DNA from: Carnobacterium sp. 17-4 | GTDB lineage: Bacteria > Bacillota > Bacilli > Lactobacillales > Carnobacteriaceae | Assembly (NCBI RefSeq): GCF_000195575.1 | Contig: NC_015391.1 | Coordinates: 736,501-800,500, forward strand | Length of the DNA stretch: 64,000 nt | Direction: 5' to 3' | Shown: positions 1 through 64,000 of the stretch, piece by piece | Layout: each line of letters starts with the position of its first letter | How positions within the stretch are numbered: the first letter of the stretch is position 1 | Notes under the pieces: model-generated | Database searches by the model: none | Told to the model about the DNA's origin: nothing | Seen by the model: only the letters and a program-made list of their open reading frames with translations | Translations under genes and position numbers: made by a program

Positions 1-1
1 T

Positions 2-715
2 AAAATTGCAGTGACAAAATCTGGAGATCCAGATAATCCAGATTTATATGTTGAAAGAGCCCCATTAAAGAAAGAAGATATGATGGAAGAAATAAATGAT
101 ACATTATTTGAGATTACAAATGCGAATATGAATCGGATTGTACGTTATTTATTGAATCATTATCAAAAACCTTTTTTTCAACATCCAGCAGCTAAACGAT
201 TTCACCATGCTTTTACTGGTGGACTAGCTTACCATACCGTATCTATGTTAAGAATTGCAAAAACAATAGCGACTCAATATGAAGATATCAACAAACCTTT
301 ACTTTATGCTGGTGTTATCCTACATGATTTGGGCAAAATTATTGAACTGTCAGGACCAATATCTACAGAGTATACTTTAGAAGGAAATCTTTTAGGACAT
401 ATTGTGATAGTAGATGAAGAAATTACAAAAGCTTGTCTTGCTCTAAAAATTGATGAAAAAAGTGAAGATGTTTTGCTTTTGAAGCATATGGTATTAGCTC
501 ATCACGGACTACTTGAGTATGGTTCTCCGGTTAGGCCAAAGTTAAGAGAAGCTGAAATTTTATATATGATCGATAATTTAGATGCGACTATAAACATGTT
601 AAATTCGACATTAAATAGAACAGAGCCAGGGATGTTTACAGAAAGAATTTTTGGATTAGACAATCGGACATTCTACAAACCTAATGAATCAGAAAAAACA
701 ACTGATAGTAAATAA
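2..715 (+). CDS. yhaM: 3'-5' exoribonuclease YhaM, 5' end cut by window edge
   Basis: The reading frame is open to the left edge, so this is the C-terminal 237 residues of a protein that is usually about 314 residues long. The missing part would hold the N-terminal OB-fold nucleic-acid-binding domain. What remains is the HD-type metal-dependent domain: a His in the [11 protein letters not shown] stretch, then the LHDLGK signature (H and D ligands), then a conserved AHHG further on. In Bacillus, YhaM trims RNA from the 3' end and also acts on single-stranded DNA. It sits tail-to-tail with prsA across a shared terminator, as in related genomes. An internal GTG at 11 is not the true start. Confidence 0.9.
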
Positions 716-757
716 AAAAAGGAGTTAGGATATTAATCCTAACTCCTTTTTTTATTT
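714..757. terminator. Bidirectional terminator between yhaM and prsA
   Basis: A 12-bp perfect stem (GGAGTTAGGAT arm from 721, tight ATTA loop) is flanked by an A-run on the left and a T-run on the right, so it can stop transcripts from both converging genes. Confidence 0.85.
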
Positions 758-788
758 AGTTATTTAATGTTGCTAGAGACACTAATGA

Positions 789-1790
789 TTATTCAGCAGC
801 AGAGTCTTCTACAGCTGATTCCTCAGTAGCAGAGCTATCAGCAGCTGGTTCTTCAGTGGTAGACTCTTCAGTAGCAGAGCTATCAGCAGCTGGTTCCTCA
901 GTAGTAGATTCCTCAACAGCAGAGTCTTCTTTAGGAGCCAAGTAAGCATCCATTGCAGTAGCTAGATCTTTATCATCAATAATGATATTTGCATCTTGCA
1001 TAATACCTGAAATTACTTCTTGAATAGCAGCACTATCAGCTAATTTAGCTGTTAATAATTGATCTTTGATTGTATCTGTTTCTTCTTCAAGTGTTCCTTT
1101 TTCAGGTTTTTCAATCATTTTGATAACGTGGAAACCATATTCTGAAGCAACTGGTTCAGTTGTCATTTCGCCTTCTTCTAAAGCATAAGCTGCTTCTTCG
1201 AATTCAGGAACCATTTCTCCAGATGAGAACGTTATTTCTCCACCATTAGGAGCAGTAGCGGTATCTACTGAGTTTTCAGTAGCAAGTTCAGCAAAGTCAG
1301 CACCATCATTTATTTGAGTGATAAGGTCTTTTGCAGTTTCTTCATCTTCTACAAGAATATGAGCAGCTGTTACAGGTGGGACATAAGCGTCGTAAGCAGC
1401 TTGAATTTCTTCTTCAGTAAATTCTGTTTTGTCTTTTACTGCTTCTTCAATTAATAAGTTTAAACGGATCGTGTCTTTATAATTTTCAGCGGTATAACCT
1501 TGTTGTAGCATGATGTATTCAAATGCTTCAGCACCACCATAAGTTTCTTCTTCAGTAGCGTATTGTTTGTCTACTACTTCATCTGTAACTTTATCTCCAT
1601 ATAAATCAGTTAAAACATCTTCAATAATCAATTGTTGAAGCATGCTTGTTCCAACGGTTTCTTTCATTGCTTCATAAAACTCATCTTCCGTAATTTTCCC
1701 TGCAGTTGATGAGGCAACAGTGCTATCAGAACAACCAGCAATTGTTAATCCGGCTAAGATAGTAGCTGTAGCTAATAATAATTTTTTCAT
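789..1790 (-). CDS. prsA: Foldase lipoprotein PrsA (parvulin-type peptidyl-prolyl isomerase)
   Basis: 333 residues. PrsA is a membrane-anchored chaperone that helps exported proteins fold between membrane and wall. The N-terminus is a lipoprotein signal with lipobox I17-A-G-C20, so Cys20 should be lipidated. Residues ~140-230 are a parvulin domain (AAHILVEDEETA start, then NGGEITFSSGEM and GFHVIKMIEKPEKG). The N- and C-terminal helical lobes typical of PrsA flank it. The last ~50 residues are an acidic Ser/Glu/Ala-rich tail containing a 15-residue tandem duplication; such tails are variable in the family. The start ATG is preceded by AAGGGA. The gene is monocistronic: the ytxH terminator lies upstream and the shared yhaM terminator downstream. 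Confidence 0.93.
   Translation of the reverse strand: MKKLLLATATILAGLTIAGCSDSTVASSTAGKITEDEFYEAMKETVGTSMLQQLIIEDVLTDLYGDKVTDEVVDKQYATEEETYGGAEAFEYIMLQQGYTAENYKDTIRLNLLIEEAVKDKTEFTEEEIQAAYDAYVPPVTAAHILVEDEETAKDLITQINDGADFAELATENSVDTATAPNGGEITFSSGEMVPEFEEAAYALEEGEMTTEPVASEYGFHVIKMIEKPEKGTLEEETDTIKDQLLTAKLADSAAIQEVISGIMQDANIIIDDKDLATAMDAYLAPKEDSAVEESTTEEPAADSSATEESTTEEPAADSSATEESAVEDSAAE
822..911 (-). repeat. Two tandem 45-bp copies in the prsA tail
   Basis: Residues 294-308 and 309-323 of PrsA are identical 15-residue units (ESTTEEPAADSSATE). The DNA copies differ at only a few positions, suggesting a fairly recent in-frame duplication in an exposed, low-complexity tail. Confidence 0.85.
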
Positions 1791-1852
1791 TTCCCTTACA
1801 CATCCATTTCTTTTATTTTACGTTACCAAACTATTTCCTAATGACAAATATA

Positions 1853-1861
1853 AATATACCA
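1853..1861 (-). promoter_or_regulatory. Extended -10 promoter for prsA
   Basis: Reading the minus strand, TGGTATATT gives an extended -10. No good -35 is visible. This would leave a leader of about 55 nt. The rest of the 304-bp prsA-ytxH gap is AT-rich and shows only the ytxH terminator at its far end. Confidence 0.4.
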
Positions 1862-2043
1862 TACTCATTTGTATAAAAAAAACTAAAATCCCATTATTTA
1901 GTTTAAAGTCAATTAAAAATCACAAAAAAAACACAATCGAACGAGTTTTTGAAAAAAATCAGATGGAATAGACAAGTACTGCTATAAAATGTTCTTTTTT
2001 TGCAAATAATTAAAGTAGTTCTTTAAAGTAGTATTTAGGTAAA

Positions 2044-2080
2044 CAAATGGAGCTGAGACTTTTAGGTCTCAACTCCATTA
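2044..2080 (-). terminator. Terminator of the hit-ytxH operon
   Basis: On the minus strand a 13-bp stem (ATGGAGTTGAGAC arm, one G-U pair) is followed by TTTGTTT. It lies just past the ytxH stop codon. Confidence 0.75.
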
Positions 2081-2094
2081 TTAAATGTAACGGA

Positions 2095-2448
2095 CTATGC
2101 TTGTTTTATACTTTGAGTTAAATCTTCCATATCTGCGGTTAGTTTTTCAGTATGTTCTTGAATCCGACGCATACGAGGTTCAGCTTCGTAGGAAAATTCA
2201 TCAACAGATTCTTTTACATCCTGTGTAAATTCTTCAGCTAATGTTTTTCCTTCATTTGTTAATTGAGCAATGGCTCCTTTTAAGTCATTGACACTTCTAG
2301 ATACATCATTTACTAATACAGTTGTATCATCAACATACGTTTTTAATACAGCTCTATTTTCTTTACCAGTACGCGGAGACTTAAGAAGACCATATATTCC
2401 TCCAGCTGCAGCACCTAAAATTAACCCATTCATAAAGTGATTAGACAT
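2095..2448 (-). CDS. YtxH/YhaH-family small membrane-associated protein
   Basis: 117 residues. The N-terminus has a Gly/Ala-rich hydrophobic segment (about residues 6-22, NGLILGAAAGGIYGLL) followed by a basic K-S-P-R-T-G-K stretch, the hallmark of YtxH-domain proteins. The remainder is predicted long amphipathic helix, probably coiled coil, facing the cytoplasm. Molecular function is not established for the family; some members are stress-induced. It overlaps the hit stop codon by one base (TAATG), so translation is coupled and it is the second gene of a hit-ytxH operon. The same order is found in Bacillus (hit-yhaH). Confidence 0.85.
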   Translation of the reverse strand: MSNHFMNGLILGAAAGGIYGLLKSPRTGKENRAVLKTYVDDTTVLVNDVSRSVNDLKGAIAQLTNEGKTLAEEFTQDVKESVDEFSYEAEPRMRRIQEHTEKLTADMEDLTQSIKQA

Positions 2449-2879
2449 TAAAATCCCTCCAATTTGCTTTTTATGTTTATTGCAATACTATCTAATTCTT
2501 CAGTGGTGAAATTACCAGAATGATCACCGAAATGAATAGAAAAATCATCTTGTTCGTCATAGCGAGGCAAGATATGTATATGTGAATGGAAAACAGATTG
2601 GTAAGCAACGATTCCATTATTATTAACGATATTCATTCCTTTAATAGCAGGATTGGATTTCTTGATCGCTGTTGCAATTTTAGGAATTTTACTGCCAATA
2701 GTAGCCGCTAATTCTTCATCTAATTCAAAAACATCTGCAACATGTTTTTTAGGTACAACTAATGTATGACCTGGAGTTACTTGAGTAAGATCTAAAAAAG
2801 CTACTACATCATTGTCTTCATAAACTTTTCTGCTCGGTATTTCATTATTAATAATTTTACAAAAAATACAGTCTGCCAT
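2448..2879 (-). CDS. hit: HIT-family nucleotide-binding hydrolase
   Basis: 143 residues, the normal length for a Hit protein. The catalytic histidine triad is visible as H98-S-H100-I-H102, with the upstream conserved CIFCKII start and the PGHTLVVPKKH strand. HIT proteins hydrolyse nucleoside phosphoramidates or dinucleoside polyphosphates; the natural substrate of this group is uncertain. It is divergently transcribed from ecsAB, a conserved arrangement in Bacillota. Confidence 0.92.
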   Translation of the reverse strand: MADCIFCKIINNEIPSRKVYEDNDVVAFLDLTQVTPGHTLVVPKKHVADVFELDEELAATIGSKIPKIATAIKKSNPAIKGMNIVNNNGIVAYQSVFHSHIHILPRYDEQDDFSIHFGDHSGNFTTEELDSIAINIKSKLEGF

Positions 2880-2947
2880 TTAGAATCCTTCTTTCTACTG
2901 CGAAATCTTTATATATAAGGCGCAATTAATAGAGAAATACATTCTCT

Positions 2948-2975
2948 TATTTAATAAATGTATCATAAAAGTCAA
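2948..2975 (-). promoter_or_regulatory. Candidate promoter for hit-ytxH
   Basis: On the minus strand, TTGACT (2970-2975) and TAAATA (2948-2953) are spaced 16 bp apart, about 70 bp upstream of the hit start. Confidence 0.4.
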
Positions 2976-3026
2976 GGAAAGTGAAACGGTAACACATTAA
3001 AACAAAAAGATTCTCTCTTGTTCTTG

Positions 3027-3035
3027 TGGTACAAT
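3027..3035 (+). promoter_or_regulatory. Extended -10 promoter for ecsAB
   Basis: TGGTACAAT is a good extended -10, 38 bp before the ecsA start. No matching -35 is visible at 16-18 bp. Confidence 0.45.
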
Positions 3036-3072
3036 AACTACAATAAATTGTGTAGAAGGGACTAAACTAATT

Positions 3073-3810
3073 ATGAGTTTAATGGTATCGCATGTTACAG
3101 GAGGCTATAGTCAGATTCCTGTATTAAAAGATGTATCTTTTGAAGTAGGAGCTGGTAAATTAATTGGATTAATCGGTTTAAATGGAGCTGGCAAAAGTAC
3201 AACTATAAAACATATTATTGGTCTGTTACAGTCTCAAAAAGGAGAAATCAGTATTGATGGTCTAACCTTAAAGAACGATAAAGAAAACTATCGAAAAAAA
3301 TTCGGTTTCATTCCTGAAACGCCAGTTTTATATGAAGAATTAACTTTAAAAGAGCACATTGAAATTACAGCAATGGCATACGATATACCAATCGAAACAG
3401 CATATGAACGTGCCGATAAATTATTAAAAACATTTAGATTAGAGAATAAGTTAGAGTGGTTTCCAGCTAATTTCTCTAAAGGAATGAAGCAAAAAGTTAT
3501 GATTCTTTGCGCTTTTTTAGTGGAACCGAGCTTATACATCATTGATGAACCGTTCGTGGGACTAGACCCTCTGGGCATTAATGCCCTTTTGGAACTTATG
3601 GAAGAGATGAAAAGACAAGGTGCGTCTATTTTAATGTCTACTCACATACTTGCAACAGCTGAAAGACAATGTGATGGATTTGTTTTATTACATGAAGGTA
3701 AAGTAAAAGCTGAAGGGACTCTGGAGGATTTAAGAAATACCTTTAACATGCCCGATGCGACGTTAGATGAGCTTTACATTCAATTAACAAAAGAAGAGGA
3801 TAGTAAATGA
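3073..3810 (+). CDS. ecsA: ABC transporter ATP-binding protein EcsA
   Basis: 245 residues. A complete ABC ATPase: Walker A G35-L-N-G-A-G-K41-S, signature loop F134-S-K-G-M-K-Q, Walker B LYIID158-E159 and H-loop His191. The atypical FSKGMKQK signature is usual for EcsA. EcsAB affects protein secretion, regulated intramembrane proteolysis and competence in Bacillus; its substrate is debated. The start is preceded by GAAGGGA. It overlaps ecsB by four bases (ATGA), so the two subunits are translationally coupled. Confidence 0.93.
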   Translation: MSLMVSHVTGGYSQIPVLKDVSFEVGAGKLIGLIGLNGAGKSTTIKHIIGLLQSQKGEISIDGLTLKNDKENYRKKFGFIPETPVLYEELTLKEHIEITAMAYDIPIETAYERADKLLKTFRLENKLEWFPANFSKGMKQKVMILCAFLVEPSLYIIDEPFVGLDPLGINALLELMEEMKRQGASILMSTHILATAERQCDGFVLLHEGKVKAEGTLEDLRNTFNMPDATLDELYIQLTKEEDSK

Positions 3811-5033
3811 TGATAGAGATTTGGAAGCAACGAGTAAAAAAACATCAAAAGAAAATGATGAAATACTTAAAATATATATTTAATGATCATTTTGTCATTG
3901 TGTGTTTATTTTTAGTCGGTGCGATGGGATACGCGTATTCAAATTATCTGAAAACCTTAACGTCTTATGATGTAAGAGGGCAATTAATAGGCGTTATCGT
4001 TTTTACAGTAGTATTAAGCATTGGTAAGCTAGCGACACTTATTCAACCAGCGGATGCTGTATTTATGCTACCTAAAGAAAAAGCTATGGAAGAGTATTTT
4101 AAACAGGCTAAATGGAGAAGTTTGTGGCTGCCTAGTTTTGTCATTCTAGTAGCTGTGGCTGTATTAATGCCATTACTAGTTGCAATGTCTGGATTTGCTT
4201 TTTCTGATATGTTTTATTTTGTAATGATGTTGATTATTTTAAAAGAGACTGATCTCAATGCTCAAGTCCTCAATTTGAAAATAAAAGAAACAAGTGAATG
4301 GATTAAAGTACGCTTTCTTTTATTTGGCATTTATTTGATTGTATCAAGTCTTGCACTATTTATTAGTCCTATAGTTGGATTAGTAGGAGCTGTTGTCGTA
4401 GCTGTAAGTTATCGCTTCTTAGCGAATCAAAAGAATGTTGCATTAACCTATCAGTGGGAAAAAATGATAAAAGATGAAACAAATCGAATGAAGCGGATTT
4501 ATCAGTTTATTAACTTGTTTACTGATATTCCAGCATTAAAGGGATCTGTTAAAAGAAGAGCTTATTTAGATATTTTTTTAAATCCAATCCAAAAAAACCA
4601 CAAAAATGTTTTTTATTATCTGTATGCTAGAGCATTTGTGAGGGGAACTGAATATAGTGGCTTGTACGTTCGCTTGGTTGTTATTGCTATGTTGCTCAGT
4701 GGTTTAGGACAATCGTTTATACTAAGTCTCTTTTTAACGGTTGTATTCCTATACTTGACCGGCTTCCAACTGCTGCCACTTTATTTTCATTTTGATAACC
4801 TGTCATTAACTGTTGTATACCCTGTAAAGAAAACCAACAAACTTCAGGCTATAAAGAAATTGATGCTGATACTTATGATGATTGAAGGTTTTTTGATTAT
4901 CGGTGTATCTGTTTCTTACCTATCCTTTATAGAAGTACTAATTTTAGGAGTCATTGCTACAGCATTTAATCTAGGGTTTTGTCAATTTTATTTACCGTTA
5001 CGGATAAATAAAATGATCAAATTACAGCATTAA
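3807..5033 (+). CDS. ecsB: ABC transporter permease EcsB
   Basis: 408 residues, the membrane partner of EcsA. A basic N-terminal stretch precedes several hydrophobic segments, the first around residues 28-48 (FVIVCLFLVGAMGYAY). A soluble cytoplasmic region lies near the middle (residues ~200-270), and further membrane spans follow. Length and arrangement fit the EcsB family. It begins inside the ecsA stop codon. I see no clear terminator after it, only an AT-rich gap before the dat promoter. Confidence 0.92.
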   Translation: MMIEIWKQRVKKHQKKMMKYLKYIFNDHFVIVCLFLVGAMGYAYSNYLKTLTSYDVRGQLIGVIVFTVVLSIGKLATLIQPADAVFMLPKEKAMEEYFKQAKWRSLWLPSFVILVAVAVLMPLLVAMSGFAFSDMFYFVMMLIILKETDLNAQVLNLKIKETSEWIKVRFLLFGIYLIVSSLALFISPIVGLVGAVVVAVSYRFLANQKNVALTYQWEKMIKDETNRMKRIYQFINLFTDIPALKGSVKRRAYLDIFLNPIQKNHKNVFYYLYARAFVRGTEYSGLYVRLVVIAMLLSGLGQSFILSLFLTVVFLYLTGFQLLPLYFHFDNLSLTVVYPVKKTNKLQAIKKLMLILMMIEGFLIIGVSVSYLSFIEVLILGVIATAFNLGFCQFYLPLRINKMIKLQH

Positions 5034-5087
5034 TAATAAAGTGAGTTCAAAAAATTAAATGTTAAGAATGCAAAGTGTCATGATTTT

Positions 5088-5096
5088 TGATATGAT
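5088..5096 (+). promoter_or_regulatory. Extended -10 promoter for dat
   Basis: TGATATGAT, 49 bp before the dat start, with no convincing -35. Confidence 0.4.
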
Positions 5097-5144
5097 AGAA
5101 AAAAATTTAACAGGTATTACTTTTTTAAAGGAAGAGGCTAAAGA

Positions 5145-6005
5145 ATGAAAGTTATTTGGAATGATAAAATTGTGGAACGTAGTGAAGTTAAAATTGATAT
5201 GGAAGACAGAGGTTATCAATTTGCAGATGGGATTTATGATGTCGTAAGAGCATATAATGGCAAGTTCTTTACATTAAATGAACATGTAGATCGGTTGTTT
5301 TCAAGTGCTGAAAAAATCGAACTGGATATGCCTTTTACAAAAGACGAATTAAAACAGCTTTTAAGTAAATTGATTGAAGAAAATGGTATTGATACAGGTA
5401 ATGTATACATGCAATTAACTAGAGGAATTGGAATTCCCAGAAATCACACATATACTGATCCAGAGTTAGTACCGCCAGTATTTACGGCTACAACTACGAT
5501 TGTTCCGCGAGATCAAGAAAAAATGGATCAAGGGATGACTGCTTTTATCGTACCTGATATGAGATGGTTGAGATGCGATATTAAATCAATTAGTTTACTG
5601 GGAAACATAATGGCTAAGCATGAAGCCCATAAAAAAGGTGGAGATGAAGCGATTTTGCACCGTGATGGTATCGTTACAGAATGTTCTTCTTCAAATGTAT
5701 GGATGATCAAAGATGACACTATTTATACACATCCAGATGGTAATCTTGTTCTACCTGGAATTACTAAAATAATGTTGTTAAAGGTTGCTCGAAAAGCAGG
5801 AATGTTAGTTAAGGAAGAAGCCTTTACTATAGAAGATTTGAAAGAGGCAGATGAAGTATTTGCTTCAAGTACAACGATGGAAGCTATGCCAATCATAAGT
5901 ATAGATGGAAATCCTGTGGGACATGGAAAACGTGGAGCCGTTGTTGAAAAACTACAACAGTTATACGTTGATGCCGTTGAAGCAGAGTGTGGACAAATAA
6001 GATAG
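5145..6005 (+). CDS. dat: D-amino acid aminotransferase
   Basis: 286 residues, fold-type IV PLP enzyme that interconverts D-alanine and D-glutamate with their keto acids, supplying wall precursors. The PLP lysine is K147 in the D-I-K-S-I-S-L-L-G-N motif. The downstream EAILHRDG and TECSSSNVWMI segments match the D-AAT family rather than branched-chain enzymes. The start has a strong GGAAGAGG region 8-10 bp upstream. It is followed by a hairpin and a 418-bp gap, so it is probably monocistronic. Confidence 0.93.
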   Translation: MKVIWNDKIVERSEVKIDMEDRGYQFADGIYDVVRAYNGKFFTLNEHVDRLFSSAEKIELDMPFTKDELKQLLSKLIEENGIDTGNVYMQLTRGIGIPRNHTYTDPELVPPVFTATTTIVPRDQEKMDQGMTAFIVPDMRWLRCDIKSISLLGNIMAKHEAHKKGGDEAILHRDGIVTECSSSNVWMIKDDTIYTHPDGNLVLPGITKIMLLKVARKAGMLVKEEAFTIEDLKEADEVFASSTTMEAMPIISIDGNPVGHGKRGAVVEKLQQLYVDAVEAECGQIR

Positions 6006-6013
6006 AAATCATA

Positions 6014-6054
6014 AGGAAATCAGCTGAACTGTTTTGTTTGGCTGATTTTCTTTG
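6014..6054 (+). terminator. Probable dat terminator
   Basis: A 10-bp stem with one mismatch (GGAAATCAGC against GCTGATTTTC, large loop) is followed by a weak T-rich run. Confidence 0.5.
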
Positions 6055-6190
6055 TAGAAAAAATTACACTAAAAAAACTAGGATGCTAAGAATTGAAATA
6101 AAAATGTAATGAACGGCTCGTGCCAACTTCTATCATCCGTTTTCATAGAAACAAAATAAACATAATTGTAGAAAAAGAACGTATATACGC

Positions 6191-6219
6191 TTGACGTAGA
6201 AAGAAATTCTATCTAAAAT
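6191..6219 (+). promoter_or_regulatory. Strong promoter with operator-like inverted repeat, far upstream of ccrZ
   Basis: TTGACG (6191-6196) and TAAAAT (6214-6219) are spaced exactly 17 bp. A 6-bp inverted repeat TTCTAT/ATAGAA (6207-6212 and 6218-6223) straddles the -10, and the same half-sites recur at 6128-6133 and 6145-6150. The predicted start near 6226 lies only about 10 nt before an intrinsic terminator, so this promoter would make a ~45-nt RNA unless the terminator is bypassed. Confidence 0.5.
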
Positions 6220-6235
6220 AGAAAATGAACAGAAA

Positions 6236-6270
6236 GATAGATGTCTTTTGTGATATCTGTCCTTTTTTTG
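6236..6270 (+). terminator. Intrinsic terminator inside the dat-ccrZ gap
   Basis: A 10-bp stem (6236-6245 with 6252-6261, two G-U pairs, hexaloop) is followed by seven T. It lies between two predicted promoters and is not at the end of any gene. The rest of the 6006-6423 gap shows only the elements listed here. Confidence 0.6.
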
Positions 6271-6295
6271 TCTGGCTTTACGGGTAAACTATAAA
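6268..6295 (+). promoter_or_regulatory. Candidate proximal promoter for ccrZ
   Basis: TTGTCT (6268-6273) overlaps the end of the T-run of the preceding terminator. TATAAA (6290-6295) follows after 16 bp. It leaves a leader of about 120 nt before ccrZ. Confidence 0.45.
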
Positions 6296-6423
6296 TGATT
6301 TAGTGCTATTGGTTTAACGGGTTTAAACTTTTTTCGCTTATTCGAATAAGATGTTGCAATCCCGTTTTGCTTTTCACGTCTGTGTAGAAATGTTTCAGAA
6401 TATAAAGCAAGGAATGATTTGGT

Positions 6424-7218
6424 ATGGATTTTGAAATAGATTCTGGATGGAAATTGCATCCCGTTGGTGGTGACACCGGACAAGCGTATATGGGTACAAG
6501 GGCAGAAGAAAAGCTTTTTTTGAAGCGAAATTCTTCACCTTTTTTAGCTGCATTATCTGTTGAGGGAATTACGCCAAGATTGATGTGGACAAAACGCATT
6601 GGTAATGGAGATGTACTAACCGCTCAAGAGTGGTTAAACGGAAGAGCACTTTCTAAAACAGAAATGTCCTCACCAGAGGTAGCAAGACTCATCAGTCGAA
6701 TACATAATTCTGCAACATTGAGAAGAATGCTTGCTCGTGTAGGCGGTGAAATTGTTACTCCTGATCAATTAATTCAAAAGTATGAAGAAAATTTGCCTTT
6801 AGATTTATACAATCATCCGTTACTATCACGAATAATAAAAAAACTAAAAGCTGAAGTAGAATTAATGAATATAGTTGAAACACAAGTTTGTCATGGAGAT
6901 ATTTACCGAAAAAACTGGCTTTTATCAGATGAGAACCGTCTTTATCTAGTTGATTGGGATTCAGCAATGCTATGTGATCCAGCTATGGATCTGAGTATGT
7001 TGCTTTGTCAATATGTACCAAAAGATAACTGGGTTGATTGGTTAGTTCACTATGATACGGAGCTAACAGAAGAGTTGAAAACGCGTATTATGTGGTATGC
7101 ATTGATGAATTATTTGATTCAAACAAAAAAACACCATAGCGAAACCAGGTTCCATGAAATGAATAAAGACATTATTATGTTACAAACTCTTTATCAAGGT
7201 CAAAATTACTTTTTTTAA
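6424..7218 (+). CDS. ccrZ: CcrZ/YtmP-type phosphotransferase (choline/ribose-kinase fold)
   Basis: 264 residues. The aminoglycoside phosphotransferase fold is marked by the catalytic loop H157-G-D159-x4-N164 and the metal-binding D177 in LYLVDWD. Pneumococcal CcrZ couples cell division to DNA replication initiation and interacts with FtsZ; homologues have been reported to phosphorylate ribose-type sugars. Position immediately before trmB is the conserved family context and supports the assignment over a generic choline kinase. The start has AAGGA 9-10 bp upstream. A terminator follows the gene. Confidence 0.82.
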   Translation: MDFEIDSGWKLHPVGGDTGQAYMGTRAEEKLFLKRNSSPFLAALSVEGITPRLMWTKRIGNGDVLTAQEWLNGRALSKTEMSSPEVARLISRIHNSATLRRMLARVGGEIVTPDQLIQKYEENLPLDLYNHPLLSRIIKKLKAEVELMNIVETQVCHGDIYRKNWLLSDENRLYLVDWDSAMLCDPAMDLSMLLCQYVPKDNWVDWLVHYDTELTEELKTRIMWYALMNYLIQTKKHHSETRFHEMNKDIIMLQTLYQGQNYFF

Positions 7219-7254
7219 TTAACGATTAACTATACCTAGTTCTAGCATTTATTC

Positions 7255-7288
7255 AAATCCTCTTCCTGTTTTTGAAGAGGATTTTTCT
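7255..7288 (+). terminator. Terminator after ccrZ
   Basis: An 11-bp stem (AAATCCTCTTC with its complement at 7274-7284) runs into a T-rich tract. Confidence 0.75.
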
Positions 7289-7340
7289 ATGTAAATAGTA
7301 AAAAAATAATGGAATACTAAAAAGAATGGAGAATAAGGAT

Positions 7341-7991
7341 ATGCGTTTAAGAAATAAACCAAATGCACCACAAAAAATTGCTGAATTTCCTCAGTATATA
7401 CCAGGACAACCTGATAGTTGGGTAGGAAAATGGCAAGAAAGATTTGGCAATGATCACCCCATTCATATTGAAGTTGGTACAGGAAAAGGTCGTTTTATCA
7501 CTGAAATGGCAAAGCTGCACCCCGAAATCAATTACATTGGTATTGAACTTCAGATGAGTGTCATAGTTGTTGCACTAGATAGATTGATTGAAGAAAATTT
7601 GCCGAATCTTCAATTGCTGCACGTTAATGGAGGTTCTGTAACCCAATATTTTGCAGAAGGAGAAGTTGATCAAGTGTATTTAAACTTTTCTGATCCATGG
7701 CCAAAAACACGTCATGAAAAAAGACGTCTAACGTATAAGAGCTTTTTAGAAAGTTATGAGACAATCCTTGTTTCTGAAGGCGAAATTCATTTTAAAACGG
7801 ATAACCAAGGTTTGTTCGAATATTCATTGAGCAGTTTTTCAAAGTATGGCATGACACTTGAACAAGTATGGCTAAACTTACATGAGAGTGACTTTGAAGG
7901 AAATGTCAGGACTGAATATGAAGAAAAGTTTTCTTCGAGAGGCAGTCGGATTTACCGTGTTGTAGCAAAATTTCCTAAAAAAACCAAATAA
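7341..7991 (+). CDS. trmB: tRNA (guanine-N7)-methyltransferase
   Basis: 216 residues. TrmB methylates G46 of tRNA using S-adenosylmethionine. Visible motifs are the SAM-binding E-V-G-T-G-K-G-R-F loop and the family signature [17 protein letters not shown] chose the ATG at 7341 rather than the in-frame ATG at 7326: GGAG (7328-7331) lies 9 bp upstream of 7341, and the resulting MRLRNKP start matches the family. With the 7326 start the protein would gain five residues and have no ribosome binding site. A strong two-way terminator follows. Confidence 0.93.
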
Positions 7992-8038
7992 AAAAAGCGT
8001 TAAAACAAGAATTGATTCTTGTTTTAACGCTTTTTTTT
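7992..8038. terminator. Bidirectional terminator between trmB and the PepSY gene
   Basis: A ~19-bp near-perfect stem centred at 8012-8015, with A-run and T-run on either side, separates the two convergent genes. Confidence 0.9.
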
Positions 8039-8039
8039 G

Positions 8040-8378
8040 TTAGATGCGATATAAATCTAAAATACTACCTGTGTAAGCATCTGCGATAAATTCATATTGA
8101 ACTAATTGGTCTTCTTCAATTCTTGAAATTCCACCATAATAAACATCTGTTTTAAGCGCAAATTTTTGTAAAGGAACTTTTTGTAATTCTATCCATGAAC
8201 CTTCTACAGGTCCTTCTTTTAGAAATATTTTTTTTACGTAATTTAGAATGGTATCTCCATGGATCGCTTTTTTTGCAGTGATTAGTTTATGAAGAAAATA
8301 GCCGCAAGTTAATCCAGCTCCAAGAAGTAAGCCGCCAGCTAAAATATATGGTGTTGTTTCTTTTGTTTTACATGCCAT
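8040..8378 (-). CDS. Small membrane-anchored PepSY-type protein
   Basis: 112 residues. One hydrophobic segment (about residues 11-30, YILAGGLLLGAGLTCGYFLH) anchors it; the rest is one PepSY-like domain ending in the characteristic FIADAYTGSILDLYRI strand pair. PepSY domains are thought to bind or inhibit peptidases or sense the envelope; no function is proven here. A similar small PepSY gene sits at this place in Bacillus, between trmB and an M42 peptidase. The Cys in the hydrophobic segment lacks a convincing lipobox. Confidence 0.78.
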   Translation of the reverse strand: MACKTKETTPYILAGGLLLGAGLTCGYFLHKLITAKKAIHGDTILNYVKKIFLKEGPVEGSWIELQKVPLQKFALKTDVYYGGISRIEEDQLVQYEFIADAYTGSILDLYRI

Positions 8379-8412
8379 TTAATAAACTCCCCAATCTAAT
8401 ATTATTTTTTAT

Positions 8413-8421
8413 AGTATACCA
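8413..8421 (-). promoter_or_regulatory. Extended -10 promoter for the PepSY gene
   Basis: On the minus strand TGGTATACT, about 35 bp before the start codon, without a clear -35. Confidence 0.4.
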
Positions 8422-8455
8422 TGTTTAAAAATAAATGAAATTAAAGCATTCCTTC

Positions 8456-8483
8456 TTAAAATTAATTTGATTTAAGGTATAAT
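8456..8483 (+). promoter_or_regulatory. Promoter for the M42 peptidase operon
   Basis: Perfect TATAAT (8478-8483) with a weak TTAAAA -35 at 16 bp spacing. The predicted start would be near 8490, close to the strong ribosome binding site. Confidence 0.5.
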
Positions 8484-8501
8484 AGAATAAATAGAGTTTA
8501 T

Positions 8502-8521
8502 AAGGGGGATAGATCATGTAG
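8502..8521 (+). promoter_or_regulatory. Strong ribosome binding site feeding an ATG-TAG start-stop
   Basis: AAGGGGG (8502-8508) is optimally spaced (7 nt) from ATG at 8516, but the next codon is TAG. The in-frame coding sequence of the peptidase begins only at TTG 8523 or ATG 8556, in a different frame. This looks like a minimal start-stop element. Confidence 0.55.
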
Positions 8522-8555
8522 GTTGAAGAAAGAGAACCTATATGGGAAAATACTT

Positions 8556-9635
8556 ATGGAAGATAATACATTTGATTTAATCAAGAAATTAACCGAAGCA
8601 CAAGGAACGAGTGGTTTTGAACACCGTGTGCGTGACATTATGCGTGAAGAAATGACTCCATTAGTAGATGAAGTTCAGCAAGATGGTCTTGGAGGTATTT
8701 TTGGAATCCGCAAAAGTAAAACGGAAAATGCACCGAAAATTATGGTAGCAGCTCATATGGATGAAGTTGGTTTTATGATAGCTAGCATTTCAAAACAAGG
8801 CTTATTTAGAGTAGTACCTTTAGGTGGATGGAATCCGTATGTAGTTTCAGCACAACGTTTTACACTTCAAACAGCTAAAGGCGACTATCCATGTGTTTCT
8901 TCCTCTGTTCCGCCTCACTTATTAAGAGGCAAAGATGGAGCTGGGAGCAAATTAGATATCGCTGATATTTTATTTGATGCAGGTTTTGATTCTAAAGAAG
9001 AAGCTGAAGCATTTGGTGTACGTCCAGGAGATGCAATCGTACCTGATGTGGAAACGATAAAAATGGCTAATGGCAAAAAAATTCTAAGCAAAGCTTGGGA
9101 TAATCGCTATGGTACAACTGTTGTTATCGAAGCCTTAAAAGAACTACAAGGGGAGCAGCTTCCGAACACACTAATTGCTGGCGCTAACGTTCAGGAAGAA
9201 GTTGGTTTGCGTGGAGCAAAGGGAGCCGTTCATCAATTTAAACCAGATTTGTTTTTTGCTGTAGACTGTTCACCTGCGGATGACTTAACAGGAGATAAAA
9301 CTAAATTTGGCCATCTTGGAGAAGGATTTTTATTGAGAATCCAAGATCCAGGAATGATTACATTAAAAGGAATGCGTGAGTTCTTGCTGGATACTGCAGC
9401 AACAAACAATATCCCTTATCAATATTTTGTTTCTAAAGGCGGTACAGATGCTGGTGCAGCTCATCAAATGAATAATGGGGTTCCAAGTGCAGTCATTGGG
9501 GTGTGCGCTCGTTATATCCACACGCATCAAACGGTCTTTCATATAGATGATTATGCAGCAGCAAAAGAGATGGTGGTGCAAGTTGCACGGACATTAGATC
9601 GTAGTACATTTGAAACGATTATGAAAAATAATTAG
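8556..9635 (+). CDS. pepA: M42-family glutamyl aminopeptidase
   Basis: 359 residues from ATG 8556. A di-metal aminopeptidase of the PepA/YtoP group, which forms large cytosolic shells that trim acidic residues from peptides. Visible metal and catalytic motifs: [40 protein letters not shown] and GGTDAGAAH. The start is ambiguous. TTG 8523 would add 11 residues, but family members begin close to 8556, where only a weak GGGA is present. Downstream genes for a thioredoxin-like protein and a universal stress protein follow closely, so this is probably the first gene of an operon. Confidence 0.88.
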   Translation: MEDNTFDLIKKLTEAQGTSGFEHRVRDIMREEMTPLVDEVQQDGLGGIFGIRKSKTENAPKIMVAAHMDEVGFMIASISKQGLFRVVPLGGWNPYVVSAQRFTLQTAKGDYPCVSSSVPPHLLRGKDGAGSKLDIADILFDAGFDSKEEAEAFGVRPGDAIVPDVETIKMANGKKILSKAWDNRYGTTVVIEALKELQGEQLPNTLIAGANVQEEVGLRGAKGAVHQFKPDLFFAVDCSPADDLTGDKTKFGHLGEGFLLRIQDPGMITLKGMREFLLDTAATNNIPYQYFVSKGGTDAGAAHQMNNGVPSAVIGVCARYIHTHQTVFHIDDYAAAKEMVVQVARTLDRSTFETIMKNN

Positions 9636-9659
9636 TTGAATACAGAGAGGGGTAAAAAA

Positions 9660-9977
9660 ATGGAATCATTAAATACCGTTGAGGAATTTTATATAATGGT
9701 TAAAGAAAGCAAACGAAAAATGATTTTCTTTTTCACTGCTGATTGGTGTGGGGATTGTCAATTTATCAAACCTATTATGCCTGAAATAATCGAAAACCAT
9801 TCTGAAATTGATTTTGTAGAAGTCGACCGTGATAAATTTATTGATCTTTGTGGCGATTTGTCTATTTTTGGAATTCCTAGTTTTGTGGCATTTGAAAATG
9901 GAGAAGAGACTGGACGCTTTGTAAACAAAGACCGCAAAACTAAAGAAGAAATAGAGCAGTTTATAGCGGCCCTTTAA
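9660..9977 (+). CDS. Thioredoxin-like protein (YtpP family)
   Basis: 105 residues with a thioredoxin fold and active site W-C30-G-D-C33, the CGDC version typical of the YtpP family. The cis-proline is in FGIPSFV. Likely a cytosolic thiol-disulfide oxidoreductase of unknown partner. The start at 9660 has AGAGAGGGG 7-8 bp upstream; an in-frame TTG at 9636 lies before that site and is unlikely. It sits 24 bp after the M42 gene. Confidence 0.88.
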   Translation: MESLNTVEEFYIMVKESKRKMIFFFTADWCGDCQFIKPIMPEIIENHSEIDFVEVDRDKFIDLCGDLSIFGIPSFVAFENGEETGRFVNKDRKTKEEIEQFIAAL

Positions 9978-10010
9978 TGAATAACTAAAATGATAAGAGG
10001 AGATGTGATT

Positions 10011-10505
10011 ATGTTAGATACACAACAATACCAACGTATACTGATTGCAGTAGATGGAAGTGAATCTTCAGAAAACGCACTTACAAAGGCTATTAAAATA
10101 GCGGAAAGAAACAATAGTGAATTAATTATTGCTCACGTTTTTGATGTAAACTCTTATGCTTTAGGAATGATAGATACTGCGGGTATAACTGCTATAGATG
10201 CAATTGGAATTGATACAGACAAGGAAATTATGGAAAATCTTTTAAAAGAGTATAAACAAAGAGCTACTAAACATAATCTGAAAAACGTGGAAACAATCAT
10301 GGTACAAGGCGCTCCAAAAATAGAATTAACTCAAGGTATACCGAATGAGTATCATGTAGATTTGATTGTGGTTGGGCAAACGGGTATGAATGCTGTTGAA
10401 AGATGGATGATGGGTAGTGTAAGTGAACACATTATTCGACATGCTCCATGCGATGTTCTGGTTGTACGAAATAAAAAACAAGATGAGGAAGTTAATAATG
10501 ATTAG
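10011..10505 (+). CDS. Universal stress protein, UspA family
   Basis: 164 residues, single Usp domain. It starts RILIAVDGSESSENA and ends with the ATP-binding G-x2-G-x9-G-S motif (GQTG...GSVSEHI) and APCDVLVVR. ATP-binding Usp proteins respond to starvation and stress; target unknown. AGAGGAGA stands 8 bp before ATG 10011, so the upstream in-frame ATG at 9990 is rejected. In Bacillus this slot between ytpP and ytpR holds ytpQ (DUF1444), so the gene looks like a replacement or insertion in a conserved block. Confidence 0.9.
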   Translation: MLDTQQYQRILIAVDGSESSENALTKAIKIAERNNSELIIAHVFDVNSYALGMIDTAGITAIDAIGIDTDKEIMENLLKEYKQRATKHNLKNVETIMVQGAPKIELTQGIPNEYHVDLIVVGQTGMNAVERWMMGSVSEHIIRHAPCDVLVVRNKKQDEEVNND

Positions 10506-11109
10506 TATTTATAATAAAGCAGGCATTGGGGACACTCTTATTGTTATGTTAGACAATAGTGAACCTAAAGAACAAAATTTTGAAAAAAATCAGGATGTTG
10601 TTCGTATTTTTAAAGAAGAGACCAATCAAACAGTTGGTTATAATTTTTTCAATAGTTCTAGATTTATTGCTATTGAGGGAACTGGGCAAGTATTTTTGAC
10701 TAAGGAACACATAAACAGTTTAAATGAAGCAATTGCTATGGTTGGATTTTCTGATACTTTGGAGTCAGATGAATCTCCAAAATTTGTAATCGGAGAAGTA
10801 AAAGAATGTGTTGCACATCCTGATTCAGACCATTTATCTATTACGCAAACTGAGGTAGATAATGGAGAAATGCTTCAAATAGTTTGTGGGGCATCTAATA
10901 TTGCTAAAGGCCAAAAAGTTGTGGTTGCTAAAGTAGGTGCTATGATGCCTAACGGAATGGCTATATGGGATGGAGAGTTAAGAGGAGAACCGAGTCACGG
11001 TATGATTTGTTCAGCTCGAGAATTAAACTTAACAGGTATTCCAGAACAAAAAGGTATTTTAGTTTTGCCAGATTCTGCTGTAACAGGTGAACAATTTCAA
11101 TTGAATTAA
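10498..11109 (+). CDS. ytpR: YtpR-family tRNA-binding-domain protein
   Basis: 203 residues. An N-terminal DUF4479-type region is followed by an EMAP-II/PheT-like tRNA-binding OB fold (about residues 95-200), seen in FVIGEVKECVAHPDSDHL, QIVCGASNI, VVVAKVGAMMPNG and SHGMICSARELNL. It may bind tRNA or other structured RNA; no enzyme activity is known. The start is ATG 10498, with GAGGAAG upstream. It overlaps the usp stop by 8 bases, so the two are cotranslated. A terminator follows. Confidence 0.88.
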   Translation: MISIYNKAGIGDTLIVMLDNSEPKEQNFEKNQDVVRIFKEETNQTVGYNFFNSSRFIAIEGTGQVFLTKEHINSLNEAIAMVGFSDTLESDESPKFVIGEVKECVAHPDSDHLSITQTEVDNGEMLQIVCGASNIAKGQKVVVAKVGAMMPNGMAIWDGELRGEPSHGMICSARELNLTGIPEQKGILVLPDSAVTGEQFQLN

Positions 11110-11135
11110 GTTGAATTAATTTCTGAAAAAGACTG

Positions 11136-11189
11136 AAAAGCCCACTTTTAAAAAAACAAGAAATGTATTTTTTGAAAGTGGGCTTTTTG
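11136..11189 (+). terminator. Terminator after ytpR
   Basis: A stem with the AAAAGCCCACTTT arm (11136 on) pairs with its complement ending near 11187, followed by T-rich sequence. An A/T-rich extension lengthens the stem. Confidence 0.8.
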
Positions 11190-11269
11190 TAAAGTCTTTT
11201 TTTTGTGTCTGTTTTAAAAAGATATCATGTGTTTCTTAAAGAATGTACCTATAATCACTCTATTTTTTA

Positions 11270-11278
11270 TGGTAAACT
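11270..11278 (+). promoter_or_regulatory. Extended -10 promoter for sftA
   Basis: TGGTAAACT, 34 bp before the start. A TATAAT at 11250-11255 is an alternative. The gene has a strong AGGAGG site spaced 7 bp from its ATG. Confidence 0.35.
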
Positions 11279-11312
11279 AAGATTCGTAGTAAGGTAGGAA
11301 AGGAGGGTCATC

Positions 11313-14300
11313 ATGCCCAAATATGATGGACCTAGTTATGAAAAAAATCAAGATCGCCAAAAAAAATTCAAATTCCCTTTCTATCGTGATGCTGAAAACG
11401 CAACGAATAAGGAAGAGTCTCTTAAAACTTCCCATTTAAAAAATAAGGATAGTCAACCAACTAAACAAGCAATAAAAAAAGAAGAAAAACGTTCTAGGAT
11501 TGATTTTACAACATTTCAAAAAGACAATAATTCTGTTAGAAATTACCTTTCAACTATTGGGAAAGAGGAACAACAAAAGCAAAATGAATTAAAGAAACAG
11601 AAAAAACAAGTTGAGAAAAGAATTAAACAAACGACTTATTCAAAAGAATCGTTAAAACATATAGCTACACCATTTCAAGAAGGGAGAAGTTCGACTCCTT
11701 TTAAAGTTCAAAAGATTCCTTCTCCTTATTATGGCTTTCAAGAGAGATCCAATAAGAAAAGTGAAGAAACCAATTACACAACTATTCTTTTAGAATTAGA
11801 AAAGAAACCAGAAGATTTCTTGCTATTTGAAGAGCATTTATTGAACGAATCAAACCAGTCTTTTGTACATACAGAAGAGGAACAAGAAGTAGAAACAATA
11901 CAAGAAGCAGAAGCACTTCCGGAAGTAGAAGTGATACAAGAAGTAGAAGCACTTCAAGAAGCAGACGTACTACCAGAAGCAGACGTACTACCAGAAGCAG
12001 ACGTACTACCAGAAGCAGACGTACTACCAGAAGCAGACGTACTACCAGAAGCAGACGTACTACCAGAAGCAGACGTACTACCAGAAGCAGACGTACTACC
12101 AGAAGCAGACGTACTACCAGAAGCAGAAGCACTACCAGAAGCAGAAGCACTACCAGAAGCAGAAGCACTACCAGAAGTAGAAGTACTACAAGCAGTAGAA
12201 ACGATACAAGAAGTAGAAGCACTACCAGAAGTAGAAATACTACAAGCAGTAGAAACGATACAAGAAGTAGAAGTAGTATCAGAAGCAGAAGTAATTCAAG
12301 AAACAGAGGTAATACAAGAAGTAGAAATAACACAAGAAGTATCTGATGAAAATATAGAAGCTACTACTAGTAGTTCTGAATCAACGGTTGTTGAGAGCTC
12401 GTTAAATTCTACAAAGAAAAAACGTGGGTTATCTCGTTCTTTAGCTGGCATGATCGAGGAAGAGCAAAATGTTCGACTTAATCGCGGGAAAAATGTAGCA
12501 AGGTATTTTGGTGAAGGGGAAGCCTTACCAAAAAAAGCAAAACATTCTATTAAATCAACCCGGATTTCTGGCAAACCTAAAGTTCAAAGTTCTGAAGAAA
12601 TAGAAAATATGGAACTTATGGCAGCACTAAGTCGAATGAATTATCTAGATAAACAAACATTTCCAACTAATGATTTAAAACAAACTGAAAAACTAGAACA
12701 ATCTCAAGAAATCATTGAAACACAACCAGAAACACAACCAGAAACACAACCAGAAACACAACCAGAAACACAACCAGAAACACAACCAGAAACACAACCA
12801 GAAACAACTCTTATCGATTCCATTGAAAAAAATAATTCTAGCAACAATTTAGAAGAGTCAAACCAAGATGAAATAGAAAATACTGTAGAGATGAACAGTG
12901 AAATCACCGCTCCATCATTGGAAATGACTGAAGAAATATATGATGAAAATTATATGTTCCCATCAGTAGATCTTTTGCTTCGTCCTGTAAAACTTGAACC
13001 AAATGCAATTGACGATTGGGTTTTAGAACAAGCAGAAATATTAAATGAGACATTAGATGCTTTTAATATCCATGCTCAAGTAATTGGTTGGACGATTGGC
13101 CCAGCAGTCACTCAATTTGAGCTTCAGTTAGGTCGTGGCGTAAAAGTTAACAAAATTACGAACCTATCTGATGATTTAAAACTTTCGCTAGCGGCAAAGG
13201 ATATTCGTATAGAAGCTCCTATTCCTGGGAAAAGTTCAGTAGGTATTGAAATTCCGAATAAAAAGTCTAGACCTGTGATGCTATCGGAAGTTATGGAAAG
13301 TAAAGAATTTAAAGAGAGCCATTCTCCTTTAACAGTTGCACTTGGGGTTAATATAGCAGGAGAAGCAGTTGTTTCTACTATTGATAAAATGCCTCATGGT
13401 TTGATTGCGGGAGCAACAGGTTCAGGAAAAAGTGTCTTTATTAATTCTCTTTTAGTGAGTCTATTATACAAAGCTACACCAAGCGAAGTTAGGTTGATTT
13501 TAATTGATCCAAAAGCAGTTGAGCTAGCTCCTTATAATGAAATTCCACATTTACTTTCTCCTGTTATTTCTGAACCTAAAGCAGCAAGCGAAGCTTTAAA
13601 ATGGGCAGTAAATGAAATGGAAGAACGTTACCAAAAATTAGCAGCTGCAGGAGTTCGAAATATCCAACGCTTTAATGAAAAAGCAGAAGAACATAATGAT
13701 TTCGGATTGAAAATGCCTTATATTGTAATCGTCATCGATGAATTAGCCGATTTAATGATGGTGGCCAGTAGCGATGTGCAAGATTCTATTGCAAGAATTA
13801 CGCAAAAAGCTAGAGCAGCAGGTATCCACTTAATTGTGGCTACACAACGTCCAAGTGTAGACGTTATTACTGGAACAATAAAAAACAATATTCCAACTAG
13901 AGTAGCCTTTATGGTATCTAGTCAGGTAGACTCGCGGACAATTTTAGATACAGGTGGAGCTGAAAAACTTCTTGGTAGAGGGGATATGCTATTCCAAGAA
14001 AATGGATCAGGTCGTCCAATACGTGTTCAAGGAACGTATGTTGAAAAAGAAATAGAACGAATTGTTAGACATGTAAAAGATCAACGACCTGCAAGGTATC
14101 TTTTTGAGCCAGAGTCATTGATGGCTAAATTAGAATCAGTAGAAGGAAAAGATGAATTATTTGAAGACGTTCTTCCGTTTATTGTTTCTGAGGGGCAAAT
14201 ATCAGCGTCAGCACTTCAACGGAAATTTAAAATAGGATTTAATCGAGCAGCTAATTTGATTGAATCCTTAGAAAACGAAAATTTTATATCAGGAAATAAA

Positions 14301-14360
14301 GGTTCTAAACCACGTGAGGTATTTTTGACTAAAGCTGATTATGAAGAAAAATTTCTATAA
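11313..14360 (+). CDS. sftA: FtsK/SpoIIIE-type DNA translocase SftA with a repeat-rich linker
   Basis: 1015 residues. There is no N-terminal membrane region, so it is the soluble SftA (YtpS) type that moves chromosome arms away from the closing septum. Residues 1-~190 are basic and Gln/Lys-rich. Residues 193-342 are 25 tandem hexapeptides of acidic consensus (A/V)-E-x-(L/I)-(P/Q)-E. Residues 469-496 are seven E-T-Q-P repeats. The motor follows: Walker A G700-A-T-G-S-G-K706-S, Walker B VIVID809-E810, and a C-terminal winged-helix gamma domain (SEGQISASALQRKFKIGFNRAANLIE) that reads orienting DNA sequences. Bacillus SftA is about 950 residues; the extra length is the linker. Confidence 0.93.
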   Translation: MPKYDGPSYEKNQDRQKKFKFPFYRDAENATNKEESLKTSHLKNKDSQPTKQAIKKEEKRSRIDFTTFQKDNNSVRNYLSTIGKEEQQKQNELKKQKKQVEKRIKQTTYSKESLKHIATPFQEGRSSTPFKVQKIPSPYYGFQERSNKKSEETNYTTILLELEKKPEDFLLFEEHLLNESNQSFVHTEEEQEVETIQEAEALPEVEVIQEVEALQEADVLPEADVLPEADVLPEADVLPEADVLPEADVLPEADVLPEADVLPEADVLPEAEALPEAEALPEAEALPEVEVLQAVETIQEVEALPEVEILQAVETIQEVEVVSEAEVIQETEVIQEVEITQEVSDENIEATTSSSESTVVESSLNSTKKKRGLSRSLAGMIEEEQNVRLNRGKNVARYFGEGEALPKKAKHSIKSTRISGKPKVQSSEEIENMELMAALSRMNYLDKQTFPTNDLKQTEKLEQSQEIIETQPETQPETQPETQPETQPETQPETQPETTLIDSIEKNNSSNNLEESNQDEIENTVEMNSEITAPSLEMTEEIYDENYMFPSVDLLLRPVKLEPNAIDDWVLEQAEILNETLDAFNIHAQVIGWTIGPAVTQFELQLGRGVKVNKITNLSDDLKLSLAAKDIRIEAPIPGKSSVGIEIPNKKSRPVMLSEVMESKEFKESHSPLTVALGVNIAGEAVVSTIDKMPHGLIAGATGSGKSVFINSLLVSLLYKATPSEVRLILIDPKAVELAPYNEIPHLLSPVISEPKAASEALKWAVNEMEERYQKLAAAGVRNIQRFNEKAEEHNDFGLKMPYIVIVIDELADLMMVASSDVQDSIARITQKARAAGIHLIVATQRPSVDVITGTIKNNIPTRVAFMVSSQVDSRTILDTGGAEKLLGRGDMLFQENGSGRPIRVQGTYVEKEIERIVRHVKDQRPARYLFEPESLMAKLESVEGKDELFEDVLPFIVSEGQISASALQRKFKIGFNRAANLIESLENENFISGNKGSKPREVFLTKADYEEKFL
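11889..12338 (+). repeat. 25-unit, 18-bp in-frame tandem repeat within sftA
   Basis: Consecutive 18-bp units encode hexapeptides. Nine successive units (11961-12122) are identical at DNA level (GCAGACGTACTACCAGAA), and three more (12123-12176) are identical to each other. The flanking units are diverged. A 36-bp double unit also occurs twice (12177-12212, 12231-12266). Identity of the central block indicates recent slippage expansion. Confidence 0.95.
12717..12800 (+). repeat. Seven identical 12-bp repeats within sftA
   Basis: GAAACACAACCA is repeated seven times without change, encoding E-T-Q-P units at residues 469-496. Confidence 0.95.
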
Positions 14361-14367
14361 CAAGTTG

Positions 14368-14402
14368 AAAAAAGAGAGGAAATAATTTCTCTCTTTTTTT
14401 TA
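14368..14402 (+). terminator. Terminator after sftA
   Basis: A short GAGAG/CTCTC stem flanked by A-run and T8, directly after the stop codon. Confidence 0.6.
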
Positions 14403-14551
14403 TTAGTTTAAAGTACACTTGTAGCAAATTTCATTTACAAAGATAGTATTAAAAAAGCATGTCAATTGTATAATTGAATCCGTTCACAATATTTCATTCT
14501 GCTAAGAGTCAGATGAAAACGAGTTTTTAAGTGTGCTATTAAATTAATTCA

Positions 14552-14560
14552 TGGTATACT
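14552..14560 (+). promoter_or_regulatory. Extended -10 promoter for murC
   Basis: TGGTATACT, with predicted start near 14567 and therefore a ~200-nt leader before murC. The upstream part of the gap (14403-14550) shows nothing recognisable. Confidence 0.45.
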
Positions 14561-14601
14561 AATTTCGTTGTAATTTTGTCTTTTTAGCTAACGCTAAACG
14601 A

Positions 14602-14642
14602 ATCATCTTATTTTAACGAGAAATACAAAGATGGTTTTTTTT
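14602..14642 (+). terminator. Attenuator-like hairpin in the murC leader
   Basis: An 8-bp stem (14602-14609 with 14628-14635, one G-U) with an 18-nt loop is followed by eight T. A second hairpin, CGTTCT/AGAACG (14650-14655, 14669-14674), lies downstream. No gene ends here, so it may act as a leader terminator. Confidence 0.45.
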
Positions 14643-14765
14643 AACGCATCGTTCTATATCAACTTTAAAGAACGTATTGGAACACGATACATTAAATAGT
14701 CTCTCTCAAACACAACTATTCAAAAGGCATAAGGCTGAATTTACGAATATGGAGGAAATAAAGTA

Positions 14766-16097
14766 ATGAAAAAAGAAACAATTTATCATTTCGTTGGTAT
14801 TAAAGGTTCTGGTATGAGTGCTCTAGCTTTAATTTTGCACGATAAAGGATTTAAAGTTCAAGGATCAGATATCGAAAAGTATTTCTTTACACAAAAAAAC
14901 ATAGAAGAAGCTAAAATCCCAATGTTAAACTTTAACAAAGAAAATATTCATCAAGGTTTAACGGTTATTGCGGGGAATGCTTTTCCAGATACTCATGAAG
15001 AAATCGTTGCAGCTAATGAATTAGGCCTAACCGTTATTCGCTACCATGATTTCTTGGCACAATTTATTGGTCAATTCACTAGTGTTGCAGTTACAGGATC
15101 ACATGGAAAAACAAGTACAACAGGATTATTAGCACATGTGTTAAGTCCGCTTAAAAACACAAGTTACTTAATAGGAGATGGAACCGGTCATGGTGTACCG
15201 GATGCAGACTTCTTTATTTTAGAAGCATGTGAATACCGCCGTCATTTTTTAGCTTATCAACCTGATTACGCAATTATGACAAATATTGATTTTGATCATC
15301 CTGACTATTATAGCAGTCTTAGTGACGTTTTTGATGCTTTCCAATCAATGGCAGTTCAAGTAAAGAAAGCTATTGTGGCTTGTGGAGATGACGAACAATT
15401 ACAAAAACTCCAAGCTAATGTACCAATCCTGTATTATGGTTTTGAAGATCATAATGATTTTCAAGCTAAAAATATGACTCGTTCAACTACAGGTTCTACA
15501 TTTGATGTTTATGTAAGAGATGAATTTTATGGACATTTTGAAATTCCAACGTTTGGTAAACACAACATTCTTAACGCACTTAGTGTGATAGCTATTTGCC
15601 AATATGAAAATATTGATAAAGAAGGCGTAATGGAAAACTTGAAAACATTTAAAGGCGTTAAGCGTAGATTTAGCGAAAAACAAATGTTGGACATGGTAAT
15701 CATTGATGATTATGCACATCACCCATCTGAAATCCGCGCAACGATTGATGCTGCTCGTCAGAAATATCCAAATAAAGAAATTATTGCTATTTTTCAACCA
15801 CATACCTTTACTCGGACAGTTGCATTGCTGAGTGATTTTGCAGAATCGTTGAATTTAGCTGACTCTATTTATTTATGTGATATCTTTGGATCAGTACGTG
15901 AAAATCAAGGAGACATTACGATACAAGATTTAGTTAACAAAATCGATAATGGAGCATCGATATTAAGTGAAGAAAATATGTCACCATTGTTGGACCACCA
16001 TGATGCAGTTGCTATTTTTATGGGAGCTGGAGATGTTCAAAAATTTGAACTAGCATACGAGACATTGCTAAGTCATTCATCATTAACAAAAGAATAG
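14766..16097 (+). CDS. murC: UDP-N-acetylmuramate--L-alanine ligase
   Basis: 443 residues. MurC adds L-alanine to UDP-MurNAc, the first step of the peptidoglycan stem peptide. N-terminal Rossmann-like UDP-binding motif G11-I-K-G-S-G16, ATP loop G111-S-H-G-K115-T-S, then the conserved DYAHHPSEI and FQPHTFTR segments. GGAGG is 9-10 bp upstream of the start. It follows sftA, as in Bacillus (ytpS-murC), but with its own promoter and a terminator after it. Confidence 0.96.
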
Positions 16098-16145
16098 AAA
16101 AAAGACCGAAAGCTATGAGATTGACCATAGCTTTCGGTCTTTTTA
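16098..16145 (+). terminator. Terminator after murC
   Basis: A perfect ~19-bp stem (AAAAAGACCGAAAGCTATG arm) with an 8-nt loop and a T5 tail. Confidence 0.9.
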
Positions 16146-16180
16146 TCCAAACTTATTTTAATTACCGGACCATCTGAAAA

Positions 16181-16208
16181 TTGCTAAACCAAACTCAAGA
16201 GTTACAAT
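16181..16208 (+). promoter_or_regulatory. Distal promoter upstream of polA
   Basis: TTGCTA (16181-16186) and TACAAT (16203-16208), 16 bp apart. The predicted start at ~16215 lies 7 nt before an intrinsic terminator. Confidence 0.4.
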
Positions 16209-16221
16209 ACTGGAGAAATTG

Positions 16222-16260
16222 TAGAAAGGATAATCAAGTTCGCTATCCTTCTATTTTTTT
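16222..16260 (+). terminator. Intrinsic terminator inside the murC-polA gap
   Basis: TAGAAAGGATA (16222-16232) pairs with TATCCTTCTA (16244-16253), one bulged A, then T7. It is separate from the murC terminator 100 bp upstream and belongs to no gene end. Confidence 0.6.
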
Positions 16261-16268
16261 GTTAAAAT
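16260..16268 (+). promoter_or_regulatory. Proximal extended -10 promoter for polA
   Basis: TGTTAAAAT begins at the last base of the T-run of the preceding terminator, about 90 bp before polA. Confidence 0.4.
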
Positions 16269-16355
16269 AGTAACGACAAGTAAGGCTTTCAAAAGAATTA
16301 TTAGATGACTAAATAAAAAAATAAACAAAACAGTAGCAGCTAAAGGAGTTTTATG

Positions 16356-19016
16356 ATGAGTGAGAAAAAAAAATTAGTATTGATTGATGGAAATAGTGTT
16401 GCATATAGAGCTTTTTTTGCATTACATTCTCAATTAGAAAGAATGAAAAATAAAAATGGCTTACACACGAATGCACTATATGGGTTTCATAATATGATTG
16501 ATAGTGTGTTAACAAAAGAAAAGCCTACACATGTTTTGGTTGCTTTTGATGCTGGGAATACAACCTTTCGCCATAGTTTCTTTGATGAATATAAAGCTGG
16601 TCGGTCAAAGACACCAAGAGAATTTTCAGAACAAATGCCTTATCTTAGAGAGTTATTGGATGGATTTGGAATTAGACATTATGAATTAGAAAACTTCGAG
16701 GCAGATGATATTATTGGAACTTTGGCAACAAAAGTTGATCCAACAATATATGATGTAGTGGTTATATCTGGTGATCGAGATTTAACACAATTGGCAAAAG
16801 AGAATGTTCGAGTGGATATTACAGTAAAAGGTGTTAGTGAGTTAAAAGAGTACACCACTGAATCAATTTATGAAGAGATGGGTATTAGCCCGCTTCAAAT
16901 CATTGATATGAAAGGTTTAGCAGGGGACGCATCAGATAACATACCAGGTGTTACAAAGATTGGCGAAAAGACAGCCCTTAAGTTATTGAAAGAGTATGGA
17001 TCGGTAGAAGGAATTTATGAAAATATTGATTTATTAAAGAAAAGTAAAATGAAAGAAAACCTAATAAATGAAAAAGAAACAGCATTACTAAGCAAACGAC
17101 TTGCGACTATTGATACCGACTCTCCTATAAAAATTAGCGTTGAAGAGTTGAGTTTCAATGGACCGAACATGGAAAAACTTATTTCTTTTTATAAAGAAAT
17201 GGATTTTAATTCTCATTTAAGTAAGCTTGATACTGCGGAATATGATGCAGAACAAAATAGTCAAAAAGAAGCTATTTCATATACGATCGTTACGGAAATT
17301 ACAGAGAATATGTTTAACGATAATATGGCTCTTTATGTAGAAATGTTAGGCGATAACTACCATACTTCTCCTGTTTTCTGTATTGGATGGGGAGATGACC
17401 AACAGATTTATGTTGCGGAACCAGAAGTAGTTTTTGCATCAGATGATTTTAAAAACTGGGCAAAAGATAAAGAAGCTCAAAAGCAAGTATTTGATGCTAA
17501 AAGGACCTATGTTGCATTAAAGAGACAAAATGTGGATATCGCATCAATCGACTTTGATATCTTGTTGGCTTCTTACTTGCTAAATACAAAAGATAACAGT
17601 AAAGATCTATCTGAAGTAGCTACAGAACATGAGTATTATGAGGTTTCCTCAGATGAAAGTGTTTATGGAAAAGGAGCAAAAATCGCTATTCCAGAAGAGA
17701 AAACTATAATATACGATCATATTGCAAGAAAGATAAAAGCGATTCGTATATTAAGTAAACAATTAGGAGAAAACTTAGAAAAGAATGAGCAAACCAAGTT
17801 GTTTAATGAAATGGAATTGCCTTTATCTATGGTTTTAGCTGAAATGGAACTCACTGGGGTAAAAGTAAACGATAAACGATTAATGGAAATGAAAGAAGAA
17901 TTTGCCATTCGTCTAACAGATATTGAACAACGAGTATATGAATTAGCCGGTGAAAAATTCAATTTAAACTCACCAAAACAATTAGGTGTTATTTTATTCG
18001 AGAAGATGGGCTATCCTGTGATTAAAAAGACTAAAACGGGTTATTCTACTGCAGTGGATGTTTTAGAGCAATTAAGAGAACAAGCTCCGATTGTTGAGCA
18101 CATTCTAGACTATCGTCAAATCGCAAAAATACAATCTACTTATATAGAAGGTTTATTGAAAGTAATCGATAAAAAAACCGGGAAAATTCATACACGATAC
18201 ATGCAGACAATTGCTCAAACGGGACGTTTAAGTTCAGTTGATCCTAACTTACAAAATATTCCGATTCGATTAGAAGAAGGCCGAAAGATTAGACAAGCGT
18301 TTGTTCCTAGTCATGAAGGTTGGGAAATATTTGCATCCGATTACTCGCAAATTGAATTGCGTGTATTGGGTCATGTTTCAGACGATAAATTACTAAAAGA
18401 AGCCTTTATTGAGGGACAAGACATCCATTCAAGTACAGCTATGCAAGTATTTGGTATTGGATCTCCAGAAGAAGTTTCTTCTGAAATGCGCCGTAGAGCT
18501 AAAGCTGTTAACTTTGGGATTGTTTATGGCATAAGTGATTATGGTTTATCACAAAACTTAGGAATTAGCCGAAAAGAAGCGCAGCATTTTATTGATACGT
18601 ACTTTGAAAAATACCCTGGTGTAAAAACGTATATGGAAGATATAGTGAGAGAGGCAAAAGATAAAGGGTTTGTTGAAACGCTCTTCCAACGTCGTCGTTA
18701 TTTACCAGAAATCAATTCTCGAAATTTCAATTTGCGCTCATTTGCTGAAAGAACAGCTATCAATACACCTATCCAAGGTAGTGCAGCAGATATTATAAAA
18801 ATTGCTATGATTAAAATGGACCAAAAATTAAAAGAATCAACTATGAAAGCAACTATGCTGCTACAAGTACATGATGAACTAATTTTTGAAGCACCTAAAG
18901 AAGAAATTGAACAATTAAGAGCATTAGTTGTTGAAGTTATGGAAGGTGCAGTAGAATTATCTGTTCCATTAAAAGTTGATAGCAACAGTGGAAAAAGCTG
19001 GTATGAAGCGAAATAA
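16356..19016 (+). CDS. polA: DNA polymerase I
   Basis: 886 residues. Residues 1-~300 are the 5'-3' exonuclease (LVLIDGNSVAYRAFF, GDRDLTQLA, GLAGDASDNIPGV). Residues ~310-470 are the proofreading-fold domain, which appears inactive: the DxE metal motif of the E. coli enzyme aligns with L-Y-V-E here. The polymerase follows with motif A DYSQIELRVLGH, motif B RRRAKAVNFGIVYG and motif C QVHDELIFEA. ATG 16356 is 7 bp after AAAGGAG; ATG 16353 is also possible. It begins a polA-mutM-coaE run, as in Bacillus. Confidence 0.95.
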   Translation: MSEKKKLVLIDGNSVAYRAFFALHSQLERMKNKNGLHTNALYGFHNMIDSVLTKEKPTHVLVAFDAGNTTFRHSFFDEYKAGRSKTPREFSEQMPYLRELLDGFGIRHYELENFEADDIIGTLATKVDPTIYDVVVISGDRDLTQLAKENVRVDITVKGVSELKEYTTESIYEEMGISPLQIIDMKGLAGDASDNIPGVTKIGEKTALKLLKEYGSVEGIYENIDLLKKSKMKENLINEKETALLSKRLATIDTDSPIKISVEELSFNGPNMEKLISFYKEMDFNSHLSKLDTAEYDAEQNSQKEAISYTIVTEITENMFNDNMALYVEMLGDNYHTSPVFCIGWGDDQQIYVAEPEVVFASDDFKNWAKDKEAQKQVFDAKRTYVALKRQNVDIASIDFDILLASYLLNTKDNSKDLSEVATEHEYYEVSSDESVYGKGAKIAIPEEKTIIYDHIARKIKAIRILSKQLGENLEKNEQTKLFNEMELPLSMVLAEMELTGVKVNDKRLMEMKEEFAIRLTDIEQRVYELAGEKFNLNSPKQLGVILFEKMGYPVIKKTKTGYSTAVDVLEQLREQAPIVEHILDYRQIAKIQSTYIEGLLKVIDKKTGKIHTRYMQTIAQTGRLSSVDPNLQNIPIRLEEGRKIRQAFVPSHEGWEIFASDYSQIELRVLGHVSDDKLLKEAFIEGQDIHSSTAMQVFGIGSPEEVSSEMRRRAKAVNFGIVYGISDYGLSQNLGISRKEAQHFIDTYFEKYPGVKTYMEDIVREAKDKGFVETLFQRRRYLPEINSRNFNLRSFAERTAINTPIQGSAADIIKIAMIKMDQKLKESTMKATMLLQVHDELIFEAPKEEIEQLRALVVEVMEGAVELSVPLKVDSNSGKSWYEAK

Positions 19017-19022
19017 TAAAGA

Positions 19023-19065
19023 AAGTGTTTCTGCTATGGTTGTTGATAGCAGAAGCACTTATTTT
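19023..19065 (+). terminator. Hairpin between polA and mutM
   Basis: A 15-bp stem (19023-19037 with 19046-19060, one G-U) and an 8-nt loop, followed by a weak ATTTTAT tail. It may terminate partially and let some transcription into mutM. Confidence 0.55.
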
Positions 19066-19086
19066 ATCTAGAAAGGAAGAAATACG

Positions 19087-19923
19087 TTGCCGGAATTACC
19101 TGAAGTTGAAACAGTTAGAAAAGGTTTAGAAAAACTTGTGTCAGAAGCAACGATAGAATCCGTTGATATATACTGGGATCGTATCATTTCAGGTCCAATT
19201 GAAACAACTGAGTTTAAGCGCATTTTAATGGGTGAAAAAATTATGGAATTTGACAGACGAGGCAAATACATTATCATTCGTTTTAAACAATGGGCATTGG
19301 TCTCGCATTTACGTATGGAAGGGAAGTATGAAGTAGAAGAATCATCAGCACCTCTAAAAAAACATACACATGTAGTTTTTCATTTAGCGGATGGGAGAGA
19401 CTTACGTTATTTGGATGTGCGCAAATTTGGACGGATGACGCTTGTGCCGATAGGAGAAGAGTTCACTGCAACTGGGATAAAACTATTGGGCCCAGAGCCT
19501 ACGGTAGAAACCTTTGATGAAGCAATTTTTTATAAAACCTTGCAAACTAAAAAAAGAGCTATCAAGCCTCTTTTATTAGATCAAAAGATAGTAGCAGGTT
19601 TAGGAAATATCTATGTAGATGAAGCACTGTTTTTAGCCAAAATGCATCCCTTAAGAACGGCAAATAGTTTACAAAAAAATGAAGTTTCTCTACTACATGA
19701 AGCCATCATAAAAGTACTTGGGGACGCAGTTGAAGCGGGTGGGACGACTATTCGTACGTATCAAAATGCTTTAGGAGAAGCGGGTTCATTTCAAGTGAAA
19801 TTGTCTGTCTATGGTAAAAAAGGCCTACCATGTATTCGTTGCGGCACACCAATCGAAAAAATTAAAGTTGCGCAAAGAGGGACTCATTTTTGCCCTAATT
19901 GTCAGCGATTAATGATTGAGTAA
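19087..19923 (+). CDS. mutM: Formamidopyrimidine-DNA glycosylase
   Basis: 278 residues. MutM removes 8-oxoguanine and cuts the strand through its N-terminal proline. The start must be TTG 19087 because the catalytic Pro has to be residue 2 (M-P-E-L-P-E-V-E-T-V); GAAAGGA lies upstream. The C-terminus carries the zinc finger C-I-R-C ... C-P-N-C within YGKKGLPCIRC and HFCPNCQRL. It is 18 bp upstream of coaE and probably cotranscribed with it. Confidence 0.95.
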   Translation: MPELPEVETVRKGLEKLVSEATIESVDIYWDRIISGPIETTEFKRILMGEKIMEFDRRGKYIIIRFKQWALVSHLRMEGKYEVEESSAPLKKHTHVVFHLADGRDLRYLDVRKFGRMTLVPIGEEFTATGIKLLGPEPTVETFDEAIFYKTLQTKKRAIKPLLLDQKIVAGLGNIYVDEALFLAKMHPLRTANSLQKNEVSLLHEAIIKVLGDAVEAGGTTIRTYQNALGEAGSFQVKLSVYGKKGLPCIRCGTPIEKIKVAQRGTHFCPNCQRLMIE

Positions 19924-19941
19924 TAAAAAAGAGGCGATAGA

Positions 19942-20541
19942 ATGACTGTGATCTTAGGATTAACTGGAAGTATTGCTACGGGTAAATCAACTGTTAGCAA
20001 AATATTTAAAGAACAAGGATTTCCTGTGGTGGATGCAGACGTTGGAGCAAGAGAAGTCGTCAAACCTGGAACAGAAGGATTAAGTGAAATAAAAAAACAA
20101 TTTGGCGATAACGTTATTTTGACTGACGGTACGTTAAACCGAGCGGCATTAGGGAAGATTGTGTTTAAAGATGAAAAACAAAGAGAGAAGCTAAATATGA
20201 TCTTATCTAAACGCATTTATCAATGGGTGATGGACCAAAAAAAAGAGTATTTGAAACGAGACCCTGCGATTCTTGTGTTGGATATCCCCCTTTTATTTGA
20301 GGCGGGTTATGAAAAAGAAGTGGATCAAGTGATGGTAGTAGCTACGACCAAAGAAATTCAAATCGATCGATTGATGAAGAGAGATAAGATAGGAAAAGAA
20401 GATGCAATTCAAAAAATCAACTCTCAACTTCCAATTTCAGAAAAAATTGTTCTTGGAGATAGCGTTATTGACAATAGCGGATCAACTGAAAATACGAAAC
20501 AGCAAGTTATAGACTGGATAGACAAAATAACAGCCAAATAA
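19942..20541 (+). CDS. coaE: Dephospho-CoA kinase
   Basis: 199 residues. CoaE phosphorylates dephospho-CoA in the last step of coenzyme A synthesis. P-loop G-S-I-A-T-G-K-S-T at the N-terminus, then VVDADVGAREVV and LDIPLLFEAGYE, the CoA-binding signature. GAGGCGA precedes the ATG. Last gene of the polA-mutM-coaE run, closed by a terminator. Confidence 0.95.
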   Translation: MTVILGLTGSIATGKSTVSKIFKEQGFPVVDADVGAREVVKPGTEGLSEIKKQFGDNVILTDGTLNRAALGKIVFKDEKQREKLNMILSKRIYQWVMDQKKEYLKRDPAILVLDIPLLFEAGYEKEVDQVMVVATTKEIQIDRLMKRDKIGKEDAIQKINSQLPISEKIVLGDSVIDNSGSTENTKQQVIDWIDKITAK

Positions 20542-20548
20542 GAGACGT

Positions 20549-20580
20549 AAGAACAAGTATTTTAGCTTGTTCTTTTTTTT
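20549..20580 (+). terminator. Terminator after coaE
   Basis: A 9-bp stem (AAGAACAAG arm) with an 8-nt loop and T8. Confidence 0.8.
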
Positions 20581-20629
20581 TAGATCAAATTTGCGCCTTA
20601 TTTAATCGGTTTTATCTCTAGTTTATGTG

Positions 20630-20638
20630 TGGTATAAT
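20630..20638 (+). promoter_or_regulatory. Extended -10 promoter for nrdR-dnaB-dnaI
   Basis: TGGTATAAT, a consensus extended -10, 66 bp before nrdR. Confidence 0.55.
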
Positions 20639-20663
20639 AGTGTAAATAAGTGCGTACAAATAG

Positions 20664-20684
20664 AGTGTTAGTAAGAATAACACT
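20664..20684 (+). promoter_or_regulatory. Inverted repeat in the nrdR leader
   Basis: Perfect 7-bp arms AGTGTTA/TAACACT around 7 bp, just downstream of the predicted start of transcription. It could be an operator or a leader hairpin; it does not match the usual NrdR box. Confidence 0.4.
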
Positions 20685-20703
20685 TAAGATAGGAATGATA
20701 AAC

Positions 20704-21171
20704 ATGCAATGTCCACGCTGTCAAAATAATGGTTCTAAAGTTGTCGATAGTCGTCCAGCAGATGATGGGCGTGCTATTCGCAGAAGGAGAGAATGTGAAG
20801 CATGCAAATTCCGCTTTACTACGTTTGAACGAGTAGAAAAAACACCGCTTTTAGTTATTAAAAAAAATGGCACCAGAGAAGAATTTAATCGCGAAAAAAT
20901 TCTAAGAGGATTGATTCGTTCGTGTGAAAAACGACCTGTAGCAATGGAACAAGTTGAAAAAATAGTTGATGAAGTAGAAAATCAAATCAGAGGACTAGGC
21001 GAAAATGAAATTGCTTCTGCTATTATCGGAGAATACATTATGGAAAAATTAGCTGACATAGATGAGGTAGCTTATATACGTTTTGCTAGTGTTTATCGCC
21101 AATTTAAAGATATGAGTGTCTTTTTAAAAGAATTACAAGAATTTGAAAGAAAAAAAGCTGGAAAAAATTAA
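20704..21171 (+). CDS. nrdR: Transcriptional repressor NrdR
   Basis: 155 residues. NrdR represses ribonucleotide reductase genes in response to (d)ATP. N-terminal zinc ribbon C3-P-R-C6 ... C31-E-A-C34, then the ATP-cone from about residue 49 ([18 protein letters not shown]). ATG 20704 is chosen because the zinc ribbon must start MxCPxC and AGGAA lies 8 bp upstream; an in-frame GTG at 20650 is rejected. It leads straight into dnaB, a conserved order in Bacillota. Confidence 0.95.
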
Positions 21172-21196
21172 TTGAAATAGAAAGGTGGGAGTTGTT

Positions 21197-22645
21197 TTGG
21201 GGTATCCATGGAAAAACTTAAGTCCCAAGGATGGTTTTTTAGTAAAACAACAGGCATTGCTTTCGGATATCGATCAAAAAATTCTCACTTTTTTGTATCA
21301 ACCTTTAGTAGGAAATGCTGCATACAGTCTTTATATGACTTTGTGGACAGAGATAGAAGAAGAGAATTACTGGAGTGAAGGAATCTTACATTCTGAATTG
21401 CTAGCTTTGTTAAATATTGGTATCCCTGAGTTGTATCAAGCTAGAATTAAATTGGAAGCAATAGGATTGATTAAAACATATCTTCAAACAAGTCCGACAA
21501 AGCTAATTGTCTACGAATTACAAGCTCCTCAAACGAGTAAGGTCTTTTTTAAGGACGATTTATTAAGTTTGTTGTTATTAGAAAAAGTTGGAGAACGAAA
21601 ATTCAAAAAATTAAGAAATCGATTTGTTGTAGAAACTATAGATAAAAATAAGTTTCAAGAGATCACAAAGTCTTTCTTGGATGTTTTTCAGTTTGATGCT
21701 GAGTTACTAAAAAGAGAGAAAGAATTACTTAAACAGCCGGTTTCTTATATTGGTAATACAAGTTCTACAAGACCAAGAGTTGATCCTAAAACATTTGATT
21801 TGAAATTCTTTTATACAGGATTAAATCACCAATATGTCAACCGTTCTTCGATCACAAAAGAAATTGAAGAGACAATACTTGTATTGCATACGCTGTATGG
21901 CTTAGATGAGTTAGCTATGCAACAATTCGTATTAAATGCTTCGGATATCGAAACGGGTAAAATTGACGAAAAAAGATTAAAAAAATTGGCGTATGATGAT
22001 TACCACAATAAAAACCAACAAAATATCTCTTTAAAAGACGTTGTAGAAAAAGATATAGAAGTAGATTCCAACCAACAAAAAATGCGTGAAACGGAGCTAA
22101 CTAATAGAGGGTTAACCAAAGAAGATATTGCCGTTATTGAAGTGAGTGAGCAAATAAGTCCGGTTGATTTTATGAATTCTATTAAAGATCAAAAGGGTGG
22201 GTTTGTCACAAAACCAGAAGAGTGGACATTAGAAGAAATTGTCAAAAAAGCTAATTTGCCAACGGCCGTTATCAATATTTTGATTCACTATATTCTAGTT
22301 GTAAGGAATAACCCAACACTGGATCAAAAATTGGCCTATAAGATCGCGAATGACTGGGCGCAAGAGAAAGTTGTTGCACCTGAAGAAGCGATTCAAAAAG
22401 TGAAAAAAATGTACTCTGAAAATGCTGAAAAACGACAACAACAAGAAAATCGTAGTAAATCGTATACGCAAAACAGAGGCAAATCAAATTATGGTAATCA
22501 AACAACTATAAGAAAAGAAACGCTTCCCGATTGGGCTAAAGAAGGAAATAATCAATTGGAAGAAAAGCCGATGAGTGAAGAAGAGCAAAATGCATTTATG
22601 GAAAGATTGAAAAGAATTCAAAATTTCGGCAAAGAAGGTGAATAA
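21197..22645 (+). CDS. dnaB: Replication initiation and membrane attachment protein DnaB (Bacillus type)
   Basis: 482 residues. In Bacillus, DnaB works with DnaD and DnaI to load the replicative helicase at oriC. It is not the E. coli DnaB helicase. The N-terminal winged-helix region starts GYPWKNLSPKDGF, and the C-terminal DnaB/DnaD repeat contains EEWTLEEIVKKANLP, IHYILVVRNN and IANDWAQEKV. The tail is polar. I chose TTG 21197 because AGGTGGGAG sits 6-8 bp before it; GTG 21185 lies inside that site. It overlaps dnaI by one base. Confidence 0.9.
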   Translation: MGYPWKNLSPKDGFLVKQQALLSDIDQKILTFLYQPLVGNAAYSLYMTLWTEIEEENYWSEGILHSELLALLNIGIPELYQARIKLEAIGLIKTYLQTSPTKLIVYELQAPQTSKVFFKDDLLSLLLLEKVGERKFKKLRNRFVVETIDKNKFQEITKSFLDVFQFDAELLKREKELLKQPVSYIGNTSSTRPRVDPKTFDLKFFYTGLNHQYVNRSSITKEIEETILVLHTLYGLDELAMQQFVLNASDIETGKIDEKRLKKLAYDDYHNKNQQNISLKDVVEKDIEVDSNQQKMRETELTNRGLTKEDIAVIEVSEQISPVDFMNSIKDQKGGFVTKPEEWTLEEIVKKANLPTAVINILIHYILVVRNNPTLDQKLAYKIANDWAQEKVVAPEEAIQKVKKMYSENAEKRQQQENRSKSYTQNRGKSNYGNQTTIRKETLPDWAKEGNNQLEEKPMSEEEQNAFMERLKRIQNFGKEGE

Positions 22646-23577
22646 TGATGGAAGATATCGGTGAAAGTCTAACAAGAATGATTAAAGAGCGTAATTTGAA
22701 TCATAAATATGAGGAATTAATCCAAGAAGTATTAGATGATCCAGATGTCATGCAATTTATTGAAGACAATCGCCAAAAATTGAACGATGAGGCTATTGTA
22801 AAAAGTTATGCTAAGTTGTATGAATATGTACAAGAAAAAAAGAAATTTCATTTAAACAAAGGTATGATGGCTCCAGGTTACCATCCTAAATTGATTTTAA
22901 ACTACCATTACATTGATGTAACTTATGTGCCTTCTGCTGAGTTGATCGCTAGGCAAAAAGAATTAGAAATTAAAAATCGTATTTATTCCATGGATATGCC
23001 TAAAGATGTTCGGAATGCAAAACTAGCTGATTTTGAATTGACTGATGAACGAAGATTTGCGATTTCAGAGGTTTATGACTTTATTGATGCGTATATGACG
23101 AATCCTAAAGGCTACCATAAAGGCTTGTATTTACAAGGATCATTTGGTGTAGGGAAAACGTATCTCTTAGGTGCGTTAGCACATGAATTAGCTAAAAACG
23201 GTTTCCCTTCTACGCTCATGCACTTTCCGTCATTTGCAGTGGAAATGAAGCAGTCTATTGGCAAGAATAATACCGGTGAAAAGTTAGAGTTTGTAAAAAA
23301 AGCACCAATACTCATGTTAGACGATATTGGTGCGGATTCTATGTCTAGTTGGATAAGAGATGATGTACTAGGAGTTATTTTACAGTACCGCATGCAAGAA
23401 CAACGGCCTACTTTTTTCTCTTCTAATTTTGATATGAAACAACTTGAAGAGGAACACTTAAGAGTAACGCAAAGAGGCGAAGATGAGCCATTAAAAGCAA
23501 AAAGAATTATGGAAAGAGTTCGTTATCTAGCTAAAGAAGTGAAAATGACGGGTTCTAATCGACGTCATCTCCAATAA
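22645..23577 (+). CDS. dnaI: Primosomal helicase loader DnaI
   Basis: 310 residues. AAA+ ATPase that loads the replicative helicase. Walker A G165-S-F-G-V-G-K171-T, Walker B ILMLD226-D227, sensor and arginine region at the C-terminus (KRIMERVRYLA). The N-terminal helicase-binding domain of Bacillus DnaI carries a zinc site of three Cys and one His; this protein has no cysteine at all, so that zinc site is lost. The start overlaps the dnaB stop (TAATG). Confidence 0.93.
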   Translation: MMEDIGESLTRMIKERNLNHKYEELIQEVLDDPDVMQFIEDNRQKLNDEAIVKSYAKLYEYVQEKKKFHLNKGMMAPGYHPKLILNYHYIDVTYVPSAELIARQKELEIKNRIYSMDMPKDVRNAKLADFELTDERRFAISEVYDFIDAYMTNPKGYHKGLYLQGSFGVGKTYLLGALAHELAKNGFPSTLMHFPSFAVEMKQSIGKNNTGEKLEFVKKAPILMLDDIGADSMSSWIRDDVLGVILQYRMQEQRPTFFSSNFDMKQLEEEHLRVTQRGEDEPLKAKRIMERVRYLAKEVKMTGSNRRHLQ

Positions 23578-23603
23578 ATAAATTAGAAATACACATCCTA
23601 TCC

Positions 23604-23632
23604 TTGAAATTAGAATCAAAAAGTGCTTTAAT
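23604..23632 (+). promoter_or_regulatory. Promoter for the thrS T-box leader
   Basis: TTGAAA (23604-23609) and TTTAAT (23627-23632) with 17-bp spacing, each 5/6 to consensus. Confidence 0.55.
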
Positions 23633-23639
23633 GATAGAT

Positions 23640-23906
23640 ATAAAAGAAATCATTGAGAAAGACACCAAAACTTGGTTACGATTTTTTTAGAGAAGAAAAC
23701 AATGCTGAAAGTTTTCTAATTTCGTTCTTGTTTTGACCCCTTTCGAGTGCCACTGTGAACCTTTTCGTATTAGCAGTTGGTCGTTTAGCTAGCGTTAACA
23801 GCTTAGAGTGAGTTTAGAGTGTTTGCTAAATTCTGAATCTGGGTGGAACCACGTAATGAACGTCCCTTTTATGGTATTTTATATACTATAAAAGGGGCTT
23901 TTTTGT
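23640..23906 (+). ncRNA. T-box riboswitch controlling thrS
   Basis: The leader contains the T-box core GGGTGGAACCACG (23841-23853) just before a terminator and the threonyl-tRNA synthetase gene. Stem I can be drawn with CAAAAC and ACGA on the 5' side pairing GTTTTG and TCGT on the 3' side. UGGA in the core would pair with the UCCA end of uncharged tRNA. A Thr codon ACC at 23736-23738 is a candidate specifier; an ACT near 23752 cannot be excluded. Uncharged tRNA-Thr should favour readthrough. Confidence 0.88.
23862..23905 (+). terminator. T-box-controlled terminator of thrS
   Basis: A long stem, CCCTTTTAT with ATAAAAGGG plus inner GTAT/ATAC, ends in T6. It competes with the antiterminator formed by the T-box core. 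Confidence 0.85.
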
Positions 23907-23959
23907 TTTCTAGCTGAACAAAGATGGTATTTTAAAATTAGAATATGGAGGAATAAACT

Positions 23960-25897
23960 ATGTCAGAAATTAACATTACGTTTCCAGATGGAGCAGTAAA
24001 ATCGTTTCCAATGGGTTCATCTACAAAAGATATTGCTGAAAGTATCAGCAAAGGTTTAGCCAAAAAAGCATTAGCTGGTAAATTTAACGGAGAATTAGTG
24101 GATTTAGTACGTCCGCTAGAAGTAAATGGTGAGATTGAAATCATTACACCAGATCATGAAGATGCATTACAAATTTTGCGTCATTCAACTGCTCACTTGA
24201 TGGCAAATGCATTACGTCGTTTGTATCCAGATATAAAATTTGGAGTGGGTCCTGCCATTTCAACTGGATTTTATTATGACACAGATTCTGAAGCACCAAT
24301 AACAGATGAAGATATTCCAAAAATTGAAGCTGAAATGATGGCAATTGTAAAAGAAAATAATCCTATTGTTCGTAAAGAAGTTACACGTGAAGAAGCGTTA
24401 GAAATCTTCAAAGATGATCCTTACAAAGTAGAATTGATTACAGCATTACCTGAATCAGAAAAAATTACAGTATATGACCAAGGCGATTTTGTAGATTTAT
24501 GTCGTGGTGTCCATGTGCCATCTACAGGTCGTATTCAAGTGTTTAAACTGTTATCTCTTGCAGGTGCCTACTGGAGAGGGAACTCGGATAATAAAATGAT
24601 GCAACGGGTTTACGGAACAGCATTCTTTGATAAAAAAGACTTGAAAGAGTTTATAAAAATGCGTGAAGAAGCTAAGTTACGTGATCACCGTAAATTAGGA
24701 AAAGAATTAGATTTATTCATGATTTCTCCTGAAGTTGGATCTGGATTGCCGTTCTGGTTGCCAAAAGGTGCTACGATTCGTCGTACAATTGAACGTTACA
24801 TCGTTGACCGTGAAATCAGTTTAGGTTACCAACATGTCTACACACCTATTATGGCTGATGTAAACTTATACAAAACATCTGGTCATTGGGACCATTATCA
24901 TGAAGATATGTTCCCACCTATGGATATGGGTGATGGCGAAATGCTTGTCTTGCGCCCAATGAACTGCCCACACCATATGATGGTATACAAAAATGATGTG
25001 CACAGCTACCGTGAGTTGCCTATTCGGATTGCTGAATTAGGACAAATGCATCGCTATGAAAAGAGTGGAGCTTTATCAGGATTACAACGAGTACGTGAAA
25101 TGACTTTGAATGATGGACATACATTCGTACGTCCAGATCAAATTGAAGAAGAATTCAAGCGTACACTGGAGTTGATGTTAGCTGTTTACGGTGATTTTAA
25201 CATTACTGATTACCGTTTCCGATTAAGCTATCGTGATCCTAATAACACAGAAAAATACTATGATGATGATGGTATGTGGGAAAAAGCTCAAACAATGCTT
25301 AAAGCAGCTATGGATGACATGGAATTAGACTATTTTGAAGCAGAAGGCGAAGCAGCTTTCTATGGTCCTAAACTAGATGTATTAGTAAAAACAGCTATCG
25401 GAATTGAAGAGACACTTTCAACAATCCAACTAGACTTTTTACTTCCAGAACGTTTTGACCTGACATATGTAGGTGAAGATGGCGAAAATAATCACCGTCC
25501 TGTGGTTATTCACCGTGGTATTGTTTCTACAATGGAGCGTTTTGTAGCTTACTTGATTGAAGAGTACAAAGGAGCGTTTCCTACTTGGTTAGCACCAGTT
25601 CAAGCGACAATTATTCCAGTTAACTTAGATATGCATACAGATTATGCTTATGAGATTAAAAAACAACTAGAAAGTATTGGAATGCGCGTAGATGTTGACG
25701 AACGCAATGAAAAAATGGGGTATAAAATACGTGCTTCTCAAACACAAAAAATACCTTATCAATTAGTTGTTGGAGATAGCGAAGTTCAAGATAATACGGT
25801 TGCGGTACGTAAGTATGGCGAAAAAGCGACTGAAACAATTGGGTTAAATGATTATATAGAAAAAGTTTCATCAGAAATAAAAAACTTTAGCAACTAA
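23960..25897 (+). CDS. thrS: Threonyl-tRNA synthetase
   Basis: 645 residues, full class II ThrRS. N-terminal TGS domain (residues ~1-62), editing domain with H75-S-T-A-H79 and later CRGVH, catalytic core with motif 1 through [11 protein letters not shown] (zinc Cys and His) and motif 3 region, then the anticodon-binding domain ([10 protein letters not shown] to the end). GGAGG precedes the start. Expression is set by the T-box upstream. The next gene, infC, has its own consensus promoter. Confidence 0.97.
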
Positions 25898-25901
25898 TAG
25901 A

Positions 25902-25930
25902 TTGACATTATAGATTCAATAAAGTATAAT
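25902..25930 (+). promoter_or_regulatory. Consensus promoter for infC-rpmI-rplT
   Basis: Perfect TTGACA (25902-25907), 17-bp spacer and perfect TATAAT (25925-25930), directly after the thrS stop. One of the strongest promoters by sequence in the window. Confidence 0.85.
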
Positions 25931-25936
25931 AAATAA

Positions 25937-26082
25937 GTTGAGAAAATCAAGCAGAAGCACCCGCTTCTCGCCTAAGTTGACGAAAGTGTCTCTGGGCTAG
26001 ATATAAACGATGATAACTTGCATTCGGTGTGAGTTAGAAATTATTTATAGGCGGGTTCATAATGAACTCGTCTATTTTTCTG
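25937..26082 (+). ncRNA. Ribosomal protein L20-type autoregulatory leader
   Basis: The leader before infC folds like the low-GC Gram-positive L20 leader: hairpin AGAAGC/GCTTCT (25953-25968), then CGCCTA (25969-25974), which can pair with TAGGCG (26048-26053) in the 5' arm of the downstream terminator. ACCCGC (25959-25964) is also complementary to GCGGGT (26051-26056). These are mutually exclusive states. In Bacillus, L20 binding favours termination; the same is inferred here. Confidence 0.8.
26048..26080 (+). terminator. Leader terminator of infC-rpmI-rplT
   Basis: An 11-bp stem with two G-U pairs (26048-26058 with 26064-26074), pentaloop, T5. Confidence 0.8.
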
Positions 26083-26119
26083 CTGTTCTTTCTCTCAAAT
26101 CTAATGGAGGTGTATGACC

Positions 26120-26635
26120 ATAGCAAAAGATATGATGGTAAATGACGGCATTCGTGCACGTGAATTACGCGTTATTGGTAGTAATAGCGAACAACTTGGT
26201 GTAATTACAAAAAGTGAAGCGTTAAAACTTGCAGAAGAAGCAAACTTAGACTTAGTACTAGTAGCTCCAAAAGCAAAACCACCTGTAGCACGTATTATGG
26301 ACTACGGTAAATTCCGTTTTGAGCAACAGAAAAAAGAACGTGAAGCCCGTAAAAATCAAAAAGTCATTAGTATCAAAGAAGTAAGATTAAGTCCTACTAT
26401 TGATTTAAATGATTTTAATACTAAATTACGTAACGCACGTAAGTTCCTTGAAAAAGGAGATAAAGTAAAGGCTTCAATCCGATTTAAAGGTCGTGCCATT
26501 ACTCATAAAAGTATTGGTAAAGAAGTGTTGGATCGTTTAGCTAAAGAAACAGCTGATATTTCAACTATTGAATCAGCAGCTAAAATGGATGGTCGCAGCA
26601 TGTTCTTAATTTTAGCACCAAAGAATGAAAAGTAA
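26120..26635 (+). CDS. infC: Translation initiation factor IF-3, probable AUA start
   Basis: 171 residues from ATA 26120 (173 if ATG 26114 is used). IF-3 binds the 30S subunit and proofreads start codons. The N-domain ([36 protein letters not shown]) and C-domain ([24 protein letters not shown]) are both present. GGAGG at 26106-26110 is only 3 nt from ATG 26114 but 9 nt from ATA 26120. The ATA also aligns with the non-standard AUU start of other infC genes, so I prefer it. First gene of the infC-rpmI-rplT operon. Confidence 0.93.
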
Positions 26636-26660
26636 GAGTATTTTGAGGAGGAAATAACAA

Positions 26661-26858
26661 ATGCCAAAACAAAAAACACACCGTGGTTCAGCAAAACGGT
26701 TCAAAAGAACAGGTAATGGTGGATTAAAACGTCATCATGCTAAAACAAGCCATATGTTTGCAAACAAATCACAAAAACAAAAACGTAAATTACGTAAATC
26801 AGCAATGGTATCTTCTGGCGATATGAAACGTATCCGTCAACAATTAGCTAAATGGTAA
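26661..26858 (+). CDS. rpmI: Ribosomal protein L35
   Basis: 65 residues, very basic, with the family start [27 protein letters not shown]. Structural protein of the 50S subunit. GAGGAGG stands 7 bp upstream of the ATG. Between infC and rplT as in nearly all Bacillota. Confidence 0.97.
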
Positions 26859-26966
26859 TCTTTTACCTTAGCGTATTTTAGTTCATTTAAAAAAATGAAC
26901 AAATGTAGTTTAAATTAGTCAAAAGAGTTTTCTTGTAGAGAAAACATCTTAGAGGAGGAAATTAAT

Positions 26967-27329
26967 ATGCCACGTGTAAAAGGTGGAACGGTTACTCGTA
27001 AACGTCGTAAAAAAATATTAAAATTAGCAAAAGGGTATTACGGTTCTAAACATATTTTATTCAAAACAGCTAAGCAACAAGTAATGAAATCATATACTTA
27101 TGCTTACAGAGACCGTCGTCAAAAGAAACGTGATTTCCGTAAATTATGGATCGCTCGTATTAATGCAGCTGCTCGTTTAAACAACATGAGCTACAGCACA
27201 TTTATGCATGGTCTTAAATTAGCAGAAATCGATGTTAACCGTAAAATGTTAGCAGAAATCGCTGTTACAGATGCTGCTGCATTCACAGCATTAGCTGAAC
27301 AAGCTAAAACTGCATTGAACAACAAATAA
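26967..27329 (+). CDS. rplT: Ribosomal protein L20
   Basis: 120 residues. Binds 23S rRNA early in 50S assembly and is the expected repressor of its own operon through the leader at 25937-26082. It starts [29 protein letters not shown], typical of L20. The 108-bp gap to rpmI is unusually long for this operon and holds two small hairpins. GAGGAGG precedes the start; a strong terminator follows. Confidence 0.97.
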
Positions 27330-27335
27330 TATTCT

Positions 27336-27373
27336 AAAAGCTATTTCACTATTCTGTGAAATAGCTTTTTTTT
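27336..27373 (+). terminator. Terminator after rplT
   Basis: A 14-bp stem (AAAAGCTATTTCAC arm), hexaloop, T8. Confidence 0.9.
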
Positions 27374-27538
27374 ATGGAATAATGTTGAAATTAAATGTGT
27401 CAGATTTGTAACAAATAAAACGAAATTTTTAATAAGTAAAACTAGTTAGAAAAACTATATGTATAGGCTTTTTTTAGAAAAAGAATGAGTATAGGATTAG
27501 AATATAAATTTTTTATTACACTATTTTAATAATTTGTA

Positions 27539-27570
27539 TTGAAATTGTGATAATAAGATGATAATATAAT
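27539..27570 (+). promoter_or_regulatory. Probable promoter region of the first oppA
   Basis: TTGAAA at 27539-27544 with either GATAAT (27560-27565, 15-bp spacing) or TATAAT (27565-27570, 20-bp spacing); neither spacing is ideal. The rest of the 306-bp rplT-oppA gap is very AT-rich with no other recognisable signal. Confidence 0.35.
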
Positions 27571-27635
27571 TTGAGTAAACTAATATTGAGTTACTGATTA
27601 TTAGAAGAATTGAAAAAGAAATAGGGGGATTTAAT

Positions 27636-29315
27636 ATGAAAAAGAGTAAATTAGTTAGTTTATTAGGTTTAACAGCTACATCTGCATTAGTTTTAGCAGC
27701 TTGTGGTGGTGGAAACGATGGAGAAACAGCAAATACAGAATCAACAACTTCTGGCTCTTCTGAAGAGCAAGTACTGAACCTGATTGAAAGTGCTGAATTA
27801 CCAAATATGGATTCTGCAAAATCAACAGATGTAGTAAGTGGTACCGTTTTAAATAACGTGAATGAAGGATTATATCGCCAAAATCCTGAGAATAAACTTG
27901 AATTAGGAATGGCTGCTGAAGAACCAGAAGTGAGTGAAGATGGTTTAACATATACATTTAAAATTAAAGAAGATGCAGTTTGGTCTAATGGAGATCCTGT
28001 AACAGCCGGTGATTTTGTCTATGCTTGGCAGCGTTTAGCAACTCCTGAAACAGCTGCTGAATACTCATACATGATTGATGGTGTTGTTGAAAATGCTTCT
28101 GCAATTTTAACGGGAGAAATGGAACCTTCAGAACTAGGTGCTACGGCTGTTGATGAAAAAACGTTAGAAGTTCAATTAGAAAAAGCTGTGCCTTACTTCA
28201 AAGATTTACTAACACTTCCAATGTTTTTACCACAAAACGAAGCTTTTGTAACTGAACAAGGTGAAAAATATGCAACAAATAGTGATACTGTTCTTTACAA
28301 TGGTCCTTTCGTATTAGACGAATGGGATGGTACTGGCTTAAGCTGGGTATTAAATAAAAATGAAGAATACTGGGATGCAGAAACTGTAGTATTAGATGCA
28401 ATAAATGTTGATGTAGTTAAAGAAACATCTACTGCAATCAACTTGTACGATACAGGAGCAGTTGACCGTATTACATTATCAGGTGAATATGTACAAACAA
28501 AACAAGGCGATCCTGAATTGAAAACTCAACCAACTTCATCTGTTTTCTACTTTAAATTTAACCAAGAACGTGATGGAGAAGAAACTCCTTTAGCTAATGA
28601 AAATATTCGTAAAGCTATTGCAATGGCTTATGATAAACAAGCTTTTGCTGACACAGTTCTTCAAAACGGTTCTATTCCAGCTAATGGGTTAGTTCCAGCT
28701 GAATTAGCTGTTGATCCTGCAACAGGTGAAGATTTCCGTGCACAAAGTGGAGATTTATTAACTTATGACGTTGAACAAGCGCAAGAGTATTTTGCAGCAG
28801 GTTTAGACGAATTGGGTGTGGATTCTCTTACTTTAGAAATTTTAGGTGATGATACTGAAAATGCTAAAAAATCTCTAGAATTTATGCAAGGACAATTGAC
28901 TTCGAATCTACCAGGTTTAGAAATCAACTTAAGAAATGTTCCATTTAAAGTTCGTTTAGATGCAGATACGAATCAAGATTACGATATCGAAATGGCTGGT
29001 TGGGGAGCTGACTACGCAGATCCAATCAACTTCTTAGAATTATTCCATTCAGAAAATGGAAACAACAAATCTAGCTACTCTAATCCTGATTACGATGCAT
29101 TAGTTGAAAGTGCTCAAACAAATGTAACAGATTTAGAAGGTCGTTGGGAAGATATGTTAGAAGCTGAAAAAATCTTAATGGAAACAGGCGGAATTGCACC
29201 AATTTATCAACGTGCATACTCTGTTTTAGAAAAAGATTATCTTAAAGATTTCTCAAGTCACTTAACAGGTGCAGAATACTCATACAAATGGGCTTCAATT
29301 GACGGAAAAGAATAA
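27636..29315 (+). CDS. oppA: Oligopeptide-binding lipoprotein OppA (copy 1)
   Basis: 559 residues, SBP family 5. Lipoprotein signal with lipobox L-A-A-C23 followed by a Gly-rich linker, then a Ser/Thr-rich spacer. Family features include GLYRQNPENKLELGMAAEEPEVSEDGLTYTF, SNGDPVTAGDFVYAWQR and the KAIAMAYDKQAF hinge region. It captures extracellular peptides for an Opp permease. The permease genes are 8.7 kb downstream rather than adjacent. A near-duplicate follows at 29496, with a terminator between the two, so they are separate units. Confidence 0.93.
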   Translation: MKKSKLVSLLGLTATSALVLAACGGGNDGETANTESTTSGSSEEQVLNLIESAELPNMDSAKSTDVVSGTVLNNVNEGLYRQNPENKLELGMAAEEPEVSEDGLTYTFKIKEDAVWSNGDPVTAGDFVYAWQRLATPETAAEYSYMIDGVVENASAILTGEMEPSELGATAVDEKTLEVQLEKAVPYFKDLLTLPMFLPQNEAFVTEQGEKYATNSDTVLYNGPFVLDEWDGTGLSWVLNKNEEYWDAETVVLDAINVDVVKETSTAINLYDTGAVDRITLSGEYVQTKQGDPELKTQPTSSVFYFKFNQERDGEETPLANENIRKAIAMAYDKQAFADTVLQNGSIPANGLVPAELAVDPATGEDFRAQSGDLLTYDVEQAQEYFAAGLDELGVDSLTLEILGDDTENAKKSLEFMQGQLTSNLPGLEINLRNVPFKVRLDADTNQDYDIEMAGWGADYADPINFLELFHSENGNNKSSYSNPDYDALVESAQTNVTDLEGRWEDMLEAEKILMETGGIAPIYQRAYSVLEKDYLKDFSSHLTGAEYSYKWASIDGKE

Positions 29316-29322
29316 AATTTTT

Positions 29323-29356
29323 AAAAAAAGAGCGAAGTATATTCGCTCTTTTTTTG
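29323..29356 (+). terminator. Terminator between the two oppA copies
   Basis: A 14-bp stem (AAAAAAAGAGCGAA arm), pentaloop, T7. Confidence 0.85.
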
Positions 29357-29427
29357 TGTTTAGTATGTGAGAAGGATAAGATTCCTATTAGAGTAAGTAA
29401 ATACTCATTTCTCTCTCTTTTAAATGA

Positions 29428-29436
29428 TGATAAAAT
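29428..29436 (+). promoter_or_regulatory. Candidate extended -10 promoter for the second oppA
   Basis: TGATAAAAT, 60 bp upstream of the start codon. TATAAT at 29456-29461 is an alternative. Confidence 0.3.
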
Positions 29437-29495
29437 GAAGAAGTTATGAATATTTTATAATTAAACTTTATTATGATTCATTAGGAGGAAAAGAA

Positions 29496-31154
29496 GTGGA
29501 AAAGAAAAAATATCTTCAGTTAATGGGGTTATCACTAGCTTCTATTAGTTTATTAGCAGCTTGCGGTGGGAACAAAGATGAATCGGCAACAAACACAAAT
29601 GGAACCGACAAACAAGAATTAAACCTAGTTGAGTCAGCTGAATTACCAACAATGGACTCAGTGCTAGCAACGGATGCTGTTAGTTTCAATGTAATGAATA
29701 ACGTTAATGAAGGGTTATACCGTCAAGGACCAGATGGAGAACTTGTGTTAGGTATGGCAGCAGAAGAACCAGAAATAAGCGAAGATGGATTAACTTATAC
29801 ATTTAAAATCAGAGAAGATGCAGTGTGGTCAAATGATGAGCCTGTAACAGCTAACGATTTTGTTTTCGCATGGACACGCTTAGCAACACCTGAAACAGCT
29901 GCAGAGTACTCTTATATGATTGATGGAGTGGTATTAAACGCAACTGCTGTCTTACAAGGTGAAATGGACCCATCTGAACTAGGTGTAACAGCTGTTGATG
30001 ATAAAACATTTGAAGTGCAATTAGAAAAAGCGGTTCCTTATTTTGAAAGTTTAACAACATTGTCAATGTTTTTCCCACAAAATGAAGCTTACGTTACAGA
30101 ACAGGGTGATGCTTATGCATCAAATAGTGATCACGTTCTTTATAACGGACCTTTTGTACTAGATGAATGGGACGGAACTGGCTTAAGCTGGGTATTAAAC
30201 AAGAACGAAGATTATTGGGACGCAGAAACTGTTGAATTAGATGCAGTTAATATTGATGTTATCAAAGAAACTTCAACTGCTTTGAATTTATATGATACAG
30301 GTTCAATCGATCGTATGATACTATCAGGTGATTATGTTCAGACACAACAAGGTAACCCAGATTTGAAAACTCAACCTACTTCTACTGTAGCTTATCTTAA
30401 ATTTAACCAAGAACGTGATGGAGAACAAACCGCATTAGCTAATGAAAATATTCGTAAAGCTATCGCGATGGCTTTTGATAAACAAGCATATGTTGATACT
30501 GTTCTTCAAAACGGTTCTATCCCAGCTAACGGACTTGTTCCACAATCATTAGCTGTTGATCCATCAACAGGAGAAGACTACCGTGATCAAAACGGTGATT
30601 TATTGACATTTGATCTTGAGAAAGCTCAAGAATACTGGGAAAAAGGATTACAAGAATTAGGATTAGATTCTTTAACATTAGAAATTTTAAGTGATGATAC
30701 TGAAAATGCTAAAAAATCAATTGAATTTTTACAAGGACAATTAACACAAAATTTACCGGGATTAGATATCTCATTAAGAAATGTACCGTTTAAAGTACGT
30801 CTAGATGCTAACAGCAATCAAGATTATGACATTCAATTAGCATTGTGGGGAGCAGATTATGCTGATCCTATTAACTTCTTAGAGTTGTTCCAATCAGAAA
30901 ATGGAAATAATAAGTCTGGATACAACAGCGCTGATTATGATGCATTAATTGAAAGTGCTCAAACGAATGTGACTGATTTAGAATCACGTTGGCAAGATAT
31001 GCTTGATGCAGAAAAAGTATTAATGGATGAAGCTGGTATTGCACCAATTTATCAACGTGCTTATGCAGTATTAGAAAAGCCATATGTTCAAGATTTTACA
31101 ACATATTTAGTTGGAGCAGAATGGTCGCTTAAATGGACGTCTGTTACAAAATAA
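29496..31154 (+). CDS. oppA: Oligopeptide-binding lipoprotein OppA (copy 2)
   Basis: 552 residues, a diverged tandem duplicate of the preceding gene; most positions are identical by eye outside the signal peptide and a few surface segments. Lipobox L-A-A-C23. Start is GTG 29496 with TAGGAGG 8 bp upstream. Differences cluster in the N-terminal linker, which is shorter here, and around the C-terminus. The copy probably differs in peptide preference or expression. Followed by its own terminator. Confidence 0.93.
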   Translation: MEKKKYLQLMGLSLASISLLAACGGNKDESATNTNGTDKQELNLVESAELPTMDSVLATDAVSFNVMNNVNEGLYRQGPDGELVLGMAAEEPEISEDGLTYTFKIREDAVWSNDEPVTANDFVFAWTRLATPETAAEYSYMIDGVVLNATAVLQGEMDPSELGVTAVDDKTFEVQLEKAVPYFESLTTLSMFFPQNEAYVTEQGDAYASNSDHVLYNGPFVLDEWDGTGLSWVLNKNEDYWDAETVELDAVNIDVIKETSTALNLYDTGSIDRMILSGDYVQTQQGNPDLKTQPTSTVAYLKFNQERDGEQTALANENIRKAIAMAFDKQAYVDTVLQNGSIPANGLVPQSLAVDPSTGEDYRDQNGDLLTFDLEKAQEYWEKGLQELGLDSLTLEILSDDTENAKKSIEFLQGQLTQNLPGLDISLRNVPFKVRLDANSNQDYDIQLALWGADYADPINFLELFQSENGNNKSGYNSADYDALIESAQTNVTDLESRWQDMLDAEKVLMDEAGIAPIYQRAYAVLEKPYVQDFTTYLVGAEWSLKWTSVTK

Positions 31155-31181
31155 TTTAAGTTGAAGATTAGTATATCAATT

Positions 31182-31224
31182 AAAAGAAAGAGCCTGGACT
31201 TCTGTTCCTGGCTCTTTCTTTATT
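31182..31224 (+). terminator. Terminator after the second oppA
   Basis: A 12-bp stem (AAAGAAAGAGCC with GGCTCTTTCTTT) and a large loop. Confidence 0.75.
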
Positions 31225-31288
31225 ATTATCGATGGAAAGTAGTACAATACAAAAAAGCAGCTTAAGAAAACTATATTTTTATAAACAA

Positions 31289-31297
31289 TGTTATAAT
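31289..31297 (+). promoter_or_regulatory. Extended -10 promoter for the second M42 peptidase
   Basis: TGTTATAAT, 34 bp before ATG 31331. Confidence 0.5.
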
Positions 31298-31330
31298 TAA
31301 AATGAATAAATTAAATTGGAGGCCTATATT

Positions 31331-32416
31331 ATGGAAGAAACAGAACTAAAGATGTTAAAAGAATTAACAGATGCAAAAGGAATTTCAGGAAACGAAGGAC
31401 AAGTAAGAGAGGTATTTGTAAAGTATGCAAAGCCTAATGCAGATAGTGTTAGTTTTGATGGATTGGGTAGTGTTATTGCCAAAAGTGTTGGAGATAAATC
31501 AGGCCCAAAAGTATTGTTCGCTGGACACCTAGATGAAGTTGGTTTTATGGTAACAAACATCACTGAAGAAGGTTTTATTAAATTTCAAACGATTGGTGGT
31601 TGGTGGGCACAAGTGATGTTGGCTCAACAAGTTCAAATTACGACAGGAAAAAATGACGTTATCCATGGAGTAATTGGATGTAAACCACCACATGTTTTAA
31701 CCGCCGAAGTACGCAATAAAGCATATGATGTTCAAGAGATGTTTATTGATATTGGAGCTTCATCAAAAGAAGAAGCCGCACAATGGGGAATCAAGCCCGG
31801 TGATATGGTAACGCCATATACTGAGTTTAGACGCTTAAATGGATCTAAATTTATATTGGCTAAAGCTTGGGATAATCGTATTGGAACAGCTGTTACTTTA
31901 AAAGTATTAGAAAATTTAAAAGCCGAAGGACATCCTAATAAAGCATTTGCTGTTGGAAATGTACAAGAAGAAGTGGGGTTAAGAGGTGCAAAAACAGCAA
32001 CTCATTTAGTAGATCCAGATATTGCTTTTGCATTAGACACTGGTACAGCTGGAGACACTCCAGGAATGACTGATAAAGAAGCAGATTCTAAACTAGGAAA
32101 AGGCCCACAAATTATCATTTATGATGCTTCCATGATAGCTCACAAAGGCTTGCGTGACTTTGTTGTTTCAGTTGCAGAAGAATTAAATATTCCTTTTCAA
32201 TATACTGTGATTGCAGGTGGAGGAACAGATGCAGGAAGTCAGCATGTAAGTAAAAATGGTATACCAGCATTAGCGATTACGGTTGCGACGCGTTACTTAC
32301 ACTCTCATACTTCAGTTATTCATGAAGACGATTACTTGAATACTGTAAAACTAGTTACAGAAGTCATTAAGCGTTTAGATAGCGATACAGTTGAAAAAAT
32401 TAAATACCACAGTTGA
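31331..32416 (+). CDS. M42-family metallo-aminopeptidase (second copy)
   Basis: 361 residues. Same fold and motifs as the gene at 8556: [45 protein letters not shown] and [10 protein letters not shown]. Probably a cytosolic oligomeric aminopeptidase acting on imported peptides; placement just after the OppA genes supports this. GGAGG is 8 bp upstream of ATG 31331; the in-frame TTG at 31316 overlaps that site and is rejected. No terminator follows immediately; the structured element at 32441 begins 25 bp later. Confidence 0.9.
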
Positions 32417-32440
32417 AATTTTAAGATGAGATTTAAAAAC

Positions 32441-32732
32441 AAGAGAGTGGAATAAAAAGTGTTTAGGCCCGAATCTTCTAACGCACACCATATCTCTAAT
32501 GCGAATAAATTCGCAAGAGCTATGGCAACTGAAGCGAATAAGCGCAGTATGGTCATCGACCATTAAATAGAAGCACTGTAGGCTAAAGCCTAAGTGTATG
32601 ATGTCTGTACGTAGCTAAAGCAACTACAGGCATGACAAAGTGGACGTCGGGTCAGCTTTTGAAGCACGTTTTAGAATAAACATTCGCATATAGATAATAG
32701 GCTGGGATTTTTGTCCCAGCCTATTATTTTTC
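32441..32732 (+). ncRNA. Hairpin-rich intergenic element, possible dispersed repeat or small RNA
   Basis: About 290 bp of non-coding sequence with higher GC than its surroundings and a chain of hairpins. A: 32488-32525, nested stems CCATA/TATGG, CTCT/AGAG and TGCGAA/TTCGCA. B: 32549-32563, ATGGTC/GACCAT. C: 32574-32596, CACT/AGTG plus TAGGC/GCCTA. D: 32602-32637, TGTC/GACA plus GTAGC/GC-CTAC. Loops of A, C and D are all TAAA. It ends in a perfect terminator. No long ORF and no clear promoter of its own. Confidence 0.55.
32696..32731 (+). terminator. Terminator closing the structured element
   Basis: A perfect 12-bp stem (AATAGGCTGGGA with TCCCAGCCTATT), 6-nt loop, then ATTTTT. Confidence 0.85.
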
Positions 32733-32771
32733 GTCTAAATTCACTTTTCTTTATGACAGATTCATGAACTT

Positions 32772-32801
32772 TTGACTAATCTTTTATGGATAAACTAGAA
32801 T
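32772..32801 (+). promoter_or_regulatory. Promoter for the HemY-like gene
   Basis: TTGACT (32772-32777) and TAGAAT (32796-32801), 18 bp apart, each 5/6 to consensus. Confidence 0.5.
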
Positions 32802-32870
32802 AAAGTTTCTTTTTATTAGGATAACAAGTAAAATGAGAGTATTGGATTAAATACGAAAGGGGGGAAATAA

Positions 32871-34274
32871 ATGAAGAGAGCCAAAAAGAGAATTGCAGTA
32901 ATAGGCGGCGGAATAACAGGGCTAGTTACTGCTTATCGAATAAAACAGCAAATTGTAAATGAACAGCTGCCTTTTGAACTTATTTTATTAGAGTCTGCTC
33001 TAAAAGTAGGTGGTAAAATTTACACCATGAAGGTTGGGGACAACTACTTTGATCTAGGTGCTGAATCAATCGATGTTCGCTATCCCGAGGCAATGGATCT
33101 TATTAAAGAACTAGGTCTAATGGATCAGTTAGTTTATAGTGAAGGAAATAAACCAGATATCTTTTTTTACAATAAGTTGCATAATCTTAATTACCCAACT
33201 TACAAAGGTATTCCAGTAAGGAAAATGGATATTTGGAAAAGTGATTTACTAACATTCCATGGGAAAATGGCTAGTTTTAAAGACAATCTATTTCCCTTAA
33301 AACCCTTAGATAAAGATATTCAAATGAGTCGGTATCTCAAAAATCGATTCGGAGAAGAATTAGTAGAACATATTGTAGAGCCTTTCTTTTCAAAAGTTTA
33401 TGCTAGTGATTTGGATGAAATGGGAATAAAATCTTCCAAAGAGGTTATTTATTCATTAGAACAAAAGTATGGAAGTTTATCGAATGGTATTAAGCACCAT
33501 CCAGAATTATTGGATGGTTCGGGTAATTATGTTACTTTCCAAAAGGGATTAACTGTTTTAACGGATAAACTAACTGAAATTCTAAAACCACATATTCAAA
33601 CAGGTAAAAAAGTTTTTGAAATTAAAGAAGATACTGAAGGCACTTATATTATTGATATTAATCGAAAAGAGCAGATGCGGGTCGGTGCAATTTGTATTGC
33701 AACACCAGTAACCGAATATTCAAAACTAATAAAAAATGAAACTTTTGGACAAACTTTTGACCAAGTTGAAACAGCGTCTATTGGATATATTTTATTTAAA
33801 TTTAAAAAATCAGCTATTAAAAATGAACCAACTGGTTTTGGTGTAGTGACTCCTAGAAGAAATGATTCTTACGTAACATCAATTGTTTTTTTAAATAAGA
33901 AGTGGCCATTTCTTAAAGATGAAGAAGATGTCTTTATCGGAGTAAGTTTTGGTAGAAAAGGTGAAGACCTACTTGTTACATTGGGTAATAAAGAAATAGA
34001 AAAATCGATACTAAAAGACTTGGAAATCATACTTGGTATTACCGATAAGCCAATAAATCGAATTGTAAAACGTTGGCCTGATGCGATACCTCAGTACACA
34101 GTAGATCAAGAAGAAAAAACAAAAGAAATGATAGAAATGTTAAACCATGAATATCCGGGCATTTATATTTCTGGGATTGGGCTAGAAGGTTTTGGAATCA
34201 ATCAGTGTATTGGCCAAGCAAATAAAACAAGTAAGAACATAGTTGAACTTGTAAAAAAACAAAATTGTGTTTAA
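32871..34274 (+). CDS. HemY-like FAD-dependent (copro/proto)porphyrinogen oxidase family protein
   Basis: 467 residues, close to the ~470 of Bacillus HemY (CgoX). N-terminal dinucleotide motif G-G-G-I-T-G-L, then ESALKVGGKIYT, the mid-protein EPFFSKVYASDLDEM and C-terminal ISGIGLEGFGINQCIGQ closing the FAD site. In monoderms this family oxidises coproporphyrinogen III in haem synthesis. No other haem gene is in the window, and lactic bacteria usually lack the pathway, so the role is uncertain: a haem-salvage relic or another flavin oxidase. AAAGGGGGG lies upstream of the start. Confidence 0.75.
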   Translation: MKRAKKRIAVIGGGITGLVTAYRIKQQIVNEQLPFELILLESALKVGGKIYTMKVGDNYFDLGAESIDVRYPEAMDLIKELGLMDQLVYSEGNKPDIFFYNKLHNLNYPTYKGIPVRKMDIWKSDLLTFHGKMASFKDNLFPLKPLDKDIQMSRYLKNRFGEELVEHIVEPFFSKVYASDLDEMGIKSSKEVIYSLEQKYGSLSNGIKHHPELLDGSGNYVTFQKGLTVLTDKLTEILKPHIQTGKKVFEIKEDTEGTYIIDINRKEQMRVGAICIATPVTEYSKLIKNETFGQTFDQVETASIGYILFKFKKSAIKNEPTGFGVVTPRRNDSYVTSIVFLNKKWPFLKDEEDVFIGVSFGRKGEDLLVTLGNKEIEKSILKDLEIILGITDKPINRIVKRWPDAIPQYTVDQEEKTKEMIEMLNHEYPGIYISGIGLEGFGINQCIGQANKTSKNIVELVKKQNCV

Positions 34275-34303
34275 AATAAAATCAGATTGCTTATAATAAA
34301 ATA

Positions 34304-34340
34304 AAAGACTCCTTTTTTTTATAAAAAGGGTTTTTTTATT
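34304..34340 (+). terminator. Terminator after the HemY-like gene
   Basis: CCTTTTT/AAAAAGG stem extended by imperfect pairs, then T7. Low GC makes it only moderately convincing. Confidence 0.5.
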
Positions 34341-34408
34341 TTAAACTGTGCTGTCTTGGTGTAAGGTATTAGAGAAAAGATAAAAAAAACAGAAGCGAGG
34401 GATAAAAA

Positions 34409-35155
34409 ATGAAATTAACCATTTTAGGCTTTTGGGGCGGATATCCAACGAATAATTCAGGAACAAGTTCTTATCTATTGGAAGCTGAAAATTATCACCT
34501 ATTAATTGATGCAGGAAGTGCTTCTTTAATTGCTTTAGAAAATCACTTAGATCCATTACAGTTAGATGCAGTAATTTTATCACATTACCACTATGATCAT
34601 ATTGCAGATTTAGGGGTGTTGCAATTTACACGTCAATTGAAGCGGATGAAGAATGATCTTGAGCGGGCTCCAATGCTGCCAATTTATGGACATGCAGGAG
34701 ATAAGGAAAATTTTAAACGATTAACGATGGACCTTGTAAGCGAAGGGATAGAATACGAAGAGAATGAAAAAATATATATTGGCCCTTTTGAAATCCACTT
34801 TATGAAAACTTTACATCCAGTAGAATGCTACGCGATGAGAATCATGGAAATAAAAACAGGAAAGACTCTTATTTATACCGCAGATTCTGGTTACTTATCT
34901 GACTTTATTTCTTTTAGTAAAGATGCTGACGTCTTATTAGCAGATACGAATTTTTTTAACGGAATGGAAAATCATCGTGTTCACATGACAGCTTCTGAAG
35001 TAGGAAAGATTGCAAAGGAAGCTCATGTGAAAAAAGTTATTTTGACGCATCTACCTCAAGAAGGAGACTTACAGCTTTTAAAAGCTCAAGCTATTAATGA
35101 AACGCCGGCGACAGAAATCATGTTGGCTAAAAAAGATCTTACAATTGAAATTTAA
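34409..35155 (+). CDS. Metallo-beta-lactamase-fold hydrolase (YhfI type)
   Basis: 248 residues. The metal motif H-Y-H-Y-D-H is followed by downstream His and Asp ligands (KTLHPVECYAMRI, YTADSGYL, LTHLPQE), as in RNase Z-like and YhfI-type proteins. Probably a cytosolic hydrolase; substrate unknown. It is 51 bp upstream of the lipoate ligase gene, an arrangement also seen in Bacillus (yhfI-lplJ), so the two are likely cotranscribed. Confidence 0.85.
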   Translation: MKLTILGFWGGYPTNNSGTSSYLLEAENYHLLIDAGSASLIALENHLDPLQLDAVILSHYHYDHIADLGVLQFTRQLKRMKNDLERAPMLPIYGHAGDKENFKRLTMDLVSEGIEYEENEKIYIGPFEIHFMKTLHPVECYAMRIMEIKTGKTLIYTADSGYLSDFISFSKDADVLLADTNFFNGMENHRVHMTASEVGKIAKEAHVKKVILTHLPQEGDLQLLKAQAINETPATEIMLAKKDLTIEI

Positions 35156-35206
35156 TAAAAGAAACAATAGAAAATAAAGATTAAAGTCAGGAATGAGGAA
35201 AATTAA

Positions 35207-36226
35207 ATGTATTATGTTAAAAATGTCCGCAACGGAAAAGAAATAACAGATCCTGCTATTAACTTAGCGATTGAATACCACTTATTAAATAATGTCGTAT
35301 TAGATGAACCAATCTTACTATTTTATATTAATGAACCTTCTATTATAATTGGAAGAAATCAAAATACGATCGAAGAAATTAATACAGATTACGTTGAAAA
35401 AAAGAATATCCACGTAGTCCGTCGTTTTTCAGGTGGTGGAGCCGTTTACCATGATTTCGGAGTATTTTGTTTTTGTTTTATTACAAAAGATGATGGGGAT
35501 TCGTTTCGCGATTTCGGAAAATTCACAGAGCCTATAATTGATTCTTTACACAAAATGGGAGTAGAAGGTGCTAAGCTTGAAGGCAGAAATGACTTGTTGA
35601 TTAATGGACAAAAATTCTCTGGAAATGCTATGTATTCAAAAAATGGTCGAATGACAGCACATGGTACAATTATGTTTGATAGCGATATCGAAGAAGTCGT
35701 GAACGCTCTTAAAGTGAGAAAAGATAAAATTGAGTCAAAAGGAATTAAATCAATAAGAAGCCGTGTAACAAATATAAAACCCTATTTATCTGATGATTAT
35801 CAATTCTTAAATACAAAAGAATTCCGCGACCGTTTATTGCTGAACATTTTTGATGTCAATACTCCTGCAGAAGTTAAGGAGTACAAATTGACGGATGAGG
35901 ACTGGAAACAGATTGAAGAACTTTCTGGAAAATATTTTAATAATTGGGATTGGAACTATGGGAAATCACCAAAATTTGAGTTAGTTCGTCGTCATCGTTT
36001 TTCTATCGGTTCAGTAGAATTCAAAATGAACGTAGATAAAGGTTTTATCCAAGATATCCGTATTTTTGGAGATTTCTTTGGTTTAGGAGATATATCCGAT
36101 GTTGAAGAAAAATTGAACGGCACTAAATATGATGTAACATCAATAGGTGAGGCTCTTGACGAAATAAATATTAAAAATTACTTTGGAAATATCACTAAAG
36201 AAGAATTAGTTCACTTAATATACTAA
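35207..36226 (+). CDS. lplA: Lipoate--protein ligase
   Basis: 339 residues. LplA/LplJ activates lipoate with ATP and attaches it to 2-oxoacid dehydrogenase and glycine-cleavage proteins. The signature R72-R-F-S-G-G-G-A-V-Y-H82-D is complete, GRNQN and NDLLINGQKFSGNA follow, and the C-terminal accessory domain (WNYGKSPKFELVRRHRF) is present, so it is a full-length single-chain ligase. It implies scavenging of lipoate. Ends at a shared terminator with trpS. Confidence 0.94.
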   Translation: MYYVKNVRNGKEITDPAINLAIEYHLLNNVVLDEPILLFYINEPSIIIGRNQNTIEEINTDYVEKKNIHVVRRFSGGGAVYHDFGVFCFCFITKDDGDSFRDFGKFTEPIIDSLHKMGVEGAKLEGRNDLLINGQKFSGNAMYSKNGRMTAHGTIMFDSDIEEVVNALKVRKDKIESKGIKSIRSRVTNIKPYLSDDYQFLNTKEFRDRLLLNIFDVNTPAEVKEYKLTDEDWKQIEELSGKYFNNWDWNYGKSPKFELVRRHRFSIGSVEFKMNVDKGFIQDIRIFGDFFGLGDISDVEEKLNGTKYDVTSIGEALDEINIKNYFGNITKEELVHLIY

Positions 36227-36265
36227 AAAAAAGTCGTTAGAATACTCATTCTAACGACTTTTTTT
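36225..36265. terminator. Bidirectional terminator between lplA and trpS
   Basis: An 18-bp perfect stem (AAAAAAAGTCGTTAGAAT arm) with a 4-nt loop between convergent genes. Confidence 0.9.
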
Positions 36266-36271
36266 AGGTTA

Positions 36272-37279
<1,008 letters not shown>

Positions 37280-37312
37280 TTATACACCCCTTAATTCTAA
37301 ATACATTACTAT

Positions 37313-37318
37313 TATTAT
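37313..37318 (-). promoter_or_regulatory. Candidate -10 for trpS
   Basis: Perfect TATAAT on the minus strand 37 bp before the trpS start; the -35 region is weak. Confidence 0.4.
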
Positions 37319-37369
37319 ACGCTATTTTAAGATGGATTAAAGAATTTGTTCATAACAACTACTAAATGA

Positions 37370-37741
37370 TCATCTTTCAATAAGATAATAAGCTAACAAA
37401 GTAAGAATACAGACAATTAATAAGGCTGAGCCCACTTTTAAAAAAAAGTAATACCCTTTTCCGAATACTTTCGAAAGTGGTTCTACATTTAATTCTTCAT
37501 CTGAGTTTCTACCTTTTCGAATATTGAAAGCAGCTTTTCTCATACTATAATTAAAAAAATCAAAAAATCCTGAAGAAAAAGATGCACCAAAAAGTCCAAT
37601 AATAAGAAAGAAGGCAGCTCCGTAAAAAGTTAGATTTGTAGTATGATAGAATGAGAGTTCTCTATAAATAATAAGTTCTAATAGTATACATAAAACGAGT
37701 ATAGCTAAAAAAATGCGGATAGGTGTAAATTTTTGTTTCAC
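37370..37741 (-). CDS. DUF3899-type small integral membrane protein
   Basis: 123 residues with three hydrophobic segments: residues ~9-26 (IFLAILVLCILLELII), ~38-58 (FYGAAFFLIIGLFGASF) and ~100-120 (FFLKVGSALLIVCILTLLAYYL). A basic cytoplasmic loop R-K-A-A-F-N-I-R-K-G-R lies between the second and third. It resembles DUF3899 proteins; function unknown. GGAGGAA precedes the start. It could be cotranscribed with trpS, but a possible promoter lies between them. Confidence 0.7.
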   Translation of the reverse strand: MKQKFTPIRIFLAILVLCILLELIIYRELSFYHTTNLTFYGAAFFLIIGLFGASFSSGFFDFFNYSMRKAAFNIRKGRNSDEELNVEPLSKVFGKGYYFFLKVGSALLIVCILTLLAYYLIER

Positions 37742-37942
37742 TTAATTTCCTCCTTGAAGTAGATAAATAATCGTTCTAAATCCATTATAAAGGAATACAA
37801 TGAAAAATGTATGAATAAAATTAGGCACAGGTAATGCTTTATCTTTTGTAAAACAACACATTTTCTACTTGTTTTCTAATCATATTCTAATCTTTAGATG
37901 GAATATGATAGCTTAATTCAAAAAAGTTTTGCAATATTGCTT

Positions 37943-37971
37943 TTGACAAGCTATTCTATATAGTATATTCT
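37943..37971 (+). promoter_or_regulatory. Promoter for oppBCDF
   Basis: Perfect TTGACA (37943-37948) with TATTCT (37966-37971, 17-bp spacing) or TATATT (37964-37969, 15-bp spacing). Leader of ~45 nt to oppB. Confidence 0.6.
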
Positions 37972-38018
37972 TTTTTGTAGAAGAATTAAAATTAAAATTG
38001 TTGGAGGTGCTTTAATCG

Positions 38019-38966
38019 ATGAAAAGTTATGCGAGATTTTTAGGAAAACGTGTATTATACATGTTATTGACATTATTTTTAATTGCATCGATTACTTTCT
38101 TCTTAATGAAGCTTTTACCAGGTACTCCATATAGTAACCAGGATAAACTTTCAGAAGAACAAATCTATATTATGAATGAACAATATGGATTAAATGAACC
38201 GGTTGCGGTTCAGTATTTAGTGTACATCGGAGGATTACTTAAAGGGGATCTAGGAACGTCATTCCAATTTAACAATACTCCCGTAACGAAACTGCTATCT
38301 ACGCGTATAGGGCCATCCTTGCAGCTAGGTATTCAAGCAGTCGCACTTGGGACAATACTAGGTATTGTTTTAGGAGTAATCGCAGCAATGTATCAAAACA
38401 CATGGATTGATACATTAGCAACATTTTCAGCAATTTTAGGTAGATCTATTCCTAACTTTGTTATTGCCGTACTATTGCAACTTATTTTTGGAGTATATCT
38501 ACAATGGTTCCCAATCGCTTTGTGGGATGGCGGATTCAGTTCATCTGTTTTGCCAACATTAGCTCTAACGATATCTCCGTTAGCCGATTCTGCTCGTTTT
38601 ATTAGAACAGAAATGGTAGATGTATTGAGTAGTGATTACGTTGAATTGGCAAGAGCCAAAGGGTTAAGCAGATGGACAGTAGCATTTAAACATGGTGTTC
38701 GTAATGCATTGATACCATTAGTTACGATCTTAGGACCTATGGCAGTTGGTTTAATGACGGGTTCAATGGTTGTAGAAAATATCTATGCTATTCCAGGAAT
38801 TGGAGAACAATTCGTTAAATCAATTATGACAAATGATTACCCTACTATTATGGGTGTAACCATTCTTTATTCTGCTATGCTAGTATTTATTATTTTAGTT
38901 GTAGATATTTTATACGGAGTAATTGACCCACGTATTCGTGTTTCTACAGAAGGAGGGGACAAATAA
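38019..38966 (+). CDS. oppB: Oligopeptide ABC transporter permease OppB
   Basis: 315 residues, about six membrane spans, starting with the typical N-terminal MKSYARFLGKRVLYMLLTLFLIASITFFLMKLLPGTPY. The permease EAA loop reads VELARAKGLSRWTVAFKHGVRNALIP. Forms the channel with OppC. GGAGG is 10 bp from the ATG. First gene of a four-gene operon that lacks its own oppA; the two oppA genes at 27.6-31.2 kb presumably serve it. Confidence 0.95.
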   Translation: MKSYARFLGKRVLYMLLTLFLIASITFFLMKLLPGTPYSNQDKLSEEQIYIMNEQYGLNEPVAVQYLVYIGGLLKGDLGTSFQFNNTPVTKLLSTRIGPSLQLGIQAVALGTILGIVLGVIAAMYQNTWIDTLATFSAILGRSIPNFVIAVLLQLIFGVYLQWFPIALWDGGFSSSVLPTLALTISPLADSARFIRTEMVDVLSSDYVELARAKGLSRWTVAFKHGVRNALIPLVTILGPMAVGLMTGSMVVENIYAIPGIGEQFVKSIMTNDYPTIMGVTILYSAMLVFIILVVDILYGVIDPRIRVSTEGGDK

Positions 38967-40015
38967 TGCATAATCAAGATAATACTCCTGTTGCAGATGA
39001 ACTAAAGAATCTGTCTCCTGACATGTTTGCTCCAGCATCTGAGTCAAGTATTCAAGATAACGAAAAAATTGCAGCACCTTCATTAAGTTTTATTCAAGAC
39101 TCATGGAGAAGATTGAAAAAAAATAAAGCGGCCGTAGTTAGTCTGATTATTCTGACAATTATGATTATTCTTACAATTGCAGCACCACTTGTTGCACCGC
39201 ATGACCCAAATGTTCAAACAGTAGAGTTTGCAAGCTTACCTCCTAAAATTCCAGGAATTGGAATTGATGGGTTAAATGGAACTCAAGCAGTTGGCGAAAC
39301 ACGTGTCGATAAATATACTGAAAAAGGCGTTCCTGAAGGCCAGTACTATATTTTAGGTACAGACAGTTTAGGACGTGATTTACTTTCACGTATTCTTTAT
39401 GGTACTCGAGTTTCCTTAATAATTGCGTTTGTTGCAGCATTTTTTGACTTAACGATAGGTGTAACTTATGGTTTAGTTTCAGGATGGTGTGGCGGGAAAA
39501 TTGATAACTTCATGCAACGTGTCTTAGAAATATTATCAGGCGTTCCTAACTTAGTAGTAGTTATCTTGATGCTCTTGGTTTTAGATCCAGGTATTATGTC
39601 TATTATTATTGCGTTAGCTATTACCGGGTGGATTTCAATGGCCAGGGTAGTTCGTGCACAAACGTTGAAATTGAAGAATCAAGAATATATTTTAGCAGCC
39701 CGTACTTTAGGTGAATCTTCAATAAAAATAGCATTTAAACATTTAATTCCGAATTTATCAGGTGTTATCATTATTCAAACCATGTTCTCAATACCGTCTG
39801 CTATTTTCTTCGAGGCATTCTTGAGTTTCATCGGTATAGGTATTCCTGCACCAACAGCTTCATTAGGAACATTGATTAATGATGGATACAAAACATTCCG
39901 CTTCTTACCTCATTTAATGTGGTATCCAGCAGCAGTTATTTGTATTTTAATGATTTCATTTAACTTGTTAGCAGATGGTTTGCGTGATGCATTTGATCCA
40001 AAAATGAAAGATTAG
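38966..40015 (+). CDS. oppC: Oligopeptide ABC transporter permease OppC
   Basis: 349 residues. Long cytoplasmic N-terminus (residues 1-~55), first span around 60-80, then a large external loop containing YILGTDSLGRDLLSRILYGTR, and the EAA loop EYILAARTLGESSIKIAFKHLIPN. Start overlaps the oppB stop by one base (TAATG), so the two permeases are translationally coupled. Confidence 0.95.
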   Translation: MHNQDNTPVADELKNLSPDMFAPASESSIQDNEKIAAPSLSFIQDSWRRLKKNKAAVVSLIILTIMIILTIAAPLVAPHDPNVQTVEFASLPPKIPGIGIDGLNGTQAVGETRVDKYTEKGVPEGQYYILGTDSLGRDLLSRILYGTRVSLIIAFVAAFFDLTIGVTYGLVSGWCGGKIDNFMQRVLEILSGVPNLVVVILMLLVLDPGIMSIIIALAITGWISMARVVRAQTLKLKNQEYILAARTLGESSIKIAFKHLIPNLSGVIIIQTMFSIPSAIFFEAFLSFIGIGIPAPTASLGTLINDGYKTFRFLPHLMWYPAAVICILMISFNLLADGLRDAFDPKMKD

Positions 40016-40029
40016 CGAGGTGAAAATGA

Positions 40030-41127
40030 ATGAGCAATGTATTAGAAGTTAAAGATTTAGAAATAACGTTCGACACCTATGCTGGTAAAGTAAAAGCTAT
40101 CCGCGGTGTCAGTTTCGATTTAAAAAAAGGCGAAACATTAGCTATTGTAGGGGAATCCGGTTCAGGGAAATCAGTTACCACTCGTAGCATTATGCGATTG
40201 CTGTCACAAAATGCAAATGTTGAAAATGGAGAAATCCTTTTTAATGGTGAAGATCTTATAAAAAAATCTGAAAAAGAAATGCAAGCTATTCGTGGTAAAG
40301 AAATTGCGATGATTTTTCAAGATCCTATGACATCTCTTAATCCAACAATGACCATTGGAAAACAAATTTCTGAACCTATTCGTTTACATCAAAAATTAAA
40401 CAAAGAAGATGCAAGTAAAAGAGCGTTAGAATTATTAAATTTAGTTGGTTTACCTGATGCAGAAAGACGTATGAAACAATACCCTCACCAATTTTCTGGT
40501 GGGCAAAGACAACGTATTGTAATTGCGATTGCTCTTGCATGTAATCCTGAAGTACTAATTGCTGATGAACCAACAACAGCTTTAGACGTAACGATTCAAG
40601 CGCAAATCTTAGATCTTATGAAAGAACTACAAAAGAAAATTGCGACTTCTATTATTTTTATTACACATGATTTAGGCGTAGTAGCTAACGTTGCAGATCG
40701 TGTTGCAGTTATGTATGCAGGTAAAATTATAGAAATTGGAACAGTGGATGAAATTTTTTACAATCCTCAACACCCGTATACATGGGGACTGATCAGTTCT
40801 ATGCCTACCTTAGAAATTACTGAAACACTTTATGCTATCCCAGGGACTCCTCCAGATTTATTGGACCCACCAAAAGGGGATGCATTTGCTCCACGAAATG
40901 CATTTGCAATGAAAATTGATACAGAATTAGAACCGCCATACTTTAAAGTTTCTGAAACGCATCTAGCTGCAACGTGGTTATTACATCCCGATGCACCTAC
41001 CGTTGAACCGCCACCAGAAATTAAAGCACGTCAAAAAATTTATGAAGAAAAATTTGCCCCACTCCATGCATCTTTAAAAAATGCTAAGACTGAAGTCAAA
41101 GGAGGGGTAAACGAAGATGGAAAATAG
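40030..41127 (+). CDS. oppD: Oligopeptide ABC transporter ATPase OppD
   Basis: 365 residues. Walker A G41-E-S-G-S-G-K47-S, signature F155-S-G-G-Q, Walker B VLIAD179-E180, H-loop ITHD. The C-terminal ~100 residues include the oligopeptide/dipeptide extension ([17 protein letters not shown]); the cysteines that bind an iron-sulphur cluster in some OppD/DppD proteins are absent. The 3' end overlaps oppF by 11 bases. Confidence 0.95.
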
Positions 41128-42058
41128 AGAAAAGATTTTAGAAGTTAGAGGTCTAAAACAATATTTCAACAAAGGAACAAAAAATGAAGTTCGTGCCGTA
41201 GATGATGTTACTTTTGACATCTATAAAGGTGAAACTTTTGGTTTAGTTGGTGAATCTGGTTCAGGTAAATCTACAACTGGTCGTTCAATCATTCGATTGT
41301 ATGATCCAACAGCTGGAGAAATTGATTTTGAAGGTACCAAAGTTCATGATATTTCTGGTAAAAAAGATATGTTGAAGTTCAGAAGAGATATGCAAATGAT
41401 CTTCCAAGATCCATATGCATCTTTGAATCCAAAAATGAAAGTTCGCGATATTATCGCAGAAGGTATCGATATTCATGGTTTAGCTACTTCTACGGAAGAC
41501 AGAAACAACCAAGTAAATGAACTGTTAAAAACAGTTGGTTTAAATCCAGACCATGCTTCTCGTTACCCACATGAGTTTTCAGGTGGACAAAGACAACGTA
41601 TTGGAATTGCTAGAGCTCTTGCAGTTAAGCCTAAATTTATCATTGCTGATGAACCGATTTCTGCATTAGATGTTTCAATTCAAGCGCAAGTTGTCAATTT
41701 ATTAATGGAGTTACAAAAAACACAAGAATTAACTTTCTTGTTTATTGCCCATGATTTATCAATGGTTAAGTACATCAGTGATCGTATTGGTGTAATGAAT
41801 ACCGGCAAATTACTTGAGTTAGCACCTGCTGATGAAGTATACAATACTCCATTGCACCCTTATACGGAAAGTTTGTTGTCTGCTGTACCTTTACCAGATC
41901 CTGAATATGAGCGTAATCGTGTGCGTACTCCCTATATTCCTCGTGAATCAAATGGAGAACCTGAAGAGTTACGTGAAATTTCTCAAGGACATTATGTTTA
42001 CTGTAGAGAATCTGATGTAGCTGCTTTGAAAGAAAAGAAAGCAAGCTACGCTAAATAA
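41117..42058 (+). CDS. oppF: Oligopeptide ABC transporter ATPase OppF
   Basis: 313 residues. Walker A G45-E-S-G-S-G-K51-S, signature [15 protein letters not shown], Walker [13 protein letters not shown]. Pairs with OppD to drive uptake. Ends with the family tail containing [17 protein letters not shown] lies inside the oppD end just before the ATG, so initiation is efficient. A strong terminator closes the operon. Confidence 0.95.
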
Positions 42059-42064
42059 TTAAGT

Positions 42065-42112
42065 AAAAGCTATAAATTAGACTGATAAAGTCTAATTTAT
42101 AGCTTTTTTTGT
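42065..42112 (+). terminator. Terminator of oppBCDF
   Basis: A perfect 19-bp stem (AAAAGCTATAAATTAGACT arm), GATA-type loop, T7. Confidence 0.92.
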
Positions 42113-42164
42113 TGTTTTTAAAATAGAATGAATACTTCATAAAAGCACTTTAGAAATAGAGAGT

Positions 42165-42299
42165 ACTTGTAGAGATATACAAGTTAAATAAAACAATGTT
42201 TGTTTTAAAACATTATTTTATTTAGAATGAATTCTTATTTATATTCATTATTATTATCCTTATTTGGAAAAAAGCTTTATTAAATAAGGGTTTTCTTTG
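42165..42299 (+). other. Three consecutive hairpins in the oppF-spx gap
   Basis: The 436-bp gap contains ACTTGTA/TACAAGT (42165-42184), a 16-bp stem with one mismatch (42186-42223), and CCTTATTT/AAATAAGG (42258-42289) followed by GTTTTCTTT, which resembles an intrinsic terminator. None is at a gene end. They may be the 3' part of a small RNA or part of the spx regulatory region. Confidence 0.45.
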
Positions 42300-42403
42300 A
42301 TCAAATGTGAACTAATAAAATTTACTATGTAAAATTAATGTTAAAGTTAAGAACAAGTGACGAAAAAATGGCAAAAGGGGTAGTAATTTTAAAATGGATG
42401 TTT

Positions 42404-42409
42404 TATAAT
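42404..42409 (+). promoter_or_regulatory. Candidate -10 for spx
   Basis: Perfect TATAAT, 86 bp before the spx ATG, with no convincing -35; this is typical for a promoter needing an activator or with other upstream promoters. Confidence 0.4.
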
Positions 42410-42494
42410 AATCTTGTAAGGCATTTCATAGTTTCATTAACAATCCTCAATTTTTTTGAACGATCTATCTGATTAAAAAAGGAGAGAATAACAT

Positions 42495-42893
42495 ATGGTA
42501 ACTTTATATACATCGCCTAGTTGCACATCATGTCGTAAAGCAAGAGCATGGTTAGAGGAAAACAATATTACTTATAAAGAAAGAAATATTTTTTCAGAAC
42601 CACTGACGATTGGTGAAATTAAATCGATCTTAAGAATGACAGAAGATGGTACAGAAGAAATCATTTCGACCCGTTCTAAAGTATTCCAAGAACTAAATGT
42701 TGATCTTGATGATTTACCTTTAAATGAATTGTTTGATTTGATTCAAGATAACCCAGGACTTTTACGTCGACCAATCATGGTAGATGAAAAGAGATTACAG
42801 GTTGGATACAACGAAGATGAAATCCGTCGCTTCTTGCCTCGTGAAGTAAGAGCACTTGAATTAAAACAGGCACAACTGATAGTTGGATATTAG
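42495..42893 (+). CDS. spx: Redox-responsive transcription factor Spx
   Basis: 132 residues, ArsC-like fold. The redox switch C10-T-S-C13 is intact. Spx binds the alpha subunit of RNA polymerase and redirects transcription under disulfide stress. Its degradation by ClpXP is controlled by SpxH, whose gene is 4.5 kb downstream, and MecA is next door. AAAGGAGAG precedes the start. Terminator follows. Confidence 0.95.
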
Positions 42894-42901
42894 CAATTAG
42901 G

Positions 42902-42940
42902 TAAAACTACACATCCCAAGGGTGTTGTAGTTTTTTTTGG
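42902..42940 (+). terminator. Terminator after spx
   Basis: AAAACTACA pairs with TGTAGTTTT, an inner GC-rich CCC/GGG helix adds stability, then T8. Confidence 0.8.
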
Positions 42941-43044
42941 CACTTTTAACTTTACATTTTATTTATTTCCTTTAGAATGGTTATATAGATTATTCATTAG
43001 TTAAAATGTTTTAACGATGAAGAAGAGAAATGAGGTGTATGACT

Positions 43045-43716
43045 ATGGAAATGGAACACATTAACGAAAACACCATCCGAGTATTAATTGAGAACGCTGA
43101 TTTGGAAGAAAGAGGCGTAACATTTTTAGATCTTTTAGGAAACCACAAACAAATTGAAAATTTCTTTTATAGTATCTTAGAAGAAGTGGATGTTGACGAA
43201 CAATTCCATGAATCTGATGCCATAACATTTCAAGTGTTGCCAAATGGAAATGGTCTAGAATTGTTTATTAGTAAAGGTGGTCCATTAAACGACCAATTAG
43301 ACTTTTCTTCAGCATCTGAGAATCTTAACTCAGATGAATTCTCTCAATATATAAAAAAACAAATGGTACAAAATTTAGAAAAATCCGAAGCTGAGATTGA
43401 TGAAACCGTAAATCACATTGAAGATGAAACAAAAGAAGTTGTTTTGAGATTTAATCAATTTGAAGATATGATTGAATTATCAAAAATGATGCATGTTGAT
43501 AAGGCACGCTCTAATCTCTTTCTTTACAAAGAAAGCTACTATTTAAATCTAGTCTTTTTTATTAGTGAAATGACTGAAAGAAGTGCTGAGGAAGAAATTG
43601 CTCTTGCACTAGAGTTTGCTGAAAAAACACCGGTTACTCAAGGGATTTTAGAAGAACATGGGAAAATACTCATGGAAAAAAATGCCTTAGAGTTAACACG
43701 TCATTACTTTAAATAA
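43045..43716 (+). CDS. mecA: Adaptor protein MecA
   Basis: 223 residues. MecA hands substrates such as ComK or ComX to the ClpC protease. The N-domain starts MEMEHINENTIRVLIENADLEERG, a very typical start. An acidic linker (SEAEIDETVNHIEDETKEVV) leads into the C-terminal ClpC-binding domain. ATG 43045 is chosen because GAGGTG lies 7 bp before it; the in-frame ATGs at 43030 and 43039 are inside or too close to that site. Conserved order spx-mecA-coiA-pepF. Confidence 0.93.
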   Translation: MEMEHINENTIRVLIENADLEERGVTFLDLLGNHKQIENFFYSILEEVDVDEQFHESDAITFQVLPNGNGLELFISKGGPLNDQLDFSSASENLNSDEFSQYIKKQMVQNLEKSEAEIDETVNHIEDETKEVVLRFNQFEDMIELSKMMHVDKARSNLFLYKESYYLNLVFFISEMTERSAEEEIALALEFAEKTPVTQGILEEHGKILMEKNALELTRHYFK

Positions 43717-43737
43717 ACTAAATAGTACTAAATTGGG

Positions 43738-43772
43738 AATCAAAGAAAGTTCATCTTTCTTTGATTTTTTTT
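43738..43772 (+). terminator. Terminator after mecA
   Basis: A 12-bp stem (AATCAAAGAAAG arm), TTCAT loop, T8. Confidence 0.88.
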
Positions 43773-43843
43773 GTTTGTTATTAGAGTTCTCACCTTCTTT
43801 GCGGATAGTTTAAATAGAAGGCAAAGAGAGGAGATTAATTATA

Positions 43844-45019
43844 ATGCTAGTTGCAGTAAATAAGGGAAATCAGTATGTTAATGCATTAGATGAGCAGAAA
43901 AATAAAAAACGAAAAAAGGACTATTACTGTCCGAGTTGTAAAAAGCCGGTTTTTCTTAAAAAAGGATTAATTAAACAAGCTCATTTTACTCACTTTCAAA
44001 AAAATGACTGCTCTATTTTTTCAGAAGGAGAAACAGAAGAACATATTTTAGGTAAAAAAATACTTTATCATTGGTTCATACAACAAGAAATACCTTGTCA
44101 ACTTGAAGCCTATCTACCAAATTTAAAGCAGCGTCCAGATTTATTAATTTGGCTGGATGAACAGACACCAACAGCTATAGAGTTTCAATGCAGTGCTCTT
44201 TCTGCTGAAAGAATGCTGGAACGAACATTAGGCTATACTAAAAATGGGTATAGAGTTTATTGGATCTTAGGACAAAATTTCCATTTAAAAAATAAATTAA
44301 CAAGTTTTCAACGACTATTCATACAGGAACATAAAAAAATAGGGTGCTACTTTTTAGAATTACATGTAGAAACAAACGATATTGTCATCCATTATGGTAT
44401 CAGTCAAGAAGGAAATTCATCATGTATAATTTCTCAATGTTGTCATTTAAAGATGGATGAAAGCACTAGTTTAAATACAATAATCCCCCAGTTTATGGTT
44501 TACTCAAAATTTACTCAAATAGAACCTAAAAAAAAATTGATTCAAAGTCATTATTTTTTAAATAGGGGGAGGAACTATCAAGTACCGATAATAGTGGCGT
44601 TCCAAAAATACATTTATAAAAAAGGTGATTCATTGGTTTCATTGCCTCTAGAAGTTTATCTGCCCGTGAAAAATCAATTATTTATTAAAACACTTTCTTA
44701 CTTTTGGAAATATCAGTTTCTAGAATGGATAATGGAAAGAAATAGTGGGGAAATTATATCCAAAAAAGAAATAGCCAAAAAAACCACAACAATGATAAAA
44801 AATAATGAGCTTAATTTTTATATTATGCCTCTTATCTCCGATGAAAGTAAAAGGAAGTGCATCACTCATTTTATCACATTATTGAACAAACGCGGCTTAC
44901 TAATAGCTATTTCTCATTCAGAATGGATAGTGCAAAAGGAGGCACAGAGGTATAAAAATGAAAATGAAAAGATTACCGAATTTTTAAAGTTAGATATGGC
45001 TCTTATTGTGGATACATAA
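43844..45019 (+). CDS. coiA: Competence protein CoiA
   Basis: 391 residues. CoiA is needed for transformation in streptococci and acts after DNA uptake. N-terminal Cys pair C-P-S-C in YYCPSCKKPVFLKKG and a nearby His, then a PD-(D/E)xK nuclease-like core RPDLLIWLDE ... AIEFQCS, followed by GYTKNGYRVYWILG. The C-terminal half is poorly conserved. GAGGAG precedes the start. It suggests the lineage has, or had, natural competence. Confidence 0.9.
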   Translation: MLVAVNKGNQYVNALDEQKNKKRKKDYYCPSCKKPVFLKKGLIKQAHFTHFQKNDCSIFSEGETEEHILGKKILYHWFIQQEIPCQLEAYLPNLKQRPDLLIWLDEQTPTAIEFQCSALSAERMLERTLGYTKNGYRVYWILGQNFHLKNKLTSFQRLFIQEHKKIGCYFLELHVETNDIVIHYGISQEGNSSCIISQCCHLKMDESTSLNTIIPQFMVYSKFTQIEPKKKLIQSHYFLNRGRNYQVPIIVAFQKYIYKKGDSLVSLPLEVYLPVKNQLFIKTLSYFWKYQFLEWIMERNSGEIISKKEIAKKTTTMIKNNELNFYIMPLISDESKRKCITHFITLLNKRGLLIAISHSEWIVQKEAQRYKNENEKITEFLKLDMALIVDT

Positions 45020-45061
45020 GAATTAGGACTAGAGGAATTTTCTTTATTTTAGGGCAGTTTA

Positions 45062-45070
45062 TGGTAAGAT
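45062..45070 (+). promoter_or_regulatory. Extended -10 promoter for pepF
   Basis: TGGTAAGAT, 32 bp before the pepF start. Confidence 0.45.
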
Positions 45071-45102
45071 TAAAGATAAGATAATTCCGAGGAGGTCTTT
45101 TA

Positions 45103-46917
45103 ATGAGTAAATCAAAAAAACTGCCAATAAGAAATGAAGTACCTAATGAATTGACATGGAATCTAGAAGTTATTTTTCAATCCGATGATGACTTCAAAAA
45201 ATCTTATAAAGAACTTGAAGATAAAATAGGATTTGTTACATCTTATAAAGGAACACTTGATAACGGATCAGACAGGTTTTTAAAAGTTATTCAATCTATT
45301 TTAGATTTATCAAATCAATTGGAAACATTGTATGTCTATGCTCAATTAAAAAATGATCAAGACACAACAAACTCAATCTATCAAGGAATGTATGAACAAG
45401 CCAGTAAATTAGCTACACAGGCTAACGAAGCCATTTCGTGGTTTGAACCTGAAGTTTTAGAATTGTCAGAAGAAAAAATAGCCCACTATTTTAGTGAGAA
45501 TGAAGATTTAGCAATTTACAAACATTTTATCGAGCAATTAACAGCTGCTAGAAAACACGTTTTGAGTGCCAATGAAGAAGCATTGTTAGCAGGGGCAGGA
45601 GAAATTTTTAATGCTTCAAGCCGCACATTTAACATTTTAAATAATGCAGATATAACTTTCCCAACCATTAAGGACGAAGAAGGAAACGATATTCAGTTAT
45701 CACACGGTGTATATGGACAATTAATGGAAAGTACAGATCGTTCTGTTCGCGAATCAGCTTTCAAACACCTGTATAAGGTGTATGAAGGTTTACAGAATAC
45801 TTTTTCAAGTACCCTCTCTTCACATGTTAAATACCATAATTACAATGCTAAAGTTCATCACTATCAATCTGCACGTGAGAAAGCATTAAGCAACAATCAT
45901 ATACCAGAAGCTGTACATGATACATTATTAGATGTTGTTCATGAACATTTACCTTTGCTGCATCGTTATGTTGCTTTGAGAAAAGAGCTGCTAGAGGTAG
46001 AAGAACTTCATATGTATGATATGTATACTCCAATAAGTGGTGAAGCAGGAATTAAATATACGTATAAAGATGCTGAAGCAGAAACATTAAAAGCGTTGGA
46101 ACCGCTTGGTGAAGAGTACTTATCTGTACTGAAAAAAGCATTTAATAATCGTTGGATCGATAGTGTTGAAAATGAAGGGAAAAGAAGCGGTGCCTATTCT
46201 TCTGGATCATACGATACGAATCCTTACATCTTATTAAACTGGCATGACTCTTTAAATCATTTGTATACGCTGGTCCATGAACTAGGTCATAGTGTTCACA
46301 GCTATTATACAAGAACGAATCAACCCTATGTCTATGGTGATTATTCTATCTTCTTAGCAGAAATAGCCTCCACTACAAATGAAAATATTTTAACAGATTA
46401 TTTATTAGAAACACAAAAAGATCCAAAAGTTAGAGCTTATGTGCTGAATCACTATTTAGATGGATTTAAAGGAACTATATTTAGACAAACTCAGTTCGCG
46501 GAATTCGAACATTTTATTCATGAAGAAGATGCAAAGGGAACACCTTTAACAAGTGAGTTTTTATCAAATTATTACGGTGATCTAAATGCCCGTTATTACG
46601 GGCCAGATGTTGTAAGAGATCCTGAAATTGCTTTCGAATGGACTAGAATACCTCATTTTTATTACAATTACTATGTTTATCAATATTCAACAGGCTTTTC
46701 AGCTGCTACAGCTTTAGCCGATAAGATCGTTAAAGGTGAAGAAGGCGCTTTAGACAACTATTTAAATTATTTGAAATCTGGAAGCAGTGATTATCCTATT
46801 GAGGTAATGAAAAAAGCAGGGGTAGACATGACTAAGAAAACCTATCTAGAAGATGCTATGAAAGTTTTTGAATCTAGATTAAATGAATTAGAAGAGCTTA
46901 TTGAAACCTTAAAGTAA
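45103..46917 (+). CDS. pepF: Oligoendopeptidase F
   Basis: 604 residues, M3B zinc peptidase that cuts medium-sized peptides in the cytosol. Zinc site H392-E-L-G-H396 with the third ligand E420 in AEIASTTNE. The N-terminal helical lobe and C-terminal YYNYYVYQYSTGFSAA segment are typical. GAGGAGG precedes the start. Works downstream of Opp-mediated peptide import. Confidence 0.95.
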   Translation: MSKSKKLPIRNEVPNELTWNLEVIFQSDDDFKKSYKELEDKIGFVTSYKGTLDNGSDRFLKVIQSILDLSNQLETLYVYAQLKNDQDTTNSIYQGMYEQASKLATQANEAISWFEPEVLELSEEKIAHYFSENEDLAIYKHFIEQLTAARKHVLSANEEALLAGAGEIFNASSRTFNILNNADITFPTIKDEEGNDIQLSHGVYGQLMESTDRSVRESAFKHLYKVYEGLQNTFSSTLSSHVKYHNYNAKVHHYQSAREKALSNNHIPEAVHDTLLDVVHEHLPLLHRYVALRKELLEVEELHMYDMYTPISGEAGIKYTYKDAEAETLKALEPLGEEYLSVLKKAFNNRWIDSVENEGKRSGAYSSGSYDTNPYILLNWHDSLNHLYTLVHELGHSVHSYYTRTNQPYVYGDYSIFLAEIASTTNENILTDYLLETQKDPKVRAYVLNHYLDGFKGTIFRQTQFAEFEHFIHEEDAKGTPLTSEFLSNYYGDLNARYYGPDVVRDPEIAFEWTRIPHFYYNYYVYQYSTGFSAATALADKIVKGEEGALDNYLNYLKSGSSDYPIEVMKKAGVDMTKKTYLEDAMKVFESRLNELEELIETLK

Positions 46918-46923
46918 AAAACG

Positions 46924-46960
46924 AAAAAAAACTGAGCCAACTGGCTCAGTTTTTTTTGAT
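46924..46960. terminator. Bidirectional terminator between pepF and spxH
   Basis: A perfect stem (AAAACTGAGCC arm) with A-run and T8 on either side. Confidence 0.9.
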
Positions 46961-46982
46961 GTGTAGATTGAAAAATTAAAGA

Positions 46983-47672
46983 TTACAGTACTTGTAATGA
47001 AGCTTTATTAATTGAACGAATACCTTTTTTAGAAATCATTTGATTTCTTGCTTCGACGATCAATGGGTTAGGGTTATGCAAGGCTTGAAGTAATTCAACT
47101 GTGATACCTTCTTCAATCAAGAAACCATGATCTTTATGATGATCACTAAATAGTACACAAGAAGGAGCGTTAAAAGCATTCATTTCACGAGCTACTTTTT
47201 GATCAGCTTCAAAAGAAGTTTTTGTGAATTCTAATTCTTTATCTTCAAGAAACATTGGAATATCTAATTTAGCTTTTTTAGCTGCTTCTAAAACAAGAGT
47301 TTCTGAATAAGATTCATTTTGTTCAATTAGTGCATGTTGTAGTTCTAGTAAAAAATTGCGTCCTTTTTTCTTTCCTTGCATAGTAGCAGCAGAATAATAA
47401 AGACAAATATCGTAAGTCACAGAACATATAGCATTACGTAACTTTAAATCATTTTTTGATAAATTATTTGTAGATAGATACTGAGTAACGGTACTTAAAT
47501 TATGAATTGGAATAAAGTGAATTTGTATTTTACCAGTAGATTTTTCAACAAAGTCTAAAACTTCTTTTTCAGCTTGTAAGCAACTTGAGTCAATTGGATT
47601 AATAAATAAATAAATTTCAATCATTTCATTATGAGTGGATTCATTTTTAGTACGTGTTGTAGTTGAGAACAT
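46983..47672 (-). CDS. spxH: ClpXP adaptor SpxH (YjbH), DsbA-like fold
   Basis: 229 residues. The thioredoxin/DsbA-like fold begins IEIYLFINPIDSSCLQAEKEV; only one Cys remains at the redox position. In Bacillus, YjbH binds Spx and accelerates its degradation by ClpXP. A helical insertion follows (residues ~75-150), then the cis-proline region FNAPSCVLF. Location within the spx-mecA-coiA-pepF block supports the call. The N-terminal tail before residue 17 is polar. Confidence 0.85.
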   Translation of the reverse strand: MFSTTTRTKNESTHNEMIEIYLFINPIDSSCLQAEKEVLDFVEKSTGKIQIHFIPIHNLSTVTQYLSTNNLSKNDLKLRNAICSVTYDICLYYSAATMQGKKKGRNFLLELQHALIEQNESYSETLVLEAAKKAKLDIPMFLEDKELEFTKTSFEADQKVAREMNAFNAPSCVLFSDHHKDHGFLIEEGITVELLQALHNPNPLIVEARNQMISKKGIRSINKASLQVL

Positions 47673-47857
47673 TTATCTTCACCTTAGCCTTAGTATTTTG
47701 ATTTTTATATACGTGGTCTATTTTGTTAACAAATACACTTTATCAAAAATAGCTAAAAAAATATAATAAAGGGGCTTGATTTTGGACAAAATTTCGTATA
47801 AGTTGTAACAAAGTCGCCACATTTTATATGAAATACTTTAATAGCGTTGATAAACTA

Positions 47858-48430
47858 CTATATTGATTCCATCATTCGAACAATTTTATTCTTGGTGGGT
47901 CTCTTTTTGATTGAATGCTTCTTTAAAAACTGCTCAAAATAAACTTTCCCCATTTTACGAGAGGCCGCTTCAAATTCTAATTCATAATCCTTTTTTGTAC
48001 CATATGAACTCTCATCCAATACGATAAGTCCTTGAGTAATCTTTTTTTCACACCGCTTTGTTATTAACGATCCGAATACATACAAATCTTCTGGATGAAT
48101 CTGTAGTTCAGCAAGTTTAGCTGCTACATAGCCATCTGTTTTAATAGACTGCGAGTTTAAAAATTGCTTTGCTTCTTTTAATGATAAAGAGTCAGTTGTT
48201 TCTAATAAATCTTCCCCAAGAGGTGTTTTTAAGGTTAATTCAGCAGAAGTTGAAAATAAACGAATACGTAAAGCCGAGTTTCTATTTTTTAGTTTCCAAT
48301 CTTTAGTATCGTAATAATAATTTTCTTGAACGTAACCATCATTTTCAGACAGGTTTAAATCCTTTAATAAATTGATATATTCTTTTTTTGTTAAACTATT
48401 TTTAAATTCAATTTCTACTTGCTGAGCCAT
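47858..48430 (-). CDS. CYTH-domain protein (YjbK family, triphosphatase fold)
   Basis: 190 residues. The CYTH signature E6-I-E-F-K10 is at the N-terminus, with further charged strands (ALRIRLFSTSAELTLKTP) lining the triphosphate tunnel. Members cleave inorganic triphosphate or similar substrates; the biological substrate of YjbK proteins is unsettled. It is divergent from relQ, as in Bacillus (yjbK/yjbM). AAAGGAG precedes the start. Confidence 0.88.
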   Translation of the reverse strand: MAQQVEIEFKNSLTKKEYINLLKDLNLSENDGYVQENYYYDTKDWKLKNRNSALRIRLFSTSAELTLKTPLGEDLLETTDSLSLKEAKQFLNSQSIKTDGYVAAKLAELQIHPEDLYVFGSLITKRCEKKITQGLIVLDESSYGTKKDYELEFEAASRKMGKVYFEQFLKKHSIKKRPTKNKIVRMMESI

Positions 48431-48469
48431 TAGTTGTTCTCCTTTTAAATCAATTTAGTGAGTCTATTT

Positions 48470-48478
48470 ATTTTATCA
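48470..48478 (-). promoter_or_regulatory. Extended -10 promoter for the CYTH gene
   Basis: On the minus strand TGATAAAAT, about 40 bp before the start codon. Confidence 0.4.
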
Positions 48479-48520
48479 TTTAATTTCTATTTTAGTATAT
48501 TTCTTCTTTTAGGGTAAATA

Positions 48521-48529
48521 TGGTAAAAT
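48521..48529 (+). promoter_or_regulatory. Extended -10 promoter for relQ
   Basis: TGGTAAAAT, 58 bp before the relQ ATG. A short ACACT/AGTGT hairpin follows in the leader. Confidence 0.5.
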
Positions 48530-48586
48530 GAAGCCGTATCACACTTTAAATAGTGTAAATCATAAGTTCCTAAAAGAGGGTATAAA

Positions 48587-49249
48587 ATGATGGATCAAAA
48601 TTGGGAAAAATTTTTAACACCTTATAATCAGGCTGTTGAAGAGTTGAAAATTAAATTAAAAGGTATTCGCAAAGAATACAGTAGAAGCAACATGCACGTA
48701 CCAATTGAATTTGTCACTGGAAGAGTAAAGCCAGTGAATAGTATTATTGGAAAAGCTGCATTAAGGAATATTTCTTTTGAAAATTTAGAGACTGAAATGC
48801 AAGATATAGCAGGACTAAGAATCATGTGTCAATTTGTAGAGGATATTCATGAAGTTGTTAGTTTGTTAAGAAATCGGAAAGACATGAAAATAATAGAAGA
48901 ACGAGATTATATCACAAATAAGAAAGAAAGTGGTTACCGTTCCTATCATGTTGTGTTCGAATACCCAGTGCAATTAATTCATGGTGAAAAAAGAATCCTT
49001 GTTGAGATACAAGTACGGACGTTAGCTATGAATTTTTGGGCAACGATTGAACATTCATTAAACTACAAATATCAAGGTGAGTTTCCGGATGACATCAATG
49101 TCCGGTTAAAAAGAGCAGCAGAAGCCGCTTTTCAATTAGACGAAGAAATGTCTCAAATTAGAGAAGAAATCCAAGAAGCACAGCATCTGTTTTCTCATAA
49201 TAAAAGAACAGCTATCAATAAAGCACCGGAAAACAATGACTTTGTTTAG
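48587..49249 (+). CDS. relQ: Small alarmone synthetase RelQ (GTP pyrophosphokinase)
   Basis: 220 residues, synthetase domain only, with no hydrolase or regulatory domains, as in SAS1/RelQ. Motifs include VTGRVKPVNSIIGKA, DIAGLRIMCQFVEDI, KESGYRSYHVVFEYP and EIQVRTLAMNFWATIEHSLNYK. Makes (p)ppGpp during starvation or wall stress. AGAGGG precedes the start. It is 58 bp upstream of nadK and probably cotranscribed with it and the pseudouridine synthase. Confidence 0.93.
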   Translation: MMDQNWEKFLTPYNQAVEELKIKLKGIRKEYSRSNMHVPIEFVTGRVKPVNSIIGKAALRNISFENLETEMQDIAGLRIMCQFVEDIHEVVSLLRNRKDMKIIEERDYITNKKESGYRSYHVVFEYPVQLIHGEKRILVEIQVRTLAMNFWATIEHSLNYKYQGEFPDDINVRLKRAAEAAFQLDEEMSQIREEIQEAQHLFSHNKRTAINKAPENNDFV

Positions 49250-49307
49250 TGCATATTGATTGAAGCTGCAGTAGCAACATGTTTAAATGAAAAAAGGGGG
49301 GACAACA

Positions 49308-50120
49308 TTGAAAATAGCAGTAGTCAATAATAATGTTGAGCAATCTTTAAAATTAGCCGAACAATTTCGTATACTCTGCTTGAAAAACCGTCTTCAGTTA
49401 GATGATAAAAATCCAGATGTCGTTGTAACGATTGGTGGAGATGGAACGTTGTTGTCTGCATTTCACAGGTATGCCCATATGCTTGATCAAGTCCGCTTTG
49501 TGGGCGTACATACAGGGCATTTAGGCTTTTATACCGATTGGCGAGACTATGAACTAGAAGATCTCGTAGCAAGTCTTCTGAAAGATAAAGGTGAAAGTGT
49601 CAGTTACCCGTTACTTGATGTAAAAGTGACATATCAAGGACAAAAGGAACCTTCTCACTTTTTATCATTAAATGAATCAACAATGAAACGTATAGACGGC
49701 ACTATGGTGTGTGATGTCTTTATAAAGGACGAGTTGTTTGAGCGGTTTAGGGGAGATGGGATGTGTATCTCAACGCCTACTGGTTCAACAGGTTACAATA
49801 AGTCTGTTGGAGGAGCTGTTATCCATCCACGTCTTGAAGCACTGCAGTTGACTGAAATTGCACCAATTAATAATCGCGTTTTTCGCATCTTGGGTTCTCC
49901 GTTAATTGTGGCACGAGATGAATGGATTAGAATAAAACCACTTACTACGGAAGGGTTTGTTTTAACGATTGACCAGTTGACCTCTTCTGAGAAGAATATC
50001 ACTGAATTAACTTATAGCATTGCGAAAGAACGCATTCACTTTGCTCGATACAGACATACTCATTTCTGGAGTCGAGTTGAAGATGCTTTTATTGGAGCGA
50101 AAAAAAAATATGAAATTTAG
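49308..50120 (+). CDS. nadK: NAD kinase
   Basis: 270 residues. Phosphorylates NAD to NADP. Core motif T41-I-G-G-D45-G-T, then STPTGSTGYNKSVGGA. The start is TTG 49308: AAAGGGGGG lies 9 bp upstream and the product begins MKIAVVNNN, as in the family. The in-frame ATG at 49287 lies before the binding site and is rejected. The 3' end overlaps the next gene by 11 bases. Confidence 0.94.
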   Translation: MKIAVVNNNVEQSLKLAEQFRILCLKNRLQLDDKNPDVVVTIGGDGTLLSAFHRYAHMLDQVRFVGVHTGHLGFYTDWRDYELEDLVASLLKDKGESVSYPLLDVKVTYQGQKEPSHFLSLNESTMKRIDGTMVCDVFIKDELFERFRGDGMCISTPTGSTGYNKSVGGAVIHPRLEALQLTEIAPINNRVFRILGSPLIVARDEWIRIKPLTTEGFVLTIDQLTSSEKNITELTYSIAKERIHFARYRHTHFWSRVEDAFIGAKKKYEI

Positions 50121-51021
50121 TTGGAGTTATGAGTTGCCAACTAGTTTACAAGTGAAGTCATTTCTAAAAACAAAGGGTATTTCACGTAGTTTACTAGCAA
50201 AAATAAAATTTCATGGAGGAAAAATCGAAGTCAATGAAACGGAAGTAACGGTACGCTATCTTTTAAAAGACAAAGATATTGTGCAAGTTACCATCCCTGA
50301 TGAAGCGCCTCATGAAACAACAGTCCCTATAAATATTCCGATTGACATCGTATATGAAGATGATCACTATTTGGTTGTAAATAAGCCTTATGGAGTAGCT
50401 TCAGTCCCTTCTCAAGTACATCCTGAAGGAACTATGGCTAATCGCGTCAAGGGTTATTACGTACGTCAAAATTACGCTGATCAGGTTATTCATATTGTGA
50501 CTCGACTCGACCGTGACACCACAGGCCTTATGTTGTTTGCTAAACATGGATATGCACATGCACTAATGGATGCTAAATTAAGAGCCAAAGAAATTACAAA
50601 AAAGTATACGGCATTAATCAGTGGACAGTTGGATAAAGCTGAACACGGATTTATTGATGCGCCAATCGCACGAACAACCGATTCAATTATTACTCGAAGA
50701 GCTCATGAATCTGGAAAAGAAGCATTAACTGAATATTGGATCAAAGGATCTTTTCCACAAGCTACTTTAGTTGATATTCAATTGCACACCGGCAGGACCC
50801 ATCAAATTAGGGTGCATTTTACCCATATAGGTCATCCATTAATGGGTGATGACTTATATGGTGGTGAAAAAAATAATTGGATAACCAGGCAGGCACTGCA
50901 TTGCAGAGAACTGAATTTTAGTCATCCTTTTACAAATGAACAAATAAATCTTGAACTTGGTTACCCAGAAGATATTACCCAATGGCTACATCAACATGAA
51001 CAGCAAAAGGTTAATAGTTAA
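50110..51021 (+). CDS. RluA-family pseudouridine synthase (RluD-like)
   Basis: 303 residues. Isomerises uridine in ribosomal RNA; exact target unknown. Catalytic Asp is D134 in T-R-L-D-R-D-T-T-G-L, with upstream S4-like region (residues ~10-75) and downstream HTGRTHQIRVHF. Start ATG 50110 is inside the nadK end; the longer in-frame ATG at 50020 would overlap nadK by 100 bases and is unlikely. Same neighbours as in Bacillus (ppnK-yjbO). Confidence 0.9.
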   Translation: MKFSWSYELPTSLQVKSFLKTKGISRSLLAKIKFHGGKIEVNETEVTVRYLLKDKDIVQVTIPDEAPHETTVPINIPIDIVYEDDHYLVVNKPYGVASVPSQVHPEGTMANRVKGYYVRQNYADQVIHIVTRLDRDTTGLMLFAKHGYAHALMDAKLRAKEITKKYTALISGQLDKAEHGFIDAPIARTTDSIITRRAHESGKEALTEYWIKGSFPQATLVDIQLHTGRTHQIRVHFTHIGHPLMGDDLYGGEKNNWITRQALHCRELNFSHPFTNEQINLELGYPEDITQWLHQHEQQKVNS

Positions 51022-51052
51022 TGGAACGAACATAGAAAGGGGTGTGTAGCCC

Positions 51053-52417
51053 TTGAAAGAAGTACAAATGGAATTTGAAGAGCAAATAGAACAATTAAAA
51101 GGTTATTTGATTACCCATGATATTACCTTATTTAGAGAAAATTTTTTAGACTTGCACGTTTACGAACAAAGCCAAGTGTATCTTTCTTTATCAGACAATG
51201 AACGATTAAACTTATACAACTTTTTATCTCCTAAAGAAATGGCAGATATGTTTGAGATTCTTGAGGAAGAAGAAGAGTCAGTTGAAAAATATTTAGAAGA
51301 AATGAATCCTCAGTATGCTGCAGATATGTTAAGCGAGATGTACAGAGATAACGCAGTAGATATGTTGAATCAATTAGAACCAGCAACGATAAAAAAATAT
51401 TTAAATTTAATGCCATCAGAGGATTCGGACGGAATTAAAAAATTATTGAATTATGAAGACGATACTGCAGGTTCAATAATGACAACCGAATACATTTCTA
51501 TTTTTGCGAATCAAACAATAAAATCAGCGATGGCTATTTTAAAAAAGAAAGCACCAGAAGCTGAGACGATTTACTATGTCTACGTGGTAGAATTGAATAG
51601 AAAATTAGTGGGTGTAATTTCACTAAGAGATTTAATCGTACATGAAGATGATGAAATGATCTCTGACATCATGGGGGACCGTTTAGTGTACGTCAATGTG
51701 AATGATGACCAAAGAGATGTTGCGCGTACAATGCAAGACTATGACTTTTTAGCTATTCCAGTAGTAGATAATGAAGAACGTTTAATTGGGATTATTACGA
51801 TTGATGATATTATTGATGTAATTAATGATGAAGCTGCCAGCGATTACTCTGGTTTGGCTGGGGTCGATGTCGATGAAAAATCTGAAAATCCATTTGTTGT
51901 TGCTTCAAAAAGACTTCCATGGTTAATCATATTATTATTTCTTGGCATTGGCACGTCCACTTTAATCAGTAATTATGAGGAAATGATCAGTGAGGCAAGT
52001 ATTTTAGCCGTATTTATATCATTGATCACAGGAACTGCAGGTAATGCAGGAACTCAATCGTTAGCTGTAGCTGTTCGTAAATTAGCAGATAGTGACGATA
52101 ACAAAAGAAGTTTTAGAAAACTGATTTTGAGTGAAATAGCTTCCGGTTTAATTACCGGTGTTGTGACGGGAGTTACGATTTTTTTAGCAGTAGGACTATG
52201 GCAACAAAATTATATTTTAGGATTAGTAATTGGTATTGCAATGCTAGCAGCTATCACAATTGCCAACCTTGCTGGTAGTTTTATACCTATCTTAATGGAA
52301 AGAATAGGATTTGATCCGGCAGTGGCCAGTGGCCCATTTATCACGACACTCACAGATTTAACTAGTGTGCTGATATACTTTAATATTGCTGCATTATTTA
52401 TGAATTATTTAGTCTAG
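51053..52417 (+). CDS. mgtE: Magnesium transporter MgtE
   Basis: 454 residues. N-terminal acidic MgtE domain (residues ~1-135), two CBS domains (~140-270), the plug helix, and a five-span channel (from ~285, LPWLIILLFLGIGTS) with the conserved pore stretch TGTAGNAGTQSLAVAVR. Mg2+ bound to the cytosolic domains closes the channel. Start is TTG 51053 with AAAGGGGTG upstream; the first ATG, at 51068, has no site. No riboswitch is visible in front. Confidence 0.94.
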   Translation: MKEVQMEFEEQIEQLKGYLITHDITLFRENFLDLHVYEQSQVYLSLSDNERLNLYNFLSPKEMADMFEILEEEEESVEKYLEEMNPQYAADMLSEMYRDNAVDMLNQLEPATIKKYLNLMPSEDSDGIKKLLNYEDDTAGSIMTTEYISIFANQTIKSAMAILKKKAPEAETIYYVYVVELNRKLVGVISLRDLIVHEDDEMISDIMGDRLVYVNVNDDQRDVARTMQDYDFLAIPVVDNEERLIGIITIDDIIDVINDEAASDYSGLAGVDVDEKSENPFVVASKRLPWLIILLFLGIGTSTLISNYEEMISEASILAVFISLITGTAGNAGTQSLAVAVRKLADSDDNKRSFRKLILSEIASGLITGVVTGVTIFLAVGLWQQNYILGLVIGIAMLAAITIANLAGSFIPILMERIGFDPAVASGPFITTLTDLTSVLIYFNIAALFMNYLV

Positions 52418-52490
52418 AAATGCATTATTGAAATAGTAAATTTAACTAAAACAAGATAGAAGTATTTTCGCTAGAAGAGGATGAACATTT

Positions 52491-53513
52491 GTGGCAAATA
52501 GAAAGAAAAAAAAAATCACAAAAAAACAAAAAGAACAAAGAACAAAATTAATTTCCGCTGGTGTCGTACTCTTGTTAGTTTTCTTTACGGGATTATTTCT
52601 AGGAGAAAATAAGCAGTCTAATCTTTCTTTGGGGGGGAAAATAGAGCAGTTTAAAGAAGAACTGATCACAATTTTTCAACCAGAAGAAAAAGAAGAAGTG
52701 GATAAAGCAAAAAATCAAGAAACAACGATCCGTTTTTTAGATGCAAATCAGGGGTCAGCAACTCTTATTCAAGCAAAAGACGGCACAACTATTTTAATAG
52801 ATAGCGGTCGTTATGAAGACAAAGATAAGAAAATTATTCAACAACTAGATGAATATGTTGGAACAGGCGGAACGATTGATCTTCTTATTTTCACCCACAA
52901 TGATTCAGATCATATTGGGTATGGAGATCTTATCATCAATTATTATGATGTGAAAGAAGTCTGGATGAATGGAAATGATGCCACCAGTAAAATTTACGAG
53001 CGGGTATTAGATGCTGTAGACGCAAGTAATGCAGTCTATACTGAACCTAAAACTGGAGAAAAGCATCAAGTAGGACCTTTTCAAATCGATGTACTAAGCC
53101 CTAACGATCAGTCCGATAATGATCAAAATGATGATTCGATTGTGACGAAAATTACTGTTAATCAAGTAAGTGGATTATTTAGTGGGGATACTTCTCAAAG
53201 TATTGAAAAAGAAATTGTTGAATCTGGAGCAGATGTAACAGCAGATTTCATTTTAATGGGACATCATGGATCAGACACCAGCACTGGTGAAGAATGGGTT
53301 CAGGCAAGTCAACCTGAGTTTGCGGTTTTTTCAGCAGGAGAATCGAACAGCTATGGACATCCTGGTGAAGAAGCGATTGGCCGATTAAAAAAACTAGCTA
53401 TTCCGATTTATGGAACAATCGAATATGGTACGATTACCTTAACTGTTGATGAAGATGGAACCTATAGTATTCAAACTGAAAAGGGAGAGAATCCTGATGA
53501 AGATGGTGCTTGA
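52491..53513 (+). CDS. Membrane-anchored ComEC-like metallo-beta-lactamase-fold protein
   Basis: 340 residues. A very basic N-terminus precedes one membrane segment (residues ~20-38), so the catalytic domain is outside the cell. The metal motif H136-N-D138-S-D140-H141 is the HxDxDH form seen in the external domain of ComEC. MGHHGSDTSTG and FSAGESNSYGHPGEE supply later ligands. Such proteins are suspected nucleases or phosphodiesterases; unproven here. Start is GTG 52491 with AGAGGATG upstream. It overlaps a DUF3006 gene, its usual partner. Confidence 0.87.
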   Translation: MANRKKKKITKKQKEQRTKLISAGVVLLLVFFTGLFLGENKQSNLSLGGKIEQFKEELITIFQPEEKEEVDKAKNQETTIRFLDANQGSATLIQAKDGTTILIDSGRYEDKDKKIIQQLDEYVGTGGTIDLLIFTHNDSDHIGYGDLIINYYDVKEVWMNGNDATSKIYERVLDAVDASNAVYTEPKTGEKHQVGPFQIDVLSPNDQSDNDQNDDSIVTKITVNQVSGLFSGDTSQSIEKEIVESGADVTADFILMGHHGSDTSTGEEWVQASQPEFAVFSAGESNSYGHPGEEAIGRLKKLAIPIYGTIEYGTITLTVDEDGTYSIQTEKGENPDEDGA

Positions 53514-53733
53514 AGAAATAGAAGGTGAATTGGCTCGGTTCATACCTGATGAAGGGCCTTCAGTTCATGTGAAAAAAGATCGCTTACCAGAAAATTACCA
53601 CATTGGTGAGTTGTATGAAGTGACTATCGATGGTGGTCGAGTTATTGCTATCAAACATTTAAAAGAAGAAACAGATGAGAGGCTTGCAAAAATGAAGCAA
53701 AAGAGAGCAAACCTTTTAAAAAAAAAACGATAA
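53497..53733 (+). CDS. DUF3006-family small protein
   Basis: 78 residues. It begins MKMVLEEIEGELARFIPDEGPSVHV and contains D-R-L-P-E-N, features of DUF3006, a small beta-barrel-like family encoded beside ComEC-type MBL proteins. The C-terminus is basic and helical. ATG 53497 has GGGAG 9 bp upstream and overlaps the MBL gene by 17 bases, so the two are cotranslated. Function unknown; co-occurrence suggests joint action. Confidence 0.8.
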   Translation: MKMVLEEIEGELARFIPDEGPSVHVKKDRLPENYHIGELYEVTIDGGRVIAIKHLKEETDERLAKMKQKRANLLKKKR

Positions 53734-53773
53734 AAAAGCACTGAAAAACATCTTATGTTTTTCAGTGCTTTTT
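53732..53773. terminator. Bidirectional terminator between DUF3006 and GNAT genes
   Basis: A 19-bp stem (AAAAAGCACTGAAAAACAT arm), CTT loop, T5. Confidence 0.9.
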
Positions 53774-53798
53774 GGGTTGTACAGGATTCATTTGATGA

Positions 53799-54233
53799 TT
53801 AATCCAGCTTTTTAATCATCAAATGATGGGGGATGCCCGCATCCATAAAACCTTCACCTTCAACTTGGTAACCTAATTTTTCATAAAAAGTTAAAGCATG
53901 ATCCTGTGCATCAAGCATTAGTGTATTAAATTTCTTTGTTTTAGCATACCGTTCTATTTCTACCATTAATTCATGACCTAAATTCTTTTTACGGAAGTCC
54001 ATTAAAACAGCCACTCGTTGGATTTTGAATGTAGTTGTGTTTTTTTTGTAGATCCTTGCTGTGGAAACTGCCTTATTTTCTAAATAGCCGATGACATGTA
54101 AAGTTTGATCTTCTAAGTCATCAATTTCTAATTCTGGTGGAACAAGTTGTTCTTCTACAAATACTTTTTTTCTGATTTTTATAGCATCTTTATAATTGTT
54201 AGAGCTTAAATCCGTTGTCCAAATAAATTCCAT
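53799..54233 (-). CDS. GNAT-family N-acetyltransferase
   Basis: 144 residues, a single ElaA/YjcF-like acetyltransferase domain. The acetyl-CoA site is around IQRVAVLMDFRKKNLGHELM, and LMLDAQDHALTFYEKLGY closes the fold. Substrate unknown. The gene is alone, convergent with DUF3006 and divergent from an M42 gene. Confidence 0.85.
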   Translation of the reverse strand: MEFIWTTDLSSNNYKDAIKIRKKVFVEEQLVPPELEIDDLEDQTLHVIGYLENKAVSTARIYKKNTTTFKIQRVAVLMDFRKKNLGHELMVEIERYAKTKKFNTLMLDAQDHALTFYEKLGYQVEGEGFMDAGIPHHLMIKKLD

Positions 54234-54387
54234 AATACCCCTTCTTTCTACGTAGTTGAAATCGTACCATAACTAATAAAAGGAATCTATAAGAAAACAG
54301 CTACAGCTTTTATTCATAGCTTCTTTATTTATTTCAATGAATGAATTATACTAAAGAGTATAATTCATAGGAATGGTGGTTAATGTA

Positions 54388-55422
54388 ATGAATGAAAAAA
54401 CGATTCAACTGGTTGAAAAATTAACAAAAATCCCTTCTCCAACAGGTAATACGTATGAAATTATCGCTTTTATCGAAAACTATTTAAAGCAAATAGGATA
54501 TGAAGCAAAAAAAACAAATAAAGGCAGTTTAATGGTTACCGTAAAGGGAATAGACCATCAAAAACAACGGTTTGTAACGGCGCATGTGGACACATTAGGT
54601 GCTATGGTAAGAGCAATTAAACCCAATGGACGTCTTAAATTAGATTTAATTGGTGGGTTTCGTTACAACGCTATTGAAGGTGAGTATTGTACGATACATA
54701 CAGCTAAAGGGAATATATCTGGTACGATCTTGATGCACCAAACTAGTGTACACGTTTATAAAGATGCAGGAACTGCTGAGAGAAACCAAGAGAATATGGA
54801 AGTTCGGATCGATGAGAAGGTTCACACTATAGAGGAAACAAAAGCACTTGGTATTTCTATCGGGGATTTTATCAGTTTTGATCCTAGAACTGAGATCACA
54901 GCTAACGGCTATATTAAATCGCGTCATTTAGATGACAAAGTAAGTGTAGCTATACTATTGCAATTTTTAAAAAAAATAAGTATTGAAAAAATAAACCTGC
55001 CTTATACAACTCACTTTTATATATCAACGAATGAAGAAATTGGGTATGGAGGGAATTCAAATATCTCTGATAAAGTGGTCGAATATTTAGCAGTTGATAT
55101 GGGTGCGATGGGAGACGATCAACAAACTGACGAATATTCTGTGTCCATATGTGTTAAAGATGGAAGTGGCCCTTATCATTATGAAATGAGAAAAAAATTA
55201 ACTCAAATTTGTGAAGATAAAGGAATACCTTACCAACTCGATATTTATCCTTTTTACGGGAGTGATGCTTCAGCAGCAATGAAAGCTGGGGCTGATGTTC
55301 GTCATGCGCTAGTAGGTGCAGGAATCGAAGCTAGCCATGCTTATGAAAGAACCCATGAGGAATCAATCGCAGCAACAGAACAATTGATTGAGCAGTATCT
55401 AATGAGCAGTATGCTAGATTAA
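54388..55422 (+). CDS. M42-family peptidase (third, divergent member)
   Basis: 344 residues. Metal motifs are recognisable: TAHVDTLGAMV, RHLDDKVSVAIL, NEEIGYGGNSN, AVDMGAMG and a late HAYERTHEES. Closer to the endoglucanase M/YhfE group than to the two glutamyl aminopeptidase-like copies in the window. ATG 54388 is preferred: GGTGG lies 8 bp before it, whereas ATG 54373 has almost nothing. A permease gene follows 21 bp later. Confidence 0.87.
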   Translation: MNEKTIQLVEKLTKIPSPTGNTYEIIAFIENYLKQIGYEAKKTNKGSLMVTVKGIDHQKQRFVTAHVDTLGAMVRAIKPNGRLKLDLIGGFRYNAIEGEYCTIHTAKGNISGTILMHQTSVHVYKDAGTAERNQENMEVRIDEKVHTIEETKALGISIGDFISFDPRTEITANGYIKSRHLDDKVSVAILLQFLKKISIEKINLPYTTHFYISTNEEIGYGGNSNISDKVVEYLAVDMGAMGDDQQTDEYSVSICVKDGSGPYHYEMRKKLTQICEDKGIPYQLDIYPFYGSDASAAMKAGADVRHALVGAGIEASHAYERTHEESIAATEQLIEQYLMSSMLD

Positions 55423-55443
55423 CCGGAGAGGAATAACTTTTTT

Positions 55444-56538
55444 ATGGATTATTTTAAAAAATCAAAATTAATGTTTTGGACAGTTTGGCTATTAGTTAGT
55501 GCAACATTAATATTTATGAGCACTAAAATTGAGTTTATTTTTCAACCATTGACAACATTTGTTTCAACATTGTTTACACCACTTATTGTAGCAGGTTTTT
55601 TATATTACTTATTAAATCCAGTAATTGGCCAATTAGAAAAAATTAAAATCAAACGAAAATATGGAATCATCATCGTTTTTCTATTATTTCTTGGTTTTGT
55701 AGCATTTTTAGCTGTTTCAGTTATTCCTAATTTAATAGAACAAGTCGGGCAATTAATTACAAGTATACCGTCATTTTTAAAAACACTAGAAGATTTTTCT
55801 AATGAACTTTTACAAGGACCAATGCTTGAAAACTTTGATTTAGAAAAAAGTTTAGGTACTATGGATCTCTCTATTGAAAATATTGCCAATACAATTTTCA
55901 CAACATTGACTGCAAGTGTTGGAACTTTAGTAGGAGCGTTGGCGAACACTACAATCGTCATTTTCACTGTGCCGATCATCTTATTTTATATGTTTAAAGA
56001 TGGGAAACATTTTCGACCAGCGGTGGCTAAATTTTTTCCAAAAGAGTATAGAGGTCAAATGATTGAATTATTAGGACAAATGAATGAAACCATTGCTTCT
56101 TATATTAGTGGGCAAGCCTTAGTTTGCTTATTTGTAGCAATATTTACCTATTTAGGTTATTTGATTACAGGAATGCCTTACGGATTATTGTTAGGGATCA
56201 TTGCAGGAGTTACCAATATTATTCCTTATATCGGTCCATATATTGGGGCAGCCCCTGCAGTCTTTATCGCTTTAACGATTTCTCCAACACAAGCTTTACT
56301 GGTAGCGCTCGTAGTATTAGTGGTACAACAAATTGACAGTGCATTTATTTCACCAAATGTGATTGGGAAAACATTATCAATCCATCCATTAACGATTATC
56401 GTCTTGTTGTTAGTTGCAGGAAACATCGCAGGAATTCTTGGCATGATCTTAGGAGTTCCAACATATGCAGTGGTTAAGACGATTGTTGTCTATTTAAGAG
56501 ATATGTTTATGATAAGAAAAAAACATGCTTCAACTTAA
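55444..56538 (+). CDS. AI-2E family transporter (YueF type)
   Basis: 364 residues with about eight membrane segments and the family arrangement: two N-terminal spans, a soluble region (residues ~105-150), then the conserved PYGLLLGIIAGVTNIIPYIGPYIGAAPA block. The family includes AI-2 exporters and Na+/H+ antiporters, so the substrate is open. CGGAGAGG precedes the start. Closely follows the M42 gene. Confidence 0.88.
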   Translation: MDYFKKSKLMFWTVWLLVSATLIFMSTKIEFIFQPLTTFVSTLFTPLIVAGFLYYLLNPVIGQLEKIKIKRKYGIIIVFLLFLGFVAFLAVSVIPNLIEQVGQLITSIPSFLKTLEDFSNELLQGPMLENFDLEKSLGTMDLSIENIANTIFTTLTASVGTLVGALANTTIVIFTVPIILFYMFKDGKHFRPAVAKFFPKEYRGQMIELLGQMNETIASYISGQALVCLFVAIFTYLGYLITGMPYGLLLGIIAGVTNIIPYIGPYIGAAPAVFIALTISPTQALLVALVVLVVQQIDSAFISPNVIGKTLSIHPLTIIVLLLVAGNIAGILGMILGVPTYAVVKTIVVYLRDMFMIRKKHAST

Positions 56539-56555
56539 AAAAATCATATAAATTG

Positions 56556-56585
56556 TTGTTTTCTTTATAGAGTTTGTGATATAGT
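56556..56585 (+). promoter_or_regulatory. Promoter for nox embedded in a terminator stem
   Basis: TTGTTT (56556-56561), 18-bp spacer and an extended -10 TGATATAGT (56577-56585). The -10 lies inside the 5' arm of the hairpin at 56574-56618. Transcription starting near 56592 would omit the 5' arm and so escape termination. Confidence 0.45.
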
Positions 56586-56626
56586 GTTCAGAGTGAAAGC
56601 ATGAACACTATATCACAATTTTTTTT
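56574..56626 (+). terminator. Terminator after the AI-2E permease
   Basis: A perfect 17-bp stem (56574-56590 with 56602-56618), 11-nt loop, T8. Confidence 0.92.
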
Positions 56627-56681
56627 GTGGGGAATGAATGCAGTCACATAATTTAAATGGCCTTATAGGAGGATACAAATA

Positions 56682-58037
56682 ATGAAAGTAGTCGTTATCG
56701 GATGTACACATGCTGGTACCTCAGCTGTTAAAACAATCTTAAAAGAAAATCCGTCTGTGGAAGTATCTGTTTTTGAAAGAAATGACAATGTTTCGTTCTT
56801 ATCTTGTGGAATTGCAATGTATGTTGGTGGAGTTGTAAAAGATCCTGCTGGACTATTCTATTCAAACCCTGAAGAATTAACTCAAATGGGTGCTAATATT
56901 AAAATGGAACACAATGTTAAAAGCATTGATACTGTAGCTAAAAAAGTAGTTGTAGAAGATATGAATACTGGAGAAGTATTTGAAGAAACTTACGACAAAT
57001 TAGTAAATACAACTGGATCTTGGCCTATTACACCTCCAATTCCTGGTATCGAAACTAAAAATGTTTTATTATGTAAAAATTACAATCAAGCAGAAGAAGT
57101 CATCAAACAAAACCAAACAGCTAAAAAAGTAGTAATTGTTGGTGGAGGATACATCGGGATTGAATTAGTAGAAGCATTTGAACAATCAGGTAAACAAGTA
57201 ACTTTAATTGATGGATTAGACCGTATTCTTAACAAATACTTAGATCCAGAATTTACAGATGTATTAGAAAGCACTTTAGAAGAACGCGGAATTAAATTAG
57301 CATTGAACCAAGCTGTTACTTCTTTTAATGCTGATGAAAATGGTTCTGTTAAATCTGTCACAACTCCAAAAGGAGAATATGAAGCAGATTTAGTTATTCT
57401 ATGTGTTGGCTTCCGTCCAAACAATGAATTGTTAAAAGGTAAAGTTGACATGATGCCAAATGGCGCAATCCTTGTTGATGATTACATGAGAACAAGTGAT
57501 AAAGATATCTATGCAGCTGGAGACAGTTGTGCAGTTCATTACAATCCAAATGGCGGTGCTGCTTATATTCCTTTAGCAACGAATGCTGTTCGTATGGGTA
57601 CTTTAGTAGGGAAAAACATCATTGAACCTAAAGTAAGATATAGAGGAACACAATCGACTTCAGGTCTTTACTTGTTTGGATATAACATTGGTTCAACTGG
57701 GGTAAACGTTAATAGTGCTGCACACTTTGGTCTAGATGTTCGTGCTGTATTTGTTAAAGACAACTACCGTCCAGAATTTATGCCGACAACTGAAGAAGTT
57801 ATGATGAAATTAGTTTATGAAGTAGGAACAAACCGCATCGTTGGTGGACAAATCATGTCTAAATATGATGTGACAGCTTCTGCTAACACACTTTCATTAG
57901 CTATTCAAAATAAAATGACCATTGAAGATTTAGCATATGTTGATTTCTTCTTCCAACCTTATTTTGACCGTCCTTGGAACTACTTGAACATTTTGGCTCA
58001 AGCTGCATGTGATCAAGAAGACCAATTAGCTAAATAA
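56682..58037 (+). CDS. nox: NADH oxidase, water-forming
   Basis: 451 residues. FAD enzyme that reduces oxygen to water with NADH, important for redox balance in lactic bacteria under air. The redox Cys is C42 in S-F-L-S-C42-G-I-A. N-terminal FAD fold, NADH motif VVIVGGGYIGIELVEAFE, second FAD motif DIYAAGDSCAVHY and the dimerisation domain. CoA-disulfide reductase is the main alternative; the overall match favours Nox. AGGAGG precedes the start. Codon use looks highly optimised. Confidence 0.92.
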   Translation: MKVVVIGCTHAGTSAVKTILKENPSVEVSVFERNDNVSFLSCGIAMYVGGVVKDPAGLFYSNPEELTQMGANIKMEHNVKSIDTVAKKVVVEDMNTGEVFEETYDKLVNTTGSWPITPPIPGIETKNVLLCKNYNQAEEVIKQNQTAKKVVIVGGGYIGIELVEAFEQSGKQVTLIDGLDRILNKYLDPEFTDVLESTLEERGIKLALNQAVTSFNADENGSVKSVTTPKGEYEADLVILCVGFRPNNELLKGKVDMMPNGAILVDDYMRTSDKDIYAAGDSCAVHYNPNGGAAYIPLATNAVRMGTLVGKNIIEPKVRYRGTQSTSGLYLFGYNIGSTGVNVNSAAHFGLDVRAVFVKDNYRPEFMPTTEEVMMKLVYEVGTNRIVGGQIMSKYDVTASANTLSLAIQNKMTIEDLAYVDFFFQPYFDRPWNYLNILAQAACDQEDQLAK

Positions 58038-58113
58038 TCTAACGTATGAATTAATGTGTAAAAGCGTTAAAATCTTTGAAGCTTGATAGTTAAAAAGATT
58101 CATAATAAAATAG

Positions 58114-58149
58114 GAAAGGGTCTGAGACAGATAATCTCAGACCCTTTTT
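58114..58149 (+). terminator. Terminator after nox
   Basis: A 13-bp perfect stem (AAAGGGTCTGAGA arm), 7-nt loop, T5. Confidence 0.88.
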
Positions 58150-58176
58150 ATAAGCATTTAAATTGGAGGTTCAACT

Positions 58177-58728
58177 ATGAAAATGAACAAGAAAATCTTT
58201 TCTGGTATTATTGCGCTTATTCTTTTTTTTACAGGATCGTTTGTTATCGAACAACAGCAAGAAACACCTGATACAGTAACAGAGAATCAAACAGCTATTG
58301 AGTTGGTCAGAACGATTGACGGAGATACAATAGTCTATACTGAAGATGGTGAAGAAAAGAAGTTGCGGTTATTGTTGATTGACACTCCAGAAAGTAGCAC
58401 GACAAAAACGGGTTCTGCACAGCCATATGGTACAGAAGCGAAAGACTTTTTAACGAATTATTTAGAAGGAAAAAAATTATCGATAGAATATGACCCTACT
58501 CATGAAAAAATAGATGACTATGAACGTGTATTGGCTTATCTTTACGCAGATGGAGAATTGATACAAGAAGTGATGGTTGAAAAAGGATTAGCGCGTGTAG
58601 GGTATGAAAATGGAGATGAGCTTTACTTGAATAAGCTTGAAGAAGCAGAGCAAGAAGCAGAAGCAGCAAATGTAAATATCTGGTCTATTGACGGTTATGT
58701 TGGAGAATATGGATTTAATAAAAAGTGA
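58177..58728 (+). CDS. nuc: Secreted or membrane-anchored thermonuclease (SNase-like)
   Basis: 183 residues. N-terminal hydrophobic signal or anchor (residues ~6-24, KIFSGIIALILFFTGSFVI) without a lipobox, then one SNc domain: DGDTIVY, catalytic Arg/Asp/Glu in LRLLLIDTPES and the second Arg in YERVLAYLYADG. Expected to degrade extracellular DNA or RNA. GGAGG is 7 bp before the ATG. It sits 23 bp after the nox terminator, with no obvious promoter of its own, so readthrough from nox may matter. Confidence 0.88.
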   Translation: MKMNKKIFSGIIALILFFTGSFVIEQQQETPDTVTENQTAIELVRTIDGDTIVYTEDGEEKKLRLLLIDTPESSTTKTGSAQPYGTEAKDFLTNYLEGKKLSIEYDPTHEKIDDYERVLAYLYADGELIQEVMVEKGLARVGYENGDELYLNKLEEAEQEAEAANVNIWSIDGYVGEYGFNKK

Positions 58729-58755
58729 ATAAGGTATAAAATACAATACTAAATA

Positions 58756-58764
58756 TGCTATAAT
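58756..58764 (+). promoter_or_regulatory. Extended -10 promoter for prfC
   Basis: TGCTATAAT, giving a leader of about 100 nt to prfC. Confidence 0.5.
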
Positions 58765-58871
58765 AATTGAGTTAATGAGATAGACTGCCAGATTAAGGTA
58801 TTCGCATTACCTAAGTATGTAATTAAAGATTGAATTAGAATAAATAAAAAGACTTAAATGAGGGATAATGA

Positions 58872-60455
58872 ATGGAAAGCTATTTAAAAGATGAAGTAGA
58901 ATCACGAAAAACATTTGCAATTATTTCCCATCCGGATGCAGGTAAAACGACCATCACAGAACAATTATTGTTATTTGGTGGAGCGATTCGTCAAGCTGGT
59001 ACGGTCAAAGGGAAAAAATCAGGGAAATTTGCTAAATCAGATTGGATGGAAATTGAGAAACAACGTGGGATTTCTGTAACCAGCTCTGTGATGCAATTTG
59101 ATTATAAGGACAAAAGAATCAATATTTTAGATACACCAGGACATGAAGACTTTTCTGAAGACACGTATCGTACATTGATGGCCGTTGATAGCGCAGTAAT
59201 GGTTATTGACAGTGCAAAGGGTATTGAGCCTCAAACAAAAAAACTATTTAAAGTTTGTCGCATGCGTGGTATTCCAATTTTCACGTTCATTAATAAATTG
59301 GACCGTGATGGAAGAGAACCACTTGATTTATTAGAAGAATTGGAAGAAGTATTAGAAATTGATTCTTATCCAATGAATTGGCCTATCGGTATGGGAAAAG
59401 GTCTTTTAGGACTTTATGATAACTACAACAAAACGATTGAAGTGCATCGTCCTGAAATTAATGGTTTAAATGGACAAAAAGTCATCAAGTTGAATAAAGA
59501 TGGAGAAATCGAAGGCGATCATCCTCTTAAAGCTTCTAGTTTATATACTCAAGCTTTGGAGGATATTGAATTGTTGAATGAAGCGGGTAATGAATTTTCA
59601 GAAGAAAAAATTGCTGCTGGGAAATTAACACCGGTATTCTTTGGGTCAGCATTAACTAATTTCGGAGTAGAAACATTCTTAAATACGTTTATTAATTTTG
59701 CACCAAGTCCATCAGCTCACATTGCAACGGATGGTGAAAAAATTGAACCGACAACAAATGAATTTTCTGGTTTTATATTTAAAATCCAAGCTAATATGAA
59801 TCCTGCCCATCGAGATCGGATTGCTTTTGTGCGTATTTGTTCAGGGATCTTTGATCGTGGAATTGATGTTACTTTAGCGAGAACAAATAAAAAAATGAAA
59901 CTATCAAATTCAACCCAGTTTATGGCTGAAACACGCGAAGTTGTGCAACACGCTGTAGCAGGGGATATTATCGGACTTTATGATACTGGGAATTTCCAAA
60001 TTGGCGATACGATTTTTGGAGATAAATTAAATATAGAATACGAAAAACTTCCTCAATTCACTCCAGAAATGTTCATGAAAGTTCAGGCTAAAAATGTTAT
60101 GAAACAAAAATCATTTCATAAAGGTGTGCAACAACTGGTTCAAGAAGGAGCTATTCAATTGTACAAAACATTCCATACGGAAGATTACATTGTTGGAGCA
60201 GTTGGACAATTGCAATTTGAAGTTTTTCAATACAGAATGTTAAATGAATACAATTCAGAAATCATCATGTCACCAATGGGGAATAAAATTGCACGTTGGA
60301 TCAAACCAGAAGATTTAGATGAGAATATGTCTTCCAGTCGTAATTTATTGGTACGTGACCGTTTTAACAATCCATTGTTCTTGTTTGAAAATCAATTTGC
60401 GCTTCGTTGGTTTGCGGATAAATATCCGGATGTTGAATTAACGTCGTTACTATAA
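58872..60455 (+). CDS. prfC: Peptide chain release factor 3
   Basis: 527 residues. GTPase that recycles RF1/RF2 after termination. G1 H-P-D-A-G-K-T-T, G3 [13 protein letters not shown] and G4 NKLDRDG are present. The later domains ([33 protein letters not shown]) distinguish it from EF-G. GAGGGA precedes the start. Confidence 0.95.
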
Positions 60456-60461
60456 AACAAC

Positions 60462-60509
60462 AAAAAAACAAGCCATTCTGTTTTAACTTAGAACGGCTTG
60501 TTTTTTTTT
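60462..60509. terminator. Bidirectional terminator after prfC
   Basis: ACAAGCCATTCT pairs with AGAACGGCTTGT (one mismatch), flanked by A7 and T9. Confidence 0.85.
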
Positions 60510-60608
60510 GATTGTAAAAATGATAAATATCTTTAAAAGAGTGCTTGAAATAAAAGGTAGTAACCATTAAAGTTGAACTGTAGCTTTAAATAGATGTAAA
60601 TGAAAAGA

Positions 60609-60890
60609 TTAATCGTAAACAGGAATAGATAATTCAACAATATGTGGCGCATGCAAGATGTCAACATTGTCTAATGTTGTTTCAAGTATATTTTCTATCG
60701 CAAAGCTAATTTCCGCATTTTTTATATTGCGCACTTTGTTTAGTAAAAGAACATCTTTATGCGTTGGAGCACCTGAATAAATAACAGTAGTAGGACCTAG
60801 AGAAAAAACTTTCACAAAATTAGCGTCAGTATTTTCTAGTTGTTCCATTACTAGTTCAGAATGATTATTTGTAACGTCTATTAGTTTCAT
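60609..60890 (-). CDS. DUF1827-family protein
   Basis: 93 residues, single small domain starting MKLIDVTNNHSELVMEQLENTDANFVKV, which matches DUF1827, a family confined largely to Lactobacillales and often next to prfC. No function is known and there is no signal or membrane segment. GAGGTG precedes the start. It supports the Lactobacillales assignment. Confidence 0.82.
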   Translation of the reverse strand: MKLIDVTNNHSELVMEQLENTDANFVKVFSLGPTTVIYSGAPTHKDVLLLNKVRNIKNAEISFAIENILETTLDNVDILHAPHIVELSIPVYD

Positions 60891-61026
60891 AATCTTTCAC
60901 CTCTTCTATACCGGTTAGGTTACAAATATTATATAATTAAAAACACAACAATTCAAAACATTTTAACTTCTTAGTTAGTACTAGTTAAGAAAAGATAACG
61001 TTGATACATCATAAGGAGGTTAGTTT

Positions 61027-62400
61027 TTGAATATTTATAAATTTATAACTCGTTTATCTAATCAATTTTCTTCTATTCAATTGATTGTGTTGTATTATTT
61101 TATTGTCGTCATAGCTGCTAGCGTCCTTTTGGCGTTACCTATATTTAGGAACCCGGGGATGGAACTATCCTTTATTGATTTGATTTTTACAGCCGTTAGT
61201 ACTGTTAGTGTAACGGGACTAGCTACGATTAATTTGGGAGAAACCTATAATCTAGCCGGTGTGATTCTTATGCAATTTTTATTTATGTTAGGAAGTTTAG
61301 GGGTAATGATGGTTTCTACTTCCTTTATGCTCATTAGAAGAAAAAAAGTTTCCTTAAAGCAACGACAACTTATCATGACAGATATGAACCAACCCAAACT
61401 GAGCGGAACAGTTCGATTGATACGCAATACTGTGCTTATAATTCTAGGATTTGAATTTATTGGCGGCTTGATTTTAAGTACTTACTTTTTCTTTTTTTCA
61501 AATTGGCCATTAAAAGAAGTCCTATTCCAAGGATTTTTTACAAGTTTTTCAGCAGTTGCAAATGTCGGGGTAGACCTTACAGGGCAAGTGCTGATTCCTT
61601 TTCATGACGATTATTTTGTTCAACTCATTATTATGCTCTTAATCATCGTAGGTGGAATCGGTTTTCCAGTATTATTAGAAATCAAAGATTTTTTGCAGTA
61701 TCGTAAACTGAAAAAGACATTGCCTTTTCGTTTTTCTTTATTTACTAAAATTACAGTTTTTTCTTTCTTTATTTTATTATTTGGTGGAGCGCTTTGTATT
61801 TGGCTGTTAGAGTACAATCAATTTTTTAAAGGAATGTCGTTTACAGAAAGTGCTTTTTATTCTTTCTTTTATTCGGTAACCACTAGAAATGCAGGACTAA
61901 TGACAACGTCGTTAGGTAATTTTAGTGAAGGAAGCCTGTTGCTGTTTTCTATTTTGATGTTTATTGGAGCAAGTCCTAGTTCTGTAGGTGGTGGTATACG
62001 AACCACTACGTTAGCAATTGTGATGGTTTACTTAATTTCTTTTATTAGAGGACATGATCAAGTTTCGTTATTTAAGCGTCGCATTGAGAGAGACGATGTG
62101 CAAAAATCCATTACGGTTTTTATTTTGTCTATGGTTTTGTGTCTATTTAGCATCATGGTGTTAAGTGTCAGTGAATCACATGATCTGATTACACTCATTG
62201 TAGAGGTGACTTCGGCGTTTGGAACAACCGGATTGTCATTAGGTATAACGCCTACTCTTACAGTTGTAGGCAAATTGATTATCATTGTGCTAATGTTTAT
62301 CGGAAGAATAGGAATGTTGTACATGTTGATGCTGCTGGTTCCTAAGCATAAAGATGATAAAAATTATCATTACCCAACTGAAAAAATTATTATAGGATAA
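61027..62400 (+). CDS. ktrB: Potassium uptake channel subunit, KtrB/TrkH family
   Basis: 457 residues, about eight spans arranged as four pore repeats. The four filter regions read STVSVTGLATI, FSAVANVGVDL, VTTRNAGLMTT and SAFGTTGLSLG. Needs a cytosolic KtrA-type RCK partner, which is not in this window. Start is TTG 61027 with a perfect AAGGAGG 7 bp upstream; no ATG fits. Confidence 0.92.
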   Translation: MNIYKFITRLSNQFSSIQLIVLYYFIVVIAASVLLALPIFRNPGMELSFIDLIFTAVSTVSVTGLATINLGETYNLAGVILMQFLFMLGSLGVMMVSTSFMLIRRKKVSLKQRQLIMTDMNQPKLSGTVRLIRNTVLIILGFEFIGGLILSTYFFFFSNWPLKEVLFQGFFTSFSAVANVGVDLTGQVLIPFHDDYFVQLIIMLLIIVGGIGFPVLLEIKDFLQYRKLKKTLPFRFSLFTKITVFSFFILLFGGALCIWLLEYNQFFKGMSFTESAFYSFFYSVTTRNAGLMTTSLGNFSEGSLLLFSILMFIGASPSSVGGGIRTTTLAIVMVYLISFIRGHDQVSLFKRRIERDDVQKSITVFILSMVLCLFSIMVLSVSESHDLITLIVEVTSAFGTTGLSLGITPTLTVVGKLIIIVLMFIGRIGMLYMLMLLVPKHKDDKNYHYPTEKIIIG

Positions 62401-62404
62401 AAAA

Positions 62405-62452
62405 TAAGAAGAGCTCACAATCAGTTATTGATTGTGAGCTCTTCTTTTATTT
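62405..62452. terminator. Bidirectional terminator between ktrB and clpE
   Basis: An 18-bp perfect stem (AAGAAGAGCTCACAATCA arm), GTTAT loop, T4. Confidence 0.9.
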
Positions 62453-62462
62453 TAGTTTAGGA

Positions 62463-64000
62463 TTAATCTTCAGTTTCTGGTTCTTCAATTTCTTCAACAA
62501 TAGTTTCTTCTAAAATAGGTTCTTTTGCTTCTACAATTAGATTTCCTTCTTGGTCTGTTTTTGCCACTAATTTTTTTATAGAAGGGTAATCAAGATAAAA
62601 ATCAGCAATACGATCTTCAATTTGTTCTTGAATGACACGACGTAAAGGACGAGCGCCTAATTTTGGATCATAACCTAATTCTACTAATTTTTCTTTAGCA
62701 GACTGGTCAACTTCTATGGATATACCTTGATGTTCGAGCATATTATTCACATCTGCTATCAATAGATCTACAATATACAATAAGTTTTCTTTTGTAAGTG
62801 AGTTAAATTCAACAATTCCATCAAAACGGTTAATAAACTCGGGTTTGAAGTAATCACTTAAATGATTTAACACAGATTTCTGAGTACCAGAAGCGGCAGC
62901 ACCAAAACCAACACTTGCTTCTACATTTCCAGTACCCGCGTTACTTGTCATAATAATAATGGTGTCTTTAAAGCTCACCGTACGTCCTTGAGCATCGGTT
63001 AATCTGCCATCGTCCAGAATTTGTAAGAACATATGCAAAACATCTGGATGAGCTTTTTCAACTTCATCTAATAAAATGAGGCTGTAAGGATTGTGGCGAA
63101 CTTTTTCAGTTAACTGACCTGCTTCATCATAGCCAATGTATCCTGGAGGAGAACCAATCAACTTAGAGACACTATGTTTCTCCATATATTCACTCATATC
63201 AAAACGGATATAAGCATCTTTACTACCGAAAAGTTCTAGTGCTAATTGTTTAGCTAATTCAGTTTTTCCGACCCCTGTAGGACCAACGAAAAGGAAAGAA
63301 CCGATTGGACGATTTTTACTATTAAACCCTATTCGATTTCTACGTATAGCCCTAGAAACTTTTTCAATTGCTTCATCTTGTCCAATAACGTGTTTCTTCA
63401 AATCTTCTCCTAGATTACGCAATTGTTCTTGTTCTTTTTCTTTTAATTCGCCTACTGGAATATTTGTTTTCATTTCAATGATTTCAATCATATCTTCTTC
63501 CGTTACAGTAGGTTCATCTGAATCTGGTTTTTGCTGATCACGCATGGTAGCGAATTTTTTAGCTTGATCACGATAAAAAGCAGCTTTTTCATAATCTTCT
63601 TGCTGTAAAGCTAATTGTTTTTGTTGAGCAGCTTCTGCGATTTTATCTTCAAGTTGTTTAGGATCGACAACTTGTATTGTTAGGTTCTTTTTAGAACCTG
63701 ATTCATCTAATAGATCGATTGCTTTATCGGGCAAAAAACGATCCTGAATATAACGATTAGAAAGATTTACGGCGCTTGTGATTGCTTCATCTGTGTAATG
63801 AACGTGGTGATAATCTTCATATTTCTTTTGCAAACCTTTAAGAATGGTAATGGTCTCTTCAACAGACGGTTCGCTTACACGTACAGGTTGCATACGACGT
63901 TCTAATGCAGCGTCTTTTTCAATTGTACGATACTCTTTTAAAGTTGTTGCTCCAACCATTTGTAATTCACCACGTGCAAGAGCTGGTTTAAGCATATTTC
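62463..64000 (-). CDS. clpE: Clp ATPase, ClpE type, 5' part beyond the window
   Basis: 512 visible codons; the frame is open at the right edge. Present are the end of the first AAA+ module ([24 protein letters not shown]), a UVR-like coiled region ([17 protein letters not shown]) and the whole second module with Walker A G-P-T-G-V-G-K-T, Walker [12 protein letters not shown] and [11 protein letters not shown]. The [23 protein letters not shown] style fits ClpE better than ClpC; the N-terminal zinc finger that would settle it is outside. The tail is acidic. Confidence 0.85.

Follow-up and report, generated by a model that had tools for sequence, protein, structure and literature searches.

Insertion sequences of the IS1182 family provide the closest described parallel to the locus reported here. 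According to the excerpts of the two accounts cited, the targets of IS1272 and TnSha1 are stem-loops, often terminators, which are chosen without sequence specificity (PMC5678879; PMC4923244). For IS1272, the same excerpts state that the stem-loop is deleted wholly or partly, that no target duplication is produced and that both orientations are found at one target (PMC5678879; PMC4923244). Small intergenic repeats form a second point of comparison. In the portions of PMC3049150 used here, the BOX, RUP and SPRITE repeats of Streptococcus pneumoniae show enrichment between convergent gene pairs, BOX has a modular build in which inner modules are optional, and SPRITE is terminator-like; target duplications are reported there for BOX and RUP, whereas none could be established for SPRITE. 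The STAR elements of Staphylococcus aureus, as described in the part of PMC3532100 drawn on, are interspersed intergenic repeats of a Firmicute and consist of direct repeats.

The locus lies in a stretch of 64,000 nucleotides from Carnobacterium sp. 17-4 (contig NC_015391.1, positions 736,501 to 800,500), referred to below as the window. We read positions 32441-32732 of the window as a non-autonomous transposable element (MITE) with IS1182-family ends that replaces a terminator and supplies its own, and we put the probability of this reading at about 0.84. The element proper extends from approximately 32443 to 32723, its borders having been set by comparison with other copies, and occupies the terminator position of the 366-aa upstream gene; the 467-aa downstream gene is the same neighbour in five congeners (Table 1). 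As a separate observation, the sole Rfam match in the window at gathering score was a Ribosomal protein L20 leader at 25943-26085 (RF00558, 60.5 bits). The stretch itself had no match in either the plasmid or the phage collection, and a record of these kinds was rejected as its source.

The fold of 32441-32732 had an energy of -103.2 kcal/mol, compared with an average of -66.6 for shuffled sequences (z -8.06; 0 of 200 shuffles equally good), and the opposite strand gave a z of -5.11. An initial annotation, made from the sequence alone, had described at least four hairpins in a row, three of them with a TAAA loop, and a perfect 12-bp terminator. Four hairpins and a strong terminator were recovered in the fold, and the TAAA loops were located at 32500-32515, 32574-32596 and 32601-32633, although the hairpins are in fact enclosed by a single long outer stem. 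The terminator likewise exists but is longer than described, with 14 perfect pairs at 32694-32727, or 17 counting G-U. In the core, GGCCCGA of the 5' arm pairs with TCGGGTC at 32647-32653, and the interior of the element forms a long quasi-palindromic hairpin. The annotation was also right that the segment has no protein-coding potential: only two open reading frames of at least 60 aa cross it (62 and 74 aa); both lie on the minus strand and extend back into the oppositely oriented upstream gene, and neither looks gene-like. A decayed protein gene was ruled out, since no frame of at least 60 aa fits. With a length of 292 bp, multiple copies and no gene-like open frame, the window copy has the characteristics of a MITE.

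Table 1. Features of the window copy and its neighbouring genes (positions in the window).
Feature	Position	Strand	Description
Upstream gene	31316..32416	+	366 aa; open reading frame; PepA/M42-aminopeptidase-like by eye
Left end, IS1182-type terminal inverted repeat	32443..32457	+	GAGAGTGGAATAAAA, 11/15 against GAGGCTGGGACAAAA
Core hairpin, 5' arm	32459..32473	+	conserved GTTT bulge, stem GGCCCGA
Optional module B	32474..32529	+	hairpin 32488-32525 with TAAA loop; also occurs inside ISL3-ended repeats
Core module C, apical hairpin	32530..32563	+	TGAAGCGAATAAGCGCAGTATGGTC-ATC-GACCAT
Optional module D	32568..32640	+	two TAAA-loop hairpins, 32574-32596 and 32601-32633
Core hairpin, 3' arm	32638..32678	+	AAGTGGACGTC, TCGGGTC stem, AGCTTTTGAAGCACGTTTTAGAATA
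Linker	32679..32693	+	AACATTCGCATATAG; similar in many copies, core to terminator
Terminator hairpin	32694..32727	+	formed by the right terminal inverted repeat and a further, opposed copy of its sequence
Right end, IS1182-type terminal inverted repeat	32709..32723	-	TAGGCTGGGACAAAA read on the minus strand, 14/15
Downstream gene	32871..34274	+	467 aa; open reading frame; FAD/NAD-binding, protoporphyrinogen-oxidase-like by eye; same direction as upstream gene

Nucleotide searches bore out the first of two proposals made for this segment, i.e., that it is a copy of a dispersed intergenic repeat. The genome of origin yielded 20 matching pieces, for which 13 distinct places, including the window, were fetched, some of them holding the terminator end only. 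Among 39 genomes searched, this one included, 14 had a match; all five congeners matched, and in three of the 14 (G016, G019, G034) the ends of the element alone did so. The restriction of the repeat to its genus proved too narrow, however, as the core was matched in 17 of the 48 genera searched across the order. As an observation in its own right, loci L011, L024, L013 and L026 of G034 and G019, which belong to another family of the order, have similar ends, GAGAGTGGGACAGAAA ... GAGGCTAGGA-TTTTT-GTCCCAGCCTC, around a different interior; from their sequence, we take both genomes to be Streptococcus.

The copies are modular. A core, GAGAGTGGGACAAAAAGCGTTTAGACCCGAATCACTGGAACGAATAAGCGCAGTATGGTC - GACCATCGAGCATTATTCGTGAAGTGGACGTCGGGTCTGCTTTTTGGAGCACGTTTTAGAATA, may receive block B in its left arm and block D in its right arm, and the window copy carries both. 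Module B is present or absent as a whole block from copy to copy, and module D, by which the 3' arm of module C is shortened in the window copy, also occurs in ISL3-ended repeats without the remaining core (L114 and L113, and L010 and L027 of another genus). The majority sequence of the left end among the aligned copies is GAGAGTGGGACAAAA. An IS1182-type right end was present at 12 or more of 15 positions in 51 of 89 copies, the window copy included, and copies ending in this way have, after the core, a AATATTCGTATAT-like linker and then a hairpin of the GAGGCTGGGA...TCCCAGCCTC type.

A possible parent was found by searching for DDE_Tnp_1_6 transposases and then reading the ends of the elements. 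Two congeners carry an IS1182-family insertion sequence of 1761 bp with identical 18-bp inverted repeats, GAGGCTGGGACAAAACCT, whose transposase scored 340 bits with NF033551 (IS1182; cut-off, 270). In the window copy, the ends agree with these repeats at 14 of 15 positions on the right and 11 of 15 on the left. Among 20 of 33 named loci that were examined, the same or nearly the same repeat was found in IS1182 elements of C. jeotgali, Alkalibacterium, Atopostipes and Marinilactibacillus and a close variant in that of S. cristatus, while five of the 20 gave no repeat. In another series, 26 of 30 fetched IS1182 loci were examined, and seven had GGCTGGG-type ends, the others having different ends or none. 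When 67 copies sorted as lacking ISL3-type arms were compared with GAGGCTGGGACAAAA, the right end agreed at 13 or more of 15 positions in 47 and the left end at 11 or more in 38, the filter behind this set being imperfect in that it let through decayed ISL3-armed copies (e.g., L087, L091) and wrongly excluded L033. A control scan of the outer flanks found such ends in 0 of 67 cases on the right and 1 of 67 on the left, and the same test on all 89 copies gave 48 right and 40 left ends. By eye, the 1761-bp element has a hairpin and a T-run just inside each end. Direct origin of the repeat by internal deletion of this IS1182 element was considered and dropped, as the likeness, also judged by eye, stops at the inverted repeat. 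In IS1182 elements of another subfamily, with ends like CAGACTGTAGACAAA (L331, L332, L334, L337, L340), inspection by eye showed the insertion sequence to be flanked left and right by a hairpin, as though the target stem-loop had been copied and not removed.

The core is also carried by a second kind of repeat in Carnobacterium. Copies such as L044-L047, L054-L059 and L086-L089 have the core and modules B and D in common with the window copy. They differ from it in their ends: L044-L047 and L054-L059 have long outer arms ending like GGCTCTATACTTTTTAGTGTTGATAG / GACTCTTCGTCAAATGGTGTTGATAG and no terminator hairpin, and by eye exact 8-bp direct repeats flank three sites (L054, L056, L059), with a 7/8 match at L046. 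A complete ISL3-family insertion sequence in a congener (transposase, 307 bits) has two distinguishable ends that correspond to these at 20-22 of 26 positions. Copies of this type are most plausibly ISL3-type non-autonomous elements. The window copy shares blocks B and D with them, so modules have moved between two kinds of mobile repeat, probably out of the ISL3-ended kind and into the window type.

Comparison of orthologous sites provided evidence for replacement. At the window locus, the neighbouring genes are the same in the five congeners, which lack the element and carry another, ordinary terminator hairpin there, and most other compared sites were likewise without the element, with another terminator hairpin in the ortholog. 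Under a strict test, i.e., a hairpin of at least eight pairs beside a T or A run, applied to a hand-listed sample of 48 orthologous loci, a hairpin was present at 27 of the 38 sites lacking the element and at all 10 lacking the IS1182 insertion sequence, although three of these 37 positives (L144, L229, L230) lie off the terminator position; 11 of the 38 element sites gave none. Control windows in the neighbouring sequence were positive in 1 of 48 cases. Left out of this sample were L149, where the match lies inside a gene, L174, which itself carries the element in reverse, the paralogous L180, L185 and L187, and matches without a fetched locus.

Several exchanges were clean, with no more than five unaligned flank bases, i.e., L037 against L192 and L188, as well as L032/L181, L041/L186, L102/L165, L103/L162 and L104/L150. 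The empty site at L192 reads ...AAAAAAA{AGCTTTGCAAAAGTTATCTTTTGCAAAGC}TTTTTAAATTTCTCC, and the filled site at L037 reads ...AAAAAAA[GAGAGTGG - 169 bases in all - CCCAGCCT]CTTTTTTAAATTTCTCC. The cleanest exchanges keep the A- and T-tracts on both sides, and no target duplication was seen by eye at the clean sites, as would be expected if the element moves like IS1272, which makes none according to the cited excerpt (PMC5678879). Alignment was not clean for L036, L107 and the insertion sequence copy L212, was clean on the right only for L206, and for L041/L190 ran inside the hairpin. In the window copy, the right border is clean; 25-35 bases of the left flank could not be aligned to two congeners, and its left border was therefore placed by reference to other copies. 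At the site orthologous to L103, another species carries the element in the opposite orientation (L174, the same place as L083). Separately, the copies L037 (G000) and L104 (G017), from two different genera, both stand behind genes that appear glnQ-like by eye, and the relatives read at these sites have plain terminators, which suggests that such a site was struck twice.

By analogy with IS1272, an IS1182-type transposase would act in trans and insert the element at the base of a target stem-loop, which would be lost on insertion, as proposed for IS1272. The right end folds into a putative terminator made of its own inverted repeat, by which the gene would regain a terminator; with a new terminator supplied in this manner, insertion would be nearly harmless. 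The genome of origin itself had no match to an IS1182 transposase. A parent IS1182 may have come and gone in this host, or the core may have another driver.

The second of the initial proposals, a small structured RNA, would make the element primarily a 3' UTR element or an sRNA that ends in its own terminator, with the transcript under selection. We consider this unlikely as the primary explanation; the covariation of the core speaks in its favour. A covariance analysis had been suggested as a check, and compensatory changes were indeed seen. In an alignment of 24 core copies, from which L007 had been dropped as mis-aligned and L105, L107 and L110 as identical there to L104, 7 of 39 pairs were changed on both sides, a result that none of 500 shuffles equalled. 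In 45 aligned core copies, a both-side change occurred somewhere at 38 of the 39 pairs, 93.2% of cells were paired, and the GTTT bulge and the CACTGGA/GAAGTGGACGTC loops persisted across families, with these pair counts and the loop persistence resting on an alignment that was fitted to the model. Neither the 500 shuffles nor slid partners came anywhere near the pairing score of the 45 copies (0 of 500 as high). When the 45 sequences were folded singly without the model, every one recovered half or more of the model pairs, and z was below -3 for 43. Unpaired internal-loop columns were better conserved than paired ones (mean 0.77 vs 0.68; 0.74 vs 0.64 when the first seven rows, all Carnobacteriaceae, are omitted). 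The terminator at the end of the element is also what a transcript of this kind would have.

Covariation alone does not separate DNA from RNA, since quasi-palindrome correction by itself yields compensatory changes. Rewriting of one arm to match the other is a known mark of such correction during replication. By eye, L036 (403-529) and L009 (1558-1681) each have an apical hairpin with one arm altered to a better complement of the other, and the rewriting in the two copies runs in opposite directions, a DNA-level process that weighs against reading the changes as selection on a transcript. The same correction would erase mismatches, yet the bulge and loops persist; something thus seems to need them.

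Gene context also weighs against a primary RNA. By a rough method in which gene direction was taken from open frames in 360-base flanks, both flanks could be called for 40 of the 51 copies with an IS1182-type right end, of which 18 lay between convergent genes, 1 between divergent genes and 21 within co-directional pairs (12 oriented like the genes, 9 opposite to them). In a looser, ISL3-filtered set of 48 copies, 24 stood between convergent and 1 between divergent genes, and of those beside co-directional genes 12 ran with them and 11 against. These counts weaken a strand-specific 3' UTR function and, as they show no clear strand preference, favour the DNA level. Together with the opposite orientations at a single orthologous site and the presence or absence of copies between sister species in place of terminators, they argue against a structured RNA as the primary explanation. 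Rfam had no match over the element at gathering score, and at five loci with other copies relaxed settings returned just scores far under the curated thresholds; a known Rfam RNA family was rejected on these grounds. A role in RNA is possible for the element.

The spread of the core bears on a further alternative, in which the core is moved by another enzyme that reads a folded single strand (REP/RAYT-like or integrase-like), the IS1182-type ends being a secondary association with terminators. The covariance model built from the 24 core copies matched 12 of 18 genomes of the family and, under stricter filters, 33 of 148 Lactobacillales genomes. At an E of up to 1e-20, 9 of the 33 core-bearing genomes had IS1182, as did 43 of the 115 without the core, so there is no association; co-occurrence gives the preferred reading no support and counts against it. 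The 24 core-bearing genomes that have no IS1182 match favour another driver, as does the presence of the core inside ISL3-ended repeats. So do the conservation of unpaired core bases across families and the tandem arrays, in which two or three core units of approximately 120 bp stand head to tail downstream of genes (L317 in G103, L318 in G124, L325 in G117). In copies from other genera and families the outline of the core is kept but not its stem sequences. Several copies of other families (e.g., L305, L308, L309, L311) nevertheless keep a comparable left end together with a right hairpin of the GGCTGGGA type, the loss of a terminator hairpin is the signature of IS1272, and in the open reading frame lists of the four stretches inspected, tandem-array loci included, no transposase or other mobile-element gene was recognised by eye. 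We regard this alternative as distinctly improbable. Another genome (G013) had 51 model matches; in the five copies read there (L267-L271), a perfect palindrome with CCAGCCTC...GAGGCTGG replaces the apical hairpin, and in L270 the right end is tandemly duplicated.

On the core itself we hold a tentative view, possible but on balance doubtful. The core would be a structural element of the whole order, in which the unpaired CGTTYAG, CACTGGA and GAAGTGGACGTC are largely fixed while the stems vary pairwise, as under selection by a reader of the folded DNA or transcript. It would be carried by two or more transposon chassis that are unrelated to each other (IS1182 and ISL3 ends), form tandem arrays and, together with the IS1182 end hairpin, have repeatedly become a host terminator. 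Some common GAGGCTGGGAC...GTCCCAGCCTC terminators of Lactobacillales may be end-to-end remnants of such elements.

Two other explanations fared far worse. Without any mobility, native terminators would have diverged in place and owe their likeness to gene conversion among terminators; the stems do differ from species to species, compensatory changes included, and quasi-palindrome correction can be seen, but sister species mostly have unrelated terminators and no 100-290 bp element at the compared sites, which makes this very improbable. That the window copy is a plain ISL3-family MITE, of the same kind as the ISL3-ended repeats with which it has the core in common, is hardly credible and was rejected: an ISL3 insertion sequence with the same two distinguishable ends lives in congeners and the ISL3-ended L046 matches the window copy at 86% over 32455-32678, but the match stops at the core and no ISL3-type arms or ends are visible in the window copy.

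The preferred reading, a non-autonomous element with IS1182-family ends, can be set beside the described systems. STAR and the element are both interspersed intergenic repeats of Firmicutes, and the comparison, made from partial descriptions only, differs in that STAR consists of direct repeats. The flanks of STAR may also bear a GTGGGAC-type likeness to those of the element. The likeness to BOX, RUP and SPRITE, drawn from excerpts, is one of architecture and context only, whereas the ends and empty sites of the element point to hairpin replacement of the IS1182 type. Given that SPRITE is described there as terminator-like and enriched between convergent genes, it may be worth the same test for hairpin replacement.

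In the open-licence papers searched, we found no description of this repeat, nor of small IS1182 passenger elements that replace terminators. As far as the cited excerpts go, the mechanism is already known from IS1272, and the repeat with its widely spread structural core is a variant that we did not find described. The preferred reading would give a concrete origin to a class of repeated terminators, namely mobile elements which put their own terminator in place of the one they remove, and would account for the spread of such repeats between genes at low cost. A widespread covarying hairpin without an Rfam match also poses the question, which can be tested directly, of whether DNA or RNA machinery is its reader. 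Most closely, and within the excerpts available, the element resembles IS1272 in the loss of the stem-loop, in showing no target duplication by eye and in occurring in both orientations at one site. Unlike IS1272, which encodes its transposase, the element encodes none, is approximately 100-290 bp long and carries a terminator at its own end, and would thereby extend the hairpin-replacing transposition of IS1272 to small passenger elements.
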